Source of the DNA: an uncultured Senegalimassilia sp.
GTDB taxonomy: Bacteria > Actinomycetota > Coriobacteriia > Coriobacteriales > Eggerthellaceae
Length of the DNA: 64,000 nucleotides
NCBI GenBank assembly: GCA_934630815.1
Contig: CAKTWI010000002.1
Span: forward strand, 46,163 to 110,162
Direction of reading: 5' to 3'
The notes beneath the pieces were generated by a model. That model made no database searches. It was not told the DNA's origin and saw nothing but the letters and a program-made list of their open reading frames with translations. This document shows positions 1-64,000 of this stretch, piece by piece (within the stretch, counting starts at the first letter, position 1; each line of letters starts with the position of its first letter). Both the position numbers and the translations under genes were made by a program.

Positions 1-230
1 CGGTCAGCAAGGTGTATCGCGATATCGAGAAGGACGGCTACGTCATCACGCGCCGCGGCAAGGGCACGTTCGTGGCCGAGATCAACTCGAACGGCTACGA
101 GGCGCAAGACGCGAAAGCCGCGGTGGATATGCTGATCGACAAATTCCTGGAGCAATGCAAGGAGCTGGGGCTGTCCGAGGCGGATGCCGCCGCGGCGGTG
201 GCGAAGCGGGCAGGGGGGATGTTCGTATGA
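1..230 (+). CDS. GntR-family transcriptional regulator (C-terminal part, 5' truncated by window)
   Basis: The reading frame is open from the first base and reads VSKVYRDIEKDGYV...TRRGKGTFV, the end of a GntR-type winged-helix domain (recognition helix, then the wing with the RGKGTFV signature). About 50 residues follow, too few for a FadR or HutC effector domain. This suggests the short YtrA-type subfamily, whose members usually sit upstream of membrane or transport genes they control. The stop codon overlaps the ATG of the SPFH gene (ATGA at 227-230), so the two genes are translationally coupled and the regulator probably controls its own operon. The N-terminus lies outside the window. The family call is solid; the target is inferred. 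Confidence 0.85.
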   Translation, partial: VSKVYRDIEKDGYVITRRGKGTFVAEINSNGYEAQDAKAAVDMLIDKFLEQCKELGLSEADAAAAVAKRAGGMFV

Positions 231-1174
231 GAAGGTTCGGACCGCAGCGCGGGCATCGTGGAAGCGAGCAGGCGGACGTCGCGTTCGCCAACGTGTCGCA
301 CGAGTCGCCCGACAACATCATCACCGAAAAGGACGCAAGCCGCGTAGGCGTGTACAGCTTCGCCCTGCTTATGTTCGCGGCGGGTTTTGCCGCCGTTTTC
401 GTCCTCTCGTCGCCGTGGCTGAGCGTGTTCACCGTGCTCGGCTCGGCGGCGGCGGGGCTTTTGCTCGCGTCGACGCTGCGCGTGGCGGCGCAATGGGAGC
501 ACGTGGCGCTGCTGCGCTTCGGCAGGTTCCGCAAGATCGCGGGCCCGGGCGTGTACGTGGTCGTGCCGTTCGTGGACTCCGTGGCGATGCATATCGACCG
601 CAGAACCATCACCACGGCGTTCTATGCCGAGCAGGCGCTGACGTCCGACCTGGTCAGCGTCGACGTTGACGCCATCTTGTTCTGGATGGTCTATGACTCC
701 GAGAAGGCGTGCCTCGAGGTGGCGAACTTCCCGCAGGCCGTGCGCCGTGCGGCGCAGACAGCGGTGCGCGACGCCATCGGCCAGGTAACGCTCGCCGAGC
801 TTTCCGTCCGCCGTCGCCAGCTCGATCACGAGCTGCAGGAGTTCATGGCCGAAAAGTGCGAGGAGTGGGGCATCAGCGTCATCTCCGTGGAGATCCGCAA
901 CATCAAGATCCCGAAGGAGCTGCAGGACTCGTTGGCGCGAGAGGCCCAGGCCGAGCGCGAGCGCGACGCCCGCGTGCTGCTGGCAGACGTCGAGCGCGAA
1001 ATCTCGGAGATGTACGTGGAGGCGGCACGCGTGTACAACGAGGAGCCGGGCGCCATGCAGCTGCGCGCCATGAACCTTTCCTATGAAAGCGCCCGCGACG
1101 GCAAGGGCGTCCTCCTTGCGCCCAGCAGCTTGGCCGACGGCTTCGTCGACCTGGGCAAGGATATGACGAAGTAG
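227..1174 (+). CDS. SPFH/Band 7 (slipin-stomatin-like) membrane protein
   Basis: I chose ATG 227, coupled to the regulator stop, rather than the far upstream GTG; this gives 315 residues. Residues about 41-60 and 63-83 are a hydrophobic hairpin. An SPFH core follows: EHVALLRFGRF, then GPGVYVVVPFVD, then the slipin-like SVDVDAILFWMVYD, ending in an alanine/glutamate-rich helical stretch (LAREAQAERERDARV) typical of stomatin oligomerisation regions. Slipins form membrane microdomain scaffolds and often pair with an NfeD protease, but no NfeD partner is visible here. Coupling to a GntR regulator suggests induced expression under membrane or envelope stress (inference). Confidence 0.85.
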   Translation: MRRFGPQRGHRGSEQADVAFANVSHESPDNIITEKDASRVGVYSFALLMFAAGFAAVFVLSSPWLSVFTVLGSAAAGLLLASTLRVAAQWEHVALLRFGRFRKIAGPGVYVVVPFVDSVAMHIDRRTITTAFYAEQALTSDLVSVDVDAILFWMVYDSEKACLEVANFPQAVRRAAQTAVRDAIGQVTLAELSVRRRQLDHELQEFMAEKCEEWGISVISVEIRNIKIPKELQDSLAREAQAERERDARVLLADVEREISEMYVEAARVYNEEPGAMQLRAMNLSYESARDGKGVLLAPSSLADGFVDLGKDMTK

Positions 1175-1491
1175 CCGGGAAACGCTTCGGGCTTGCACTG
1201 CTGCAGCTGCCGATTCGATGGACCCAAAAGGCAAACAAGTCGGGAAATCACATGCTGCAGCAGGTAACAAGCAAACGTTTCCGCAGGTAGAAGATATTCT
1301 TTGCAAAATATAACCATTGAACTATTGAACTAGTTCAACATAAGAGTAATATACGGCTCGAGAGGTTGGCCATCCATGGTATGCACGAATGGGGGAGCTT
1401 GATCTCGGGCCGTTTCTTTCGCGCGGTTGCAAACGGGCGGAGGCGCGCGGTACGGGGTCGATGCTTTCGGAGAGATAACCGAGGAGGAGAG
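1175..1491 (+). promoter_or_regulatory. Promoter/operator region of the molybdoenzyme operon
   Basis: The 317-bp gap has no convincing ORF. A TTGAAC box at 1325-1330 and TAATAT at 1347-1352 are 16 bp apart and look like a sigma-70 promoter, leaving a leader of about 135 nt. The -35 box lies in a perfect 14-bp palindrome (TTGAACTAGTTCAA, 1325-1338), preceded by one more direct TTGAACTA unit from 1317. This is a likely operator for a dimeric regulator that would block or assist polymerase. No gene for that regulator is adjacent apart from the GntR fragment. Confidence 0.55.
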
Positions 1492-3891
1492 ATGACGGGA
1501 ACGCAAAGCGCAAGCCGCGGTTTGACCCGTAGGGATTTTCTCAAGGTCGGCGTTGCGGGAGCGACGGGCTTGGCTGCCGCCGGTTCCATGACCGGCTGCG
1601 GCGCCTGGCTGGGCGCCGCCACGCAGCAGGCTGCCGACGAGAAGACCGTATACACGCTGCATCAGTTCATGTGCACGGGGCGTTGCTCGCTCAAATGCAC
1701 GGTGCGCGACGGCCGCTTGGCCATGATCCAGCCCAACGACACGGTCGATCCGTACTACCGCCACGTATGCGTGAAGGGCATTTCCGAGATCCAGCACGTC
1801 TACAGCGATGAGCGCCTGCAGTCGCCCATGCGCCGCGTCGGCGCACGCGGCGAGGGTTCGTTCGAGGTGATCAGCTGGGACGAGGCCATCAAGACGGTGG
1901 GCGACGAGCTGAGGAAGGCCTGGGACAAGTACGGCAAGCAGTCCGTGTACATGTCCGCTTCCAATGAGCCGCGCTTTAGCTTCCTGCCTGCGCTTCTGGG
2001 CTGCGCCACCGGCGTCGAGCCCGGCATCGACCGCGGCACGGGCAACGGCTCCGCGCCGGCCATCGGCGGCGATGTGTTCGGCGGCGGCACGAACGAGACG
2101 CGCGACTGGGTGAACACCAAGACGCTCGTGATCTCCGGCACCAACCTGCTGGAAAGCTCCATGATGCAATCCAACACGTTCCTGGACGCGAAGAAGGCCG
2201 GCTGCGAGATCATCGTGCTTGACCCGCACTTCTCCACCACGGCCGGCAAGGCCAGCAAGTGGATCCCCGTGATCCCGGGCACCGACGCGGCGTTCTACCT
2301 GGGCATGGTCAGCTACATCCTGGACAACAAGCTCTATAACGAAGCTTACATGCGCGAGCATACGTCGTTCCCGTTCCTCATGGACGAGGCCACGGGCAAG
2401 CTGCTGCGCACGGGCGCGGCTTGGGGAACCGACGAGGAGACCGGCGAGCCGGTCGATCCCGGCGATTTCATGGTGTGGGACGCTGCCAAGGGCGCGGCGG
2501 TCCCGTACGCCGAGGCCGTTGCCACCGCTGCGCTCGAGGGCTCGTTCGACGTTGACGGCAAGAAGGCCATCACCGTGCTCGAAAGCCTCAAGCGCAACCA
2601 GCGTCCGTACACGTGCGAGTGGGCCGAGGGCGTTTGCGGCGCAAGCGCCGAGACGATCGCCGAGGTGGCGCGCAAGTACGCCACGAGCGGCCCGGCGTAC
2701 CTGGCGTTCGGCCAGGGCGGCTCCGACAAGTACTCCAACCCCGACATCATCGGCCATGCCGGCATGGTGCTGGTGTCGCTCACGGGCAATATCGGCAAGC
2801 CCGGCTGCGGCATCGGCCATGGCATCGGCGGCGGCGGTTACAGCGTCACGCTGGGCGAATGGGAGCTTCCCGAGCAGTTCAAGCCCGCTAAGCTGGACGT
2901 CCGCTCCGATCGCTTCCCCGATCGCGATGGCGGCGTGCATGTGATCATCTCGTTGGGCAACACGTTCCAGCAGTACTGGGCGAACATGAACAAGACGCGC
3001 GGGTGGATCGACTCGCTGGACTTCATCGTCCACATCGGCATGTACTACGAGGACACGGTGAAGTACGCCGACATCGTGCTGCCGGTGTGCAGCAAGTTCG
3101 AGGATACCGTCGAGCACTCGATCGTGCGCAGCGACTACAACCATGTGAACCTGCAGACGAAGTGCATCGACCCGCTGTTCGAGAGCAAGCCCGACTTCGA
3201 CGTCATGCGCCTTATCGCCGAGGAGATGGGCGTGGGCGAGTATCTGCCCAAGACCGCGGAGGAACTGGTGCGCTACCAGATCGAGCACTCCGAGGACCTA
3301 GCCGAGCAGGGCATCACGCTGGCCGAGCTGGAGAAGAACCACGGCAGCATGAAGATGGCCGATGTCGACGAGCCCCGCCGCGCCTACACCGACCTGAAGT
3401 TCGAAACGCCCTCCACGCGCATGGAGCCGTACTACGAGGCCTGGAAGCCTTGCGAGCAGGCATGGCCGAACTGGGAGGAGAACAACGAGGCGTACGCCGG
3501 CAACCCGCTGGCGGAGAAGTACCCGCTGCAGTTTACGCAGACGCGCACCCGTTTCTCCAACCACTCGCACTTCAAGGCGGCGAAGTGGGTGCAGCAGTTC
3601 GCCAAGCCCACGCTGGAGCTGAACCCGGCCGACATGACCTCGCGCGGCATCGCCGACGGGGATGTGGTGGAGGCGTTCAACGACCGCGGCTCGTTCAAGT
3701 GCGTGGCGCGCGCGAACAACGCCGTGCGTCCCGGCTCCTGCCGCACCTGGGAAGCGGGCTGGAGCAAGTACATCGAGGAGGGGAACACGCAAAACGTCAC
3801 GAACGACCACGTGAACCCGCGCGATGAGTACCTGCCCACCGGCGCGCCCATCCCGTTCAACGACACCCTTGTCGAAGTGAAGAAAGCGTAG
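1492..3891 (+). CDS. Tat-exported molybdopterin oxidoreductase, DMSO reductase family catalytic subunit
   Basis: 799 residues. ATG 1492 is chosen because a strong GGAGGAGA ribosome site precedes it and the Tat signal then starts properly (TRRDFLK near residue 12, then a hydrophobic stretch). An N-terminal [4Fe-4S] motif follows (CTGRCSLKC, then HVCVKG), then the bis-MGD binding fold (VISGTNLLESS, GCEIIVLDPHFS, GNIGKPGCGIG) and the C-terminal cofactor domain (PLQFTQTRTRFSNHSHF, NDRGSFKC). With the B, C and chaperone genes behind it, it should act on the outer face of the membrane as a terminal reductase fed from the quinone pool, or in reverse as an oxidase. The substrate cannot be read from sequence; Eggerthellaceae encode many such paralogues. 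I could not assign the molybdenum ligand with certainty. Confidence 0.92.
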   Translation: MTGTQSASRGLTRRDFLKVGVAGATGLAAAGSMTGCGAWLGAATQQAADEKTVYTLHQFMCTGRCSLKCTVRDGRLAMIQPNDTVDPYYRHVCVKGISEIQHVYSDERLQSPMRRVGARGEGSFEVISWDEAIKTVGDELRKAWDKYGKQSVYMSASNEPRFSFLPALLGCATGVEPGIDRGTGNGSAPAIGGDVFGGGTNETRDWVNTKTLVISGTNLLESSMMQSNTFLDAKKAGCEIIVLDPHFSTTAGKASKWIPVIPGTDAAFYLGMVSYILDNKLYNEAYMREHTSFPFLMDEATGKLLRTGAAWGTDEETGEPVDPGDFMVWDAAKGAAVPYAEAVATAALEGSFDVDGKKAITVLESLKRNQRPYTCEWAEGVCGASAETIAEVARKYATSGPAYLAFGQGGSDKYSNPDIIGHAGMVLVSLTGNIGKPGCGIGHGIGGGGYSVTLGEWELPEQFKPAKLDVRSDRFPDRDGGVHVIISLGNTFQQYWANMNKTRGWIDSLDFIVHIGMYYEDTVKYADIVLPVCSKFEDTVEHSIVRSDYNHVNLQTKCIDPLFESKPDFDVMRLIAEEMGVGEYLPKTAEELVRYQIEHSEDLAEQGITLAELEKNHGSMKMADVDEPRRAYTDLKFETPSTRMEPYYEAWKPCEQAWPNWEENNEAYAGNPLAEKYPLQFTQTRTRFSNHSHFKAAKWVQQFAKPTLELNPADMTSRGIADGDVVEAFNDRGSFKCVARANNAVRPGSCRTWEAGWSKYIEEGNTQNVTNDHVNPRDEYLPTGAPIPFNDTLVEVKKA

Positions 3892-3901
3892 GTGATATGC
3901 C

Positions 3902-4528
3902 ATGACGAAACTTGCAATCGGTATCAACCTTGATCGCTGCATCGGCTGTCACACCTGCGCGAACGCTTGCAAGATGCAGAACAACGTGCCCGACGGCATG
4001 CTGTGGAACCGCGTGATCACCGAGGGCTGCGACGCCATCGACGGCGCCGTGGGCGAGTATCCCAACTTGACGCGCACCTATGTGCCCCTGGCGTGCCAGC
4101 ATTGCGAGAACCCGGCTTGCCTGAAGGTGTGCCCGACCGGCGCCACGTACAAAGACGAGCAGGGTCGCGTGGAGATCGACTACGACCGCTGCATCGGCTG
4201 CCGCATGTGCATGGCCGCCTGCCCCTTCAACGCCCGCGTGTTCAACTGGGAAGACCCCCAGCGCGACGGCGATTTCAACTGGGGCGACGCGCGCGTGCCC
4301 GTGCGCACCCGCGGCGTGATGGAGAAGTGCACGCTGTGCAAGGAGCGCACCGATGCCGGCGAGGAGCCGATGTGCGTGGTGTGCTGCCCGACGCACGCCC
4401 GCGTGTTCGGCGATCTGGACGACCCGAACTCGGAGCTGGCGCAGCTGCGCGCCACGAAGGGCAAGGATGTGCATATTCTGCTGGAAGAGAAGGGCACGAA
4501 GCCCCAAGTCTTCTACTTCGACGAGTAA
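3902..4528 (+). CDS. DmsB-like four-cluster ferredoxin subunit of the molybdoenzyme
   Basis: 208 residues, starting 10 bp after the catalytic subunit. Four cysteine clusters are visible in order: CIGCHTCANACK near the N-terminus, CQHCENPACLKVCPTG, CIGCRMCMAACPFNA, and CTLCKERTDAGEEPMCVVCC. This is the standard four [4Fe-4S] layout of the DmsB/PhsB/NrfC family. The protein should carry electrons between the NrfD-type membrane subunit and the catalytic subunit. It has no signal peptide of its own, so it would be co-exported with the Tat partner. Confidence 0.94.
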   Translation: MTKLAIGINLDRCIGCHTCANACKMQNNVPDGMLWNRVITEGCDAIDGAVGEYPNLTRTYVPLACQHCENPACLKVCPTGATYKDEQGRVEIDYDRCIGCRMCMAACPFNARVFNWEDPQRDGDFNWGDARVPVRTRGVMEKCTLCKERTDAGEEPMCVVCCPTHARVFGDLDDPNSELAQLRATKGKDVHILLEEKGTKPQVFYFDE

Positions 4529-4540
4529 AGGGGTGCCGTT

Positions 4541-5701
4541 ATGAAACTTTCGGCTCAGTCTAAGATCGGCGTCGGCGTTCTGGCGGCGATCATGGTGATC
4601 GGCTTCTGCGCCTACGTGTTCCAGCTGACGCAGGGCCTGTGCGTAACGGGCATGTCCAACGGCGTGTCGTGGGGCCTGTACATCACGTGCTTTATGTTCT
4701 TCGTCGGCCTGTCCGCCGGCGGCCTGATCGTGGCCAGCTCGGCGCACGTGTTCGGCATCGAGTCGTTCAAGCGCGTGTCCATGCCCGCGGTCATCACCTC
4801 CACGGTGTGCATCCTGTGCGCAGGCGCGTTCATCCTGATCGACTTGGGCGGCATCCAGCGCATCTGGAACATGTTCATCCATCTGAACTTCACCAGCCCG
4901 CTGGCGTGGGACATGTGCGTCATCACAACGTACCTGGTCATCAACGTGCTGGACATCATCTGGCTGCGTCGCGGCGATGAGCGCAAGGTGAAGATGCTGT
5001 CGTACGTGGCGCTGCCGGTCGCCATCCTGGTGCACAGCGTGACGGCGTGGATCTTCGGCCTGGAGATCGCCAAGGAGGGCTGGTACTCGGCCATCATGGC
5101 TCCCATCTTCGTGGCCTCCGCCTGCGACTCGGGCTTGGCGCTTCTGATGGTGGTGCTGGCGGCGGTGCGCAAGGCCGGCGTGTTCGATTGCGGCCGCGAG
5201 CTGTTCGCGAACCTGGCGCGTCTGCTCGCCACGTTCATCGCAGTGGATGCATTCTTCATCGGCTGCGAGCTTCTGACCACGGCGTATCCGGGGACCGAGG
5301 GCGCATCTCATGTGCTCGGCATCATGACCTCGGGCGCGACCGCACCGTTCTTCTGGTTCGAGATCCTGGGCGGCCTGCTGATCCCGTTCGTGCTGCTGAC
5401 GTCCGCTAAGCGCCGCGAGCGCACGGGCGTGGTGGTCGCTGCCAGCGCCCTGGTGATGTGCGGCGTGTTCTGCAAGCGCGTGTGGCTGCTGTTCACCAGC
5501 TTCACGGTCACGAACGTGTACGGCGCGCCGGGCATCTCGTCCGGGTCGACTGCGGCACGCGGTGCCGACGGGTTCGACATGTGGGCGCTTGCCGGGTCGT
5601 ATATGCCCCAGCCGGTCGAGTTCGCCGTGGTGGCTGCGGTGGTGAGCTTCTGCATCCTGGGCATCGCGCTTCTGTCGAAGAAGCTGGTTGCGAAGGCGTA
5701 A
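4541..5701 (+). CDS. NrfD/PsrC-type membrane anchor, quinol-interacting subunit
   Basis: 386 residues with roughly ten hydrophobic helices, beginning with the segment around GVGVLAAIMVIGFCAYVFQL. It has the NrfD/PolyS reductase pattern (GVSWGLYITCFMFFVGLSAGGL, then SSAHVFGIESFK). Family members bind menaquinol in the membrane and pass electrons to the four-cluster subunit. Its place as third gene after A and B gives a complete A-B-C complex, with the polysulfide-reductase-type rather than the DmsC-type anchor. Confidence 0.92.
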   Translation: MKLSAQSKIGVGVLAAIMVIGFCAYVFQLTQGLCVTGMSNGVSWGLYITCFMFFVGLSAGGLIVASSAHVFGIESFKRVSMPAVITSTVCILCAGAFILIDLGGIQRIWNMFIHLNFTSPLAWDMCVITTYLVINVLDIIWLRRGDERKVKMLSYVALPVAILVHSVTAWIFGLEIAKEGWYSAIMAPIFVASACDSGLALLMVVLAAVRKAGVFDCGRELFANLARLLATFIAVDAFFIGCELLTTAYPGTEGASHVLGIMTSGATAPFFWFEILGGLLIPFVLLTSAKRRERTGVVVAASALVMCGVFCKRVWLLFTSFTVTNVYGAPGISSGSTAARGADGFDMWALAGSYMPQPVEFAVVAAVVSFCILGIALLSKKLVAKA

Positions 5702-5789
5702 GGCCGTGTTGCGCGGCGCCCCATCCCGGGGCGCCGCGGACGGCGCTTCTTGATGGCGTAACGGGTCGTTTGGTTTGAAAGGACGGGAA

Positions 5790-6440
5790 ATGCGTTCGAT
5801 GACGTGCGAGGAATGGATGATCGCATCCCAGCTGTATGCGTTTTTGGGCAATAGCCTGCTGTCTCCTATGAGCCGTACGGAATCGGTCGGCTTGGATCCG
5901 GCGTTCTGGCGCGATCTGGGCGGCCTGCTCGATGGCGCGCTGGCCGATTCGGCCGAGTCGTTGGCGTCTTGGGCCGAGCGCGCGTCTGCCGATGCCGCCC
6001 GCTCCGAGGTGGTGCAGCGCGTGTCCGTCGAGTTCACGAAGCTGTTCGTCGGCCCTCCGAAGCCGGCTGCCGCACCTTGGGAGTCCGCCAACGGCCCCGT
6101 TGATTCGCATGTCGGCTTCGGCGAGGCGACGTTCGCCATGCGGGAGCGCTTGCGCGCCCTCGGCCTGGAGCTGTGCAACGAGAACAACCAGTACGAGGAC
6201 CACGTGGGCATCGAGTTGCTGTACCTGTCCGAGCTTTGCCGCCGGGCATCGGAAGAGCCCTCCGGCGCCGCCGCCTGCGATGCGGCCGCACCGGATGCGG
6301 AGGAGATCGCGTCGTTCATTCGCGAGCATCCGCTTGTCTGGGTGCCCCGTCTTCGCGAGAAGGTGGCGGCGTCGCAGCCGGAGGGCTACTTCGTCCGCCT
6401 GCTCGACCTTGTGTTGGCGTTGCTGAGGTGGCAGGCGTGA
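5790..6440 (+). CDS. TorD/DmsD-type molybdoenzyme maturation chaperone
   Basis: 216 residues from ATG 5790, preceded by GAAAGGA at a good distance; the upstream TTG at 5775 lies inside that ribosome site and is not used. The all-helical protein has the TorD-family core: EFTKLFVGPPKPAAAPWES in the first half, then NENNQYEDHVGIELLYLSEL, then HPLVWVPRLREKV. Chaperones of this type bind the Tat signal of the catalytic subunit and hold it until the cofactor is inserted. It is the last gene of the operon, about 90 bp after the anchor gene. Confidence 0.88.
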   Translation: MRSMTCEEWMIASQLYAFLGNSLLSPMSRTESVGLDPAFWRDLGGLLDGALADSAESLASWAERASADAARSEVVQRVSVEFTKLFVGPPKPAAAPWESANGPVDSHVGFGEATFAMRERLRALGLELCNENNQYEDHVGIELLYLSELCRRASEEPSGAAACDAAAPDAEEIASFIREHPLVWVPRLREKVAASQPEGYFVRLLDLVLALLRWQA

Positions 6441-6507
6441 TCGACGAACCTGCGGCGGGCGTTCCCGCTTAGGGGTTCGCGGCGCGTGAAGCAAGAAACT
6501 GCCGGTT

Positions 6508-6548
6508 AGGCGGTGCGCTCTTCGGGGCGCATCGCCTATTTGCGTTTT
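6508..6548 (+). terminator. Terminator of the molybdoenzyme operon
   Basis: An 11-bp stem (AGGCGGTGCGC with GCGCATCGCCT, one G:U pair) lies about 70 bp after the chaperone stop and is followed by a T-rich tail (atttgcgtttt). Confidence 0.6.
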
Positions 6549-6567
6549 AGCGGGCGGTGGTGAGGCG
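6547..6567. repeat. Short duplicate of the 3' end of the metallo-beta-lactamase gene
   Basis: These 21 bases are identical to 6756-6776, the last codons and stop of the neighbouring minus-strand metallo-beta-lactamase gene (residues RLTTAR and stop). The copy sits about 200 bp beyond the real gene end. It suggests a local duplication or slippage event in this repeat-rich gap. Confidence 0.6.
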
Positions 6568-6611
6568 CGGCAGCGGCTTGCGTTGCTGCACGGAGGCGGC
6601 TGGGTCACGAT

Positions 6612-6642
6612 GACACTTCGGGGACGTAGCACTAGGTGTCCG
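6612..6642 (-). repeat. Palindromic intergenic element, family B, copy 1
   Basis: Short GACAC/GTGTC arms flank a core that reads GTGCTACGTCCCCGAAG on the minus strand. The same core is found at 54539-54572, about 48 kb away, so this is a dispersed repeat rather than chance. The arms differ between copies in a compensating way (GACAC here, GGACGC there), pointing to selection for a hairpin. Confidence 0.5.
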
Positions 6643-6704
6643 AATCGAGCAGGTGCGAAGTGCCCTCGGTCAACGCTTGGTTTCGACATTCCGCATCCGA
6701 GGAA

Positions 6705-6740
6705 TCCGGACAGTTAACGCTTCGTCCTCAAAGTGTCCGA
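6705..6740 (+). repeat. Palindromic intergenic element, family B, degenerate copy 2
   Basis: TCCGGACAG and AGTGTCCGA arms enclose a core (cgcttcgtcctcaaag) resembling the other family B cores. It lies about 60 bp from copy 1 in opposite orientation, just before the end of the metallo-beta-lactamase gene. With copy 1 it fills most of the 6441-6754 gap, in which I see no gene. Confidence 0.4.
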
Positions 6741-6754
6741 GGCGTTGGCGGCTG

Positions 6755-7687
6755 TTAGCGGGCGGTGGTGAGGCGGGCTTGGTAGCCGCAGAGGGTTTCC
6801 GCGTGGCAGCCGGCTTCGCCGAGCGCCGCCTCGAGTGTGCGCCTGGCAAGGCCGTAGTCGTTGTTGTTCTGCGACACGTGCATGGCCACTACCGTTTGCG
6901 GCAGGCGCAGGCCCGCGGTGCGCGATTCGGCCACCAGCGTGCCGAGCTCGGCGGCGGCCTGCCCATTGGAAAGGTGCCCGCTGTTCGACGCGATGCGCTG
7001 CTTGATGACGTACGGGTAGGGCCCGGCGGCCAGCATCTTCGGGTCGTGGTTGCTCTCGAGCGCCAGGATGCGCACGTCGCGCAGCGCCTCGTGCGCCTGC
7101 GCCGTGACGATGCCGGAGTCCGTCAGGTAGCCCACCGCGTCGCCGTCGGCGGCGTCCTCGATGCGGAAGCCGAACGACGCGGCGGCATCATGGCTGGTGG
7201 CGAAAGGGATGATGCGCATCCCCGCGGCCTCGATGGCGCCGGGGCCTGCAGCGCGCGCCGTCAAACCCTGCCCGGCGGGGGCAACCGCCGCATGTGGGGT
7301 GGCGTCCTCGAACTCGGAGTTCGCGATACCTTGGCCGCCCGCCAGGGTGCAAGCTGCCGCCAGCTCGCGGACGTCGAACGCCTCGGCCACCTTCGCCAGC
7401 GCGCTGCTGTTCGCCGTGCACGCGCCCGCCGCGAACACCGGCGGCACGTTGCCGATTTTCGCCAGCCCGCGCAGCACCACGCCGAGGCCCTTCACGTGGT
7501 CGCCGTGCTCGTGCGTCACGAACATGGCCTGGATGCGGCCGGGGTCGAAGCCGGCCTCGTCGCAGCGGTTGAGGAAGTCACGCTTGCAGATGCCGCAGTC
7601 GATGAGCACGCCGGCGCCGGTTGCGGTGTTCTCGATCACCGCGGCGTTCCCCGAGCTTCCGCTGGCCAATACGTGCAATGCGAGCAT
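6755..7687 (-). CDS. MBL-fold metallohydrolase, WalJ/YycJ type
   Basis: 310 residues from ATG 7687, preceded on the minus strand by GGGAGGT; the longer open frame upstream runs through a palindromic repeat and is not coding. It starts LHVLASGSSGNA, the YycJ/WalJ signature, followed by the metal-binding HEHGDH motif, then HDAAASFGF, a TDSG motif and ALESNHD, ending with GHLSN. Family members are predicted nucleases or phosphodiesterases, linked to DNA-end processing in Firmicutes. It is a single gene between repeat-filled gaps, with its own ribosome site. Confidence 0.85.
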   Translation of the reverse strand: MLALHVLASGSSGNAAVIENTATGAGVLIDCGICKRDFLNRCDEAGFDPGRIQAMFVTHEHGDHVKGLGVVLRGLAKIGNVPPVFAAGACTANSSALAKVAEAFDVRELAAACTLAGGQGIANSEFEDATPHAAVAPAGQGLTARAAGPGAIEAAGMRIIPFATSHDAAASFGFRIEDAADGDAVGYLTDSGIVTAQAHEALRDVRILALESNHDPKMLAAGPYPYVIKQRIASNSGHLSNGQAAAELGTLVAESRTAGLRLPQTVVAMHVSQNNNDYGLARRTLEAALGEAGCHAETLCGYQARLTTAR

Positions 7688-7804
7688 CCCGAACCTCCCG
7701 AGCTTCCGTCCAATCAAAACGTTCCCCATACTAGCAGCATCCCGCACCGCCCGCCGCCGCCCGCCCGCAAAGGGCAGGCAATCCCCTCGCGCGCTTGCTT
7801 GCGT

Positions 7805-7883
7805 GAACAGGGGACGGAGGTGTGTTCGCGATACGTCGTCGAAAGCACGAGGTTCGACCTTGAACACACTCCGTCCCCTGTTC
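7805..7883 (+). repeat. 80-bp palindromic element, family A, copy 1
   Basis: The arm GAACAGGGGACGGAGGTG(T/C)GTTC is mirrored by its complement about 33 bp later. The inner loop is also conserved between copies (here cgatacgtcgtcgaaagcacgagg). The right arm of this copy lacks one C. It lies upstream of the metallo-beta-lactamase start in a 426-bp gap (7688-8113) that otherwise holds nothing recognisable. The form is that of REP/MITE-like elements. Confidence 0.8.
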
Positions 7884-8113
7884 GCATTTCGCGCGCGGGT
7901 TCGGGAGATGTTGCGTGCCGATGGCGGGATGCGGTGCCGCAATGGAATCGCGTGCCCGCGCTTTTCGCCAAAAGCAAAACGGAGACCTCTATGCTAGCGC
8001 GAACCGTGTCGGAAAGATGGTGCGCGTTTGTCGCTGCTCGCCTTCCGTCGAGGGGTCGGCGTGCGCGCACTAAGATACGAAGCGTAACCAACGCCGAAGA
8101 AAGGGGCTGCCCT

Positions 8114-8482
8114 ATGGAGAAGGAACTGTTCGATTACGTGGCCGAGCGCGCCGACGTCCTTGCGACGAGCGATGCGAGCACGCAGGTCACTAAAGACGCT
8201 GCCGAGGCGTGGAAGGCCGCCGTTGCGGCAGATGCCGGCGACGAAGCGGTCAAGGCTGCCACCGATAAGCTGCTCGACGTGCTCGAGGGCCGCCCCACGA
8301 CCATCGATGGCGTGATCGCGTTCGCCGAGGGCCCCGCCAAGCAGCTCATGGGCGAAGAGGCCGCCGCGGCGATGCTCGCCGAGCAGCTCAAGCGCAAGGA
8401 GGCCGGCGCGAAGTACTGCAACTGCCCGTCGTGCACCGCGGCAAGCGAGTTGCTCGCGAAGTTCGGCCGCATCGAGCTGTAA
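8114..8482 (+). CDS. Small conserved-looking protein with a C-terminal CNCPSC motif
   Basis: 122 residues from ATG 8114, preceded by GAAGAAAGGGG. The protein is alanine-rich and helical, with a first half of regular heptad-like helices. A CNCPSC motif near residues 103-108 could bind a metal or form a redox pair. There is no signal peptide or membrane helix, so it should be cytosolic. I do not recognise a named family and assign no function. It is monocistronic, with a strong terminator immediately downstream. Confidence 0.75.
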   Translation: MEKELFDYVAERADVLATSDASTQVTKDAAEAWKAAVAADAGDEAVKAATDKLLDVLEGRPTTIDGVIAFAEGPAKQLMGEEAAAAMLAEQLKRKEAGAKYCNCPSCTAASELLAKFGRIEL

Positions 8483-8502
8483 ATCGCTGCCTATATAAGG
8501 TT

Positions 8503-8546
8503 AGGGGGCGCAGCTGGGTATCTTCCGGCTGCGCCCCCTCTTCTGT
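8503..8546 (+). terminator. Terminator of the small CNCPSC protein gene
   Basis: A perfect 12-bp GC-rich stem (AGGGGGCGCAGC with GCTGCGCCCCCT) lies 20 bp after the stop and is followed by a T-rich tail (cttctgttt). Confidence 0.85.
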
Positions 8547-8670
8547 TTGCGTGCGTGTTCAAGGCTGCAGAGTCTTCGGTTCGCCGTGCTTCTCTGTGCT
8601 GTCTTCTACGCAAACAGGCCGCGTTCGGACATCCGGGCGCGCTTGAAATCGGTCCTGCGTGAACAGGGGC

Positions 8671-8750
8671 GAACAGGGGACGGAGGTGCGTTCGGAACCG
8701 ATCCCCGCGCTCTCGACAAGGCATCGTGAACACACCTCCGTCCCCTGTTC
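8671..8750 (-). repeat. 80-bp palindromic element, family A, copy 2 (inverted)
   Basis: It has the same arms as copy 1. The loop matches copies 3 and 4 only after reverse complementing, so this copy is in the opposite orientation. A partial arm (gaacaggggc) directly precedes it at 8661-8670. The 8483-8838 gap holds the terminator, this element and two flanking hairpins, with no gene. Confidence 0.8.
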
Positions 8751-8763
8751 ATGCCTCACAAAC

Positions 8764-8800
8764 AAGCCGCGCCCGGACATCCGGGCGCGGCTTGAAAAAC
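8764..8800 (-). terminator. Hairpin after the BASS transporter gene, probable terminator
   Basis: A perfect 13-bp stem (AAGCCGCGCCCGG, loop acat) lies 46 bp beyond the stop of the minus-strand transporter gene. On the minus strand it is followed by a short T-containing tail. A degenerate copy of the same hairpin is found at about 8616-8645, on the other side of repeat copy 2. Confidence 0.6.
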
Positions 8801-8838
8801 CTATGCGAATGGTGAAGCGCTAGCGCAGCGCTGCGGCG

Positions 8839-9795
8839 TTATTCTGCCTTCGCGTCCTTGCCGGCGGTGCGGGCCAGGATGTTGGCGTAGATGGCGCCGG
8901 AGATGTTGTGCCACACGCTGAACACGGCGCCGGGCACGGCGGCTAGCGGCATGGTTGCGAAGTGCATGGTGGCAAGCGAGGTGGCAAGGCCGGAGTTCTG
9001 CATGCCCACTTCGATGGAGAGCGTGCGCATCTGCGCCTTCGACAGGCCGAGCGCGCGGCCCACGAAATAGCCCAGCGCGTAACCGCAGACGTTGTGCAGC
9101 ATGACCACCACGATGATCAGCGCGCCGACGGTCGCCAGCTTGGCGGCGTTGGCGGACACCACGGCCATGATGATCAGCGAGATGGCGATGACGGAGACGA
9201 GCGGCAGCACCTTGGAGCAGGCCTGGGCAACCTTGGACGCCACGGCGTTGATGACGAAGCCCAGCGCGATGGGCACGAGCACCACCTGCACGATGGACAG
9301 CAGCATGCTGACGTAGCTGACGTCGACGCTCTGGCCGGCAAGCAGCAGCACGAGCGCCGGGGTGACGACCGGGGCCATGATGGTGGTGCACGCGGTCATG
9401 CCGACGGACAGCGCCACGTCGCCCTTGGACAGGTACGTCATGACGTTGGAGGAGGTGCCGCCGGGGCAGCAGCCGACAAGCATGACGCCCACGGCAAGCT
9501 CGGTAGGCAGCTGGAAGACAAGGCACAGCACCCAGGCGATCAGCGGCATGATGATGAACTGGGACAGGATGCCGGTGATCACGGCCTTCGGCTTGGTGAA
9601 CACCACCTTGAAGTCGCCGAGCTTGAGCGTCATGCCCATGCCGAACATGACGATGCCGAGCAGCGGGTTGACCCAGCTGGTGGGCAGCGCCGCATGCACG
9701 GGCGCGGGCGCGACGAAGGCGATGATGGCGACCGCAAGCGCGATGATGGCCATCCATTTGCCGGCGAAGTCGCTGATCTTCTCAAGGACCTTCAT
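8839..9795 (-). CDS. BASS-family (bile acid:sodium symporter type) transporter
   Basis: 318 residues with about nine or ten hydrophobic helices. Family signatures are present: GIVMFGMGMTLKLGDF, the unwound-helix motif GCCPGGTSSNVMTYLSKGD, and the second crossing helix EVGMQNSGLATSLA. Bacterial BASS proteins import organic anions (pantoate, pyruvate-type acids, sometimes bile acids) with sodium. A gut setting makes bile acids tempting, but no bile-acid enzyme is nearby, so the substrate is open. It is monocistronic, with a long leader of about 260 nt. Confidence 0.88.
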   Translation of the reverse strand: MKVLEKISDFAGKWMAIIALAVAIIAFVAPAPVHAALPTSWVNPLLGIVMFGMGMTLKLGDFKVVFTKPKAVITGILSQFIIMPLIAWVLCLVFQLPTELAVGVMLVGCCPGGTSSNVMTYLSKGDVALSVGMTACTTIMAPVVTPALVLLLAGQSVDVSYVSMLLSIVQVVLVPIALGFVINAVASKVAQACSKVLPLVSVIAISLIIMAVVSANAAKLATVGALIIVVVMLHNVCGYALGYFVGRALGLSKAQMRTLSIEVGMQNSGLATSLATMHFATMPLAAVPGAVFSVWHNISGAIYANILARTAGKDAKAE

Positions 9796-9878
9796 GATGA
9801 AACCTTTCTAACGTGCGCGCGTTGCTGGGGAAGGGGACGCTGCGCCGACGAAGCCCGCATATGCGGCGTTTGACCGGC

Positions 9879-9958
9879 GAACAGGGGACGGAGGTGTGTT
9901 CACGATGTCTTGCCGAAAACGCGAGGATCGACCGTGAACACACCTCCGTCCCCTGTTC
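9879..9958 (+). repeat. 80-bp palindromic element, family A, copy 3
   Basis: The arms are perfect and the loop (cgatgtcttgccgaaaacgcgaggatcgac) closely matches copy 4 and the reverse complement of copy 2. It lies in the 523-bp gap 9796-10318 upstream of the BASS gene, inside that gene's probable 5' leader. Confidence 0.82.
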
Positions 9959-10005
9959 ACGAGGAACTCGGCCTGCGGTGTGTACGCTGCCCCAGAAACG
10001 CAAAT

Positions 10006-10035
10006 GAGCCCCGCCCGGGTATCCGGGCGGGGCTC
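10006..10035 (-). promoter_or_regulatory. Strong hairpin in the BASS gene leader (possible attenuator)
   Basis: A perfect 13-bp stem (GAGCCCCGCCCGG, 4-nt loop) lies just downstream of a candidate minus-strand promoter (TATACT at 10056-10061, weak GTAACA box 17 bp upstream). It may be a terminator or attenuator in the leader. The T-tract after it is weak, so the role is uncertain. Confidence 0.4.
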
Positions 10036-10066
10036 GAAAAACTAGGACAAACGCGAGTATAGCCAT

Positions 10067-10122
10067 TCGTCGGCAAAATGTTACCGACAACCGAATAATT
10101 CCCTACTTGTTGAATAGGGAAT
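10067..10122 (-). promoter_or_regulatory. Two inverted repeats at the probable BASS promoter
   Basis: GTCGG-N11-CCGAC lies around 10069-10088, in and beside the putative -35/-10 spacer. ATTCCCTA-N9-TAGGGAAT lies at 10098-10122, just upstream. Both have operator-like geometry. No regulator gene is adjacent. Confidence 0.4.
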
Positions 10123-10149
10123 GGGACCGGCGAGAACGAAACGCCCGGC

Positions 10150-10229
10150 GAACAGGGGACGGAGGTGCGTTCACGACGCTTTGCCCAAAACGCGAGGAAT
10201 AACCCTGAACACACCTCCGTCCCCTGTTC
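10150..10229 (+). repeat. 80-bp palindromic element, family A, copy 4
   Basis: Same arms as copies 1-3, with a loop (cgacgctttgcccaaaacgcgaggaataac) closest to copy 3. It separates the BASS promoter region from the terminator of the suf operon. Confidence 0.82.
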
Positions 10230-10263
10230 GTCCACGTCCCGTAGCTCCGTTCCCCGCAAAACC

Positions 10264-10298
10264 AAAAAAGCCGGGAGGGACTAACCCCTCCCGGCTTT
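10264..10298 (-). terminator. Terminator of the suf operon
   Basis: On the minus strand an AAGCCGGGAGGG stem closes and is followed by TTTTTTGG, 20 bp after the sufU stop. Confidence 0.85.
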
Positions 10299-10318
10299 GC
10301 GATGGCGGTTTCGCGCTC

Positions 10319-10738
10319 CTATTCGCCGATGATCTCGGACAGGGTGCGCCAGCCCAGCTCGGCGCATTTCACGCGTGCGGGCATGTGGCTGATGCTTTCC
10401 AGCTGGGCCGCCTCGTCGAGGTCTTCCTTCTCCTCGTCGGTGAGCGTCTCGCCCTTGACCATCTTCATGAACAGGCCGCACAGACGGCGCGCCTCCTCGA
10501 CGGTCTCGCCGGTGACCAGGTCGGCCATCATGTCGGCCGATGCCTGCGAGACGGCGCAGCCGTGGCCGGTGAACGCGGCCTCCTCGATGACGCCGTCCTC
10601 GATGCGCAGCTTTAGCACCATCTCGTCGCCGCAGCTGGGGTTCACGCCCTCGTGCTCGTCGGTGGCGCTCTCCATGTCGTACTTGTAGTCGGGATGCGCG
10701 TTGTGCTCCATGAGCGCGGCGGTGTAGATGTTAGCCAT
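10319..10738 (-). CDS. sufU: SufU-type Fe-S cluster/sulfur-transfer protein
   Basis: 139 residues, last gene of the suf operon, overlapping the end of sufS by 8 bp. The zinc/sulfur-binding residues of SufU are all present: Cys36 and Asp38 in NPSCGD, Cys61 in GHGCAVSQAS, and Cys125 in ARVKCAELGW. SufU takes persulfide from SufS and passes it to the SufBCD scaffold in Gram-positive SUF systems. The insertion typical of SufU rather than IscU lies between Cys61 and Cys125. Confidence 0.93.
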   Translation of the reverse strand: MANIYTAALMEHNAHPDYKYDMESATDEHEGVNPSCGDEMVLKLRIEDGVIEEAAFTGHGCAVSQASADMMADLVTGETVEEARRLCGLFMKMVKGETLTDEEKEDLDEAAQLESISHMPARVKCAELGWRTLSEIIGE

Positions 10739-12065
10739 TGAAGGTCCTCCAAACGTTGCCGAGGCCCTCGATCAAGGCGTCGACGTCCTTCTTGTCATTG
10801 TAGAACGACAGGCTGGCGCGGCAGCAGGCAAGGTTTTCCACGCCCAGCCACGTGAGCAGCGGCTGGGCGCAATGGTGCCCGGCGCGGATGGCCACCTGGT
10901 CCATGTCCAGGATGCTGGCCACGTCGTGCGGGTGGATGCCGTCGACGTTGAAGCTGATGACGCCGTGGTGCATGTCGGGGTCGGGGCTGCCGATGATGGT
11001 GATGAAGGGCAGCTTCGCCATTTCCTCCATGCAGTAGCGCACGAGCGCCTGCTCGCGCGCGGCGATGACGTCGAGGCCCACCGACTCCACGTAGGCGATG
11101 GCCGCCGCGGTGGCGTAGATGCCGGCGGCGTCCTGCGTGCCGGCCTCGAACTTCTCGGGCACGGGCGCCCAGGTGGCGTCCTGCTCGGTGACCGAGTCGA
11201 TCATCTCGCCGCCCGTGAGAAACGGCGGCATGGCGTTGAGCAGCTCGTCGCGGCCCCACAGCACGCCCATGCCGAACGGGCCGAACAGCTTGTGCGCGGA
11301 GAAGGCGAAGAAGTCGGCGCCGATGGTCTGCACGTCCACGTGGATATGCGGTGTGGACTGCGCGCCGTCGACCACCAGGTAGCCGCCCTGCTCGTGCACG
11401 CGGCGGCCCAGCTCCTCGACGGGGTTCTGCACGCCAAGGACGTTGGACACGTGCACCACGGACAGGATTTTGGTCTTCGGGCCGATTTTCGCGTCCATCT
11501 CCTCGGGCGTGATGACGCCGTTCTCGTCGGGATAGAGGTAGACGAGCTTCGCGCCTGCCGCGCGGCAGGCTTGCTGCCACGGGATGAGGTTGGAGTGGTG
11601 CTCCATGATGGTGATGCACACCTCGTCGCCGGGCTCGAGCACGGTGGGGGCGAAGGCCTTCGCCACGATGTTGAGCGACTCGGAGGCGTTGCGCGTGAGC
11701 ACGATGTCGTGCGCGTCGGGCGCGCCGATGAACTTCGCCACGCGCTGGCGGGCGATCTCGATGGCCTCGGTGGCCTCGACCGACAGGCGGTACAGGCCGC
11801 GCAGGGCGTTGGCGTTCATCTCCTCGTAGAAGCGGCGCTGCGCGTCAAGCACGACGGCGGGGCGCTGCGCGGTGGCGGCGCTGTCCAAAAACACCAGGTC
11901 GGGATGGTTGGCAAGCAGCGGGAAGTCGCGCTTGTAGGGGTTCTCGGCGATGTTGGCGGCGCACACGATGTCGCCGGCCGTGGCCGAGGCCTGGGCGGCG
12001 TGCGCCGCGTCGGCCACGGCGCACGCCGTGCGATCGAGCTCTGCGTTGTTTGCGGAAGCTGACAT
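10731..12065 (-). CDS. sufS: Cysteine desulfurase SufS (class V aminotransferase fold)
   Basis: 444 residues. The PLP lysine is Lys259 in FSAHKLFGP. The catalytic persulfide cysteine is Cys399 in RAGHHCAQPL. LDSAATAQRP and MEHHSNLIPWQ are further SufS signatures. There is an N-terminal extension of about 40 alanine-rich residues before the usual start of the domain. The gene begins 3 bp after sufD and overlaps sufU, so translation is coupled. It delivers sulfur from cysteine to SufU and then to the scaffold. Confidence 0.95.
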   Translation of the reverse strand: MSASANNAELDRTACAVADAAHAAQASATAGDIVCAANIAENPYKRDFPLLANHPDLVFLDSAATAQRPAVVLDAQRRFYEEMNANALRGLYRLSVEATEAIEIARQRVAKFIGAPDAHDIVLTRNASESLNIVAKAFAPTVLEPGDEVCITIMEHHSNLIPWQQACRAAGAKLVYLYPDENGVITPEEMDAKIGPKTKILSVVHVSNVLGVQNPVEELGRRVHEQGGYLVVDGAQSTPHIHVDVQTIGADFFAFSAHKLFGPFGMGVLWGRDELLNAMPPFLTGGEMIDSVTEQDATWAPVPEKFEAGTQDAAGIYATAAAIAYVESVGLDVIAAREQALVRYCMEEMAKLPFITIIGSPDPDMHHGVISFNVDGIHPHDVASILDMDQVAIRAGHHCAQPLLTWLGVENLACCRASLSFYNDKKDVDALIEGLGNVWRTFNG

Positions 12066-12068
12066 AAG

Positions 12069-13330
12069 CTAGCTTTCCACCTCCTGATAGGGAATGCCCA
12101 GGCGGCCGGCCAGGCGGCCGACGCCTGCGCGAACGGTTTCGTCTTCGACGGCAAGCGCCGTCTCCTCGAGGGTCGCCGTGGCGAACAGACCCTCGGCGGC
12201 TTCCTGGGAAAGGCCGCGGCACTTCAGATAGAACAGCTGGTCGGCGGCCACATGGCCGATGGTGGCGCCATGGTTTCCGGCCACATCGTCCTCGTCGCAC
12301 AGGATGACGGGGATGGTCTTGTTCTCCACGCGCTCGTCTACCAAAAGCACGGTTTCGCGCTCGGTGCCCTCGGCGCCCTTGCAGCCGCGCACCAGGTCGA
12401 TGGTGCCGCGCAGGACCTTCTTCGACTCGCCCATGAGCGCGCCGTTGGCGTCGATGTTGCAGCGGGTCTTCTTGCCGCGATGGCGCACGACGTAGTTGAA
12501 GTCGCGCACGTCCTGGCCGGCGGCCAGGTAGCGAGTGTCCACATCCACGCGCGACAGGTCGCCGCGCAGGTCGGTGGCCAGGCCCGTGTAGGACTTGCCC
12601 GCGCCCAGCATGCGGTGGCGAACGGTGACGAACGCGCCCTCGTCGCAGACGATGCCCGTGTCGTCGAGCGCCATCCACGTTTCGTCGAGCGTATGCACGG
12701 ACGTGACGTTGACGTGGGCGTTCTCGCCGGCGAACACGCGCAGCACCACGCCTACCACGCCGCTGCCGGCGGCGGGGGAGTCAAGAGACACGGTCAGGTC
12801 GAACGTGGCGCCCGCGGGGGCCACCACGTCGATGGCAGCCACGTTGGCGGCGCCGTCGACACCGGCGATGCGCACAGTGGCCTGGCCGCGTTTGCCGGCG
12901 GCCGGCGCGAACACGGTTGCGGCGGCCTTGCCGGCGGCTTCGGCAAGCCACGCGGTGGCCTGCTCGCCCATGCCGCACTCGAACGCCTCGGCAACGTTGT
13001 TCGCCATCTCCTGGCGCACGGCCTTGTGCTCGTAGGTGGAAAGCGCGGGGATGTCCAGGTCGGCGGGGTCCACGTCGGGGTCCACGGCCTTCAGGATGGC
13101 GCGCGTGTCGGCGGGGCCGGCGGCGCGAGCCGCATCGACGCGCTCCTGCAGTGCGGCCACGGCCGCGTCGAAGGCGCTCGCTTCGCCGATCAGCTCGGCG
13201 GCGGCTTCCACTTCCACCTGGGCTGCGAGGGAAAGGCCCTCGGGCAGTTCCACGGCGGTCTCGTTCATATCAAGGCGATGCCAGGTAGGCGCGGGCATCG
13301 CGTTCACGTTGCTCAAAACGTCGGCGCCCA

Positions 13331-13331
<1 letters not shown>
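12069..13331 (-). CDS. sufD: Fe-S assembly scaffold subunit SufD
   Basis: 420 residues, overlapping sufB by one base. The beta-helix core and C-terminal region have the SufB/SufD family features (RGTIDLVRGCKGAEGTERETVLLVDERVENKTIPVILCDEDDVAGNHGATIGHV). The conserved SufD histidine is visible in GNHGATIGH. The N-terminal half is weakly conserved and alanine/valine-rich, as is usual for SufD. It forms the SufBC2D complex with SufB and SufC. Confidence 0.93.
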
Positions 13332-14740
<1,409 letters not shown>

Positions 14741-14749
14741 GGCTGCCCC

Positions 14750-15523
14750 TTATTCGGCGGCTGCGGCCGCGGCCTGCTCGAACTGCTCGAAGCCGTTCTC
14801 GTCGATATCGGCGATCATGGATGCGTCGCCCTCGGCCGTCATGCGGCCCTTGACCAGGACGTGCACGCGGTTGACGTCGACGTGCTCCAGGATGCGGGTG
14901 TTGTGCGTGATGATGACGAGCGTGCCGTTGCAGCGCTTGCGATAGACTTCCATGCCGCGCGAGACGACGGACAGCGCGTCCACGTCCAGGCCAGAGTCGG
15001 TCTCGTCCAGGAAGGCCAGTTTCGGCTCGAGCAGCAGCAGCTGCAGCATCTCCAGCTTCTTCTTCTCGCCGCCGGAAAAGCCCACGCCCAGCTCGCGGTC
15101 CAGGTATGCCGGGTCCATGTTCAGCTCCTCGGCCAGCTCCTTGACGTGCTTGCGGAACTGCTTGCCCTTCATGTCGCCCACCCCCGGGCGGCCTGCGGAA
15201 ATGGCGCGCAGGAAGCTGCTGACGGGCACGCCGGGGATCTCCACCGGCGCCTGGAAGCTCAGGAAAAGACCCGCGTGCGAGCGTTTATCGGTGGATAGAT
15301 CTGTGATATCCTGTCCGTTGAACGTGATTTTGCCGCCGGTCACCGTGTACTCGGGATCGCCCATGACCACGTGGCCCAGCGTCGATTTGCCGGCGCCGTT
15401 CGGGCCCATCAGCACGTGGGTCTCTCCAGCGCCCACGGTCAGGTCGACGTCGTGAAGAATGACCTTCTCATCCACGGCGGCCGAAAGGCCTGCCACGTTG
15501 AGGAGGATGTTCTCGTCTGCCAT
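14750..15523 (-). CDS. sufC: ABC-type ATPase SufC
   Basis: 257 residues, first gene of the operon. Walker A is GPNGAGKST, the signature motif is FSGGEKKKLEML, and Walker B is LAFLDETDSGLD, where the SufC-typical Asp/Glu-Thr-Asp loop is present. ATP-driven SufC dimerisation reshapes the SufB-SufD scaffold. The operon order C-B-D-S-U is that of Gram-positive bacteria. With no isc genes in view, SUF is probably the main Fe-S pathway feeding the many Fe-S enzymes here. Confidence 0.96.
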   Translation of the reverse strand: MADENILLNVAGLSAAVDEKVILHDVDLTVGAGETHVLMGPNGAGKSTLGHVVMGDPEYTVTGGKITFNGQDITDLSTDKRSHAGLFLSFQAPVEIPGVPVSSFLRAISAGRPGVGDMKGKQFRKHVKELAEELNMDPAYLDRELGVGFSGGEKKKLEMLQLLLLEPKLAFLDETDSGLDVDALSVVSRGMEVYRKRCNGTLVIITHNTRILEHVDVNRVHVLVKGRMTAEGDASMIADIDENGFEQFEQAAAAAAE

Positions 15524-15548
15524 CTTCTTCCCCTTCTCATTTCTTATA

Positions 15549-15614
15549 AATAAGGCTTTGCTTATTCATATACGTTTGATAGGATTAAGATAACGTGACA
15601 CGCGGATTTGTCAA
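15549..15614 (-). promoter_or_regulatory. suf operon promoter and candidate Rrf2 operator
   Basis: On the minus strand a perfect TTGACA (15609-15614) is followed after 16 bp by TATCTT (15587-15592). About 20 bp downstream, in the leader, lies a palindrome AATAAG-N6-CTTATT (15549-15566), extendable to about 24 bp with one mismatch. Placed between the divergent Rrf2 gene and sufC, it is a plausible operator. The 15524-15839 gap shows nothing else except this AT-rich stretch. Confidence 0.6.
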
Positions 15615-15839
15615 GCGAAATGCTTGCCGCAAGGGATCAATCCGCGGAATGAGCGCGAACGCGCATGCTTTACGCCTAGTGTAACCTATATGTTCCAAGG
15701 GCGACGCCGGACGATGTGAGCAGCCGATAGGTGACCGGGGTCGTCATGGCGGATGACTCCGGTGGGCGCCGGTCCGCGCGTTTCGCGGCAAGCGTTTCGG
15801 TGGTTTGGCGAAGGCAGTTGGAATCGATAAGGGGGAATC

Positions 15840-16274
15840 GTGCTTATCTCATCGAAGGGACGATATGCATTGCGTTTGGCGGTGTGCATCGCGCAGGCGG
15901 GGCCCGAGGCGAAGGTTTCGCTTCGCGAAGTGGCCGAACGCGAGGAGCTGTCCCTGAAGTATCTCGAGCAGATCGCCCGCCCCATGGTGTCGGCGGGCTT
16001 GCTGGCAAGCGTGCGCGGCAAAGGCGGCGGGTACCGCCTGGCGCGCGACCCGCAAGATATCCTGGCGGGCGACGTGCTGCGCGCGGTCGAGGGCACCACG
16101 GTGCCGGTGACCTGCGCGGCGCTTGACGGCCCCGAGCCGTGCCATCGCGCCGGCGTGTGCACCACGGTGCGCTTTTGGGCGGGGCTCGACGAGGTCATCG
16201 AGAAGTATGTGGACGGCGTGACCGTCGGTGACCTGGCCGATGCGCCCCAACCGCACATCGAGATTGCGGAGTAA
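15840..16274 (+). CDS. Rrf2-family, IscR-like regulator of the suf operon
   Basis: 144 residues from GTG 15840. The N-terminal winged helix reads LISSKGRYALRLAV and SLREVAEREELSLKYLEQIARPMVSAGLLASVRGKGGGYRLAR, the classic Rrf2 pattern. Three cysteines (92, 101, 107) are spaced as in IscR-type [2Fe-2S] sensors. Divergent orientation from sufC indicates that it senses Fe-S status and controls the operon. The GTG start is supported by the SSKGRYA match at the usual N-terminus. Confidence 0.92.
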   Translation: MLISSKGRYALRLAVCIAQAGPEAKVSLREVAEREELSLKYLEQIARPMVSAGLLASVRGKGGGYRLARDPQDILAGDVLRAVEGTTVPVTCAALDGPEPCHRAGVCTTVRFWAGLDEVIEKYVDGVTVGDLADAPQPHIEIAE

Positions 16275-16360
16275 GAGCGCCGGGGCGCTTGCCCGCGCAG
16301 GGCTCTGCCGCGTGAGGGCGGTGAGGCGCTGCGCTGGATTTCGCGATTGTAAACGGCTTG

Positions 16361-16410
16361 AAGCGAGGCCGGCACTCCCTCGGGGTGCCGGCCTCGCTTG
16401 GTTTTGCGCG
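16361..16410 (+). terminator. Terminator of the Rrf2 gene
   Basis: A 17-18-bp stem with one mismatch (AAGCGAGGCCGGCAC with GTGCCGGCCTCGCTT) and a CTCG-type loop lies about 90 bp after the stop, with a weak tail (ggttttg). Confidence 0.7.
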
Positions 16411-16572
16411 GATTCGGCGCTTGTTGTTTGACGGGTCGGTATCGCTTCGGTGAATGTTCGCTGAAAGGGTATCGGGGCGGTGACGAAGCGCGTAGCCTTC
16501 ATCTTGATACAAGGTTCGAGCGCGATGATCGCCAGCCGCGCTCAGGAAAACGCGAGCATGAGGAGGTTGCTC

Positions 16573-18018
16573 ATGGCGCATATGCAGGAAAACCCGCAAA
16601 ACGCGGGTAAGGATACGAGGATGCCGGCGGCGGGCGAAACGCGGCAAATGCCCCTGCGTGCCGATAAGCCCGCGCAAACGGCCCAGGTGCCGTACTCGCT
16701 TCAGGGTCGCCCGGCGCCGACGCAGCGGGTGGCGGTGCCGTTCGCCGCACCTGGTGGGGGCGGCGTGCCTGGTGCGAGCGCTGTGCCAGGTGCGCATGGC
16801 GCGCCCGGCGGGAACGGAGCGTTTGCGGCAGGTGGGGCGAATGTCGCGAGCAGTGCATTTGCGGTAAATGCTGCAAACGGGGTTCCCGGCGCAAACGCGG
16901 CCCTCGGCGTGAACGGCGCCGCTTTCGCAGAAGCCGCCGAAGCGGAGGAGGCGCCTAAGCGCAAGGGGCTCGGCGGGTTGCTCGAGGGCTTGTCCGTGCC
17001 GCAGGTGGCAGCCGGTGCATTGGCGGCGGTGACGTCGATGCTGCTGTCGTCGAAGATCGGCATCGCAGGCTCGGTCATCGGCGTGGCGGTAGGCTCAGTG
17101 GTGTCCACGGTCGCATCGCAGGTGTACAAGCAGTTTCTGCAGGCTTCCGCCGACAAGCTGCGCGAGCTGAACCCGCTTGATGAGGCGGGCGCCGGCGCAG
17201 TCGCGGGCGAGACCCGCGTGATGCCGGAAGCCGCGGACGGCTCCTCTGCGACACGCGTGATGGGCGCGATGCCCGCATCCGGCGCCGTGGCGGCGTCCGG
17301 CGATTCCGCCGCAACCGACGACCCGGCAGCTTCCGCAACCCCCACCCGCAGCGTCCGCGACCTGCGCGAAAGCGGCGAGACGGGCGTGCTGCGCGGCCGC
17401 GCCGAGCATTTGCGCCGCCAGCGTATGCAGCGCGGCGTGATCGCGGTGTCGGTGGTATCGGCCCTGGCCGCGGTGGCCATTTCCGCAGGCATCATCAATT
17501 TGGTGACGGCGGGTGAAGGCGTGGGCACCAAGACCGAGCCGCTGTTCACCGGCGCTTCGACGTCGCAAACCGACGATGGCTCCACGACGAAGGGCAAGCA
17601 GAGCGGCAAGTCGCAACAGTCGGCAACGCAGGATCAGCAAGGCGCCGCTACGAAGGACTCCGCCGCGCCGGTGCATCAGGACGGCACCGCGTCGTCGGAT
17701 AGCTCGGCTTCCGGGTCCGGCAGCACCAGCGGGTCATCGACCAGCGGCACGGAGTCGGGCAGCGCGAGCGGCACCGGCAGCTCGACGGGTTCCACCGCCG
17801 GCGGCTCGACCGGTTCCGGCGGCACATCCGGTTCGCAAACCGGCGGCTCCGGCAGCGGCAGCGCAAGCGGTTCCGGCAGCTCGTCGAGCGGCTCCTCGAA
17901 CAGCGGATCCGCGGGGACGGGAAGCTCCTCGTCGAACAACGGCTCCACGGGGTCCACGGGCGGCTCCTCATCCGGGTTCTCGGCCAGCGGCTCCGCAAGT
18001 TCCACCACGGCTTCGTAA
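16573..18018 (+). CDS. Single-span membrane protein with Ala/Gly-rich N-terminal region and long Ser/Gly-rich C-terminal tail
   Basis: 481 residues. ATG 16573 is chosen because AGGAGG lies 6 bp upstream; the GTG at 16480 has a poorer ribosome site. The N-terminal third is low-complexity Pro/Ala/Gly sequence. Residues around 150-185 are weakly hydrophobic (VPQVAAGALAAVTSML, then GSVIGVAVGSVVSTVAS). A clear transmembrane helix follows a basic stretch (RRQRMQRG, then VIAVSVVSALAAVAISAGIINLV). The last 150 residues are almost only Ser, Gly and Thr. The tail would face outside and resembles a cell-wall-spanning or glycosylated stalk. No enzymatic domain or sorting motif is visible. Confidence 0.75.
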   Translation: MAHMQENPQNAGKDTRMPAAGETRQMPLRADKPAQTAQVPYSLQGRPAPTQRVAVPFAAPGGGGVPGASAVPGAHGAPGGNGAFAAGGANVASSAFAVNAANGVPGANAALGVNGAAFAEAAEAEEAPKRKGLGGLLEGLSVPQVAAGALAAVTSMLLSSKIGIAGSVIGVAVGSVVSTVASQVYKQFLQASADKLRELNPLDEAGAGAVAGETRVMPEAADGSSATRVMGAMPASGAVAASGDSAATDDPAASATPTRSVRDLRESGETGVLRGRAEHLRRQRMQRGVIAVSVVSALAAVAISAGIINLVTAGEGVGTKTEPLFTGASTSQTDDGSTTKGKQSGKSQQSATQDQQGAATKDSAAPVHQDGTASSDSSASGSGSTSGSSTSGTESGSASGTGSSTGSTAGGSTGSGGTSGSQTGGSGSGSASGSGSSSSGSSNSGSAGTGSSSSNNGSTGSTGGSSSGFSASGSASSTTAS

Positions 18019-18026
18019 CAGGCAAA

Positions 18027-18064
18027 CGGGGCGGGCGCAACGATCGCGCCCGCCCCGCTTTTGC
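18027..18064 (+). terminator. Terminator
   Basis: A perfect 12-bp stem (CGGGGCGGGCGC) is followed by CTTTT directly after the Ser/Gly-rich protein gene. Confidence 0.85.
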
Positions 18065-18267
18065 GTTCGCCCGACTTGCGGGCTCACGCGAGTGCTGGGC
18101 TTTTGCCCCCGCCTAGTTTGCGGGTTTGTACGAACATCGGGCTTTTGCGTTCGCTTCCCCTTCTTCCGTGATGATGCCTGCTGCTGCAGGGTTGCGCGCG
18201 TCCGTGATGCTAGGATGAACGCGAAACACGAAACCGCCGCTTTTGCGGCATGCGCGAAAGGGGCGGC

Positions 18268-19092
18268 ATGGCCGAGAACGTGAACAGCAAGAATGCGACT
18301 ATTGCTGCCGCGGCGTCGCGTACGCGCGAGGAGATTGCCGAGTCGCTGCGCGTCCGCACGCGCCGCGGAACGCCCACCGAGAAGCTCGAGGTCATCATGA
18401 CCAGCGCCGGCCTCGACCGCGTGGAGGCCGCCACCGTCATGGTCATCGGTCTGGGCGGCGTGGGTTCGAACTGCGTGGAGGCGCTGGCGCGCGGCGGCGT
18501 GGGGCACCTGATCGTCATCGACCACGACATCGTCGGGCTGTCCAACATCAACCGCCAGGCCATCGCGTTCCATAGCACGCTCGGGCGCAAAAAGCACGAG
18601 GTGGTGCGCGACATGGTGCACGACATCAACCCCGACTGCCAGGTCGAGGCGCTCGACATGTTCCTGCGCGCCGACGACGTGGCGCCGCTGCTCGACCGCT
18701 ACCTGGGGAAAGTTGATATGCTCATCGACGCCATCGACTCCGTTTCCGCAAAACTGGCCATCGCCGAGTACGCCGACCGCACGGGGATGCCGCTTATCTC
18801 CAGCATGGGCGGCGCCAACAAGCTGCACCCCGAGTGCCTGCGCTTCGCCGACGTCTCCGAAACGCGCAACGACCCGCTTGCGCGCGTTATGCGCAAGGAG
18901 TGCCGCAAGCGCGGCATCCGTCGCTTGCGCGTGCTGTACTCGTGCGAGGAGCCGGTGAAGCGCCCTGCCGTGGAGGGCGCCGAGCGCCGTGAGCGCACCA
19001 ACCTGGGCACGGCGTCGTTCATGCCGCCGATTTTCGGCCAGATGCTGGCGGGCAAGGTGCTCTGCGAGATAGCCCAAGTGCCCGAGGCGTAA
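18268..19092 (+). CDS. tcdA: tRNA threonylcarbamoyladenosine dehydratase (TcdA/CsdL-like)
   Basis: 274 residues from ATG 18268, preceded by GAAAGGGGCGG. The E1/ThiF-type nucleotide-binding fold reads VMVIGLGGVGSNCVEALARGGVG and DHDIVGLSNINRQ, and SETRNDPLARVMRKECRKRGI follows, as in TcdA. The enzyme uses ATP to cyclise t6A to ct6A at position 37 of ANN-decoding tRNAs. Its usual partner CsdA/CsdE is not adjacent; the SufS gene 6 kb away could supply desulfurase activity. Confidence 0.9.
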   Translation: MAENVNSKNATIAAAASRTREEIAESLRVRTRRGTPTEKLEVIMTSAGLDRVEAATVMVIGLGGVGSNCVEALARGGVGHLIVIDHDIVGLSNINRQAIAFHSTLGRKKHEVVRDMVHDINPDCQVEALDMFLRADDVAPLLDRYLGKVDMLIDAIDSVSAKLAIAEYADRTGMPLISSMGGANKLHPECLRFADVSETRNDPLARVMRKECRKRGIRRLRVLYSCEEPVKRPAVEGAERRERTNLGTASFMPPIFGQMLAGKVLCEIAQVPEA

Positions 19093-19111
19093 GGGCTATG
19101 GGGAGGCTTTC

Positions 19112-19414
19112 ATGAACGACGAGGCATTCTTTCAGGTTCGCTATACGGTAACGGTGGGCGAACGCGATGACCTTCTGCGCGATTTGGCTCAGCTGCGCAT
19201 GGCGGAATCGAGTCGCGCGGAGCAAGGTTGTTTGCAGTATGAGTATTTGCTGCCAGTCGATGCGCCTGATCAGGTGCTTTTGTTAGAGCGTTGGTCGAGC
19301 AGCGAGGCACAGCAAGCGCATACGGGCACGGCGCATTTTGCGAAGCTTGCTGACATGAAGCAGCGCTATGGCTTGTCCACCAAGGTGGTGCGCCTGGTTG
19401 TCGGGGGCGCATGA
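19112..19414 (+). CDS. Antibiotic biosynthesis monooxygenase (ABM) domain protein
   Basis: 100 residues forming one ferredoxin-like ABM domain: AEQGCLQYEYLLPVDAPDQVLLLERWSS and AHFAKLADM fit the family pattern. ABM/YgiN-like proteins are small dimeric quinol or heme oxygenases, or simple ligand binders. Its stop overlaps the TatD start by 4 bp (ATGA), so the two are co-translated. The specific reaction is unknown. Confidence 0.82.
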   Translation: MNDEAFFQVRYTVTVGERDDLLRDLAQLRMAESSRAEQGCLQYEYLLPVDAPDQVLLLERWSSSEAQQAHTGTAHFAKLADMKQRYGLSTKVVRLVVGGA

Positions 19415-20187
19415 GCATGGACGAGCCCGCTTATTTCGACATGCATTGTCACCTGGGGTTTTGCGAAAATGCGGCACAGGCGGCGCGGGCTCTTGCGGCC
19501 GCTGGCGTGGGGGCGTTCTCGAATACGGTGACGCCGGCGGAGTTCGCCGAGCAGCGGGTTGCGCTTGCCGGCGCGGGCAACGTGCGCACGGGTGCGGGCC
19601 TGCATCCCTGGTGGGTTGGCGAATACGACGTCGCTGCTAATTGGGATCGCTTGTACGGTCTTGTTGCGCGTGCCCGGTTCGTTGGCGAAGTGGGCTTGGA
19701 CTTTTCGCCGCGTCATGCCGATACGCGCAAGGCGCAGCTTGATGCGCTGGCGTGTGTCGCTCATGCGTGCGCTCGAACGGGCGACAAGGTGCTGTCCGTG
19801 CATGCCGTGCACGCGGTCGATGACGTGCTCGACGTGCTTGAACGTGCGAGTGCGCTTGGTGCCATGGTGGGCAACGCCTGCATCATCCATTGGTTTTCCG
19901 GTACGTCCGACCAGCTCACGCGTGCGCGGCGGGCGGGCTGCTACTTCAGCGTGAACCCGCGCATGCTGCAATCGAAACGCGGACGAGCCTACGCACAGGC
20001 CATCCCGGTTGACCGGTTGCTGCTGGAGACCGATGAGCCGGCGTCCGCGGGCGCGTCGTGGAGTGCCGCCCGAGCGTGCAAACTGCTCGAGGAAACGCTG
20101 ACCCAGCTTGCGGCCTTGCGGGACGACGACCCCGTCGAACTGCGTGAGCGAATCGCGCAAACCAGCCGAACTCTGCTGCAACAATAG
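19411..20187 (+). CDS. TatD-family metal-dependent hydrolase
   Basis: 258 residues. The first metal motif is DMHCHLGF, then GLHPWWVG, GEVGLDF, the histidines in VHAVHAVDDV and IHWFSG, and the C-terminal ETDEP. All TatD metal ligands appear present. TatD enzymes are 3'-5' DNA exonucleases or deacylases. The protein is slightly divergent (HCHLG in place of HCHLD), so exact activity is uncertain. It is coupled to the ABM gene. Confidence 0.88.
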   Translation: MSMDEPAYFDMHCHLGFCENAAQAARALAAAGVGAFSNTVTPAEFAEQRVALAGAGNVRTGAGLHPWWVGEYDVAANWDRLYGLVARARFVGEVGLDFSPRHADTRKAQLDALACVAHACARTGDKVLSVHAVHAVDDVLDVLERASALGAMVGNACIIHWFSGTSDQLTRARRAGCYFSVNPRMLQSKRGRAYAQAIPVDRLLLETDEPASAGASWSAARACKLLEETLTQLAALRDDDPVELRERIAQTSRTLLQQ

Positions 20188-20311
20188 GCTCGCCGCAGCG
20201 CCAGCCCCGATCCGCGTGGGCCTCACGACTTGCCGACCCGTTCGACCGATCGGCCCTTGCGGGCGATACGATGGCCTTGCCGCAAACGCCTGGCAAAGAA
20301 AGGACGACTTC

Positions 20312-21142
20312 ATGCCGTATGAACACCTTACCAGCGCAAACGATGCACGTTTGGCGCCGTATGCGCGTGTGCGCGATGCCGATTTGGCCGCTTGGCCCGA
20401 CGCGCCAGCTGGCTTGTTCATGGCGGAGTCACGTGCGGTCATCGCGGCGGCCGTCGAGGCCGGCGTCCGCCCGCGCTCCTTTCTGGTAAGCGAGTCTTGG
20501 GCTGATGACGCCGCGCCGCTTGCTCGCAAGCTGCTCGCGCAACACCCCGACTGCCCGGCGCTGCGCGTTCCCGACTCGCTGTTTTCCCAGGTCACCGGCT
20601 ACAAAATCGTGCGCGGCCCCGTGGCCGCGTTCGAGCGCCCCGCGCTGCTCGATCCCGCGCAGCTGCTCGCCGGCGCTCGCCGCGTTGCCGTGCTCGAGGA
20701 TGTTGGCAACTATGCCAACATCGGCAGCGCGTTCCGTGCGGCGCACGCGTTCGGCATCGATGCCGTGCTGGTCACGCCTTCGTGCCACGACCCGCTCTTC
20801 CGCCGCGCCAGCCGTACAAGCCAGGGCACGGTGCTGCAGGTGCCGTGGACGCGCATCGGCACGCAGCGCCAATGGGCCGCTGAGGGCGTCCCGCTGCTGC
20901 ATGCGGCCGGGTTCAAGGTAGCGGCGCTCGCGCTCGAGGACCGGTCGCTTGCGCTGGGCGACCCACGGCTTGCCGAGTGCGAGCGCTTGGCCATGGTGCT
21001 CGGCACAGAGGGGGCGGGCCTGTTCCCCTCGACCATCGCCGCGTGCGACTACACAGTGAAGATTCCCATGGCTCACGGTGTGGACAGTCTCAACGTCGCC
21101 GCCGCCAGCGCCGTAGCGTTTTGGGAGCTGCGCGCGAGGTAG
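20312..21142 (+). CDS. SpoU/TrmH-family RNA 2'-O-methyltransferase
   Basis: 276 residues from ATG 20312, preceded by AAAGGA. SPOUT motifs are visible: motif 1 LEDVGNYANIGSAFRAAHAFG, motif 2 LGTEGAGL, and motif 3 IPMAHGVDSLNVAAASAVAFWEL. The N-terminal part is a small substrate-binding domain. Family members methylate ribose 2'-OH in rRNA or tRNA; the target is not determinable. The last 99 bases are repeated at 24187-24285, so this gene's 3' end is an integration or duplication point. Confidence 0.9.
   Translation: MPYEHLTSANDARLAPYARVRDADLAAWPDAPAGLFMAESRAVIAAAVEAGVRPRSFLVSESWADDAAPLARKLLAQHPDCPALRVPDSLFSQVTGYKIVRGPVAAFERPALLDPAQLLAGARRVAVLEDVGNYANIGSAFRAAHAFGIDAVLVTPSCHDPLFRRASRTSQGTVLQVPWTRIGTQRQWAAEGVPLLHAAGFKVAALALEDRSLALGDPRLAECERLAMVLGTEGAGLFPSTIAACDYTVKIPMAHGVDSLNVAAASAVAFWELRAR
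21044..21142 (+). repeat. 99-bp direct repeat, left copy (3' end of the SpoU gene)
   Basis: This segment encodes the last 32 residues of the methyltransferase and its stop. It recurs at 24187-24285. Differences between the copies in the first half are synonymous third-base changes. The second half, from about 21092, is nearly identical, with one change in about 50 bases. This is the pattern expected for an element or homologous fragment joined at the gene end. Confidence 0.85.
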
Positions 21143-21487
21143 GGGCTTGAGGATTCAAGCTTTGTAAAAAGAACAGCGAGCAGCGTTATTTTCGATAGAT
21201 TTATAGCTTGATTGGGCGTAGTCGTAGCCATTGTTAGTGTGTGGACTGATGGGGCAAGCGGTTGGCTCGACCCGAGACGCGACGGTTCGATAGCTGTTAT
21301 TGCTAGATAAGCGAAGGACGCATTTACGTTCCTTGCCGAAGGCAAAGATGCGGTACGGTGATTGGCGCACTGTTCTTCCCAGCGGCTAAGATATATTCTG
21401 TCAGCATAATTCCATTGACTAGCGAAGACGCGTCTTCTTGATGATATGGGCGAGATATATCGATAACTTCAATATACCTCGCCTGAT
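21143..21487. other. AT-richer intergenic stretch at the left end of the insert
   Basis: 345 bp between the methyltransferase stop and the HEPN-like gene. Base composition drops noticeably compared with the flanks. No gene, integrase, tRNA or strong hairpin is seen. Confidence 0.5.
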
Positions 21488-21961
21488 TTACTTGTGCCGA
21501 GCAGAGGTGGTTATCGTTTTCGTAAGTCTGTTGAAGACTGCTACGGTTTCATTCAGATACGATAACGGAATAGCGAAATAAGCTGACTGCCCGCCTCTTT
21601 GATTGAAATCTTTGCCTTCGATTAAAGGTTGACCATCGTTGAAATATAGCTCAACATTGCCATGAGCAATGGCGTTTCTCAGGTGCCGAATCCAATCCAT
21701 TGCTTGACCATCTCCTTTTTTCATGGCTATTACCGGTGCGTTGTCTCTGCGCGTTGTTGCAAAATCAACTTCGGAACCATAGCCGAAATGGTCTTTCCTG
21801 AATCCGGGAATCTTCTTGAATTGATTTGCGAGCTTGCGCTTGTCGCCGCGCTTCCAGCTGCTAAGCGCTCTCCACTTCTCGGAGAGGAACCAGCCGATAG
21901 ATTCTGCGTGTTCGTTAAGCAGGTCGTATCGTTGAAGCTGTGCGAGAAAATTATTACTCAT
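21488..21961 (-). CDS. HEPN-like protein with RNxxxH motif
   Basis: 157 residues, last gene of a three-gene operon, overlapping the end of the preceding gene by 8 bp. Residues 92-101 (RHLRNAIAHG) contain Arg95-Asn-x3-His100, the Rx4-6H catalytic signature of HEPN ribonucleases, set in a helical context. The C-terminal part (AYFAIPLSYLNETVAVFNRL) resembles HEPN proteins such as the pEK499_p136 group. HEPN proteins with this motif are often RNases in toxin, abortive-infection or CRISPR systems. Base composition is lower in GC than in neighbours. The motif is seen; nuclease activity is inference. Confidence 0.7.
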   Translation of the reverse strand: MSNNFLAQLQRYDLLNEHAESIGWFLSEKWRALSSWKRGDKRKLANQFKKIPGFRKDHFGYGSEVDFATTRRDNAPVIAMKKGDGQAMDWIRHLRNAIAHGNVELYFNDGQPLIEGKDFNQRGGQSAYFAIPLSYLNETVAVFNRLTKTITTSARHK

Positions 21962-23621
21962 GGGTGTTGTCCAATGTGACGGTAATAGCAGGATAGATAG
22001 GTAGGGGGTCTCTGCTATCGTATATAACTTTGCTGCTTGCGCTAACTCTATCTGTGGATAGGTACCCGCAGATTAGCCAGTTGCTACCGTCCGATTGAAG
22101 CCATATTGCTGATTCGTAATCCTTGGTTTCCCTAAGGAGCTCGTCGGGATTCCGATAGGTTTTACCTTCGTCTATCAGTTGCATCGCATGGGTCATCTTG
22201 GAACGAGCTATAGCTTCTCTATTCTGGTTGGAGTCAGAGTTCGCTGCGTGTTGCGTCAAATCGAGAGAGAGACGCTCGTCTGGATACAAACTGCAGAATT
22301 CGTCTTTTGTAAGAAGTCTTGGCTGCTCAACAATCGTCTGATCTTCGGCTTCCGTGAACGCTTGAGTTGCGAAGGTGTTTTCGAGCCATTCTCTAATTGT
22401 GCTATCAGGGTAGGGCACCACTTCGTCTGCATTAAAATAGGGAAGGCATTCAAGGCCCTTCGCAGAAACGAGGGAGGCCGTGTTGTCGTCTTTGTCGATT
22501 TTCAGGACGAGCCACTCGATTGGCTCGTCTCCGTTGGTGGAGTCGTCATCTTGGTTGTAATGACCAAACTGAATGATTCCGTCTATGCCGGCTTGGCAAA
22601 TGCTATTGGATAGATTGAGGCGTATCTGTTCTCGTTGCTTTGTGAGGCACTCCTGCTGCATTGTGTCACTGTTTTTGTAGTTTCCTAGTTCAATAAAAAG
22701 TTGCGCTGCTTCATCGTAATTTCCCTGATCGTAAAGCAACTGCGCGTTGCCGTACATATTGTCTCGTTGCAGTTTTGGCATGAAGACTTGGCTAACCAAG
22801 AGGGCGGCAACAATGATGATGCAGGAGATGCATGCAGCAACAATGGTTGCTTTCTTTCGCCGTTTGAGTGATGTCGTCCTTTTGCTGCACGCTTCTTCAA
22901 GTTGTTGCATCTTTTCTTTGTCGCCGAGTTTATCTAAGCTGCGACATACACTTCTGATAGCGGACAGGCTTTTGCCGTTGATGGCTTTTTCTGCTTGCTG
23001 GACTATGCGTTTATCGCTAGCTTCCAACAGTGCCGCTTCATTTTCCCATAGCTTAAGTTTGTCGAAAGGGGCGTTGCAGATGCGACAGTATTTCCTATTC
23101 ACGTTGCACGCTCCGCATGTGCAACGTTCTGTGCCTTGGGAGTGTTCGTACCTAAATTCTATGTTCGGGAGCGCGGCGATATTGACGCCGGAAGCTAGCA
23201 TCTGCTTGCGTCGTTCCGTTCGCGCTCTTTCGGACAGTTCTATCGCTTGCTGCGGCGCAAGTACCCGGGGCTCTTGCCAAGCACTTGCGTCACTGTTGTT
23301 TACGCGCGTTACTAGGACCAATGCGCTATCGATTTCTTTCGCATTGATGGGTTTTGGCGCAGGCTTAAATTCTGCGCCCGCGGCGATTTCGGCATCGAGG
23401 TGCTCAAAAAAGACCGACTCGGTTAAACCGCCGCGAGCAACAACGCGGGCTTGAAGGCCAAAGGCGTGAATTGTCGAATTCGAGATATTCGTTGTTTTGA
23501 TTTGCAAGAAACACTGACTTGTCTCCACGTTGCGGGCAATCTGTATTACGTTAATCTGGAGTGGGCAGCCAAGTTGGTAGGATGGCGAATCGTCGCGAAA
23601 GATTACCTTATATTCGCTCAT
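21954..23621 (-). CDS. Membrane-anchored protein with zinc ribbon, TPR-like repeat and DUF6273-like domain
   Basis: 555 residues. Residues 1-130 look like a beta-rich domain. A zinc ribbon follows (Cys167, 169, 172, 179, 182), then a helical linker, a basic stretch and one transmembrane helix at about 259-280. A TPR-like unit comes next (NAQLLYDQGNYDEAAQLFIELGNY). The C-terminal domain, about 345-550, has the DUF6273 pattern (IQFGHYNQD, PIEWLVLKID, STIREWLENTFATQAF). Zinc ribbon inside and DUF6273 outside suggests a surface sensor or adhesin-type protein; function is unknown. It is flanked by a two-TM peptide and the HEPN-like gene. Confidence 0.72.
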   Translation of the reverse strand: MSEYKVIFRDDSPSYQLGCPLQINVIQIARNVETSQCFLQIKTTNISNSTIHAFGLQARVVARGGLTESVFFEHLDAEIAAGAEFKPAPKPINAKEIDSALVLVTRVNNSDASAWQEPRVLAPQQAIELSERARTERRKQMLASGVNIAALPNIEFRYEHSQGTERCTCGACNVNRKYCRICNAPFDKLKLWENEAALLEASDKRIVQQAEKAINGKSLSAIRSVCRSLDKLGDKEKMQQLEEACSKRTTSLKRRKKATIVAACISCIIIVAALLVSQVFMPKLQRDNMYGNAQLLYDQGNYDEAAQLFIELGNYKNSDTMQQECLTKQREQIRLNLSNSICQAGIDGIIQFGHYNQDDDSTNGDEPIEWLVLKIDKDDNTASLVSAKGLECLPYFNADEVVPYPDSTIREWLENTFATQAFTEAEDQTIVEQPRLLTKDEFCSLYPDERLSLDLTQHAANSDSNQNREAIARSKMTHAMQLIDEGKTYRNPDELLRETKDYESAIWLQSDGSNWLICGYLSTDRVSASSKVIYDSRDPLPIYPAITVTLDNTHE

Positions 23622-23623
23622 GG

Positions 23624-23869
23624 TTATAGCTCCGGAAGTTCGTCGTGCTGGAGCGTGGCGGTTTTTCTCGCCCTTTTATCCGGTGTGGCGCATACGATTA
23701 ATCCGACGGCAATGAGGCCGAGCGGCGCGCAGAGACCAACGAACCAGAGTGAGCCGGTTTTCATACCTTTTTCGCGCGCAATACGTGTCAGCAGGACGAG
23801 TGCAGAGACGCTTGCGATGAGGCTGACGATTCCGCAAATGATCATGATGCCCCAGAACAAATCCCACAT
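23624..23869 (-). CDS. Small two-helix membrane protein
   Basis: 81 residues, first gene of the operon, ending two bases before the 555-residue gene starts. Two hydrophobic segments are visible (about 5-28 and 41-61) with a short charged tail (KRARKTATLQHDELPEL). No family is recognised. Its start ATG at 23869 has a CGGAG site upstream and lies about 38 bp from the -10 box of the poly-C promoter. It could be a holin-like or anchor peptide for the operon; this is only a guess from size and topology. Confidence 0.65.
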   Translation of the reverse strand: MWDLFWGIMIICGIVSLIASVSALVLLTRIAREKGMKTGSLWFVGLCAPLGLIAVGLIVCATPDKRARKTATLQHDELPEL

Positions 23870-23906
23870 GATTTACTCCGTTCTCTGTCGGATTGCATGC
23901 TCTGTA

Positions 23907-23937
23907 AATGTAGCGGGGGGGGGGTGCGTGCTGTCAA
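23907..23937 (-). promoter_or_regulatory. Putative phase-variable promoter with a 10-C spacer tract
   Basis: Read on the minus strand there is a perfect TTGACA (23932-23937), then 19 bp containing ten consecutive C residues (23915-23924), then TACATT (23907-23912). A homopolymer between -35 and -10 lets slipped-strand mispairing change the spacer length. Nineteen is above the 17-bp optimum, so loss of two C residues would switch expression up. The promoter drives the three-gene operon ending at 21488. Confidence 0.7.
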
Positions 23938-24186
23938 GGCGGATGCGCTTATAGGGATAGTGGCAAAGTGGGCGATGAGTTTTTAAAACCAGGAGATGCT
24001 TAAGATTGTTATTAAAGTGCACTTTTGTGATTCCTCATCTCGCCTACGAGACTTTTGCCAATTAAGTAACACCCTGGTTTTCAGGGCTAAGTTCATGCAG
24101 CTTTGCGGCCCACGGTTTTTGTCATATGACACGCTCGGTAATGAAGAACTATGCTGATTTGAGCGTTGCAAGATCTGAGTGCTTCC
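23938..24186. other. Non-coding right part of the insert
   Basis: AT-rich sequence between the poly-C promoter and the right SpoU repeat. Nothing recognisable is found. There are short related words (accaggag, ccctggttttcaggg) but no clear attachment site, integrase or RNA gene. Confidence 0.4.
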
Positions 24187-24285
24187 TGCGACTATACGGT
24201 AAAGATCCCCATGGCTCATGGCGTGGACAGCCTCAACGTCGCCGCCGCCAGCGCCGTAGCGTTTTGGGAGTTGCGCGCGAGGTAG
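24187..24285 (+). pseudogene. Right direct repeat: displaced 3' end of a SpoU methyltransferase gene
   Basis: The 99 bases encode CDYTVKIPMAHGVDSLNVAA and the rest of the same C-terminal 32 residues and stop as 21044-21142, in frame but without the rest of the gene. Third-base differences show that it came from a diverged allele, or has aged under selection before being cut off. Confidence 0.85.
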
Positions 24286-24291
24286 TGCCGT

Positions 24292-24322
24292 CAGTGCCGT
24301 AGCCTTCTGGGGTTCCGCCTGA
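24292..24322 (+). pseudogene. Third, degenerate copy of the SpoU gene tail
   Basis: Directly after the right repeat, bases cagtgccgtagccttctggggttc again spell S-A-V-A-F-W followed by a stop (tga at 24320). It resembles the gene end (ASAVAFWELRAR) with more drift. It suggests that the site has been hit more than once. The stretch up to the cold-shock promoter holds nothing else. Confidence 0.45.
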
Positions 24323-24472
24323 GATAGCACTGGCGGCGGGTTGCTTGGGCTGTTGCATGCCAGCGGGCAGCTCGCCTCTCCTGCCTGGCAACCGATCGCG
24401 GCCACATTGACAACACAACGTTAAATCTTCCCTCCCCGCCAGATTCCCGGACGTTTTCTTTGGCTGTTAGCG

Positions 24473-24574
24473 TATGATGGAACGCGTGCTCTCGAGGTGA
24501 GGGCGAGTGTTGCCGCCATGCAACGCGCAGTGTTACCCCCGTGCGATAGCGCGGGAGAGAAAAGAGGATTTAAA
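24473..24574 (+). promoter_or_regulatory. Promoter and leader of the cold-shock gene
   Basis: A TATGAT -10 box lies at 24473-24478, about 97 bp before the ATG. The long leader (gtgttgccgccatgcaacgcgcagtg and on) and the strong GAAAAGAGGA ribosome site are typical of cspA mRNAs, which are controlled by leader structure. The -35 is not clear. Confidence 0.45.
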
Positions 24575-24778
24575 ATGGCGGAAGGTACTGTTAAGTGGTT
24601 TAACCCCGAGAAGGGTTACGGCTTCATCTCTCAGAACGACGGCGAGGACCTGTTCGTGCACTTCTCTGAGATCAAGATGGACGGCTTCAAGACCCTCGAC
24701 GAGGGCCAGGCTGTTTCCTTCGACGTGACCACTGGTCAGAACGGCAAGCTCCAGGCAAGCAACGTGGTTCGTCTGTAA
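24575..24778 (+). CDS. cspA: Cold-shock protein (CspA family)
   Basis: 67 residues forming a single cold-shock domain: [30 protein letters not shown] contains both RNP motifs (KGYGFI and DLFVHF). It binds single-stranded RNA and DNA and melts mRNA structures. ATG 24575 gives the normal CspA length; the upstream in-frame extension is leader sequence. Confidence 0.96.
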
Positions 24779-24806
24779 CCCACCGCTTTCTTAAACAGGT
24801 AGCTGA

Positions 24807-24839
24807 AAGCCCCTGCGTGTGCTGCGCAGGGGCTTTTTT
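24807..24839 (+). terminator. Terminator of the cold-shock gene
   Basis: An 11-bp stem (AGCCCCTGCG with GCGCAGGGGCT) is followed by six T residues. Confidence 0.93.
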
Positions 24840-25226
24840 GATGCCCGGCCCGCATGCGTCGCATTGGGAACGGGTGCTGCGGGGCGGAAAGTCGATACGT
24901 CTGTGTTTAAATGGCGTACGGCGCAGTAGCCTGCAATCGTCCAAGCCTGTGAGCTGGGCGTATGAGGCTTTCCCGAAGCGGGCTAATGCCGGATGCGAGG
25001 TTAAAACGCAGACGTATCGCCTTTTCGATCTTGCGACAGGGTATGGGCGAGCGCAACGGTGCCGGGCGTGTCGCGACAGCGTGACAGGGGGTCGGTGAGT
25101 CGTCGCGTTTTTCGTGCTAGCTGCAACAAAAAGGCGCCGCCCCTTGCGGGACGACGCCATTGCAAACTTGCAAGCGTGGTCGAACTGGCATAGCGCACTC
25201 GGCGCGCCATGCCAGCTTGCAGCCCG
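24840..25226. other. Intergenic region with a minus-strand terminator-like hairpin
   Basis: 387 bp between the cold-shock terminator and the MFS gene. The only clear structure is an imperfect hairpin at about 25127-25153 followed on the minus strand by TTTTT, probably the MFS gene terminator. A 93-codon frame across 24817-25098 starts inside the upstream terminator and is not supported. Confidence 0.5.
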
Positions 25227-26468
25227 TTACTCCAGGTCGGAGCCCTTCTTCTCGGGCAGGAAGAACATCGCGATGAACGCGACCACGTAGATGCAGGCCA
25301 CGCAGCCGATGGCGAAGCCGAAGCCGTGGCCGGCGGCGATGATCGGGATGACCACCGGGGCGGACGCGCCGCCGATGAAGCGGCCGGCGTTGTACAGCGC
25401 GGTTTGCGCCGTGCCGCGCACCTCGGTGGGGAACAGCTCGGCGATCAGCGTGCCGTAGCCGCCGATCATGCCGTTAGCGAACATGCCCATGAAGAAGCCG
25501 CCGAACAGCAGCGCCGTGGGGTTGGTCAGCTGGCTGTAAATGATGATCATGACGGCGGCGCCGATCTGGAAGGTCCAGAACGCGGGGCGACGGCCGGCTT
25601 TGTCGGCCAGCCAGCCGAACACCGAGATGCCGATCATCATGCCGATGACGGTGACGGCGGTCCACATGCCGGTGGAGGTCAGGCTCAGGCCCAGCTCGCC
25701 GTTAAGGTACTTCGGCAGCCAGGTCATGATGCCGAAGTAGCCGGCGTTCTGCACGGTGCACAGGATGATGATGATCACGGAGTACTTGATGCGCGTGGGC
25801 GAGTTGAACAGGCTGGTCAGATTACCGTGCTTCTTGCCGGAAGCCTTGTGCTCCTCGAAGATGGGCGGCTCGGGAACGAACGCGCGGATGATGATGGCGA
25901 CGATAGCGGGAACGACGCCGACCGCGAACAGGCCGCGCCAGCCGAAGGCGGCGATGATGGGCGCGGAAGCCAGCGAGGCGACCAGCACGCCTACCTGGAA
26001 GCCCAGGCCAACGGCGGAAGTGGCCTTCGCGCGGTTAGCGGGGCTGGAAACCTCGGAGGCGATGGCCATGCCCAGGCCGAACTCGGCGCCGATGCCCAGG
26101 CCCGCCAGGAAGCGGAACAGCGCCATCAGCTCGAAGTTGGGAGCGAAGGCGGAGCACAGGGTGAACACGCCGAAGAAGATGACCGAGTAGGTGAGCACCC
26201 TGATGCGGCCGAGCTTGTCGGCCAGCGTGCCGAAGACCAGGCCGCCCAGGAAGGCGCCTGCCAGCGTGATGGACGTGAGCGAGCCGGCGGTGGCGTTGTC
26301 CACGCCGAAGGTGGCGATGATGCCGGAGAGCGCGAAGCTCAAGATCATGAGGTCCAGGCCGTCGAGCGCGTGGCCGATGGCCGCGGAGAACACGGCTTTG
26401 CCGGCGTAGTGCTTCATCTCGGAAGCTTTTTCTTTGTGTGGCATAGTGATTTCCATCTCATTCCGCAA
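25227..26468 (-). CDS. MFS transporter (metabolite:H+ symporter type)
   Basis: 413 residues with 12 predicted helices. MFS signatures are seen between helices 2 and 3 (GTLADKLGRIRV) and in the second half (GWLADKAGRRPA). DGLDLMILSFALSG and ELFPTEVRGTAQ are typical of the aromatic-acid/carboxylate symporter branch. It is divergent from an N-carbamoyl amino acid hydrolase and a dihydroorotase, so it probably imports the substrate of that pathway, such as orotate or a ureido acid (inference). A second ATG 12 bp inside (26456) is also possible. Confidence 0.88.
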   Translation of the reverse strand: MRNEMEITMPHKEKASEMKHYAGKAVFSAAIGHALDGLDLMILSFALSGIIATFGVDNATAGSLTSITLAGAFLGGLVFGTLADKLGRIRVLTYSVIFFGVFTLCSAFAPNFELMALFRFLAGLGIGAEFGLGMAIASEVSSPANRAKATSAVGLGFQVGVLVASLASAPIIAAFGWRGLFAVGVVPAIVAIIIRAFVPEPPIFEEHKASGKKHGNLTSLFNSPTRIKYSVIIIILCTVQNAGYFGIMTWLPKYLNGELGLSLTSTGMWTAVTVIGMMIGISVFGWLADKAGRRPAFWTFQIGAAVMIIIYSQLTNPTALLFGGFFMGMFANGMIGGYGTLIAELFPTEVRGTAQTALYNAGRFIGGASAPVVIPIIAAGHGFGFAIGCVACIYVVAFIAMFFLPEKKGSDLE

Positions 26469-26688
26469 GTGGTCAAACTTTCAATTAAAATACTCTCATA
26501 TCGAATATTTGCAAGGGTTTGTTGCAGATTTTACGTTCCCGAAATACAACGGCGAAAACGGCGCCCGCTGCGTGGGCCCATCCCGTTGCGCAAACTCCGA
26601 TTTCGTGCCTGTGAAGTGCGGTTTCGGTGGTGGTCGCAGGCTGCCCCGGCGCGTTAGGCTACCATGCCGATATGCGAAAGGAGAAGCT

Positions 26689-27912
26689 ATGCGGCACGCT
26701 ATCGAAGACGTTGAGTATGCAGAATACCTTTTCGACCGGTTCTACGGCATCGGCAGCTGCGAGTCGGGCGGCGTGACCCGGCTCGGCTACACCGAGGTGG
26801 AGGACGAGATGCATCGGGCCCTGTGCGCGCTCGGCGAGGAGAAGGGCTACGGCCACTTCGCCGACCAGGTGGGCAACACCTACCTGTACCGTCCGCGGTA
26901 TAGCATGGACGAGCCCTATTGGCTGGTCGGCTCGCACCTGGATTCGGTGATCGAAGGCGGGCGCTACGACGGCGTCGCGGGCATCATCGCCGGGCTGCTA
27001 GTGATGGGCTGGGCCGAACGCGACGGCCTTGACCTGCCCATCCGCGTGGGCGCCATGCGCTGCGAGGAGTCCAGCAACTTCGGCAGGAGCACCATCGGCA
27101 GCGGTCTTATCACCAAGGAGATTTACAAGCACGATGCGGGCGAGGCCGTGAACAAGCAGGGCGAGACGCTACACGAGGTGTTCGACCGCAAGGGCTACAG
27201 CCTGACGCCCGACCGCATCCAGGGCATTCGCGAGTACCTTGAACTGCACATCGAGCAGGGCAAGGTCCTGGAGGAATACGGCGACGCCGTGGGAATCGTG
27301 AGCACCATCGCCGGCCCGCGCCGCTTCAAGGTGCACGTGCACGGCAACGCGGAGCATTCGGGTGCCACGCCCATGGGCATGCGCTCCGACGCGCTCGCGG
27401 CGGCGGCCGAGATCATCCTGGAGGTCGAGGAAATCGGCAAATCCGAGGCCATGCACCAGTCCGTGGCCACGGTGGGCGTCATAACGAACCACCCCAACGC
27501 GCTCAACGTCATCCCCGGCGAGGTGGAGCTGGGCATCGACATGCGCGGCATCGACGTGGCCAGCCTCGACCGCATGGAGGCGCGCCTGAAGGCTGCGTGC
27601 ACGCGCATCTGCGAGAAGCGCCGCCTCAAGTACTTCCGCGAGAAAACCTCCGACATCCCGCCTATCGAGATGTCGTCCGAGACGCAGCAGAAGCTGCTCG
27701 ACGCGGCGAAGCGCCTGCGCATCCCGCATCGGCTGATGATCAGCGGCGCAGGTCACGACGCCATGTCGTTTGCGCACATCTGCGACACGGGCATGGTGTT
27801 CATCCCGTGCGCGAAGGGCATCAGCCACAACAAGAAGGAGTTCGCCACCATCGAATCGATTCTCGACGGCGCGATGGTGATGTACGAGCATTTGAAGGAA
27901 GAGGCGCTATGA
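26689..27912 (+). CDS. Zn-dependent N-carbamoyl amino acid hydrolase (hydantoinase/carbamoylase family, M20)
   Basis: 407 residues from ATG 26689, preceded by GAAAGGAGAAG. Metal-site motifs of the M20 carbamoylase group are present: GSHLDSVIEGGRYDGVAG, CEESSNFGRSTIGS, LHIEQGKVLEE, and the dimerisation-domain HGNAEHSGATPMGMRSD. These enzymes split N-carbamoyl amino acids, allantoate or ureido acids into amine, CO2 and ammonia. The stop overlaps the dihydroorotase start (ATGA), so the two steps are coupled; N-carbamoyl-aspartate is the natural link between them. Confidence 0.9.
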   Translation: MRHAIEDVEYAEYLFDRFYGIGSCESGGVTRLGYTEVEDEMHRALCALGEEKGYGHFADQVGNTYLYRPRYSMDEPYWLVGSHLDSVIEGGRYDGVAGIIAGLLVMGWAERDGLDLPIRVGAMRCEESSNFGRSTIGSGLITKEIYKHDAGEAVNKQGETLHEVFDRKGYSLTPDRIQGIREYLELHIEQGKVLEEYGDAVGIVSTIAGPRRFKVHVHGNAEHSGATPMGMRSDALAAAAEIILEVEEIGKSEAMHQSVATVGVITNHPNALNVIPGEVELGIDMRGIDVASLDRMEARLKAACTRICEKRRLKYFREKTSDIPPIEMSSETQQKLLDAAKRLRIPHRLMISGAGHDAMSFAHICDTGMVFIPCAKGISHNKKEFATIESILDGAMVMYEHLKEEAL

Positions 27913-29183
27913 TCCTGGTGAAAGACGGCCGCGTCATCGACCCTGCGCGCGGCATCGACGATGTGCTCGACCTGGTGATAGACGGCGGCAAGATAGCGAA
28001 GATCGGCAAGTATCAGCGCTCGGAGGATTACGAGCGCATCATCGAGGCGAAGGGCTGCGTGGTGGCTCCGGGCCTGGTGGACGTGCACGTGCACTTTCGC
28101 GATCCGGGGTTCACGTACAAGGAGGATATCGAAAGCGGCGCCGCGTCCGCCGCGGCCGGCGGGTTCACCAGCGTGGTGTGCATGGCGAACACGAAGCCGC
28201 CCGTGGACAACGTGGAGACGCTCGGCTACGTGCTCGAGCGCGGGGCGCGCTGCGGCATCAACGTGCTGACGTGCGCGACCATCAGCCGCGGCATGCAGGG
28301 CCGCGATCTGGTGGACATGGAGGAGCTTGCCGCCCACGGGGCCGCGGGCTTCACCGACGACGGCATCCCGCTGATGGACGAGGCCCTGGTCAAGTGCGCG
28401 ATGGAGCGTGCGGCGAAGCTCGACCTGCCGCTTTCGTTCCACGAGGAGGACCGCGCGTTCATCGAGTCGCCGGGCGTGAACCAGGGCGCGGTGTCGAAGG
28501 CGCTGGGGCTGGGCGGCGCGCCCGCGCTGGCCGAGGACGTGCTGGTGGCGCGCGACTGCATGCTGGCGCTGCACACGGGCGCACGGGTGAACATCCAGCA
28601 CATCAGTTCGGCGAACTCGGTGCAGCTGGTGCGCCTGGCGAAGGAGATGGGCGCGCACGTGACGGCCGAGGCCACGCCGCACCATTTCTCGCTGACCGAG
28701 GACGCCGTGCTGGAGAAGGGCACGATGGCGAAGATGAATCCGCCGCTGCGAACGCAGGCTGACCGTTACGCCATCATCGAGGGCTTGAAGGACGGAGCGA
28801 TCGACATCATCGCCACCGACCACGCGCCGCATTCCGCCGAGGAGAAGGCCAAGCTGTTCGCCGAGGCGCCCAGCGGCATCATCGGGCTGGAGACCGCGCT
28901 TGCCCTGGGCATCACGAACCTTGTGCGCAAGGGACATCTGACGCTCATGCAGCTGATCGAGAAGATGAGCCTGAACCCGGCGAAGCTCTACAAGTTGGAG
29001 AAAGGCGCGATCGCGGAAGGCGCCGACGCTGACCTGGTGATCTTCAACGAGGGCGAACGCTGGCACGTGGGCCCGAAGTTCGTTTCGAAGGCGGCGAACA
29101 CCCCGTTTGCGGGGGAGGACCTTTACGGGAAGGTGAAGTACACCATCTGCGCCGGCAACGTGGTATACGAGGACGGCGAGTGA
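27909..29183 (+). CDS. pyrC: Dihydroorotase (cyclic amidohydrolase)
   Basis: 424 residues. DVHVHFRDPGFTYKEDI (His60, His62) is the dihydroorotase metal signature. GFTSVVCMANTKPPVDN, AEATPHHFSLTED, MNPPLRTQADR and ATDHAPHS follow in class I order. The enzyme interconverts N-carbamoyl-aspartate and dihydroorotate. Its coupling to a carbamoyl hydrolase rather than to pyrimidine biosynthetic genes suggests a catabolic role, opening dihydroorotate for breakdown. A biosynthetic role cannot be excluded without seeing the rest of the genome. Confidence 0.88.
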   Translation: MILVKDGRVIDPARGIDDVLDLVIDGGKIAKIGKYQRSEDYERIIEAKGCVVAPGLVDVHVHFRDPGFTYKEDIESGAASAAAGGFTSVVCMANTKPPVDNVETLGYVLERGARCGINVLTCATISRGMQGRDLVDMEELAAHGAAGFTDDGIPLMDEALVKCAMERAAKLDLPLSFHEEDRAFIESPGVNQGAVSKALGLGGAPALAEDVLVARDCMLALHTGARVNIQHISSANSVQLVRLAKEMGAHVTAEATPHHFSLTEDAVLEKGTMAKMNPPLRTQADRYAIIEGLKDGAIDIIATDHAPHSAEEKAKLFAEAPSGIIGLETALALGITNLVRKGHLTLMQLIEKMSLNPAKLYKLEKGAIAEGADADLVIFNEGERWHVGPKFVSKAANTPFAGEDLYGKVKYTICAGNVVYEDGE

Positions 29184-29240
29184 GGGCTCCCCGGGTTGAC
29201 GCGGGGTAAGGGTTGCATGCTGTAGGGTTTCCCCCGGAGT

Positions 29241-29275
29241 GGTTGCCCGATCTTGGATAATCGGGCAACCTCCTG
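29241..29275 (+). terminator. Hairpin after the dihydroorotase gene
   Basis: A perfect 10-bp stem (GGTTGCCCGA with TCGGGCAACC) lies about 60 bp after the stop. The tail has few T residues, so termination strength is uncertain. Confidence 0.55.
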
Positions 29276-29337
29276 GCGCATTTTCATGTGGATGCGTGGC
29301 TTTCGTCCGCATGGTGGCGGGATATGGCACGCGATCT

Positions 29338-29664
29338 TTAGCTGCGATGATAATGTTGCTTCAGATGTTGAAGGTCGTTCGGGTTGTTTAGAAGCCAGCT
29401 GTCCGATGCTATGATGCCCTGGATACGGCTCCAGTCCCTGCGAAGATTCAATTCGTCGATGAGGTCAGCGTTAAGAAGTGCGTCCAGGCTTGGGTATTCG
29501 AACTCGCCACTGCCGTGAGGCCCGTTGCCGCAGCGCTGAAAAGTAACACAATCGGCATACTTGATGATCATGTAGTCGGGGCCGTCTTCATCGAACCAAA
29601 GCTCGAACTCAGGCTCGCCAGGAATCAAGTTGTAAATATCTTTGAACTCCTCAATGGATATCAT
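29338..29664 (-). CDS. Small acidic protein of unknown family
   Basis: 108 residues with a strong AAAGGAGG ribosome site before ATG 29664. It is acidic at the N-terminus (EEFKDIYNLIPGEPEFELWFDEDGPDYM), with a middle beta-rich part and a helical C-terminus ending in HLKQHYHRS. It has no signal peptide or membrane helix. Lower GC than the neighbours hints at acquisition. The look is that of small immunity or antitoxin-like orphans, but no partner is adjacent, so no function is assigned. Confidence 0.65.
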   Translation of the reverse strand: MISIEEFKDIYNLIPGEPEFELWFDEDGPDYMIIKYADCVTFQRCGNGPHGSGEFEYPSLDALLNADLIDELNLRRDWSRIQGIIASDSWLLNNPNDLQHLKQHYHRS

Positions 29665-30152
29665 TGCCAGATTCCTCCTTTGGGAGATTACGCGTTGACT
29701 AGGTGTTTTTCGCCGTTTATGTTAACGAAATCGTGCTGAACATGCGTCTTAAAGACCCTTTTCAATTCTAGCAGTGACGCCGTGATAGGCGTTAGCGTCG
29801 TTCTCGACGTCAAGCCACGAATGGAGTCGCTATGGGCGCTAACGATGATCAGCGCTGGTGTTTAAGGGAGGGAAATGCATCAGCGGGGATTCGATTTCGC
29901 CTAGCGTTTTGTTTGCATCCCCTCGTCGATAAGTTGCGCTATGCCAACCTCCGCACGCGGCAGGAAGTAGCCCCCCGCTAATCAACCCTCCCGCTGCCTT
30001 ACGGGGCAATCCCGGACCCAATTAGCTGCCAGCTAATGTTCGCCGCCGTTTCTTGATATATACTGGATGCATATTACCTGGTGAGAGCTTCGGTTTTGCA
30101 TTTGCTCCGCGGTTTTAGGGTCTTTTTCGTTGCGTTCCGAGAGGAGCTTTGC
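29665..30152 (+). promoter_or_regulatory. Upstream region of the cas operon
   Basis: 488 bp of mixed, AT-richer sequence with no supported gene. It contains CGTTAGCG and CGCTAACG words in inverted order around 29790-29855. An AT-rich stretch near 30050-30080 is the likely cas promoter, but no box pair is convincing. Confidence 0.4.
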
Positions 30153-32420
30153 ATGATGGAAGGTTCTAGGGAGGAGGGCGTCCATTTTTCGGACGCAGCC
30201 CCCAAATACGTAGCGCATATCTCCGAGGACGGGGAACGGGTCGAATCCGTAGAAACCCATCTGCGCCAGGTTGCCCAGCTGGCATCGACATTTGCCGAGG
30301 ATTTCGGTGCGGCGTCATGGGCGTATACTGCTGGCATCGCTCACGATATCGGGAAGTTCTCTCCTGCTTTCCAGCGGAGGATCTTGCACGACGGCCCCAA
30401 GGTCGATCATTCGACCGCCGGTGCTGCGGAGCTTAGCAAATATGCCGCCGGAATGCTCTCGTATTGCGTTGCCGGCCATCATGGCGGTTTGCCGAACGGA
30501 GGAACGATCCTCGATGATGGCGGAACGCTTCTCGGCCGCCTTAACGCTGCCGAACACAACGCAATTCCCGATTACTCAAGCTATCGCAGCGAAATCGCGC
30601 TATCTTGTCCCGATGCGCCGCGGTTCAGCGTCATTCCCTCGGACAACGAAAGCGGGGCGTTTAGCACGTCGTTCATGACGCGCATGGTTTTCAGCTGCCT
30701 CGTCGACGCCGATTATCTTTGCACGGAAGCGTTTATGAACAACGCTGGCCGACAAGGCGTCGAAGGGGACTCCTTGGAAGTGCTCCGCGATAGGATGGAA
30801 GAGCACTTTCAGTCGTTTTACCCTCCTCGCACATGGGTGAATGAGATACGCTGCTCTCTGCTTGATGATTGCCTGGCGGCTTCTTCGCAGCAACCCGGCG
30901 TATTCTCTTTGACCGCTCCGACGGGTAGCGGAAAAACGTGGGGTTTACTTCGGTTCGCGCTCAATCATGCCTGCTCGCAACCCAAACCCATGCGCAGGGT
31001 TATATGCGCCATTCCCTACACGTCTATCATCGAGCAGAACGCCCAGGAGTATCGCAAAGTTCTAGGCGCTGAAAATGTCCTGGAGCACCACAGCTCGTTT
31101 GACTATGGGGAGTCTGACGATCCGAAAGATCTTGGGTATCGGCTTAGGCTGGCTGCCGAAAACTGGGACGCTCCCGTTGTGGTCACCACGAATGTCCAGC
31201 TGTTCGAATCCTTGTATGCGTCGAAGACGTCGCGATGCCGAAAGCTGCACAATATCGCCAATAGCGTCATCTTGCTCGATGAAGCCCAGATGATATCCGT
31301 GAAGTATCTGAAGCCTTGCGTGAAAGCGCTTTCCGAGCTGGTGAACAATTATGGCTGCTCGGTTGTTCTGTGCACGGCAACGCAGCCGTGCTTGGATGGG
31401 TTCTTCGCAGACGAGGGCCACGAAGTTCGGGAAATCGCGGCGAACCCCGCGGCTCTTGCGAAAACCTTGTCGCGCGTTCGCTACCAAAGCGACGGTGCGG
31501 TAGCGGACGATGCCCTGGTGCAGAGCCTCCTCACCCAGCATCAAGCGCTCTGCATCGTGAACAGCAGGAAGCAGGCGCGGGCGCTGTACGACATGCTTGC
31601 GGAGCAAAACGAAGATGGCGTATTCCATCTGACCACTATGATGCATCCTCTCCATCGCCAGGAGAAGATCGCGGAAATCAAAGCGCTCCTTCATGCCAAT
31701 CAACGTTGCATTGTGGTGGCTACCTGCCTTGTGGAAGCAGGCGTCGACTTTGATTTCCCGGTGGTGTATCGAGCGGTTTCCGGCGTAGACTCCCTCGTTC
31801 AGGCAGGAGGGCGCTGCAATCGCGAAGGAGGGCGCGAAAAGGATGACAGCATCGTCCATGTTTTCACGCCGGCTGACGATTACGTCGTCCCGGCGGAGGT
31901 TGAGCAGCGCGCTGCTGTGGCGCAGAGCGTCATGCCGTCGTTGCTGTCGGTTTCGGACGGCTATCTCGAGGTAGAGGATGCCGTGCCCGCCTACTTCAAC
32001 CGCCTATATAAAGCCAAAGGCGAACGTGAGCTGGATGCGAAGAATATCGTTCCTCGCATGTCGCAGCTTGATCCCAGAAGGGCTCCTCGGGATGGCTCTC
32101 CGATTTGCGTCTTTCCCTTCTTGGATGTCGGCAATGATTTCAAGCTCATCGAGGAAGGGTCGTTCCCTTTGGTGATTCCTTGCGAGGAGAACGAGGGCGC
32201 TATCGAACGAGCGCGAAGCGGCTTGCTGACAAGGGGAGACCAGCGGCTGTTATCGCGCTACACGGTGTCGATTTACCTCAACGACTTAAAGGCGCTTGAT
32301 GAGGCAGGTGCTATTGAGTCGCTTAGCGCCAGCACGTACGTTTTGCTGGATAGACAATCTTATCGAGATGACGTTGGGTTGGATATCGCCCGCGAAGGGG
32401 GTGATGCCCTCTTTTGCTAA
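30153..32420 (+). CDS. cas3: CRISPR-associated helicase/nuclease Cas3 (type I-C)
   Basis: 755 residues. ATG 30153 is chosen because GAGAGGAG lies just upstream; the GTG at 30081 has none. An N-terminal HD nuclease domain (AGIAHDIGKFSPAFQRR, and AGHHGG later) is fused to an SF2 helicase: Walker A TAPTGSGKTWG, DEAQ box LLDEAQMIS, CTATQP, then VEAGVDFDFPVVYR and QAGGRCNREGG. Cas3 is recruited by Cascade to cut and unwind target DNA. It is the first gene of a complete I-C operon, whose GC is lower than the genome average, as expected for a mobile defence locus. Confidence 0.95.
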   Translation: MMEGSREEGVHFSDAAPKYVAHISEDGERVESVETHLRQVAQLASTFAEDFGAASWAYTAGIAHDIGKFSPAFQRRILHDGPKVDHSTAGAAELSKYAAGMLSYCVAGHHGGLPNGGTILDDGGTLLGRLNAAEHNAIPDYSSYRSEIALSCPDAPRFSVIPSDNESGAFSTSFMTRMVFSCLVDADYLCTEAFMNNAGRQGVEGDSLEVLRDRMEEHFQSFYPPRTWVNEIRCSLLDDCLAASSQQPGVFSLTAPTGSGKTWGLLRFALNHACSQPKPMRRVICAIPYTSIIEQNAQEYRKVLGAENVLEHHSSFDYGESDDPKDLGYRLRLAAENWDAPVVVTTNVQLFESLYASKTSRCRKLHNIANSVILLDEAQMISVKYLKPCVKALSELVNNYGCSVVLCTATQPCLDGFFADEGHEVREIAANPAALAKTLSRVRYQSDGAVADDALVQSLLTQHQALCIVNSRKQARALYDMLAEQNEDGVFHLTTMMHPLHRQEKIAEIKALLHANQRCIVVATCLVEAGVDFDFPVVYRAVSGVDSLVQAGGRCNREGGREKDDSIVHVFTPADDYVVPAEVEQRAAVAQSVMPSLLSVSDGYLEVEDAVPAYFNRLYKAKGERELDAKNIVPRMSQLDPRRAPRDGSPICVFPFLDVGNDFKLIEEGSFPLVIPCEENEGAIERARSGLLTRGDQRLLSRYTVSIYLNDLKALDEAGAIESLSASTYVLLDRQSYRDDVGLDIAREGGDALFC

Positions 32421-32478
32421 TCGACTTACGTAGCATAGACGGTTTGCGCCGTATGGCAAAACGAAAGGAGGTTGGGAC

Positions 32479-33141
32479 GTGTCGTTCGGTTTCAGTATTG
32501 AAGCATGGGGCGAAAGGGCGCTGTTCACGCGACCCGAGCTTAGCGTTGAACGCGTGACTTACGACGTGATCACGCCAAGCGCCGCTCGAGGTTTGATTGA
32601 AAGCGTGTATTGGCATCCGGGAATGCGCTATGTCATCGACCGGATTCATGTGATCAACCCGATTGAATTCAGCAGCGTTCGGAGAAACGAAGTAAAGGCG
32701 AAGGCGGCTCTTTCATCGATGCGTAGCGCAATCGAAGGGTCGAAGGAGCTGCCGTATATCAGCTCGCAAGAGAATATCGTTCAGCGAGCATCTCTGATTT
32801 TGACTGATGTGCGTTACGTCATTGATGCCCATTTCGTCATGACGGACCAGGCAAAGGCTGAGGATAATCCGGGCAAATTCTGCGACATTTTGAAGCGCCG
32901 TTTGCGTAAAGGCCAGTGTTACAGCCAGCCGTATTTTGGTTGCAGGGAGTTTCCTGCAAATGTGCGATTGCTTGAAGGGGAGATGCCGGAGAGCGCATAT
33001 TCCGCTGTTGGGGAGCGTGACTTCGGAATCATGCTATTCGATATGGATTACTCCAACCATCAAGATATCACCCCTATGTTTTATCGCGCTGTCATGAAGA
33101 ACGGCGTTATCGATGTGGCCGGTAGCGAGGTGTATCGATGA
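32479..33141 (+). CDS. cas5c: Cas5 (Cas5c/Cas5d), pre-crRNA processing endonuclease of type I-C
   Basis: 220 residues from GTG 32479, preceded by GAAAGGAGG. The RAMP-type start FSIEAWGERALFTRPELSVERVTYDVITPSAARGLIE is the classic Cas5d N-terminus. In type I-C, which lacks Cas6, this protein cuts the repeat hairpin and stays bound to the 5' handle. It overlaps cas8c by 4 bp. Confidence 0.95.
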   Translation: MSFGFSIEAWGERALFTRPELSVERVTYDVITPSAARGLIESVYWHPGMRYVIDRIHVINPIEFSSVRRNEVKAKAALSSMRSAIEGSKELPYISSQENIVQRASLILTDVRYVIDAHFVMTDQAKAEDNPGKFCDILKRRLRKGQCYSQPYFGCREFPANVRLLEGEMPESAYSAVGERDFGIMLFDMDYSNHQDITPMFYRAVMKNGVIDVAGSEVYR

Positions 33142-34886
33142 TTATCTCCTCGTTGGCAAATTATTATGGCCGGCTGCTTGAAAACCCTGCAAGCGGCGTT
33201 GCCAAGCCTGGTTGGTGCGAGCGTCAAGTTAAATTCATGCTTGAGCTTTCCCTCGATGGGAAGCTCAAAAGCGTTATCCCTTGCGGAGACGGAAAACACG
33301 GAGCATCGAAAATCGTTCCGGAGCAGGAGAAACGCTCGTCTGGCATCAAGGCGAATTTCCTCTGCGATACATCGTCGTACCTTCTTGGTGCTGATAGCAA
33401 GGGGAAGCCGGAAAGGGCACTTCAGTGCTTTGAGGCCTCAAAGCAACTGCACGAAGCGCTTCTATCGGATGCTGATAGCCCTATGGCTGCCGCTATCGTG
33501 AACTACTTCAATCTATGGAATCCTGGCCAGATCCTTGATAACCCTATCCCAGGGTTTACCGAAGAGGTCCTTGAAGGGGGAAATCTGGCGTTCTGTTTGG
33601 AAGACGGAACGACGTGGAAAGAAGCATGCAGCGACCCGTCGATAAAAAGGGTTTGCGACGAGCGCGTGCAGAATGACGAAGGCCAGTCGGAGATGGTTTC
33701 GCTGGTTACGGGGCGAAGGGAGCCTATTGCTCGCTTACATCCAGCCATCAAGGGTGTTGCTGGTGCGCAGTCCATGGGTGCCTCTCTCGTTGGATTCAAC
33801 TGCGAGGCGTTCGAGTCGTATGGGCATGCGAAAGAGCAGGGAAGAAATGCTCCTGTTGACGTTAAAAGCACGCAGGCTTACACAACGGCTCTGAATTACT
33901 TGCTTGCCCATCGAGAGCATCGAGGAAGGTTCGGCGACACCACTGTGGTGTTCTGGTCTTCCTCTCAAACTGCGGACCAGGGGAATTGCTCGGTCTTATC
34001 GCTTGCGCTGGGCTTCTCGATTTTTGAGAGCAAGGAGTCTGAGTCGGAAGCGACGGCTAATCTGAAGGCGGCGCTCGAAAGGTTGCAGGCGGGCAAGCCG
34101 GTAGATATCGAAGGCGTTTCGTTTGGCGATGAGTTTTACCTTCTGGGCCTTGCGCCGAATGCCGCTCGTCTTTCGGTGCGCTTCTTTCTGCGGGATTCGT
34201 TTGGCGAAGTGATGCGCCATGTTGCGGATCACTATCGGATTACCGACGTATGCCATGCTGCTTTCGATCAGCCGATCGCTACCCCATATCGTCTTCTTGA
34301 CAGCCTTGAAAACCCAAATGCGAAGGAGCCGGTAATCAGCTCGCAACTTAGCGCCTCGCTGATGCGCTCGATACTGCAAGGGGCAAGGTATCCCGAGGCA
34401 TTGTTCCAGAACGCCCTGCTTCGTGTTCGCGCTACGAAAACGGTTAAGCGAGAGCATGCAGCCATCATCAGGGCATATTTAATTCGAAACGCAAAAATGG
34501 AAGAGAAGGAGATCGCCGTGGATGTAAACCCTTCGAACAAAAACGAGGCTTATGTACTCGGTCGGACATTTGCCGTTCTCGAGCAAATTCAGGAAGCGGC
34601 AAATGGGAAGGCGACCATAGCTGATCGCTATTTGAACGCCGCTTGCTCGACTCCTGCAACGACGTTTCCCGTCCTGTTGAAGTTAAGCGTCGCTCACTTG
34701 TCAAAGGTTTCTCGCGATAAACCTGGGCTTGGGGTTCATCTGGAAAAGGCGCTCGGTGAGCTTATGGAGATGCAGCAAACCTCTTTCCCCAAGCGGCTTT
34801 CGCTCATCGACCAAGGCAGCTTTCTGCTGGGCTATTACCAGCAGAAGCGGGCGCGCTACAAGAAAAACGACGAGCAGGAAGCATAG
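33138..34886 (+). CDS. cas8c: Cas8c (Csd1), large Cascade subunit
   Basis: 582 residues, the normal Csd1 length. It begins MIISSLANYYGRLLENP and contains the family blocks FLCDTSSYLLG, VSLVTGRREPIARLHPAIKGVAGAQSMGASLVGFN and a helical C-terminal domain. It recognises the PAM and holds the non-target strand. The last part also encodes the small subunit Cas11c from an internal start, listed separately. Confidence 0.95.
   Translation: MIISSLANYYGRLLENPASGVAKPGWCERQVKFMLELSLDGKLKSVIPCGDGKHGASKIVPEQEKRSSGIKANFLCDTSSYLLGADSKGKPERALQCFEASKQLHEALLSDADSPMAAAIVNYFNLWNPGQILDNPIPGFTEEVLEGGNLAFCLEDGTTWKEACSDPSIKRVCDERVQNDEGQSEMVSLVTGRREPIARLHPAIKGVAGAQSMGASLVGFNCEAFESYGHAKEQGRNAPVDVKSTQAYTTALNYLLAHREHRGRFGDTTVVFWSSSQTADQGNCSVLSLALGFSIFESKESESEATANLKAALERLQAGKPVDIEGVSFGDEFYLLGLAPNAARLSVRFFLRDSFGEVMRHVADHYRITDVCHAAFDQPIATPYRLLDSLENPNAKEPVISSQLSASLMRSILQGARYPEALFQNALLRVRATKTVKREHAAIIRAYLIRNAKMEEKEIAVDVNPSNKNEAYVLGRTFAVLEQIQEAANGKATIADRYLNAACSTPATTFPVLLKLSVAHLSKVSRDKPGLGVHLEKALGELMEMQQTSFPKRLSLIDQGSFLLGYYQQKRARYKKNDEQEA
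34518..34886 (+). CDS. cas11c: Internally translated small subunit Cas11c within cas8c
   Basis: Inside cas8c, in the same frame, AAGGAGA at 34506-34512 sits 5 bp before GTG 34518. It would give a 122-residue product, VDVNPSNKNEAY to the shared C-terminus. Type I-C systems are known to make Cas11c from an internal ribosome site in the 3' part of cas8c, with a product of this size. The ribosome site and size are seen; translation itself is inferred. Confidence 0.7.
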   Translation: MDVNPSNKNEAYVLGRTFAVLEQIQEAANGKATIADRYLNAACSTPATTFPVLLKLSVAHLSKVSRDKPGLGVHLEKALGELMEMQQTSFPKRLSLIDQGSFLLGYYQQKRARYKKNDEQEA

Positions 34887-34916
34887 CAACGCAGTTTCGG
34901 ATTTGGAGGCATAATC

Positions 34917-35810
34917 ATGAGCAACCCTATTACCAATCGCTACGATTTCGTTGTGTTCTTCGATGTTGAGAACGGCAACCCCAATGGAGACCCTGATGCC
35001 GGCAACATGCCGCGAATCGACCCCGAGACCGGCTACGGTGTGGTGACCGATGTGTGCCTGAAGCGAAAAATCAGGAACTACGTGGAAACGGTTAAAGAGG
35101 GGGAGCCCGGGTTCGAGATTTACATCAAAGAAGGCGTTCCCTTGAATGTGAGCGATCGGCGAGCATATGAGGAGTTGGGAATCGATCCTAAGGAAACGAA
35201 GAAGCTGAAAAAGGATAACCCTCAGCTTGATGTCCAGCTGCGTGATTGCATGTGCAAGGCGTTTTACGATATCCGCACGTTTGGCGCCGTGATGACCACC
35301 TTCGTGAAAGACAACCTCAACTGTGGTCAGGTTCGAGGCCCTGTTCAGCTTACGTTCTCCCGTAGCGTCGACCCGATAATCCCGCAGGAGGTCACCATTA
35401 CGCGCGTGGCCATCACCAAGGAAGACGACGCTGCGAAAAAGGGCACCGAGATGGGTCGGAAGTATGTGGTTCCCTACGGCCTGTATCGTTGCGAAGGGTT
35501 TGTTTCCGCGAACCTGGCCCGCAAAACCACTGGTTTCTCGGAAGAAGACCTTGAGCTTCTCTGGAGCGCCATCATCAACATGTTCGAGCACGACCATTCC
35601 GCCGCTCGCGGCAAGATGGCCGTTCGCTCCCTCATCGTGTTCAAGCATGATTCCGAGTTGGGCAACGCGCCTTCGTACCAGCTGTTCGATGCCGTGAGCA
35701 TTGCGAAAAAGGACGGCGTTGAAGCGCCTCGCTCGTTTAAGGATTACGAGGGCGTTGTCGTCGATGAGGACGCTATTCCCGCAGGTGTGGAAGTGATTCG
35801 CAAGCTTTAG
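34917..35810 (+). CDS. cas7c: Cas7 (Csd2), Cascade backbone subunit
   Basis: 297 residues. The N-terminal RRM-type motif NRYDFVVFFDVENGNPNGDP and DVCLKRKIRNYV are diagnostic of Csd2. GPVQLTFSRSVDPI and the C-terminal region complete the family pattern. About six or seven copies coat the crRNA spacer. Confidence 0.96.
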   Translation: MSNPITNRYDFVVFFDVENGNPNGDPDAGNMPRIDPETGYGVVTDVCLKRKIRNYVETVKEGEPGFEIYIKEGVPLNVSDRRAYEELGIDPKETKKLKKDNPQLDVQLRDCMCKAFYDIRTFGAVMTTFVKDNLNCGQVRGPVQLTFSRSVDPIIPQEVTITRVAITKEDDAAKKGTEMGRKYVVPYGLYRCEGFVSANLARKTTGFSEEDLELLWSAIINMFEHDHSAARGKMAVRSLIVFKHDSELGNAPSYQLFDAVSIAKKDGVEAPRSFKDYEGVVVDEDAIPAGVEVIRKL

Positions 35811-35818
35811 GGGCGGAT

Positions 35819-36475
35819 ATGTATTCGGACGAAGAGTTCTTGGCGCTTTCGGGCATCCAGCATTTCGCATTTTGCCGTAGGCAGTGGGCGCTTATCCATA
35901 TCGAAAAGCGCTGGCAGGAAAACTACCTTACGGCGTCGGGGCAGATGATGCATCAGCGAGCCCACGACGAGGAGATTCGGGAGCGTCGCGGTGCATTGCT
36001 CATAGTGCGTGGGCTCTTCGTCCGATCTTCCAAGCTGGGACTTTCGGGTGTTTGCGATATCGTTGAGTTCCATCGGGACGATCAGGGCGTTCCCTTGTTC
36101 GGCGAAGATGGTATTTGGACGCCGGTGCCCGTTGAATACAAGCGAGGGAAGTCGAAAAGCGGCGAATGCGATCGCCTGCAGGTATGTGCTCAGGCGATGT
36201 GCCTCGAGGAGATGCTCGGTTGCGACATAGAAAGCGGGTATTTGTTCTACAAGCAAACGCAATCGAGGGAACCCGTTGCCTTCACGGAGGAACTGCGAGA
36301 ATCGGTGCGAAAGTTGTCGGCGGAAATGCATGAGCTTTTCCGCAAAGGCCACGTTCCTCATGTGCGCAAAGGGAAGGCGTGCTCGGCTTGCTCTTTGCGT
36401 GACGAGTGTTTGCCGTCTTTGCAGCCGCGTTCCGCGACTTCCTATATCGACGCGGCATTGGAGGCCTGGGAATGA
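35819..36475 (+). CDS. cas4: Cas4 nuclease for spacer acquisition
   Basis: 218 residues. ALSGIQHFAFCRRQWALIHIE carries the first iron-sulfur cysteine. PVEYKRGKSK is the PD-(D/E)xK core. CSACSLRDEC at the C-terminus supplies the remaining [4Fe-4S] ligands. Cas4 trims prespacers and selects the PAM with Cas1-Cas2. The stop overlaps the cas1 start (ATGA). Confidence 0.95.
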   Translation: MYSDEEFLALSGIQHFAFCRRQWALIHIEKRWQENYLTASGQMMHQRAHDEEIRERRGALLIVRGLFVRSSKLGLSGVCDIVEFHRDDQGVPLFGEDGIWTPVPVEYKRGKSKSGECDRLQVCAQAMCLEEMLGCDIESGYLFYKQTQSREPVAFTEELRESVRKLSAEMHELFRKGHVPHVRKGKACSACSLRDECLPSLQPRSATSYIDAALEAWE

Positions 36476-37503
36476 AGAAGATCAAGAACACGCTGTACGT
36501 GTTTACCGAGGATGCTTATTTGACGCTCGATGGCGAAAACGTCGTCGCGAAAGTCGGCAGCGATGCCCTGGGGAGATTCCCGCTGCATACACTTGAAGGG
36601 ATCAGCTTGTTCTCGTATGCCGGCGCAAGCCCGGCTTTGATGGGCGCTTGCTGCGAGCGGGGCATCAGGCTTACGTTCTTTTCTCCCAGCGGACGGTACC
36701 TTGCAGATGCGAGGGGTGCGTGTTCGGGAAATGTGCTGCTGAAGAAAGCGCAGTTCAGAGCTTCGGAAAGCGAGTCATTATCGCTTGCCGTGGCTCGTAA
36801 TTGTATTTTGGGCAAGGTGTACAACTCGCGCTGGGTTTTGGAGCGTGCGATTCGCGATCACGGTCTCCGCATGGATGTCGACGCGGTGCGATCGGCGTCT
36901 GCCCGCTTGTACGATTCCGTGAAAGCGATTCGGGAATGCGACTCGCTCGATTCGCTGCGTGGAATCGAGGGTGATGCCGCTCAGATTTACTATTCGGCGT
37001 TTGACCAGATGATACTTCGAAATAAGGATGATTTCCGTTTCGCAGGTCGTTCTCGCCGACCGCCGCGTGATCGGGTCAATGCGATGTTGTCGTTGTTCTA
37101 TTCCGCCTTGGCGCGTGACTGCGCCTCGGCCCTGCTAGGGGTTGGCTTGGATCCGTCGGTCGGATTCATGCACGTAGATCGGCCGGGAAGGGATTCGCTT
37201 GCGCTTGACTGCATGGAGGAGCTACGGCCGATATTCGTTGACCGATTCGTGTTGACGGCGATCAACAATCGCCTAGTGAGCGCCGATGATTTCGATATCA
37301 GGGAAACCGGCGAGGTGCGGCTGACGGATGATGCGCGCAAGAAGCTGTTCAAAGCATGGCAAGAAAGAAAACGCGAAACGCTGATGCATCCGTTCGTTAA
37401 AGAGAAGATTCCTCGCGGATTGGTTCCTAATGTGCAGGCGCAATTGCTGGCGAAGTTCCTTCGCGGGGACCTGGATGCCTATCCGCCGTTTCTCTGGAAG
37501 TAG
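36472..37503 (+). CDS. cas1: Cas1 integrase (type I-C)
   Basis: 343 residues from ATG 36472, overlapping cas4; longer starts upstream lie inside cas4. The start MKKIKNTLYVFTEDAYLTLDGENVV is typical. Catalytic regions are present: RGIEGDAAQIYYSAFD (Glu), GFMHVDRPGRDSLALDCMEELRP (His and acidic residue). With Cas2 it integrates new spacers at the leader end of the array. Confidence 0.96.
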   Translation: MKKIKNTLYVFTEDAYLTLDGENVVAKVGSDALGRFPLHTLEGISLFSYAGASPALMGACCERGIRLTFFSPSGRYLADARGACSGNVLLKKAQFRASESESLSLAVARNCILGKVYNSRWVLERAIRDHGLRMDVDAVRSASARLYDSVKAIRECDSLDSLRGIEGDAAQIYYSAFDQMILRNKDDFRFAGRSRRPPRDRVNAMLSLFYSALARDCASALLGVGLDPSVGFMHVDRPGRDSLALDCMEELRPIFVDRFVLTAINNRLVSADDFDIRETGEVRLTDDARKKLFKAWQERKRETLMHPFVKEKIPRGLVPNVQAQLLAKFLRGDLDAYPPFLWK

Positions 37504-37512
37504 GGTGGTCAA

Positions 37513-37800
37513 ATGGTTTTGATTACGTACGACATTGATACCACCGATGCAGCCGGACGAAAGCGCCTTAGAAGGATTGCAAAAGCTTGCGTGAATTATG
37601 GCCAGCGGGTGCAGGCGTCGGTTTTCGAATGCGATGTCGATGCGGCGACATTGGTTACCCTGAAAGCGGCGCTGCTTGAAATCGCTGATCCCACAAAAGA
37701 CAGCTTGCGGATTTATCACCTGGGAAACAAGTGGCAGGGAAAGGTTGAGCACTTCGGCGCTAAGCCTAGTTATGACCCGGAAGGGTTTCTTGCATTATGA
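37513..37800 (+). CDS. cas2: Cas2 (type I-C)
   Basis: 95 residues. [43 protein letters not shown] is the ferredoxin-fold Cas2 pattern with the conserved Asp in YDI. It is the structural partner of Cas1 and is followed directly by the CRISPR leader. Confidence 0.96.
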
Positions 37801-37960
37801 GATTGCGAACCACGGGCGATCATGCTCTATGAAGGAGGTTCGCACCGCGTTTCTATGCTTTCTGCTGCCGTATTGCGGGATTTGCCGGCTAAATTTGCGG
37901 CGACGGTCTTTGAAAATACAATACTTTGCTGATAATAGAGTGATGCTACAAAATGTAGCG
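37801..37960 (+). promoter_or_regulatory. CRISPR leader
   Basis: 160 bp between cas2 and the first repeat, AT-rich near the array. A TTGAAA word at 37910-37915 and TAATAG/GATAAT words at 37931-37938 could be the array promoter. CTACA-aaa-TGTAG at 37946-37958 forms a small palindrome immediately before the first repeat, where Cas1-Cas2 integrates. Confidence 0.6.
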
Positions 37961-40900
37961 GTCGCTCCCCGCAAGGGGAGCGCGGATTGAAATCGCTTCA
38001 TGCGCGTAGACCGCGCAAGCGGCAACGTCGCTCCCCGCAAGGGGAGCGCGGATTGAAATAACAAGGTATTCAGGCAAGCCCGCGCACACATAAGCGTCGC
38101 TCCCCGCAAGGGGAGCGCGGATTGAAATTGCACGGCATCGTAGTTTGCGCCAAGCTTTGCCTTGTCGCTCCCCGCAAGGGGAGCGCGGATTGAAATTATC
38201 TGCATCGAAATTCTTGGCGCACACATCGCAGTCGCTCCCCGCAAGGGGAGCGCGGATTGAAATTGGAACCAAGCGCCCGTGCAGCTCACCGTGGAGAGTC
38301 GCTCCCCGCAAGGGGAGCGCGGATTGAAATAAGACCGCGAGCGCGATCGGGCTGTCCGGCGACGTCGCTCCCCGCAAGGGGAGCGCGGATTGAAATAGCT
38401 CGGCGAGCGTGATCGGCGTCGGCGAGGCCGGTCGCTCCCCGCAAGGGGAGCGCGGATTGAAATCTGATGTGGAACACCACCAACACCAACCAAGGCGTCG
38501 CTCCCCGCAAGGGGAGCGCGGATTGAAATTCCACCTTGTTGGCCGGGCCTGCGTTCATGACGCGTCGCTCCCCGCAAGGGGAGCGCGGATTGAAATTGGC
38601 GTACGTAAGCTTCATAGACAGATTCGCGCCAGTCGCTCCCCGCAAGGGGAGCGCGGATTGAAATCAGCAAGGCGGTAAGCACAGGCACCACGAACGCCGT
38701 CGCTCCCCGCAAGGGGAGCGCGGATTGAAATCCCGCGATGGGGCCGCATGTCCATGGCACGAAGTTGTCGCTCCCCGCAAGGGGAGCGCGGATTGAAATT
38801 TCCAGGGGGATGTCCATGACGGTCTCCCCCGCCGGATGTCGCTCCCCGCAAGGGGAGCGCGGATTGAAATGATGACCTCGCGGTACATGCCCTCAGGCAC
38901 GTAGTCGCTCCCCGCAAGGGGAGCGCGGATTGAAATATCATGCCGTCGGGCATGCTCACGCCGGTTCCCTTGGTCGCTCCCCGCAAGGGGAGCGCGGATT
39001 GAAATGGCGTTGGCTTGCCGCATAAATCGCACGTGTACGTCGCTCCCCGCAAGGGGAGCGCGGATTGAAATATACGAAATGATGGGGTTACGCGCTAGAA
39101 AGGAGACGTCGCTCCCCGCAAGGGGAGCGCGGATTGAAATGTACACGCGCATTGTGCACATGGCGATGGCGTTCGCCGTCGCTCCCCGCAAGGGGAGCGC
39201 GGATTGAAATTCTACACGCTGGAAACCGAGACGGACGATGCTGGTCGCTCCCCGCAAGGGGAGCGCGGATTGAAATCGCGAAGCCTACGAGGAGAGTTTG
39301 GAGGAGGAGGTCGCTCCCCGCAAGGGGAGCGCGGATTGAAATAACTGCTGCCCGAAGTGCTGGCGAGAGGTGGTGGTCGCTCCCCGCAAGGGGAGCGCGG
39401 ATTGAAATGGTCGAGATATCGAGGAGTAGCGGCGGCGAATAGTCGCTCCCCGCAAGGGGAGCGCGGATTGAAATGCGTAGTCCACCACGGGCGGAAGCGA
39501 AAGCTCCGTCGCTCCCCGCAAGGGGAGCGCGGATTGAAATTGAGGTCGAATCTCCGTCACCGTGATAGTGCTGTGTCGCTCCCCGCAAGGGGAGCGCGGA
39601 TTGAAATGCCAGCGATTGCCGCATCGCAGGCTATGACGGTGGTCGCTCCCCGCAAGGGGAGCGCGGATTGAAATACTATCGGAGGGTGCGCGGTAAGTGG
39701 CTTTTGCGTCGCTCCCCGCAAGGGGAGCGCGGATTGAAATCCGTGGGAATGGTTCGCCTTAACCCTGTTCATGGTCGCTCCCCGCAAGGGGAGCGCGGAT
39801 TGAAATAGCTCCGCGAAACCGACCAGCACGACGCTGCCGGACGTCGCTCCCCGCAAGGGGAGCGCGGATTGAAATGCCATCTGCTGCCGGTATGCCTGGT
39901 CACCTACCATGTCGCTCCCCGCAAGGGGAGCGCGGATTGAAATCTAAAGCCCCGGCAAGAATTTTGCGAGCGCATTGTCGCTCCCCGCAAGGGGAGCGCG
40001 GATTGAAATTGCGCTATCTCGTCAACGGCCAGGGCGTAATCGATGTCGCTCCCCGCAAGGGGAGCGCGGATTGAAATCGCGAATCGGTAGGGTGTTGACT
40101 ATAGAAGCCGGTCGCTCCCCGCAAGGGGAGCGCGGATTGAAATGTTGCATCTGCTGGGCGCAGAGCAACCGAACAATGTCGCTCCCCGCAAGGGGAGCGC
40201 GGATTGAAATCACCTTGGTTTCCATTTGATGTTGCCGGTGTCCGTCGCTCCCCGCAAGGGGAGCGCGGATTGAAATTGCGATGCGCTCCGCATGAATCTC
40301 CATCAACCGTCGCTCCCCGCAAGGGGAGCGCGGATTGAAATTCCACCCGCCCCGATTCGGAGATTGCCACGCTGCGTCGCTCCCCGCAAGGGGAGCGCGG
40401 ATTGAAATCGCCTCAAAATTACTGTTGCTTAGCGCTACTCCACGTCGCTCCCCGCAAGGGGAGCGCGGATTGAAATCTGGGGTGCGACAAGCCCAAGAAG
40501 CTGAAGTCGGCGTCGCTCCCCGCAAGGGGAGCGCGGATTGAAATTCGATGTAGGAGATGCCGAAGGCCGAGAACACCTCGTCGCTCCCCGCAAGGGGAGC
40601 GCGGATTGAAATCCGGTGCTACAGCTGATTGACCGCCAGGCGCAACGTCGCTCCCCGCAAGGGGAGCGCGGATTGAAATAAACTGGCAGGGCGGGTATAA
40701 CCCCACCCTTACGTCGCTCCCCGCAAGGGGAGCGCGGATTGAAATCTAGACGCGATGGGCGCGGCCGCAGGCGACGGCTGTCGCTCCCCGCAAGGGGAGC
40801 GCGGATTGAAATCTCGCGATGGCCTTGCGGCACTTCGGGCAGAAAAGGTCGCTCCCCGCAAGGGGAGCGCGGATTGAAATCTTGGGCATCGCCGAACCCC

Positions 40901-41459
40901 AGGCGCGTCACGCCGTCGCTCCCCGCAAGGGGAGCGCGGATTGAAATACGGAATGCATCGCAACCAACTACGCCGCTTACGTCGCTCCCCGCAAGGGGAG
41001 CGCGGATTGAAATATGAGCACCACGGCGTGCTGGTCGGGGTTCGTCTCGTCGCTCCCCGCAAGGGGAGCGCGGATTGAAATATCCGCTTTGACCTGTGGG
41101 AGCGCGGCAAGCTGGTCGCTCCCCGCAAGGGGAGCGCGGATTGAAATATGTCCACCCGCGTCGGCAAGGCCGTGAACTCTGGTCGCTCCCCGAAAGGGGA
41201 GCGCGGATTGAAGTAGGTGCGACGTGTGCGGAAGAGAGATTGAGCGAGGTCGCTCCCCGCAAGGGGAGCGCGGATTGAAATCAGCCGCTGAATTCCCACG
41301 CCTGGTTGAGCGCGGGTTGAAATGCCATATCGTTGACGCGGTCGGTAAGGCACGCGTCGTCGCTCCCCGCAAGGGGAGCGCGGGTTGAAATTTCTGGATG
41401 CCGTCACGTACGCGCTCGCTATCGACGTCGCTCTCCGCAAGGGGAGCGTGGATTGAAAT
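37961..41459 (+). CRISPR. Type I-C CRISPR array, 53 repeats and 52 spacers
   Basis: The repeat is 33 bp, starting GTCGCTCCCCGCAAGGGGAG and ending CGCGGATTGAAAT, with the 7-bp stem GCTCCCC/GGGGAGC and ATTGAAA end typical of I-C. Repeat starts are spaced 65-71 bp, giving spacers of about 32-38 bp. Repeats 1-48 and 50 look identical. Repeat 49 (41182) has two changes, a truncated repeat sits at about 41305-41323, and the last two (41359, 41427) are degenerate. The leader is at the cas2 side, so the decayed end is the oldest. I saw no spacer matching the rest of this window. Confidence 0.98.
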
Positions 41460-41617
41460 ACTACTTGTCAATGTGAGACTGCTCCAAAGCTGTGTCCCTC
41501 CCTTGGATGGGGGCGACGTGCCCGGAAGCGGTGAACGCTTAGCGTTGTGACTCAGGGTGCTTGTCCGCGCGTCTAAAGGCCGGAAACGACTCGGGTATCA
41601 AAGGCCATCCTGCCCCA

Positions 41618-43399
41618 CTAGTCCTCCATCATCACGCGCAGGCATTTCTCGCCGGGCTTTTGCCCTACGATCCCGCAGGCTATGAGCGCGTCTAGGGCGC
41701 GCTTCGCCTTGCTGCGGTCGGGGCCGGCGGATCCCCAGCATGGTAGGCTCTCGTACGGGTCCGCCTTGGTCCCGGGTTCGCTTTTCCCGCACGCTACTCT
41801 GAGGACGACCGCCCTGCGTGCTTCGCTGCCGAGCGCTCGGATCGTCGCGATCAATGCATCGCTCAGCGCTTCGGGCACCTCTGGCATTTCGAGTGGTTTG
41901 ACGGAATCGGGAATCCCACCTGCTTCAACGACGGCGAGGATCTGGGCGCCGTGCGTCTGCGCGGTTTTGGCGGTCATTCCGTCGATTTCCAGAAGCTGCT
42001 CAAGGTTTCCCGGCCTTTTGCGGCAAATGCCGCGCAATGCGCGCTCGGTCAGGCTACTGCCGGCGCTACCGCTGTCCGCTACCGCAGCGCACGCGCTCTT
42101 CAGGCTAACGAAAATCGCGCGCTCGTCGTCCGTCAGCGGCCTGGCGTCTTCGGCGTGCACGATGCCATCGACGGGCGCCGCGCAGTTGTCGCACCTTCCG
42201 CACCCTCCGTCATCAGGGGGTTTCTCGCCGAAGTAGCGCAAAACGAGATCGCGTCGGCAGGTGTCTTCGTCCCTGCAGAAATCCCGCATGTCGAAGGCGA
42301 GCCCCTTTTGCCTGGAACGCTGCGGGTCGTTTTGCCCTTCGCCGCCCGCTTCCGCCATGAACAAAGCGGTTTGCAGATCCTTCTCGTCCCATAGCATGAT
42401 CGTGTCGGCGGGCTTTCCGTCGCGCCCCGCGCGGCCGATCTGCTGATAGTAGCTCTCGATCGAAAGCGGCATGCCGCAGCAGACCACGTAGCGCACATCG
42501 GGCTTGTCGATACCCATGCCGAACCCCGACGTCGCGACCATCACCGGCGCCCGCCCCGACATGAACGCTTCCTGCGCCGCCTTCTTCGCGTCGTTGCCCA
42601 GCTTGCCGTGGTAGAGCGCGGCGGGCACGCCTGCCCGCTTGAGCGCGCTGTGGATCCGCTCGGCCTCGGAAATCGTGACGCAATAGAAGATGCCGCACTC
42701 GTTTCCCCTCGAGCGCGCAGTCCGCACGCACCACGACTCGCGCTCGTCGTGGGGCATATGCACAACGGAAAGCGAGAGGTTGTCGCGGTCGAACGAGGAG
42801 ACTATCTCCAAGGGGTTTTGCAGGCCAAGCGACCTGGCGATGTCCTTGCGGACCTTCGGAGTCGCCGTCGCCGTCAGCGCGACCACGGTCGGGCGCCGGT
42901 CGAACCGCTGGATGAACGCGCTGATCTCGCGGTAATCGCCGCGGAAGTCGTGGCCCCACTCGCTGATGCAGTGTGCCTCATCGACGGCGACAAGGGGGAT
43001 CGCGAGGTTCTCGATGGCCGACAGGAAGGCCGGGCTCGACAAGCGCTCCGGCGCAACGTACAGGATCTGGAACTCGCCGCTTTTGATGCGCCTCCGGACC
43101 GTTTCCTGGGCCCGAAGACTGAGCGTGTTGTTGAGGAAAGCGGGATGTAGGCCCAGCTCAACAAGCTTTCTCACCTGGTCGCTCATGAGCGAGACCAGGG
43201 GAGAGACCACGATGGTGGTGCCGCCGAGCGCGACGGCGGGGACCTGGTAGATCAGCGATTTGCCCGCCCCGGTGGACATGACGGCCAGCACGTCCCGCTT
43301 CCCCATGATGGCCTTGATGGCCTTTTCTTGCTCCGGGCGGAACCCGTCGTGCCCGAAGCAGCGCTTCAACACTTCTTCCGCTTGCTCGAACGATGCCAT
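41618..43399 (-). CDS. recQ: RecQ-family ATP-dependent DNA helicase
   Basis: 593 residues from ATG 43399 (AAAGAGAG upstream); the longer frame adds a low-complexity Arg/Glu-rich tail and is rejected. Helicase motifs: GFRPEQEKAI, Walker A STGAGKS, DEAHCISEWGHDFRGDY, ALTATATPKVR, then ATSGFGMGIDKPDVRYV and QQIGRAGRDG. A RecQ zinc site follows (CRRDLVLRYFGE, GGCGRCDNC). The C-terminus has an HRDC-like segment (LEQLLEIDGMTAKTAQTHGAQIL). It unwinds recombination and fork structures. It is next to the CRISPR array, but no functional link is shown. Confidence 0.93.
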   Translation of the reverse strand: MASFEQAEEVLKRCFGHDGFRPEQEKAIKAIMGKRDVLAVMSTGAGKSLIYQVPAVALGGTTIVVSPLVSLMSDQVRKLVELGLHPAFLNNTLSLRAQETVRRRIKSGEFQILYVAPERLSSPAFLSAIENLAIPLVAVDEAHCISEWGHDFRGDYREISAFIQRFDRRPTVVALTATATPKVRKDIARSLGLQNPLEIVSSFDRDNLSLSVVHMPHDERESWCVRTARSRGNECGIFYCVTISEAERIHSALKRAGVPAALYHGKLGNDAKKAAQEAFMSGRAPVMVATSGFGMGIDKPDVRYVVCCGMPLSIESYYQQIGRAGRDGKPADTIMLWDEKDLQTALFMAEAGGEGQNDPQRSRQKGLAFDMRDFCRDEDTCRRDLVLRYFGEKPPDDGGCGRCDNCAAPVDGIVHAEDARPLTDDERAIFVSLKSACAAVADSGSAGSSLTERALRGICRKRPGNLEQLLEIDGMTAKTAQTHGAQILAVVEAGGIPDSVKPLEMPEVPEALSDALIATIRALGSEARRAVVLRVACGKSEPGTKADPYESLPCWGSAGPDRSKAKRALDALIACGIVGQKPGEKCLRVMMED

Positions 43400-43761
43400 G
43401 TGCTCTCTTTCGTGCCTGTTGGTTTGCAACGCTATTGTAGCCGCAGACCTGGGCTGATCCTTGCAGCCGGAAGCATCCTTTCGCAAATGTGGTCGTTTCC
43501 GCTCCTTTGCCTCTTCGCTTTCCGATCCGCTTCCCCTTCTCCGCCTCCCGACCTGTTCGCGCTCCTCCCTCCCGCACCCCACCCGTCGCATTCCCGTGGC
43601 CTATCTTGGCCGTGTGGCGCGTGGGGGTGCTTGCTTTGGGCCGCGGGTGGCTTCGCGGGCGTTTCTTCGCACGGCACAATTGCCTTAGAAGCCGGCTTCG
43701 GCGCGTGCGGCGTCGGAGGGGGAGCGGCTTGCAATCTGCGATGCGAAAGGGAGTGATGAAG
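43400..43761. other. GC-rich intergenic region between recQ and lipoprotein 1
   Basis: 362 bp holding the divergent promoters. The right part (about 43620-43760) is partly repeated before lipoprotein 2 (about 44870-45041): both contain tttgggccgc and cgcttcgcgg-type words and end in GCGAAAGGGAG. The regulatory region was thus duplicated with the gene. No ORF is supported. Confidence 0.55.
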
Positions 43762-44760
43762 ATGATGAAACCCATGATGAGGAAGGTTGCGTTCGGGGTG
43801 CCGGCCGTCGCGTTGTCGGCGGCGCTCGCGTGCACGATGGCCGGCTGCGGCGGCACCGAGGGCGGCCAGGGCGGCTCGGGCGGCAACGAGCCCGCAGGTC
43901 AGACGGTTAACAGCGTGCAGACCGCCGAGGTCGCGGGCTTCACCATCGAGTCCGTCGGCGATGGCTCGTACTACCGCGGTGCCGCCGAGCGGCAGGACGG
44001 CTTCTGGCTGCGCGTGAAGATCACGAACAACAACGAGTCCGCAAAAGCGCCTTCCGCGTTCAGCGCGCGTGCCGCCGTCGGCACCTTCGACGCGGGCGAT
44101 GCCGTGTTCGACGCCTCCGGCGACCAGAGGCTCAACGCCGACACCAAGACGCAGGCCGTGGAGCTGGGCGAAGGCGCGCAAATGGACGCCAACGCCAAGA
44201 TCGAGCCTGGTCAGAGCGTCGAGTTCATCTACTTCTGGACCACCAAGGACAACTACTACGGCCCGATCACCGTGGAGTTCGACAGCTCCTCGTCCAGCGA
44301 CTCCAACCCCAGCGTGATGCACTTCGACACCACCGGGCGCGAAAGCGACGAGTACAAGGCGGCCTGCGAGGCGGCGGAGGCCATCGAGTCGCAGGGCGGC
44401 ATCGACTTCCCGTCGTACAGCATCATCCCCGCTGATGGATGGAAGCTCGGCGACCGCATCGACCAGAAGTACGAGGGGTGCGACTTCAAGCGCGGCGACG
44501 AGGCCATCTCCTCCATCGACATGCGCACGTTCAAAACCTCCCCGATGATGGAAGCGGAGGCCAGGCAAGGCTCCAAGAAGAAGGGCGTGATCGACGAGGT
44601 CGAGGTCAACGGCACCACATGGGTGCGTTACACCTCGGAAACCGGCGCCGTGTCGCTGTTCGTCGAGGCGCCGTCCGGCAAGACGGTCTCGATGGTCATC
44701 GGTTCCAAGTTGACCTGGGACGATGCGCTTCCCATGGTGCAGAACGTGGTGCTGAAGTAG
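43762..44760 (+). CDS. Secreted lipoprotein, tandem paralogue 1
   Basis: 332 residues. ATG 43762 matches the start and ribosome-site spacing of the second copy. The signal peptide ends in a lipobox (LACTMAGC), followed by a Gly-rich linker and a beta-sandwich-like domain (GFWLRVKITNNN, EFIYFWTTKDNYYGPITVEFD), as in DUF4352/DUF5067-type lipoproteins. The second half (SYSIIPADGWKLGD, VDEVEVNGTTWVRYTSE-like sequence) is a separate domain. Function is unknown; it is probably a ligand-binding or stress lipoprotein on the outer membrane face. Confidence 0.8.
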   Translation: MMKPMMRKVAFGVPAVALSAALACTMAGCGGTEGGQGGSGGNEPAGQTVNSVQTAEVAGFTIESVGDGSYYRGAAERQDGFWLRVKITNNNESAKAPSAFSARAAVGTFDAGDAVFDASGDQRLNADTKTQAVELGEGAQMDANAKIEPGQSVEFIYFWTTKDNYYGPITVEFDSSSSSDSNPSVMHFDTTGRESDEYKAACEAAEAIESQGGIDFPSYSIIPADGWKLGDRIDQKYEGCDFKRGDEAISSIDMRTFKTSPMMEAEARQGSKKKGVIDEVEVNGTTWVRYTSETGAVSLFVEAPSGKTVSMVIGSKLTWDDALPMVQNVVLK

Positions 44761-45041
44761 GGAAGCGGGCTGCCGGCTGACCCGCCGGCGCTTGGCCGCG
44801 GACGCACTCGAACCCGCCGGGCGCTTGGCCGCGCGCTGCGTGTTTTGGCCGCGGGGTGGCTTGTGCGCCTGGCATTTGGGCCGCAGGTCGCTTCGCGGCC
44901 CGCCTGTCGCGCGGCATACTCTTCTCAAGGGCCAAGGTCCGGGCCGGGTGCTTCGGGCTTTGGCGTTTCGAAACCTGACGTAGCGGCGGTCGCCGGGGAG
45001 GAGGCGGCTTTCGCAACGGGAAGCGAAAGGGAGTGGTGAAC

Positions 45042-46028
45042 ATGGTGAAACCCGTAGTGAAGAAGGTAATGATGGGCGTGCCCGCCGTCGCGTTGTCCGC
45101 GGCGCTCGCGTGCACGATGGCCGGCTGCGGCGGCACCGAGGGCGACCAGGGCGGCTCGGGCGACGGCACGGCCGCAACGCAGGCCGCGTACCAGTCCCAG
45201 TCGATCGACGTCGAGGGCTTCACCGTCGAATCGCTGGCCGACGGTACGTACTACCGCGGCGACGTCTACAAAGCGGACGGCTTCTGGCTGCGCGTGAAGA
45301 TCACGAACAACAACGACAAGGCTATGAAGCGCTTCAGCTTCATCACCACCGGCGCCCCCGGCGGCTATGAGGCCGGCGACCCGGTGTTCGACTCGCACGA
45401 CACGTTGAGCTACGACATCAAGAACCCGCCCGCCGAGCTGTGCGAAGGCGCGGAAACGGACGGCGACCCCGAAATCCAGCCTGGTGAGAGCATCGAGTGG
45501 GTCTACTTCTGGACCACCAAGGACAACTACTACGGCCCGATCACCGTCCAGTTCGATAAGAACGCCACGGGCGGCACCGACCCGCGCACCATGCGCTTCG
45601 ACACCACCGGCAAGGAAACCGACGGCTACAAGGCCGCGGTCGAGGCTGCCGAGGCCATCAAGGCCCAGGGTGGCGTCGACTACGCTGCGTATAGCGTGAA
45701 GGCCGCCGACGGTTGGTCGCTCGTCGAGACCAAGGAGAAGAGCAGCGACGCCACGTTCAACCCCGAGGGCTCCACGAAGCGCTTCAGCACCAGCACGTGC
45801 TCGCGCGCTCCGCAGAAGGAAGCCGAGGCCCTGCAAGGCAACTTCGGCGGCAAGGGCGAGATCGACGAGGTGGACATCAACGGCGCCACCTGGACGCGTT
45901 ACACCCAGACCGGCACGTACTACATGTTCACCGTGGCTCCATGCGGCACCACGGTCCGCATGTTCATCGACAGCGGCATCACCTGGGAAGATGCCATGCC
46001 CATGATGCAGAACGTGACCTTGAAGTAG
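45042..46028 (+). CDS. Secreted lipoprotein, tandem paralogue 2
   Basis: 328 residues, colinear with the preceding gene: same lipobox (LACTMAGC), GFWLRVKITNNN, YFWTTKDNYYGPITV, MRFDTTGKETDGYKAA, EIDEVDINGATWTRYTQTGTYYMF and the same ending (MPMMQNVTLK). ATG 45042 is preferred over GTG 45033, which lies in the GGGAG site. The copies have diverged through much of the middle, so the duplication is not recent. Both are in the same orientation, each with its own promoter region. Confidence 0.8.
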   Translation: MVKPVVKKVMMGVPAVALSAALACTMAGCGGTEGDQGGSGDGTAATQAAYQSQSIDVEGFTVESLADGTYYRGDVYKADGFWLRVKITNNNDKAMKRFSFITTGAPGGYEAGDPVFDSHDTLSYDIKNPPAELCEGAETDGDPEIQPGESIEWVYFWTTKDNYYGPITVQFDKNATGGTDPRTMRFDTTGKETDGYKAAVEAAEAIKAQGGVDYAAYSVKAADGWSLVETKEKSSDATFNPEGSTKRFSTSTCSRAPQKEAEALQGNFGGKGEIDEVDINGATWTRYTQTGTYYMFTVAPCGTTVRMFIDSGITWEDAMPMMQNVTLK

Positions 46029-46062
46029 CTTTTCCGCCCGCGCTTCGGGCGGGATTCCCTCG

Positions 46063-46100
46063 AAACGGCCGGGACGCCACCACGCGCCCGGCCGTTTTGC
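46063..46100 (+). terminator. Terminator after the lipoprotein pair
   Basis: ACGGCCGGG and CCCGGCCGT form the stem, followed by TTTTG, about 35 bp after the stop. Confidence 0.75.
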
Positions 46101-46161
46101 GTTCAGGACGTGCGATGATCTTCCGAAGCCCGCCTCTGTTCCCTGCGCCTTCTCATGCGTA

Positions 46162-46227
46162 GTGTTACGGATTTGCAAATGGTGTTATGATGCGGGTAAT
46201 GTGTTACGCCTATCGGTGACGTAACAC
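46162..46227 (+). promoter_or_regulatory. Phased GTGTTACG-type operator boxes before the ABC importer
   Basis: Boxes GTGTTACG (46162), GTGTTATG (46182), GTGTTACG (46201) and the inverted CGTAACAC (46220) recur every 19-20 bp, about two helical turns. The last two form GTGTTACG-N11-CGTAACAC. A further ATTTGCAAAT palindrome lies between the first two. A related word, GCGTTACGGATATATG, lies just upstream of the tetR gene of the same locus (49871), pointing to TetR as the likely binder. Confidence 0.6.
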
Positions 46228-46267
46228 CACGCTTCGAGAACCAAGAACAAAGGGAAAGGAAAGCGGG

Positions 46268-47404
46268 ATGAAGAGGAAAACCTCGCTGAAGATCGCCGCC
46301 GCTTTTGCGGCGTGCCTGTGCGCTTGCGCGCTGATGTTGACGGGTTGCGGGTCGAATGGCGCATCGGATGCCGGATCGGCTTCCGATGCCGTCGACAATC
46401 CGGCCACGAAAACGGTGGTCGACGCCTATGGCCGTAGCGTCGATGTGCCGGCAGATGCCGAAACCGCCGCAACCGTTGGCAGCGGCGCGCGCTTCGTGGT
46501 ATACGCCGGCGCGCAGGACAAGCTGATCGCGGTTACCGAGATGGAAACCGATCCGGCAATGAACCGTCCGTACGCCATGGCGCACAAGGACCTGTTCGCT
46601 AACCTGCCCGCAACCAGCAACGGCAACCATCTTCTGGAGACGAACGTCAACGCCGAGCAGCTTATGGGGCTGAATCCCGATGTCATCATCTCCAGCCGCA
46701 GCGCTGAGGAGTGCGATGCGCTTCAGCATGACACCGGCATCCCCGTCATCGGCATTACTTACCAAAACCAGCTGTTCACCGACAACGTGTACAACTCCAT
46801 CTCCTGCGTTGCCCAGGCGCTGGGCACCGAGGAGCACGCCGATCAGGTGATCGCGAAGCTGAAGGAATGGGATCAGGACCTGAAGTCCCGCACCGCCGAC
46901 ATCGCCGATGCCGATAAGCCCAGCGTGTACGTCGGCGCCGTCAACTACAAGGGCGCGAAGAGCTTCACGGGCACGTGCGCGAACTATGCCCCGCTGGTGG
47001 AGCTGGGCGCGAACAACGTCGCCGATCAAACCGGTCAGAAGGCGGCGGTCGACGTCGACCTCGAGCAGATCGGCAATTGGAATCCGGACTACATGTTCCT
47101 CAATGCGGGCAATATGGACCTGATGAAGGCCGACTACGCTGCGAACCCGGCGTTCTTCGACGGCTTGAAGGCGTTCCAGGACAACCACCTGTACACGCAG
47201 CCGTTCTTCAACTTCAATGGCACCAACATCGACACGGGCATCTGCGACACGTATTTCATCGGCGCAACCATCTATCCCGACAAGTTCGCGGACGTGGACC
47301 TGCCCGCCAAGTACTCCGAGATCTATAACACCCTGATCGGCGCCGATTTCTACAAGACCATGCAGGAAAACGGCATGGACTTCAAGGCGCTGTCCTTCAA
47401 GTAA
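46268..47404 (+). CDS. ABC importer substrate-binding lipoprotein (iron/heme/cobalamin type)
   Basis: 378 residues. Lipobox ALMLTGC after a basic start. The PBP_like fold of the Fe(III)/B12 class is visible: TVVDAYGRSVDVPADAETAATVGSGARFVVYAG, LLETNVNAEQLMGLNPDVIISS, IPVIGITYQNQLFTDNVYNSI and a long backbone helix. It lies at the membrane surface and delivers ligand to the adjacent FecCD-type permease. The presence of an HsmA-like protein in the locus favours heme or a tetrapyrrole, but this is inference. Confidence 0.9.
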   Translation: MKRKTSLKIAAAFAACLCACALMLTGCGSNGASDAGSASDAVDNPATKTVVDAYGRSVDVPADAETAATVGSGARFVVYAGAQDKLIAVTEMETDPAMNRPYAMAHKDLFANLPATSNGNHLLETNVNAEQLMGLNPDVIISSRSAEECDALQHDTGIPVIGITYQNQLFTDNVYNSISCVAQALGTEEHADQVIAKLKEWDQDLKSRTADIADADKPSVYVGAVNYKGAKSFTGTCANYAPLVELGANNVADQTGQKAAVDVDLEQIGNWNPDYMFLNAGNMDLMKADYAANPAFFDGLKAFQDNHLYTQPFFNFNGTNIDTGICDTYFIGATIYPDKFADVDLPAKYSEIYNTLIGADFYKTMQENGMDFKALSFK

Positions 47405-47413
47405 GGCTCCGTT

Positions 47414-48508
47414 GTGCGGGAAGAGAAGCTGACGGCCGGCGGCCTTCCTCCCCAAAAGGGGCGGTCCGGCAGCGGCTACCAGGGTTATATCCGGCATAAG
47501 CGCATCGTCATCGCGGTGCTCGCCGTTTTGGTCGCGGTCATCGCCGTGGCCTCTATGGGGATGGGCTCCCTGCAGCTTTCCGCGCATGATGTCGTTTACG
47601 CATTGTTCGGGCAGGGGGATGCGCGCGCCGTCGCCGCGGTGCAGAACATCCGCCTGCCCCGGGTGCTGACCGCGGTGGTGGCGGGCATCGCGCTGTCGCT
47701 TGCGGGCTGCGCATACCAAAGCGTGCTGCGTAACCCGCTTGCCTCGGCGAGCACGCTGGGCATCTCGCAAGGTGCGGCGTTCGGGGCGTCCATCGCCATC
47801 ATCGTGCTTGCGGGAGGCGGCGCGTCGGCGGCATATGAGGGCGTGTCCTCGGCCGACCCCGTGACCACCGCGTTGCTGGCTTTTGCGGGCGCTATGCTCT
47901 CCACGGTGCTTATCTTGATGCTCTCGCGCGTCCGCGAGATGACGCCCGAGAGCATCGTGCTTCTGGGCGTGGCTCTGTCCGCAGTTTTCACGGCCGGAAC
48001 CACGATAGTGCAATACTTCGCGGAAGATTCCCAGGTAGCTGCGGTGGTGTTCTGGACGTTCGGCGATTTGAGCCGCGTGAGCAAGGACCAGCTTGCCCTT
48101 ATGGCGTTGGTCACGTTGATGGGGGCGGCGGTGTTCCATGCCTGCCGCTGGGACTTCAACGCCATGGAATCGGGGGAGGGCCTGGCGCATAGCCTAGGCG
48201 TGTCGGTTTCCCGCGTGCGCCTGGCGAACATGTTCGTTGCCAGCGCCGTCGCTTCCACGGTCATCGCGTTCTGCGGCATCGTTAACTTCGTCGGATTGGT
48301 CGCGCCGCATATCATGCGCCGCCTTCTGGGTTCGGACTATCGCTATCTGCTGCCCGCTTCGGCCATGGCCGGCGCGGGGCTTCTGCTGGTGTCCGACATG
48401 CTGTGCCATGTGGTCGTCGCGCCGCTGATCCTGCCGATTTCCGCCATCACCTCGTTCGTCGGCGCGCCCATATTCGTCTACCTGCTGTTCAAAGGGGTGA
48501 ACCGCTGA
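47414..48508 (+). CDS. FecCD-family ABC permease
   Basis: 364 residues from GTG 47414. About ten helices; the FecCD signatures IRLPRVLTAVVAGIALSLAG, YQSVLRNPLASASTLGISQGA, and VNFVGLVAPHIMRRLLGSDYRYLLPASAMAGAGLLLVSD are complete. It forms a homodimeric channel for the iron-complex, heme or B12 class. The stop shares one base with the ATPase start. Confidence 0.94.
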   Translation: MREEKLTAGGLPPQKGRSGSGYQGYIRHKRIVIAVLAVLVAVIAVASMGMGSLQLSAHDVVYALFGQGDARAVAAVQNIRLPRVLTAVVAGIALSLAGCAYQSVLRNPLASASTLGISQGAAFGASIAIIVLAGGGASAAYEGVSSADPVTTALLAFAGAMLSTVLILMLSRVREMTPESIVLLGVALSAVFTAGTTIVQYFAEDSQVAAVVFWTFGDLSRVSKDQLALMALVTLMGAAVFHACRWDFNAMESGEGLAHSLGVSVSRVRLANMFVASAVASTVIAFCGIVNFVGLVAPHIMRRLLGSDYRYLLPASAMAGAGLLLVSDMLCHVVVAPLILPISAITSFVGAPIFVYLLFKGVNR

Positions 48509-49260
48509 TGCTGGAGGCTCGTGACGTGCATTTCTCGTATCGCGCGGGAACGCCTATCCTTGCGGGCGTCGATGTCGATGTGCGTCCGGGGTCGTTTTTG
48601 GCGATCCTCGGGGTGAACGGCTGCGGAAAGTCCACGCTGCTGTCGTGCTTGACCGGGGCTGCGCGCCCCTCGTCCGGTCAAGTGCTCCTTGATGGCGTGC
48701 CGTTGGGCCGGGTTCACCGTTTGGAGCGGGCGCGGAAAGTGGCCTTCGTCGCCCAGCACAGCCATGCGAACAGGCTGACCGTGTATGATTCGGTGCTGTT
48801 GGGGCGCCGGCCGCATATGCAGGGCGCGCCCTCGCAGGAAGACCATCGCATCGTCCTAGATACGCTCAAGAGGCTTGACCTGGCGCGATGCGAGCTTCGC
48901 TATACCGACGAGCTGTCGGGCGGCGAATACCAGAAAATGGTGTTGGCGCGTGCGTTCGTCCAACAAGCCGAGACGCTGCTGCTCGATGAGCCCACGAACA
49001 ATCTCGATCCCGCTAATCAGCAGGAGGTGATGCGCGAAGTGCGCGCCGAGGTCGATCGGCGGGGCATCGCCGCGGCAGCGGTCATGCACGATATCAACCT
49101 GTCCCTGCGTTATTGCGACCGCTTCCTGTTTTTGAAAGATGGGGCCGTCGACGCGGTCGGCGGCATGGAAGTGGTGACTGCGGCGCAGGTCAAGCGCGTG
49201 TATGGAATGGATTGCGAGATTATCGAGCACCGCGGGCGGCGCCTGATCGTCCCGTTGTAA
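48508..49260 (+). CDS. ABC importer ATP-binding protein (FecE/BtuD type)
   Basis: 250 residues from ATG 48508. Walker A LGVNGCGKSTLL, Q-loop VAQHSH, signature LSGGEYQKMVLARA, Walker B LLLDEPTNNLDP, and H-loop VMHDINLSLRYCDR. It powers the preceding permease. The C-terminal part (VTAAQVKRVYGMDCEI) is typical of FecE-like ATPases. Confidence 0.94.
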   Translation: MLEARDVHFSYRAGTPILAGVDVDVRPGSFLAILGVNGCGKSTLLSCLTGAARPSSGQVLLDGVPLGRVHRLERARKVAFVAQHSHANRLTVYDSVLLGRRPHMQGAPSQEDHRIVLDTLKRLDLARCELRYTDELSGGEYQKMVLARAFVQQAETLLLDEPTNNLDPANQQEVMREVRAEVDRRGIAAAAVMHDINLSLRYCDRFLFLKDGAVDAVGGMEVVTAAQVKRVYGMDCEIIEHRGRRLIVPL

Positions 49261-49269
49261 GGGGGAATC

Positions 49270-49854
49270 GTGAACAAGATCGCTCAATATTTCGATGAAC
49301 GGGCGGACGGATGGGAGACATCGGGCAATTGCGAACGCAACCGCGTGCAGGGCGCCGTGCTATCGCTTGCTTGCGTGCAGGAGGGCGACCGGGTGCTTGA
49401 CCTGGGTTGCGGCACGGGCGTGATGATGCCGTTGTACCTTGAGGCGAAGGTTGCGTCCTCTACGGGCGTCGACCTGTCGCCGCGCATGGTCGCGTGCGCC
49501 CGCGAGAAGTTCCAAGGAGTCGATGCCGTGGACTTCATCGTCGGTGACGCCCTCGACCTTGACGAGAGCCGCCCTTACGACGCTGTGGTGATCTATAATG
49601 CATACCCTCATTTCATGGATAAGCCCGCGCTGGTTGAAAAGGTGTATCGTTTGCTGAAGCCAGGCAAACGCTTCGTGGTGGCTCACGGAACGGGTAAGGA
49701 CGGCATCAACCGGCATCATCAGGCGGTTGCCGCGGGAGTGAGCTCCGGCCTTCGGGCGGTATCCGTGGAAAGCGAGGTCTGGCGAACGCGTTTCGATATC
49801 GAGGCGCTTGTGGACACGCCCGCATTCTACGCATTCTCCGGAGTGCGCCTCTGA
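49270..49854 (+). CDS. Class I SAM-dependent methyltransferase
   Basis: 194 residues from GTG 49270, 9 bp after the ATPase. Motif I VLDLGCGTGVMMPLYLEA, acidic loop STGVDLSPRMV, motif II DFIVGDALDL, then YDAVVIYNAYPHFMDKPALVEKVYRLLKPGKRFVVAHG. The methyl acceptor is unknown. Such genes recur in corrinoid, heme or metallophore import operons, so it may modify the imported ligand (inference). Confidence 0.85.
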   Translation: MNKIAQYFDERADGWETSGNCERNRVQGAVLSLACVQEGDRVLDLGCGTGVMMPLYLEAKVASSTGVDLSPRMVACAREKFQGVDAVDFIVGDALDLDESRPYDAVVIYNAYPHFMDKPALVEKVYRLLKPGKRFVVAHGTGKDGINRHHQAVAAGVSSGLRAVSVESEVWRTRFDIEALVDTPAFYAFSGVRL

Positions 49855-49898
49855 GCGTTTCGCGCGTGCTGCGTTACGGATATATGAAAGGGCGCCGT

Positions 49899-50471
49899 AT
49901 GGCTCAAAGCATTGTTTCCCGGGAAGAGCTGCTGGAAAACGCGTATCAGATCGCGGAGAAAAACGGGGTGTCGGCGCTTTCGGTGCGCGGCCTTGCCAAC
50001 GCCACGGGCGTCAGCGTGGGAACGGTGTACCGCCATTTCTCGGCGAAGGACGAGCTGACCACCGCCACCATCCAGCTGTATTTCAAGCACGCGTTCTACG
50101 AGCGATTCTGCCACATCGACCCGCAGGTCGGGTTCGTGGACTATTGCCGCGAGATGCACGCGAGCATGCGCGAGGCCACCACGCACTTCCGCGAATGCTG
50201 GCTGCGCGGCATCGACGCGCTTCCCGCCGTCGAGAAGGCCGCCGCGCGCCTGCGCGAGTCCCAGCAGATCGAGCACATCCTCCACGGCCTCATGCAGATC
50301 TACGAGCACGATGCCCGAATCTCGGCAGATTTGCCCGACGGGTTCGATGCGGAAAGCGTGTGCAGGTTCGTCATCGAGAACGTCATGGGCAGCCTCCATC
50401 ATCAGGACGGCGACTGCAAAGTGCTGTTTGGCCTGCTAGAACGCACGTTGTACGCAAACGACGCGCAGTAG
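49899..50471 (+). CDS. TetR-family transcriptional regulator
   Basis: 190 residues from ATG 49899 (GAAAGGG upstream). The N-terminal helix-turn-helix is ENAYQIAEKNGVSALSVRGLANATGVSVGTVYRHFSAKDEL; the remainder is a helical ligand domain. It sits at the end of the importer operon and before the HsmA-like gene. It probably controls both through the GTTACG boxes at 46162 and 49871 and/or the palindrome at 50482, sensing the imported ligand. Confidence 0.9.
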   Translation: MAQSIVSREELLENAYQIAEKNGVSALSVRGLANATGVSVGTVYRHFSAKDELTTATIQLYFKHAFYERFCHIDPQVGFVDYCREMHASMREATTHFRECWLRGIDALPAVEKAAARLRESQQIEHILHGLMQIYEHDARISADLPDGFDAESVCRFVIENVMGSLHHQDGDCKVLFGLLERTLYANDAQ

Positions 50472-50481
50472 CGCGCGGAAA

Positions 50482-50505
50482 TGAACATCATGCCTTTGAT
50501 GTTCA
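50482..50505 (+). promoter_or_regulatory. 24-bp palindrome upstream of the HsmA-like gene
   Basis: TGAACATC-N8-GATGTTCA is a perfect 8-8-8 inverted repeat between tetR and the HsmA-like gene, about 90 bp before the latter's start. There is no T tail, so it is an operator rather than a terminator. Confidence 0.55.
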
Positions 50506-50592
50506 CATGGCCGGACCTCACTATGAATGGTGTCAAAGCGAACGCGCCATCGGGCGCCACCCGCAAACCCATTCGATTTTGGAGGTCTGAAT

Positions 50593-51072
50593 ATGAGTCC
50601 CATGCTTGCAACCGCTTCCGCCGTCATCTCCCTCGCGCTGGTCGCCTACACCATCGGCGTGTTCTCCGAGCGCCGCTCGGGCGAGCTTAAGCGCTCCCAC
50701 CTGGCGTTTTTCTGGCTCGGCCTGATCTGCGACTCCACGGGCACCGGACTGATGTCCATCATGGCGCAGAACAGCGGCGGCGCCATGTCCCCGCTGCATC
50801 CGGTCACCGGTTTCCTGGCCATCGCGCTCATGCTGTTCCACGCCGGCTGGGCCACCTACGTCGTCTTCCGCGGCAACGAGAAGACGCGCCGCGGTTTCCA
50901 TACGCTCAGCATCGGAGTGTGGCTGGTGTGGCTGGTCCCGTACTTCGTCGGTATGCTCATCGGCATCCCCGCGTTCCACGTTTCCGACCCCGTCGCCCTT
51001 GCCGCCGCTGCCGGCGTGGTAGCCGTCCTGGCCCTGGCGCTGCTGCTCTCCTCGAAGCGCTCCCACGCGTAG
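50593..51072 (+). CDS. HsmA-like (TIGR03987-type) four-helix membrane protein
   Basis: 159 residues from ATG 50593 with GGAGG 7 bp upstream. About five hydrophobic segments; family features are SAVISLALVAYTIGVFSERR, LKRSHLAFFWLGLICDSTGTGLMSIMA and HPVTGFLAIALMLFHAGWATYV with conserved histidines. The HsmA protein of Clostridioides difficile is a heme-sensing/heme-binding membrane protein that protects from heme and oxidative stress. The family match is from memory of the pattern, so the heme role here is inference. Confidence 0.7.
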   Translation: MSPMLATASAVISLALVAYTIGVFSERRSGELKRSHLAFFWLGLICDSTGTGLMSIMAQNSGGAMSPLHPVTGFLAIALMLFHAGWATYVVFRGNEKTRRGFHTLSIGVWLVWLVPYFVGMLIGIPAFHVSDPVALAAAAGVVAVLALALLLSSKRSHA

Positions 51073-51806
51073 GGGTTGGGTTTCCGCAGGTGGAGAAGCT
51101 GGTGAGGGTTGAAAAGCGCGGCAAACGCGAAGCCCCCACGTCTTATGGCTTTCTTGCTGCGGTTGACTCCCCGCAGGTTTCCGCGTCGAAGCTCTTGGGG
51201 GCTTCGGTTGTGAAGCCCCCAAGTTCCCACCGGTCCTCTCACAAAAGTCACTTGCCGCAAAAGCCGTCGCTTGATCGGTATGCGCTAATCGCGCACCGGT
51301 CGGGCGGCGGCTTTTTTGTTGGGATGCGGGTTTCCGGGGCCGCTTGCTTCCGGGGGTATGCCGTTCGTCTGGCTGGTGAATGAGTTTTAGGGCAATAGTG
51401 CGTGGATTTGTCATCCGCAAAGTGAAGTTGTGCGCTATAGTTTCACGCGTCGAATAATATCCAGGTGCGATTTGGGGGATCAAGGGGCCCGGTAGCATTC
51501 GAGGCGTGCGGCTTGTGTCCTTCTTGCTTTCCGTGGTATCAAGGCGTTAAACAGGTCTTCCTGCCTCGCGGCAGGTTAGCTTCTGTGTTTAGCTGTCAGC
51601 CCGGTGCCATGGATGTTACATTTCGTCACAATACGGCATCAAAAGCGTTACAGTTGCTGCAGCGGATGTAGTATGTGGAGTAGTATACGGGCTTTATCAA
51701 ACGATTAGCTTGCTACCGTAGGGCCTTTTGGCCGCTTGCGTGTAGCGGGCTAGGGTAAAGCCGATGTTGTGAATAGTTGGCTTACGGATTGTTGAAAGGG
51801 GGATCG
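51073..51806. other. Long intergenic region with hairpins
   Basis: 734 bp without a supported gene. It holds a perfect 12-bp hairpin (CTTGGGGGCTTC, 51194-51223) and a terminator-like structure at 51261-51318 ending in TTTTTT that may end the HsmA-like transcript. After 51400 it becomes AT-richer and includes a bipartite hairpin at 51549-51590 (CCTGCC-tcgc-GGCAGG inside AAACAG/CTGT). A 68-codon frame at 51465-51671 has no ribosome site and is not called. Confidence 0.45.
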
Positions 51807-52121
51807 ATGGCGGATCAGGCGGATGGCAACCTTGCCTCTAAGGGGAAGAAGGGCAAGTTGACCAATTCCCAGCTGCGTCTTCTTGGTTTCATCGCTGCTT
51901 GCGGCCCAGATGGTTGTTCCGAGGCCAAGCAAGAGCTAGCGAGAAATCTGCAAATCAGCTTGAAAACGGTGGATCGTGCGATACATCGCTTGCGCGAAGA
52001 GGGGCTTATCGTGTCGCACGCTCGTTTCGGGGAAGACGGCACGCAGCTGAGCAACACTTATATCGCTGCCGCAATGGACGGCGAAGACGATCACCAAGAC
52101 TCGCAGAGTGAGCAGGAATAG
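51807..52121 (+). CDS. Small winged-helix DNA-binding protein
   Basis: 104 residues from ATG 51807 with GAAAGGGGG upstream. LTNSQLRLLGFIAACGPDGCSEAKQELARNLQISLKTVDRAIHRLREEGLIVSHARFGEDG reads as a helix-turn-helix with wing, of the replication-initiator/MarR-like type. The C-terminus is acidic and low complexity. It stands alone between a long gap and the membrane LuxR gene; the target is unknown. Confidence 0.75.
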   Translation: MADQADGNLASKGKKGKLTNSQLRLLGFIAACGPDGCSEAKQELARNLQISLKTVDRAIHRLREEGLIVSHARFGEDGTQLSNTYIAAAMDGEDDHQDSQSEQE

Positions 52122-52154
52122 GCCTTTTGAGCTAGCAGGCTCAAAAGGCCTATT
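52117..52154 (+). terminator. Hairpin overlapping the stop codon of the winged-helix gene
   Basis: A perfect 16-bp stem (AATAGGCCTTTTGAGC with GCTCAAAAGGCCTATT, loop tagcag) begins in the final codons and includes the TAG stop. It is probably a bidirectional terminator between the convergent winged-helix and LuxR genes. Confidence 0.8.
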
Positions 52155-52258
52155 CCTTATCAAACCCTAAAAACATCAAGCCCCGAAATCGGCGGGGATG
52201 TATGCCGCTTCGCCTTACCCCGTGGTGATTGGTCGAGCATAGGCGGCAGGAAGCCTTC

Positions 52259-53698
52259 CTACTTCCCGAAAAATGCGCGGGTGAGGCCGGCTCGGGTTTG
52301 CGTGTCGGTCTTGCTGTAGATGTTGGTCAGGTGGCGCTGCACCATGCGCAGCGAAATGCCCAGGTCATCGGCCACCTGCTTGAGCGGGCGCTCGTCGGCG
52401 GTTACGGCGCGCAGCACTTCTTCCTCGCGCGGGGTCAGGCCGCTTCGGCTGATGAACTCGGCCTGCATCTCCTCCGGGGTCGGCGCGGCTGCGGCGGCAA
52501 GACCCGCCTGGATGGCCTTGCGTTCCCTGTCCGTCGACGGCAGGCGGAACAGCCCGGCGCCCACGAACGCAACGCTGACCAGCACGAGCAGGATCAGCGA
52601 CACGATCATCACGGCCGCGATGCCCGATTGCGTCAGCATCATGGAGACCCCCGACACGGTGAACGCGCACAGGTTGTTGGCGGCGCGGCCCATGCCCGCC
52701 CATAGCTGCGGCGTGCGCATGCGCGGCGCAAGTTGCAAAAACGTGGTGGTGAAGAACGTGACGAAGAATCCGGAGCTCAGATAGAACACGATCAGTCCGA
52801 TTACGGGGCTTGCCCCGGCCTCAACGGCCAGGATCGATATGGTGGACAGCACCGTGACTGCGAACATGATGAACCCCATGTAACGGTGCTCACGGATGTC
52901 GAACAGCACGCCGGCGGCAAGGCCGCTCGCCGCAAGGAACAGGCGCGGCCACGTCTCGACCGAGATCGAGCCTTGCGCGTTCGCAAGGGTAACCACGTTG
53001 TCGAGCGTAGAGAACATGCAGGCAAGAAGCACCACAAGCGCAAGAAGCCAAACAGCGCGGATAGCGGGCTTTGCGGCATCTGGGGTTGCTTGCTGCTTTT
53101 GACCTGCGGATTCGCAACCTTGTTCCCCAGCTGCCGCGAATATGGCAAGCGCGGCGATGCCGATGCACAAAACCGCCGCGTCCGCCATGCCCGCAGGCAC
53201 GAACTGGTTGCTCAGGAACTGCAGTAGAATGCCGGCGGCGTAAGCCGCGCCGGCCCCCTTGGCAAGCGACGAACTTCCCTCGAAGGCGCGCGCCATGCTC
53301 CAATGCGCTTCCGCGCCAAGGCTTCCCAGCAGGAAAAATGCGATACATCCCGCGATTTGCATGGCAAACGCGCTTTCCGCAACGGCAATCGTGACGAGGG
53401 AGGCAATAGCCCCGACGGCCTCGATCGCCCGAAGCGCGCGTCGACCCCCTGCCAGCTTCGAGATCAGCGAATAAGCCGGAAAACCGACGACGCTTGCGCC
53501 GAGAATCATCGCCTGCGCGCTCACAACCTCTTCGGCACTGACAAGCAGGCCGATTCGGCTGTCGAAGAAGAACTCACTTCCCAAGAATGCGAACGTGAAC
53601 AGCGCCAGTGCGGAAAGCGATTGGAAGGATTGTCTATCGACCGAGAACACGGCGCTCCTTGCTGTGCGGATGATTGAATCTGCAATCGATTCTACCAA
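52259..53698 (-). CDS. Membrane-bound LuxR-family regulator (12-TM N-terminus)
   Basis: 479 residues. The first 400 form about twelve hydrophobic helices resembling an MFS-like transporter core, and the end is a LuxR helix-turn-helix: LTPREEEVLRAVTADERPLKQVADDLGISLRMVQRHLTNIYSKTDTQTRAGL. Such one-component membrane LuxR proteins are strongly expanded in Eggerthellaceae, typically beside a transporter or oxidoreductase they control. No dedicated partner is clear here; the flavodoxin gene upstream on the same strand is the nearest. Confidence 0.9.
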   Translation of the reverse strand: MVESIADSIIRTARSAVFSVDRQSFQSLSALALFTFAFLGSEFFFDSRIGLLVSAEEVVSAQAMILGASVVGFPAYSLISKLAGGRRALRAIEAVGAIASLVTIAVAESAFAMQIAGCIAFFLLGSLGAEAHWSMARAFEGSSSLAKGAGAAYAAGILLQFLSNQFVPAGMADAAVLCIGIAALAIFAAAGEQGCESAGQKQQATPDAAKPAIRAVWLLALVVLLACMFSTLDNVVTLANAQGSISVETWPRLFLAASGLAAGVLFDIREHRYMGFIMFAVTVLSTISILAVEAGASPVIGLIVFYLSSGFFVTFFTTTFLQLAPRMRTPQLWAGMGRAANNLCAFTVSGVSMMLTQSGIAAVMIVSLILLVLVSVAFVGAGLFRLPSTDRERKAIQAGLAAAAAPTPEEMQAEFISRSGLTPREEEVLRAVTADERPLKQVADDLGISLRMVQRHLTNIYSKTDTQTRAGLTRAFFGK

Positions 53699-53819
53699 TG
53701 CTCATGTAGCGCACAGGTAAAAAGTTACAAGCGGCCAGCTTTTGCTGCGCGAGGGTGGGGGACGCCCAGCGTACGGGAGAACGTTCGACTGGTTTTGAGC
53801 AAGAGCATGGAAGAGCGCG

Positions 53820-54362
53820 TTACTGCCCGACGGTTTCGCTCACTAGATTTACCAGCTTCTCCAAATCGTCGGCATCGGGGTGGGATAGGGCTTTGTCGAA
53901 GTTCTCGATCATGGCGTCGAGATTGGGCATGTGATCAGGCTGCTCCTTCATCTTCACGTAGCGTTCGCGCACGGAATGCGGCATTTTGCCCTGGCACATG
54001 AAGGTCCCGATCACGGTGTTGCTGTCATCGATGAACGCCTTCGTTTTGTCCAGGATTGCCTGAAAATATGCCTCGCTGCCGCCGAAACCGGCGGTGCCGA
54101 ACAGGAAGATCTTCCGGTTCCTCAGCTGTTCCAGCAGCTTTTGCGCCGCCTGGTCCGGCACACCCTGGTTCGTCCAAAAGCCCACGAACAGCGTCTCAGA
54201 TGCGGGGATTGCGCCGGTGCTGTCATCGCAGTTGCCGTCCCCGTCAATGTTCCCAAAATACTCGCACGCCTCTTCCGGAAGCGCTTCGCGAACAGCCTCC
54301 GCAAGTTCGGCTGTATTTCCCGTCCTGCTGCTGAATACGATCGAATAACCCTTGTTGCTCAT
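53820..54362 (-). CDS. Flavodoxin-family protein
   Basis: 180 residues from ATG 54362; the longer frame adds an unrelated Arg-rich stretch. SIVFSSRTGNTAELAEAVREAL is the FMN phosphate-binding loop, ASETLFVGFWTNQGVPDQAAQKLLEQL and FLFGTAGFGGSEAYFQAIL complete a flavodoxin fold of the BilS/FldA-like short type. It should carry electrons in the cytosol for an unidentified reductase. Confidence 0.87.
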   Translation of the reverse strand: MSNKGYSIVFSSRTGNTAELAEAVREALPEEACEYFGNIDGDGNCDDSTGAIPASETLFVGFWTNQGVPDQAAQKLLEQLRNRKIFLFGTAGFGGSEAYFQAILDKTKAFIDDSNTVIGTFMCQGKMPHSVRERYVKMKEQPDHMPNLDAMIENFDKALSHPDADDLEKLVNLVSETVGQ

Positions 54363-54486
54363 ACCTGCCCTGCCTTCCGTTACTTCCGCATCTGTTTGCC
54401 TTTCAAAGCAGAATCGCCTTCGCATCGATTCTATCCCTCGGCAAGCTTCTGGCGCAGCATCGCGTGCCATCCTCCCCAAAACACAA

Positions 54487-54523
54487 AAGCCTGTGAGAGG
54501 AATCCCTCCTGCAGGCTTTTTGC
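54487..54523 (+). terminator. Hairpin, probable terminator
   Basis: AAAGCCTG and CAGGCTTTTT arms with an inner GAGAGGA/TCCCTC pairing lie between the flavodoxin and MFS genes. The tail suits plus-strand transcripts, although no plus-strand gene is called just upstream. Confidence 0.45.
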
Positions 54524-54538
54524 CGGCCGTTGTTTCTT

Positions 54539-54572
54539 CCGGACGCTTGGTGCTACGTCCCCGAAGCGTCCG
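54539..54572 (+). repeat. Palindromic intergenic element, family B, copy 3
   Basis: GGACGCTT and AAGCGTCC arms flank a GTGCTACGTCCCCG core shared with 6612-6642 on the opposite strand. Confidence 0.55.
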
Positions 54573-54596
54573 AGCGCGCCGCCCTCAAGACGCAAA

Positions 54597-54628
54597 AAGC
54601 CCGCGGGGGGATTCCCCGCGGGCTTCAC
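54597..54628 (-). terminator. Terminator of the carnitine-type gene cluster
   Basis: A stem GAAGCCCGCGGGG with CCCCGCGGGCTT is followed on the minus strand by TTTTTG, about 10 bp beyond the last gene's stop. Confidence 0.88.
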
Positions 54629-54637
54629 AACATTGCC

Positions 54638-56083
54638 CTACAGCGAGCTCGTCTCGCCGAGCGATTTGCCGGCGGTTTCCGGCGCCATGAAGATCGACAG
54701 CACCAATCCCAGGATCACCAGGCCGGCTGCTACCAGCATGGTGGGCCCGATGCCGAACGCGGCCATGAAGATTGGCGTGCCGTACGTCGCCACGATCGTG
54801 CCGACGCGCGAGATGCCGATGGCCAAACCCACGGCCGTCGCCCTGACCTCGGTGGGGAACAGCTCGTTGGGGTAGAGCCACTGCAGGATGCCCGGTCCGC
54901 CGCTGAAGAACGCGTACAGGCCGAACGCGCAGATGATCACCGGCAGCGGCGCGGTGGGGAACAGGCCCAGCACCACCAGGCCCACCGCCATCAAGAACAG
55001 CGAGCGGATCAGCAGCGGTCGGCGGCCCATGGAGTTCAGCCAGAACATGGCCGGCAGCGAACCTACCAGAAAGAACAGGCTCAGCACGCTCTCGCCCAGG
55101 ATCGCGCTCTTCCCGACGCCCAGGCCGAACGCGGTCATGATCTGCGGGCCGAACGTGTAGATGGCGTACATGGGAACCACCTGGCACAGCGTCAGGATGC
55201 CCAGGAACACGATGCGCGCGGCATAGCCCTTCGAGAACACCTCGGCGAAGCCGGCCTTCGTCTTCGGCGCCTCTTCCTCGCCCTCAAGGGTCACGTCGGC
55301 GCCGTAGACGCGCAAGACCACCTTGAGCGCCTCCTCCTCGCGGCCCTTGCTCTTAAGCCAGAGGGGGGACTCGGGAACCTTGCATCTGCCGATCAGCAGG
55401 AACACGCAGGGGATGATGGCCGACCCGAGCATCAGCTTCCACCCGTTGTCGACGTCGCACAGGCAATAGCCCACAAGCGCCGCCACGGTGGCGCCGAGGT
55501 ACCACGCCGCCGAGACCATGCCCATGGAGATCGCGCGATGGTGCTTCGGCGTGAACTCGGTGATGAGCGACGTGGCGATGGGGTAGTCGGCGCCCACGAA
55601 CACGCCGATGAAGAAGCGGTATATCACCAGCTGCATGGGCGTGGCGTCGGTCATGCTCAGGGCTGAGAACAACGCGATGGCGATGATGTCCAAGACGAAC
55701 ATCTTCTTGCGCCCGATGATGTCGGTAAGATAACCGCCCACGATGCTGCCGACCAGGATGCCCAGCAGCACCGACGCGCCGATCGCCGCCGTCCAGTGCG
55801 TGCTCAGGCTCATCTGCGCCGTGATCTGCGTCAGCGCCACACCGATCAGCGAAAGCACGTACCCGTCAAGGAAGGCGCCTCCGCTCGACACCAGCGTGAT
55901 CTCGCGCAGAAACGGCGTCATGGCGGCCTCATCAAGGGTCTTCTTCCCGCCCTTCGCACCGCTCGCCGGCGCCTCTTGGGAGCCCCTGACACGGCCCGCG
56001 CCCTTCGCGGCCCGCTTCTCGCCGCCCTTCGGCACCCAGGCCGACGGCATCACGTCTCGATTCTGCTTGATTACATCGTCCAT
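54638..56083 (-). CDS. MFS transporter at the end of the carnitine-type cluster
   Basis: 481 residues from ATG 56083 (AAAGGA upstream). A basic 50-residue N-terminal extension precedes about 12 helices. MFS motifs: GGYLTDIIGRKKM after helix 2, YPIATSLITEFTPKHHR, and LYPNELFPTEVRATAVG in the second half; it resembles the sugar/aromatic acid symporter group. It is 27 bp behind the CoA ligase and so in the operon. It probably imports the acid substrate or exports the reduced product, in place of the CaiT antiporter used by enterobacteria. Confidence 0.88.
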   Translation of the reverse strand: MDDVIKQNRDVMPSAWVPKGGEKRAAKGAGRVRGSQEAPASGAKGGKKTLDEAAMTPFLREITLVSSGGAFLDGYVLSLIGVALTQITAQMSLSTHWTAAIGASVLLGILVGSIVGGYLTDIIGRKKMFVLDIIAIALFSALSMTDATPMQLVIYRFFIGVFVGADYPIATSLITEFTPKHHRAISMGMVSAAWYLGATVAALVGYCLCDVDNGWKLMLGSAIIPCVFLLIGRCKVPESPLWLKSKGREEEALKVVLRVYGADVTLEGEEEAPKTKAGFAEVFSKGYAARIVFLGILTLCQVVPMYAIYTFGPQIMTAFGLGVGKSAILGESVLSLFFLVGSLPAMFWLNSMGRRPLLIRSLFLMAVGLVVLGLFPTAPLPVIICAFGLYAFFSGGPGILQWLYPNELFPTEVRATAVGLAIGISRVGTIVATYGTPIFMAAFGIGPTMLVAAGLVILGLVLSIFMAPETAGKSLGETSSL

Positions 56084-56110
56084 GAGCGCCGTCCTTTCCA
56101 TTCGTTGCCG

Positions 56111-57667
56111 TTATTTCAAAAGCTTCTTCTCGATCTTCATGCTGCAGGTGCGGGGGAAATCCTCGACGATCTCGACGATGGTGGGCACCTTGAACGCGGC
56201 CATGTTGCCCTCGCAGTACGCGATCACCGCATCCTGGTCGATCGCGGCGCCGTCCTCGGGCAGCACGAACGCCTTCACCGCCTGGTCGCGGATAGGGTCG
56301 GGCACGCCGATGACCGCGGCCTCCTTGATGTCGGGGTGCTCCTCCAGGATGCCCTCGATCTCGGTGGTGGAGATGTTCTCGCCCGAGCGCTTGATCATGT
56401 TGCTCTTGCGGTCGAAGAAGAAGAACCAGCCGTTCTCGTCGTAGTAGCCCTTGTCGCCCATGCGCAGCCAGCCGTCGCTGGACAGCGCCTCGGCCGTGGC
56501 GGCCTCGTTGCCCAGGTAGCCCAGCATGATCGAGCGCCCGGGGACGCCCTTCACGCAGATCTCGCCCACTTCGCCGGCGGGCAGCTCGTTGCCCTCGTCG
56601 TCGACGATCTTGGCCTCGTAGCCCAGGCCAACGCGGCCGATGGAAGGCCAGTTGCGCTCGCCGGTGGGCGGGTCGGTCAGCACCCAGCCGACGGACTCGG
56701 TGGAGCCGTAGGTGTTCATGATGCGCACCCCGTAGCGCTCCTCGAAGGCCTCCTTCTCGCGCGCGGACACGGGCAGGAAGTACAGCATGTCGCGCAGGCA
56801 GTGGTCCTTCTCGTCCGGGTCCACCGGCTGCAGCATCAGCGTGCGCAGCATCATGGCCACGCACTGCGCCAGGGTCGCGCGGTACTTGCGGATCTGGCTC
56901 CAGAACCTGCTCGCGCTGTACTTCTCCACCACGATGAGCGTGGCGCGGGCGGTCATGACCGGGGTCAGCGCCGCCAGCTGGAAGTTGGAGTGGCATGCGG
57001 GCATGGTGGAGAACATGCGGTCCTCCGACGTCATGGCCGTTTCCCAGTCGCCGTAGTAGCCGGAGTAGACCATGTTGCCATGGGTCAGGATGACGCCCTT
57101 GGGGTTGGAGGTGGTGCCGCTCGTGAACAGGATCTCGCACGGGTCATCGGGGGACAGGTCGCTCGGGACCTCCAGCTCGGTGCCCTCGGCGGCCACCAGC
57201 TCGGAGAACAGCGGGTAGCCCATGGCCTCCTCGCCGCCTTCGCTGCGGGCCACGATGATGCCCTGGTCAAGTCTGCCGTCGGCGTGGATGGCGTCGTAGA
57301 GCTCTACGTAGCAGGGCTCTACGACCGCGCGGCGGGTGGAGCACATGTCAAGGGCGTACTCGCACTCGGCCTGCAGGTACTGCTCGTTCATGGGAACCAG
57401 CACGGCGCCGATCTTGGCAAGGCCGAACAGGCACATGAGGAACTCGGGGCAGGTGTGCATCTGCACGGCCACGTGCTCGCCGCGCTCCACACCCTGGCTC
57501 AGGAGCATGTTCGCCGTCTGGTCGATCAGCTCGTTGAAGGCGCGGTAGCTGTAGGTGGACACGTCGCCCTCGCGGTCCTGGAAGATGAAGAAGTCCTTGT
57601 CGCCGCACTCGCGAGCGAGCTTGTCCCACAGGCTTGCGAGCGTTTCGTTGCCAACGATGTCGACCAT
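56111..57667 (-). CDS. caiC: Acyl-CoA ligase, CaiC-like (carnitine/crotonobetaine-type)
   Basis: 518 residues, ANL superfamily. Motifs: LFTSGTTSNPKGVILTHGN (P-loop), NTYGSTESVGWV, DGWLRMGDKGYYDENGWFFFFDRK, and the catalytic lysine near the end in CSMKIEKKLLK. CaiC activates carnitine or crotonobetaine with ATP and CoA and primes the CoA-transfer cycle. The cluster context supports the name; specificity for carnitine rather than another betaine or an aromatic acid is inferred. Confidence 0.88.
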   Translation of the reverse strand: MVDIVGNETLASLWDKLARECGDKDFFIFQDREGDVSTYSYRAFNELIDQTANMLLSQGVERGEHVAVQMHTCPEFLMCLFGLAKIGAVLVPMNEQYLQAECEYALDMCSTRRAVVEPCYVELYDAIHADGRLDQGIIVARSEGGEEAMGYPLFSELVAAEGTELEVPSDLSPDDPCEILFTSGTTSNPKGVILTHGNMVYSGYYGDWETAMTSEDRMFSTMPACHSNFQLAALTPVMTARATLIVVEKYSASRFWSQIRKYRATLAQCVAMMLRTLMLQPVDPDEKDHCLRDMLYFLPVSAREKEAFEERYGVRIMNTYGSTESVGWVLTDPPTGERNWPSIGRVGLGYEAKIVDDEGNELPAGEVGEICVKGVPGRSIMLGYLGNEAATAEALSSDGWLRMGDKGYYDENGWFFFFDRKSNMIKRSGENISTTEIEGILEEHPDIKEAAVIGVPDPIRDQAVKAFVLPEDGAAIDQDAVIAYCEGNMAAFKVPTIVEIVEDFPRTCSMKIEKKLLK

Positions 57668-57727
57668 GTCTTCTCTCCCTTGATCTGTTGATCCGTTGCT
57701 TCCTAGCTTCGGCGCCGTTTCAGATGT

Positions 57728-57805
57728 CTTGCATTCGACGAGGGGCGCTCATACCCCGTCGAATGCAAGGCCCCTATAGAAGCCGGGCCCTTCTCAGGGC
57801 CCGGC
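57728..57805 (-). promoter_or_regulatory. Two hairpins between caiB and caiC
   Basis: CTTGCATTCGACG pairs perfectly with 57757-57769 (13 bp, 16-nt loop), and GCCGGGCCC pairs with GGGCCCGGC at 57782-57805. Both lie in the 191-bp gap inside the operon. They could act as processing or attenuation sites that lower caiC expression relative to caiB. Confidence 0.6.
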
Positions 57806-57858
57806 CGTCATTCCGAAAGGGGAGCCTTCCTCTCGGAGCCTTCAGCGTTTCTCAGCTG

Positions 57859-59073
57859 TTATTCAGCGACCTTGACGACGCCGCTCTCGCTCAGCGCGGC
57901 GATCTGGTCGGCCGTGTAGCCGAGCTTGGTCAGCACGTCAGCGGTGTCGCCGCCCTGCTTGGGCATCGGGCGCCACACCTGGCCGGGGGTCTGCTGGAAC
58001 TTGGGGAACACGCCCAGACCCTTGAAGGTCTTGCCGTCCTCGGTCTCCCAATCCATGAAGTCATCGCGCAGCTTGAGGTGCTCTTCCTTCACGAGGTCCT
58101 CGAACTCCATGACGACCTGAGCGGCGATGCGGTGAGCAGCGAAGTCCGCCTCGATCTCGTACTTGGAGTGCTCCAGGCAGTACGCCTCGAACGCGGCCTC
58201 GATCTCGGCAGCGTGCGGGTTGGACAGCCACAGGCCGGAGGTGTCCTCCGGGATGTCCTCGGTGCCCCACAGGTGACCCAGGCCGATGGTCTCCAGGAAG
58301 TACTTGTTCTGGTCGACGCCGTACAGGCACACGCCCAGGAAACCGTCATTGCACTTGTACTCGCCGATGCCGCAGAGGTTCTGGTTGCGAGCGCCCGGGC
58401 GAGGCCACAGGATGCCCTCGTTCAGGTAGTCGACCAGGTAGTACTGGCCGATGGCCAGCAGCGTCTCGTACATGGCCATGTCGATGCTCTCGCCCTTGCC
58501 CGTGCGGTTGGCCTTATGCAGCGCAGCCAGGGTGGAGGAGACGACCATCAGGGAGTTGAAGTAGTCGCCAGCGTAGGGGCCGGGGTTCATCGGCTGCTCC
58601 TGCGTGCCGTTCTGGCTCATGTAACCGGAGTAGGCCATGACGGTCAGGTCGTAAGCAGCGCGCTTGACCATCTTCGGGTCGCCGGTCTGGCCGAAGCCGG
58701 ACAGGTGAACGATGACGAGCTTCGGGTTGATCTCCCACAGCACCTCGTCGGTGATGCCCTTGCGAGCCCAGGTGCCGCCCTTGGAGGCCTCGATGAAGAC
58801 GTCGGCGTCGGCCAGCATCTTGAACAGGACTTCCTTGCCTTCGTCAGAGAAGTAGTTCAGCGAAACGGAGCGCTGATTACGGCGCTCAGCCTGCTTGACA
58901 TACGCGGTGTCGCGGATGGTGTCGCCAGCGCCGGTGTTCTCCAGCCACGTGACGTCGGCACCCCAGTCGGCCATGAGGTCGCAGGCCTTCGGCACTGCCA
59001 GCTCGACTGCTGCGTAAACGACCTTGACGTCGTCCAGAACGCCGAAGGACGGCTTGTTGGTTTCAAGAGCCAT
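57859..59073 (-). CDS. caiB: Family III CoA-transferase CaiB
   Basis: 404 residues, colinear with E. coli CaiB: ITDEVLWEINPKLVIVHLSGFGQ, GKGESIDMAMYE, YKCNDGFLGVCLYG, and the ending PGQVWRPMPKQGGDTA. The catalytic aspartate aligns at Asp170 in PYAGDYFNSL (Asp169 in E. coli). It moves CoA from gamma-butyrobetainyl-CoA to carnitine, or between the corresponding acids of this organism, so that the ligase is only needed to prime the cycle. Confidence 0.93.
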   Translation of the reverse strand: MALETNKPSFGVLDDVKVVYAAVELAVPKACDLMADWGADVTWLENTGAGDTIRDTAYVKQAERRNQRSVSLNYFSDEGKEVLFKMLADADVFIEASKGGTWARKGITDEVLWEINPKLVIVHLSGFGQTGDPKMVKRAAYDLTVMAYSGYMSQNGTQEQPMNPGPYAGDYFNSLMVVSSTLAALHKANRTGKGESIDMAMYETLLAIGQYYLVDYLNEGILWPRPGARNQNLCGIGEYKCNDGFLGVCLYGVDQNKYFLETIGLGHLWGTEDIPEDTSGLWLSNPHAAEIEAAFEAYCLEHSKYEIEADFAAHRIAAQVVMEFEDLVKEEHLKLRDDFMDWETEDGKTFKGLGVFPKFQQTPGQVWRPMPKQGGDTADVLTKLGYTADQIAALSESGVVKVAE

Positions 59074-59091
59074 GATGAATTCCTTTCGATT

Positions 59092-59116
59092 CGGCGGCGC
59101 GCTTGCCGCGCCGCCG
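59092..59116 (-). promoter_or_regulatory. Intercistronic hairpin caiA-caiB
   Basis: A perfect 10-bp stem, CGGCGGCGCG with CGCGCCGCCG, loop cttgc, in the 73-bp gap. The next gene continues 19 bp later, so it is likely an mRNA stability or processing element rather than a full terminator. Confidence 0.55.
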
Positions 59117-59146
59117 TCTGTTGGATCCGTTTGCTAGCCGCGTGAG

Positions 59147-60295
59147 TTAGTCGCGGTACTTCTTCAGCTCGAACTTGGAAGCGGTGAGGATCATCATCTC
59201 GTCGGTGCCGCCGGAGACGCGGTCCACACGCAGGTCGCGCCAGATGCGCTGAGCGCGATGCTCGCCGGCCACGGCCACGCCCGCCAGGATCTGCATGCCG
59301 TCGTCGACGACGGAGAAGGCGGAGTTGGCGCAGTAGTACTTGCACATGGCGGCAGCGCCGGGATCGAACTTGCCGTCGTTGTTATCGGCCTCCCAAGCCG
59401 TTTCGTACAGCATGTTCTTCATGTTCTTCAGCTTGATGGCCATCTCGGCGACCTTGAGCTGGTTGAGCTGCTGACGGCCGATCGGCTTACCGAAGGCGAT
59501 ACGCTGGTTGGCGTGACGGCAGGCATCCTCGTACACGGCGATGGACATGCCGTAGTCGGAAGCGCCGACCAGCCAACGCTCGAAGTTGAAGTCGTTGATG
59601 CCGCGGGAGAAGCCGTTGCCCTCCTTGCCGAAGATGTCCTTCTCCTCCAGCTCGACGTTGTCCATGTAGACCTCGCAGCAGGAGTCCATGCGCAGGCCCA
59701 GCTTGTGCAGCGGGGACAGGGAGACGCCCGGCTTGCTCATGTCCAGGAAGAACTCGGTGAACATCTCCGGGTCGTCGGCGTTCTTGGCCATGATGACCAG
59801 GTACTTGACGCCAGCGGAGGAGGTGATGAAGGTCTTCGTGCCGTTCAGGTAGATCTTGCCGTTCTCACGCTTGTACGTGGTCTGCAGGGCGGCAACGTCG
59901 GAACCGGCGCCCGGCTCGGTGCAAGCGGAGTTCCAGATCTGCTCGCCGGTGCCCAGGGTGGACAGCACGGCTTCGATCTGCTCCTCGGTGCCCTCGCGGA
60001 TGATGGTCTCGAAGCCCGGCAGCTGGTACAGGACGTAGGTCGGGGCGCCGTAGCGGCCCAGCACCTCGTACACGGCCATCATGGTGACGGCCGGCTGCTC
60101 CAGACCCAGACCGCCATGGCTCTCGGGGAGCATGATCAGGTCGAAGCCCAGCTCGCACAGACCGCGGACCCAGCGCAGCGGGTACTCGTGCTTCTCGTCG
60201 CACTCGGCGAAGTAAGCCTCCCAGTTCTCGCTCTCCATGTAGTCGCGGTAGCTGTCGACGATCAGCTCCTGCTCATCGGTCAATTTGAAGTCCAT
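59147..60295 (-). CDS. caiA: Acyl-CoA dehydrogenase-type crotonobetainyl-CoA reductase CaiA
   Basis: 382 residues from ATG 60295 (AAGGAGA upstream). Strikingly colinear with E. coli Cai[79 protein letters not shown], and [18 protein letters not shown]. It reduces the C=C bond of crotonobetainyl-CoA to gamma-butyrobetainyl-CoA with electrons from an electron-transfer flavoprotein, for which no gene lies in this window. Confidence 0.94.
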
Positions 60296-60373
60296 TGCAT
60301 TCTCCTTGTCGATATCCAGAGCGGCCTTTTGCCGCGCTGTCACAATGTGGTGGGTAGTGCGTATCGGCTACGG

Positions 60374-61366
60374 TTAGCAGCCCATCTGCTGACGGAAGTG
60401 CTCCGCGCCGTGCTCGAGCGCCAGGTTGGCCTCGTCAAGCATCTTGGTGTAGTGCAGGAACGCGTGGATGACGCCTTCGAACATCTCGAAGCGATGGGGG
60501 ATACCGTATTCCTCGAGGATCGTCGCAAGTGCCGTGCTGTCGTCCTTCAGGGGGTCGTACTCGGCTGCGGCGATGTAGCAGGAAGGCATGTCGCGCGTAA
60601 GGTCGTTCAGGAAGAGGTTCGCGTAAGGGCTCGTCTCAAGCTCCGCCGTATCCTCGGCGTAGAGCTCCTTGTACCACTGCCACTCCGCCTCGGTCAGGCC
60701 GTCCCAGGGGCCGCCCAGAAGGCGCTGGGAGGCCGAATCCTTCAGGCCGTACCAGCCGTAGAACAAAAGGAGGCATTTGACGTAGTCGGAGCCTCCCAGC
60801 TCCTCGCGCAGGTACATGGTGGCGGCCAGGCTCAGGTGAGCGCCGCCGGAGTCACCGGCGAAGGACAGGCGGTTGCCGTCGACGCCGTACGCCTCGCCCT
60901 GCTCGTGCAGGTGCTTGGCGACGCAGGCGACTTCTTGAACCGCCACGGGGAACTTCGCCTCGGGCGAGAGACGGTAGTCCACGGCTGCCACCGCGGCGCC
61001 CGTCTTGCTTGCCAGGACGCGGCAGATGCGATCATGCGTGTCCAGGTTGCCCAGGACGAAGCCGCCGCCGTGCGCGTAAACGATCGCCGGCAGGGTCTCG
61101 CCGTCGTTCGCAAGGCTTGCGCGGTCCTTGACGGGGTAGTACAGGCGAACGGGGATGTCCCCATGCGGACCCTCGACCTTGCAGTCGACCTTCTCGGCCA
61201 TTTCCGGGCCGCCCTCTACCCAGTACGCACGCCCAGCGGTGTAGTTCAGGCGCATCTGCTCGAAGCCGGCGCTCGTGTCGTTGGCGTTTCCTGCGAGCTC
61301 GTCTTCCTTGGCGAGCACCGCGCGCATGCCCTCGTTGATTTTCGAGAGGACGTCGATCTTGTTCAT
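60374..61366 (-). CDS. Alpha/beta hydrolase of the hormone-sensitive-lipase (HSL) family
   Basis: 330 residues. Oxyanion motif HGGGFVLGN, nucleophile GDSGGAHLS, acid in AEYDPLKDD and histidine in GVIHAFLHY give a complete catalytic triad. HSL-family enzymes cut short acyl esters. It is unusual in a cai cluster and could release carnitine from acylcarnitines, widening the usable substrates, or cut an ester of an aromatic acid if that is the true substrate. Translation probably starts at ATG 61366; it is in the operon between the MFS and caiA genes. Confidence 0.87.
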   Translation of the reverse strand: MNKIDVLSKINEGMRAVLAKEDELAGNANDTSAGFEQMRLNYTAGRAYWVEGGPEMAEKVDCKVEGPHGDIPVRLYYPVKDRASLANDGETLPAIVYAHGGGFVLGNLDTHDRICRVLASKTGAAVAAVDYRLSPEAKFPVAVQEVACVAKHLHEQGEAYGVDGNRLSFAGDSGGAHLSLAATMYLREELGGSDYVKCLLLFYGWYGLKDSASQRLLGGPWDGLTEAEWQWYKELYAEDTAELETSPYANLFLNDLTRDMPSCYIAAAEYDPLKDDSTALATILEEYGIPHRFEMFEGVIHAFLHYTKMLDEANLALEHGAEHFRQQMGC

Positions 61367-61387
61367 GTCTCTACCTCGATCTTCTAA

Positions 61388-61412
61388 GGCGCCGCCTTGT
61401 GGGCGGCGCGCC
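61388..61412 (-). promoter_or_regulatory. Intercistronic hairpin between MFS and hydrolase genes
   Basis: GGCGCCGCC and GGCGGCGCGCC arms with a short loop in the 73-bp gap. Similar hairpins lie at 60318-60339 (CAGAGCGGC with GCCGCGCTG) before caiA. Confidence 0.5.
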
Positions 61413-61439
61413 TGAACGGCTGGGGTGGGTAAGTAAACG

Positions 61440-62729
61440 CTAGTTGGCGGACTCCGCCTTGGCGGCGTTCTTCTTCATGGCGCGGCGCGTCATGACCAGG
61501 CAGAAGCAGCCCAGCACGGCGAAGACGACCAGTGCGATGAAGATGGTGTTGAAGGCGTCCGCGCCCTGGGCGTCGATCAGGCCGCCGAACCAGGTGTGGA
61601 CGAAGGTGTCAGGCAGGAAGCCGATGACGGACAGCAGGCCCGAAGCGGTGCCGAAGATGCTCATCGGGACCTTGGCCTCGGTAAGGGGCGAGGAGCCGAT
61701 GGAGAAGGCGCCGTAGGTCACGAAGCCGAGGACGACGACCAGCACGGCGATCGGGATGACCATGCTCGCCTCGCGAGGCATGATCATGAAGGCGGCCAGC
61801 ACGATGACGCTTGCGGCGAAGAAGATCAGGATCGACTTCGAGGGGCTCTTCAGCTTGTCGGCGAAGATGCCTGCAGCCGGGCCGGCGATGAGGCCGATAC
61901 CATAGGTACGGATAAGGCCGACGACGGAGACGATGGCCACCGGAGCGGCGAAGCAGGTGGTCATGAACGGCGTGGTGTAGGTGACGCCCATGTACACCAG
62001 GTACACGAAGAAGTAAGCCAGGCAGGCCCAGATGACGCCGGGGTGCTTGATGGCCGTGACGACCTCGCTCAGGCTGAACAGCTTGGCGTTCTTGTCGATC
62101 TCGCCCTTGAAGTCGGGGACGAAGATGAAGGACAGCACGGCGAGCAGGGCGATGAGGGCGCCCAGGAAGACCAGCAGGACCTGGATACCCTGGGAGGCGT
62201 CGGCGACGGCGGAGATGATGGCCGTGTTGATCAGGCCGACGATCAGGCCGGCAGCGCCGTAGATGGAGTAGCTCACGCCGATCTTGGAGGCGTAATCGTC
62301 CTCAGAGCAGCACAGGCGGACGATCTTGAAGCGCGTGCCCCACCAGATCAGGATGGTGGTGATGCCGTAGCCGACGAACACCACGTAGAGCATCTGGATG
62401 GACGGCAGCATGGCGTAGATGAAGGTCAGGACAGCGGTGGCGCCGAAACCGACCCAGGACAGCGTGCGCATGCGCACCTTGTCGGCGATGATGCCGGCGG
62501 GTAGATAGGTGATCACAGCGACGATGGCGTAGCAGGAGAGCAGCGCGCCCAGGTCGGCATTGGTGCAACCGAGGCCCTGCATCAGGGGCTCGTAGAAGAC
62601 GTTCTTAAGGTAGATGGGCGTGTAGATGATGGACGAGCCCATGGAAACGAGGACGATGAGGAACCACTTGTGGAAACCGGTCAGGTCCTTGTAAGTGACC
62701 TCGCCCTTGCTCTTTGCGAGCAGAGACAT
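61440..62729 (-). CDS. MFS transporter, second gene of the carnitine-type cluster
   Basis: 429 residues from ATG 62729 (AAAGGA upstream); the longer frame covers intergenic sequence. About 12 helices, with AGIIADKVRMRTLSW after helix 2 and AGIFADKLKSPSKS in the second half. TYKDLTGFHKWFLIVLVSMGSSIIYTPIYLKNVFYEPLM resembles MFS proteins of gut Clostridia and Eggerthellaceae next to acyl-CoA pathways. It is probably the substrate/product transporter. Confidence 0.88.
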   Translation of the reverse strand: MSLLAKSKGEVTYKDLTGFHKWFLIVLVSMGSSIIYTPIYLKNVFYEPLMQGLGCTNADLGALLSCYAIVAVITYLPAGIIADKVRMRTLSWVGFGATAVLTFIYAMLPSIQMLYVVFVGYGITTILIWWGTRFKIVRLCCSEDDYASKIGVSYSIYGAAGLIVGLINTAIISAVADASQGIQVLLVFLGALIALLAVLSFIFVPDFKGEIDKNAKLFSLSEVVTAIKHPGVIWACLAYFFVYLVYMGVTYTTPFMTTCFAAPVAIVSVVGLIRTYGIGLIAGPAAGIFADKLKSPSKSILIFFAASVIVLAAFMIMPREASMVIPIAVLVVVLGFVTYGAFSIGSSPLTEAKVPMSIFGTASGLLSVIGFLPDTFVHTWFGGLIDAQGADAFNTIFIALVVFAVLGCFCLVMTRRAMKKNAAKAESAN

Positions 62730-62802
62730 TGTTGGATCCTTTCTTCGTGCGGATGCGCCCGGTTCGTTACCGGGCGGTCGGTGCGGCTTGGTGCCGCTTG
62801 GG

Positions 62803-62844
62803 GCGAAGGGAAAGGCGGGTAGCTGTTGCGGCCTTCCCCTTCGC
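62803..62844 (-). promoter_or_regulatory. Intercistronic hairpin between caiD and MFS
   Basis: GCGAAGGGAAAGGC pairs with GCCTTCCCCTTCGC (14 bp, one mismatch) in the 135-bp gap. Confidence 0.6.
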
Positions 62845-62864
62845 AAGGAGAAAAGAAGCGGGAG

Positions 62865-63653
62865 TTACTTGCCCTGCCAGTTCGGCGTGCGCTTCTCGAC
62901 GAAGGCTGCGGGGCCCTCGATGCCGTCCTCGGTCTTCTCGATGAAGCGATAGGCGGCGTCGCAGTAGCGCATTGCGTCCTCTTCGGACATCTGGGAAGCG
63001 GCATGCACGATCTGCTTCGTGAACTTCAGGGACAGCGGAGCGTTCTTGGCGATCGTGGAAGCGATCTCCAGAGCCTTGTCCATGAGCTCCTCGGCCGGCA
63101 CGACGTAGTTGACGAAGCCGATTTCCTTGGCCTCGTCGGCGTGCACCAGGCGAGCGGTCAGCAGCATGTCCATGGCGGCCTTGCGCGGAACGTCGCGGGC
63201 CATGCGGACCAGGCCGCCGGTGGAGGCGATCAGGCCGACCTTGGGCTCGGTCAGGCCGAAGCGGGCATGCTCGGCAGCAACGACGATGTCGCAGGAGACG
63301 GCGATCTCCATGCCGCCGCCGGCAGCAACGCCGTTGACGGCGCAGATCGTCGGCTTCGGGCACAGACGGTCGGTGATGCCGCCGAAGCCGTGATCGGTGA
63401 CGGTCATGCACTCGCCGCCGCTGGACAGCTCGGAGAGGTCCTCGCCAGCGCAGAAGGCCTTCTCGCCGGTGCCGGTGACCACGATGACGCGGACGCGCTT
63501 ATCCTTCTCCGCCTTGTTCATGATGTCTTCCATGGCGGCAGAGGTCACTGCATTGATAGCGTTGCGCTTCTCGGGGCGGTTGATGCGCATGATGAGCACG
63601 CCGTCCTCGCGAAGGTCGGTGACGACCTCTTGGGTTCCGTGGAAATCTGCCAT
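62865..63653 (-). CDS. caiD: Enoyl-CoA hydratase/isomerase family, CaiD-like carnitinyl-CoA dehydratase
   Basis: 262 residues, first gene of the operon. Crotonase motifs: INRPEKRNAINAVT, GTGEKAFCAGEDLSEL, VNGVAAGGGMEIAVSCDIVVAAEHARFGLTEPKVGL, and the C-terminal EDGIEGPAAFVEKRTPNWQGK, which matches the CaiD ending. It interconverts carnitinyl-CoA and crotonobetainyl-CoA. With caiA, caiB and caiC it completes a carnitine-to-gamma-butyrobetaine route. Confidence 0.9.
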   Translation of the reverse strand: MADFHGTQEVVTDLREDGVLIMRINRPEKRNAINAVTSAAMEDIMNKAEKDKRVRVIVVTGTGEKAFCAGEDLSELSSGGECMTVTDHGFGGITDRLCPKPTICAVNGVAAGGGMEIAVSCDIVVAAEHARFGLTEPKVGLIASTGGLVRMARDVPRKAAMDMLLTARLVHADEAKEIGFVNYVVPAEELMDKALEIASTIAKNAPLSLKFTKQIVHAASQMSEEDAMRYCDAAYRFIEKTEDGIEGPAAFVEKRTPNWQGK

Positions 63654-64000
63654 TGCTCCTCCTTTTATATGGATTGCCTTGAGCCGTTTCGGCGAATGCT
63701 GTGCGCCTCGTGTCGTTCCTTTGATTTTGATTCGGACGTTTCGCGAGATGCACGCTCGGCTCGATTTCGCATGCTAGGAGCCGGGGTAGGCGGAAACATC
63801 GCCACAACTTCGGTAAAGCGCTAATAGCAAGAAATGTGGGCATCACTCGAAATTTGCGAGGGCCGCTTTCCGGGTGTCATATGTGGTCGAAGCCCACAAA
63901 ACGGCGAAAACCCTTTTGCGCCCCTTGAGACGGGCAAAAAGCCCATATAAAAGCGTACGTAGCCTCTCAACAGGGGCTTTTGCCGCATAGTTAAAAATTA
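63654..64000 (-). promoter_or_regulatory. Upstream region of the carnitine-type operon
   Basis: 347 bp with the caiD ribosome site (AAAGGAGGAGC, read on the minus strand) and presumably the operon promoter. No clear -35/-10 pair or operator was identified. The right end contains a GCAAAAAGCCC-type stretch and a caggggcttttgcc word, possibly part of a terminator for a gene beyond the window. Confidence 0.45.

Follow-up and report, generated by a model that had tools for sequence, protein, structure and literature searches.

A probable sigma-70-type promoter with ten consecutive C residues in its 19-bp spacer precedes a three-gene operon in the 64-kb window, i.e., the whole stretch of DNA from an uncultured Senegalimassilia sp. 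that was analyzed. We consider it probable, at roughly 70%, that this promoter drives the operon, which is located on a small insert, and that the slippage-prone tract makes it a transcriptional phase switch. By replication slippage a C would be gained or lost in the C10 tract, each such event would shift the distance between -35 and -10 by one base, and the altered spacing would turn transcription of all three genes up or down, heritably and reversibly. The window promoter should be active, its tract should vary within the species and the spacing should control the output. Phase variation was already proposed for this promoter in the original prediction and is the best explanation of the data. 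Comparative support comes from a homologous cassette in another genome (locus L093), from the enrichment of such promoters over reversed patterns, from the hydrophobic N-termini encoded behind them and from changes in tract length at the promoters of other genes.

The probable promoter and the operon in the window

All features of the locus are listed in Table 1. TTGACA, the 19-bp spacer, C10 and TACATT had been predicted with the correct coordinates on the minus strand, and the predicted three-gene operon downstream was borne out as well. Seven bp separate the perfect TTGACA from the C tract downstream of it, and the poly-C neither replaces nor covers the -35. The homopolymer is located between a recognizable -35 and a recognizable -10, as expected for phase variation of the spacer type. 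TACATT is separated by 37 bp from the ATG (23869) of the gene for the 81-aa protein, and GGAG is found immediately 5' of this ATG.

Table 1. Positions of the promoter elements, the operon genes and the insert in the window.
Feature	Position	Strand	Remarks
-35 hexamer TTGACA (6/6)	23932..23937	-	sequence
Spacer, 19 bp, GCACGCA-C10-GC	23913..23931	-	sequence
C10 tract within spacer (G10 on +)	23915..23924	-	sole homopolymer of at least 7 in the 64-kb window
-10-like hexamer TACATT, 4/6 match	23907..23912	-	sequence
81-aa small membrane protein, operon gene 1	23624..23869	-	two hydrophobic stretches by eye; passes hydrophobicity test
555-aa protein, operon gene 2	21954..23621	-	N-terminal beta domain, CxCG..CxxC zinc-ribbon motif, one hydrophobic helix (by eye)
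157-aa protein, operon gene 3	21488..21961	-	98%-identical homologue P0011 carries PF18736
Left direct repeat, final 99 bp of intact methyltransferase gene	21044..21142	+	SpoU-type by eye
Right direct repeat, 91/99 identical to left	24187..24285	+	followed by native flank as in S. anaerobia
Insert, 3,143 bp including right repeat	21143..24285	.	absent from loci L001 and L002

The C10 tract stands alone among homopolymers of seven or more anywhere in the window. A Markov model of the window predicts 0.14 G/C runs of at least 10 and 5.9 of exactly 7, and long runs are therefore otherwise rarer than expected. When C10 was inserted in silico at each of 127,840 positions, counted over both strands of the window, no position gave an exact TTGACA together with TANNNT at a spacing of 15-20 bp, and 24 positions gave an exact TTGACA together with at least four of six matches to TATAAT. 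The length of the tract at this promoter is taken from one assembly, and no second copy of the promoter locus was found in the sequence collections searched.

The operon is tight, with a gap of 2 bp between genes 1 and 2 and an overlap of 8 bp between genes 2 and 3. A membrane product is usual, and not strictly defining, for phase-variable loci, and here the 81-aa protein passes the hydrophobicity test. A homologue of this protein precedes the large gene in relatives too, and K34, G35, P63 and P79 are invariant among the nine members of the family. In the 555-aa protein the motif CxCGxxN..CxxC is invariant in 12 aligned rows, and the C-terminal part shows sub-threshold similarity to TPR and DUF6273 (Pfam). 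Its predicted structure (mean pLDDT 64) is confident for the N-terminal domain and poor for the C-terminal part, and no match to the PDB was obtained at E <= 0.001. The 157-aa protein itself has no Pfam match. The assignment of its homologue P0011 to PF18736, which we take to be a HEPN family, is a precomputed annotation, and the 157-aa protein gives a weak PADLOC match to RTasHEPN (E=0.009). For the three operon proteins together NCBIfam returned no match, PADLOC this one weak match and PHROGs weak matches. Protein searches, one of which scored the 7998 candidates sharing most words, identified few homologues (at least two, six and two for genes 1, 2 and 3). The operon genes are not restricted to this assembly, because the closest protein clusters contain 23, 59 and 33 member sequences.

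The operon is located on an insert at a methyltransferase gene

The gene next to the operon encodes an RNA methyltransferase according to the annotation of plasmid matches. Its best match is from Senegalimassilia anaerobia JC110 (95% at the amino acid level), followed by an Eggerthellaceae MAG (91%). The window is collinear with both closest loci except for positions 21143-24285, which are missing there. Since the 3' end of the gene is repeated, the second repeat is followed by the native flank and the segment is absent from L001 and L002, the operon and its promoter are part of an insert of 3,143 bp that sits at the 3' end of this gene. The GC content of the insert is 0.49, compared to 0.66 and 0.63 in its two flanks. 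No repeat of the 99-bp type was present in 22 further loci that were tested, L001 and L002 and some loci with short flanks among them.

Direct repeats of the 3' end of the target and an empty site in relatives are features of a site-specific integrative element. An own integrase was found neither among the three genes, by Pfam, NCBIfam or homologues, nor among the shorter ORFs of the insert when these were read by eye. Searches of viral contigs, plasmids and phages gave nothing useful, as did Rfam on window positions 20-30 kb and a tRNA search. Elsewhere in the window (30081-38817) a type I-C-like CRISPR-Cas locus was recognized by eye, with Cas3-, Cas5-, Cas8-, Cas7-, Cas4- and Cas1-like ORFs followed by a probable repeat array near 37.8-38.8 kb.

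Homologous cassettes in other Coriobacteriia

Cassettes were searched with the 555-aa protein in 138 Eggerthellaceae genomes, of which 21 matched, some of them in the C-terminal domain only, and with its N-terminal part in 396 Coriobacteriia genomes, where 17 matched, a few weakly. In one of them, L093 from genome G058, the homologue of the 81-aa protein is preceded by TTGACA-AGA-C11-GA-TATCTT, a promoter with a 16-bp spacer. The homologue is 40% identical to the 81-aa protein, and the large protein of this cassette shows 28% identity over 342 columns. The 2.5 Mb of G058 contain just 12 C/G runs of at least 8. Between the C11 promoter and the 81-aa homologue (upstream of 7496) lies a small HTH-like ORF with an in-frame stop. 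A small HTH-like ORF directly behind a poly-C promoter was likewise seen in L187 (genome G400, after C10), where it is open.

The pattern TTGACAN{2,9}C8 occurs at seven places (15 overlapping matches) in the 138 Eggerthellaceae genomes, one of which is the L093 cassette; as the reversed pattern gives four matches, the pattern taken by itself shows no clear enrichment. By our own estimate, which sets 12 cassettes against an assumed total of 276,000 genes, the chance that one of seven such sites hits a cassette is about 3 in 10,000.

A tract in the spacer was found in two of the 17 inspected cassettes, those of the window and L093, and is missing in the other 15. Two of the 17 (L154 and L159) were positioned from a match that begins inside the large gene, and the L154 cassette was also read directly. 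Poly-C as a conserved feature of the cassette was rejected, as the tracts of at least 8 found around other cassettes sit at other places. Near the cassettes of L096 (5973-5981) and L156 they fall, by eye, in the part of divergent genes that codes for the N-terminus of exported proteins. Near L102 the tract is located at the 3' end of an XRE-type gene in divergent orientation (by eye), and near L094 and at L096:7916 the tracts lie outside any clear promoter. The runs in the coding ends at L096:5973-5981 and L156 are G9, and the orthologous place in L157 has G6; these G9 runs are candidate translational contingency loci. By eye the divergent genes at L156 (-531 from the large gene), L157 (-527) and L096:5973-5981 encode exported or pilin-like proteins. 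In L094, L095, L096 and L097 the palindrome TGTTGCGCAACA or a near variant was seen by eye upstream of the 81-aa homologues. The cassettes carrying it have no spacer tract, and it was not seen in the promoters of the window and L093. The palindrome is possibly an operator for a regulator.

Homopolymer spacers recur in predicted promoters of Coriobacteriia

The pattern TTGACN{3,11}C9N{0,7}TANNNT was found at 15 sites in 14 of the 396 Coriobacteriia genomes, compared to two matches of the reversed pattern (p=0.001). Eleven of these 15 spacers measure 15-18 bp, and two only 13 bp. For TTGACN{3,11}G9N{0,7}TANNNT 49 matches were obtained, corresponding to 46 distinct sites in 37 of the 396 genomes, against three matches of the reversed pattern (p=3.5e-11). 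C and G sites combined thus amount to 61, versus five reversed-pattern matches. Of 40 G sites that were fetched, 36 have a spacer of 15-20 bp (p=1e-7 if gaps are uniform), with a modal spacing of 19 bp (12 sites); the spacer-length tests treat gaps as uniform across the search pattern and use assumed weights for run length. The 61 sites probably include some that are not promoters, e.g., the two C sites with 13-bp spacers.

The genes behind these sites were analyzed for 54 of the 61, namely the 40 fetched of 46 G sites and all C sites except L175, which the coordinate filter excluded (14 of 15). At 52 of the 54 sites an ORF of at least 60 aa was present within 300 bp, and the longest one was chosen. 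This rule does not always select the true gene, as the ORFs chosen for L177 and L178 differ from the gene read by eye and the first ORF of L187 (58 aa) falls below the limit. A protein was scored as exported if a 15-residue stretch with a mean hydropathy of at least 2.0 was present within the first 120 residues. Such a hydrophobic N-terminal segment is encoded by 35 of the 52 downstream ORFs, compared to 34 of 196 ORFs in the background set (odds ratio 9.8, p=1.3e-11). For this set the longest ORFs that do not overlap were taken from 17 loci, of which 16 are titled as Coriobacteriia taxa and one only as 'Bacterium D16-34'; it is an approximate control because all of them stem from one gene neighborhood. 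By eye, many of the downstream ORFs resemble signal-peptide proteins.

That the poly-G design would be exclusive to Coriobacteriia was rejected, since three of 50 outgroup genomes match and the reversed control gives zero. These three (G430, G451 and G471; loci L027, L050 and L070) are all titled Faecalibacterium, which accounts for eight of the 50 outgroup genomes. Per genome, 37 of 396 Coriobacteriia compare to three of 50 in the outgroup (p=0.6); the design is therefore recurrent, without evidence of being special to Coriobacteriia.

Individual sites deserve mention. L141 (G071) carries TTGACA-CACG-C9-ATCAT-TATTAG 54 bp before a lipoprotein-like gene (Pfam PF05139, 62.8 bits), and this C9 promoter has no counterpart recognizable by eye in the orthologue L219. 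In G400 two sites, L177 and L187, carry TTGACAAGGAA-C10-TA before unrelated small genes, which encode a SHOCT membrane protein and an HTH plus zinc-ribbon-like protein.

Tract length and spacing in related species

Four pairs of related species were aligned at poly-G promoters of other genes, with one genome per species and single assemblies. Tract length differs in three of the four pairs and total spacing in two. In L258/L259 (G10/G9) the tract is the sole indel, with 507 of 530 positions identical and 23 substitutions. L244/L243 also has G10/G9 (461/530 identical, 3 gap columns), L252/L253 has G10/G11 at unchanged total spacing (412/530, 12 gap columns), and in L249/L250 the tracts are equal (442/527, 8 gap columns).

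The identical C10 spacers of L182 and L183, from two species, were considered as a second conserved case and discarded, as wider sampling revealed a spacing kept constant by substitution. At the promoter of another Eggerthellaceae gene, analyzed in its 11 closest orthologues out of 28 genomes with a match (L188-L198), the spacer is 17 bp in eight and 18 bp in three, while the longest C run spans 2 to 10, with C10 in two species. Because these orthologues keep 17-18 bp, a C-rich spacer can acquire C10 through substitutions while its length is maintained, and a spacer homopolymer therefore need not be a switch. In S. anaerobia (G001:C3:388601-388617; L142, L214) TTGACACCG-C8 is followed by TGTTTAGTAGAGTGAA and a stretch of N, and a protein related to the L182 membrane protein is encoded about 1.2 kb beyond this site.

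The orthologues are the main argument for reading the window promoter as a working promoter with an incidentally C-rich spacer, in which C10 arose by drift, the spacing is under selection and no switching takes place. We regard this as rather unlikely. No second run of at least 7 exists in the window, the spacing of the promoter is 19 bp and not 17-18 bp, and the homologous cassette of G058 has C11 at a different spacing. The recurrence of the design and its bias to hydrophobic N-termini also speak against an incidental spacer.

It is quite improbable that the tract instead alters regulator binding or the DNA shape near the -35, in the manner of opc, or that the true promoter is located elsewhere. 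TACATT is a weak -10, and a consensus scan that requires a spacing of 16-18 bp does not list the C10 promoter at its present 19 bp; according to PMC7864442, the tracts of opc and tprL are believed not to act through spacing. However, the same scan detected no other minus-strand sigma-70-like promoter upstream of the operon in 21100-24500, and the tract and the -35 do not overlap. A chance or assembly-affected homopolymer without regulatory role is very improbable: the sequence is a single assembled one and lengths of long G/C runs are error-prone, but the tract sits between -35 and -10, G058 provides a parallel and such sites are enriched over reversed patterns in Coriobacteriia.

Within the preferred reading of a phase switch, the ON length would most likely be a spacing of 17-18 bp, i.e., C8-C9. 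The 11 orthologues suggest that 17-18 bp is a natural distance for promoters of this group, in which case the 19 bp of the window would be sub-optimal. On the other hand, the 40 poly-G promoters have a mode of 19 bp, which speaks against assigning ON and OFF firmly. The expectation of low expression at 10 C and high expression at 8 C is thus favored by the orthologues, opposed by the poly-G promoters and not established.

Wider meaning

With about even odds, the observations extend to a broader reading, in which gut Coriobacteriia and, outside them, at least Faecalibacterium would carry a set of undescribed slippage promoters, comparable to the contingency repertoire of Neisseria. As part of it, the tracts would be G9-G17 or C9-C13 in sigma-70 spacers, often before genes for exported or membrane proteins, and the window would represent a mobile-looking insert whose promoter switches a membrane-plus-HEPN operon, so that no more than a fraction of the cells would express the acquired function. 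The mechanism itself is already known; what is more novel is how widely the pattern occurs in gut commensals. If the window promoter and its about 60 counterparts in Coriobacteriia do switch, clonal populations of common gut commensals would be mixtures of cells differing in surface proteins. Such mixtures would be relevant to phage susceptibility, immune recognition and colonization, and they would be invisible in consensus assemblies.

Comparison with known systems

In the open-licence literature that was accessible, including that on Eggerthella lenta, Senegalimassilia and Collinsella, we found no description of a Coriobacteriia promoter that switches through a poly-G/C tract in its spacer. 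The published spacer-slippage promoters in these sources are from pathogens, plus one passing remark on Bifidobacterium. For E. lenta, of the same family as the window, phase variation of the capsule is described (PMC13174815), based on large DNA inversions rather than slippage; a term search gave no homopolymer and a single passing mention of slipped-strand mispairing. Prophage recombinases and retroelements of E. lenta are described in PMC8778435.

In Bifidobacterium breve, according to PMC9187656, an intragenic G-tract switches a pilus by acting on the reading frame, and the authors mention in passing further G-tracts within promoter spacers. Replication slippage in a gut actinobacterium would be common to both, whereas the tracts studied in B. 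breve are intragenic and that of the window is in a promoter.

The original prediction had named neisserial porA and opc as precedents for a homopolymer in the spacer; both original studies are cited in the reference list of PMC5084427. For meningococcal opc this does not apply: according to PMC7864442 its poly-C covers the -35 region, and the two systems share a poly-C in the promoter region, whereas the perfect -35 of the window lies outside the tract. The precedent of porA holds, and fetA, porA and tp0126 are better ones than opc. In gonococcal fetA (frpB) a poly-C between -10 and -35 ranges from C10 to C14 among strains (PMC5320596). It resembles the window in the poly-C tract in the spacer and differs in its Gram-negative host and in its product, a siderophore receptor; strain variation and an effect on expression are reported for fetA and are predicted for the window promoter. 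Meningococcal porA and treponemal tp0126 have a spacer homopolymer with an optimum of 17 bp (PMC7864442). These two carry poly-G on the sense strand instead of the poly-C of the window and belong to other genes and phyla, but they share with it the homopolymer in the spacer.
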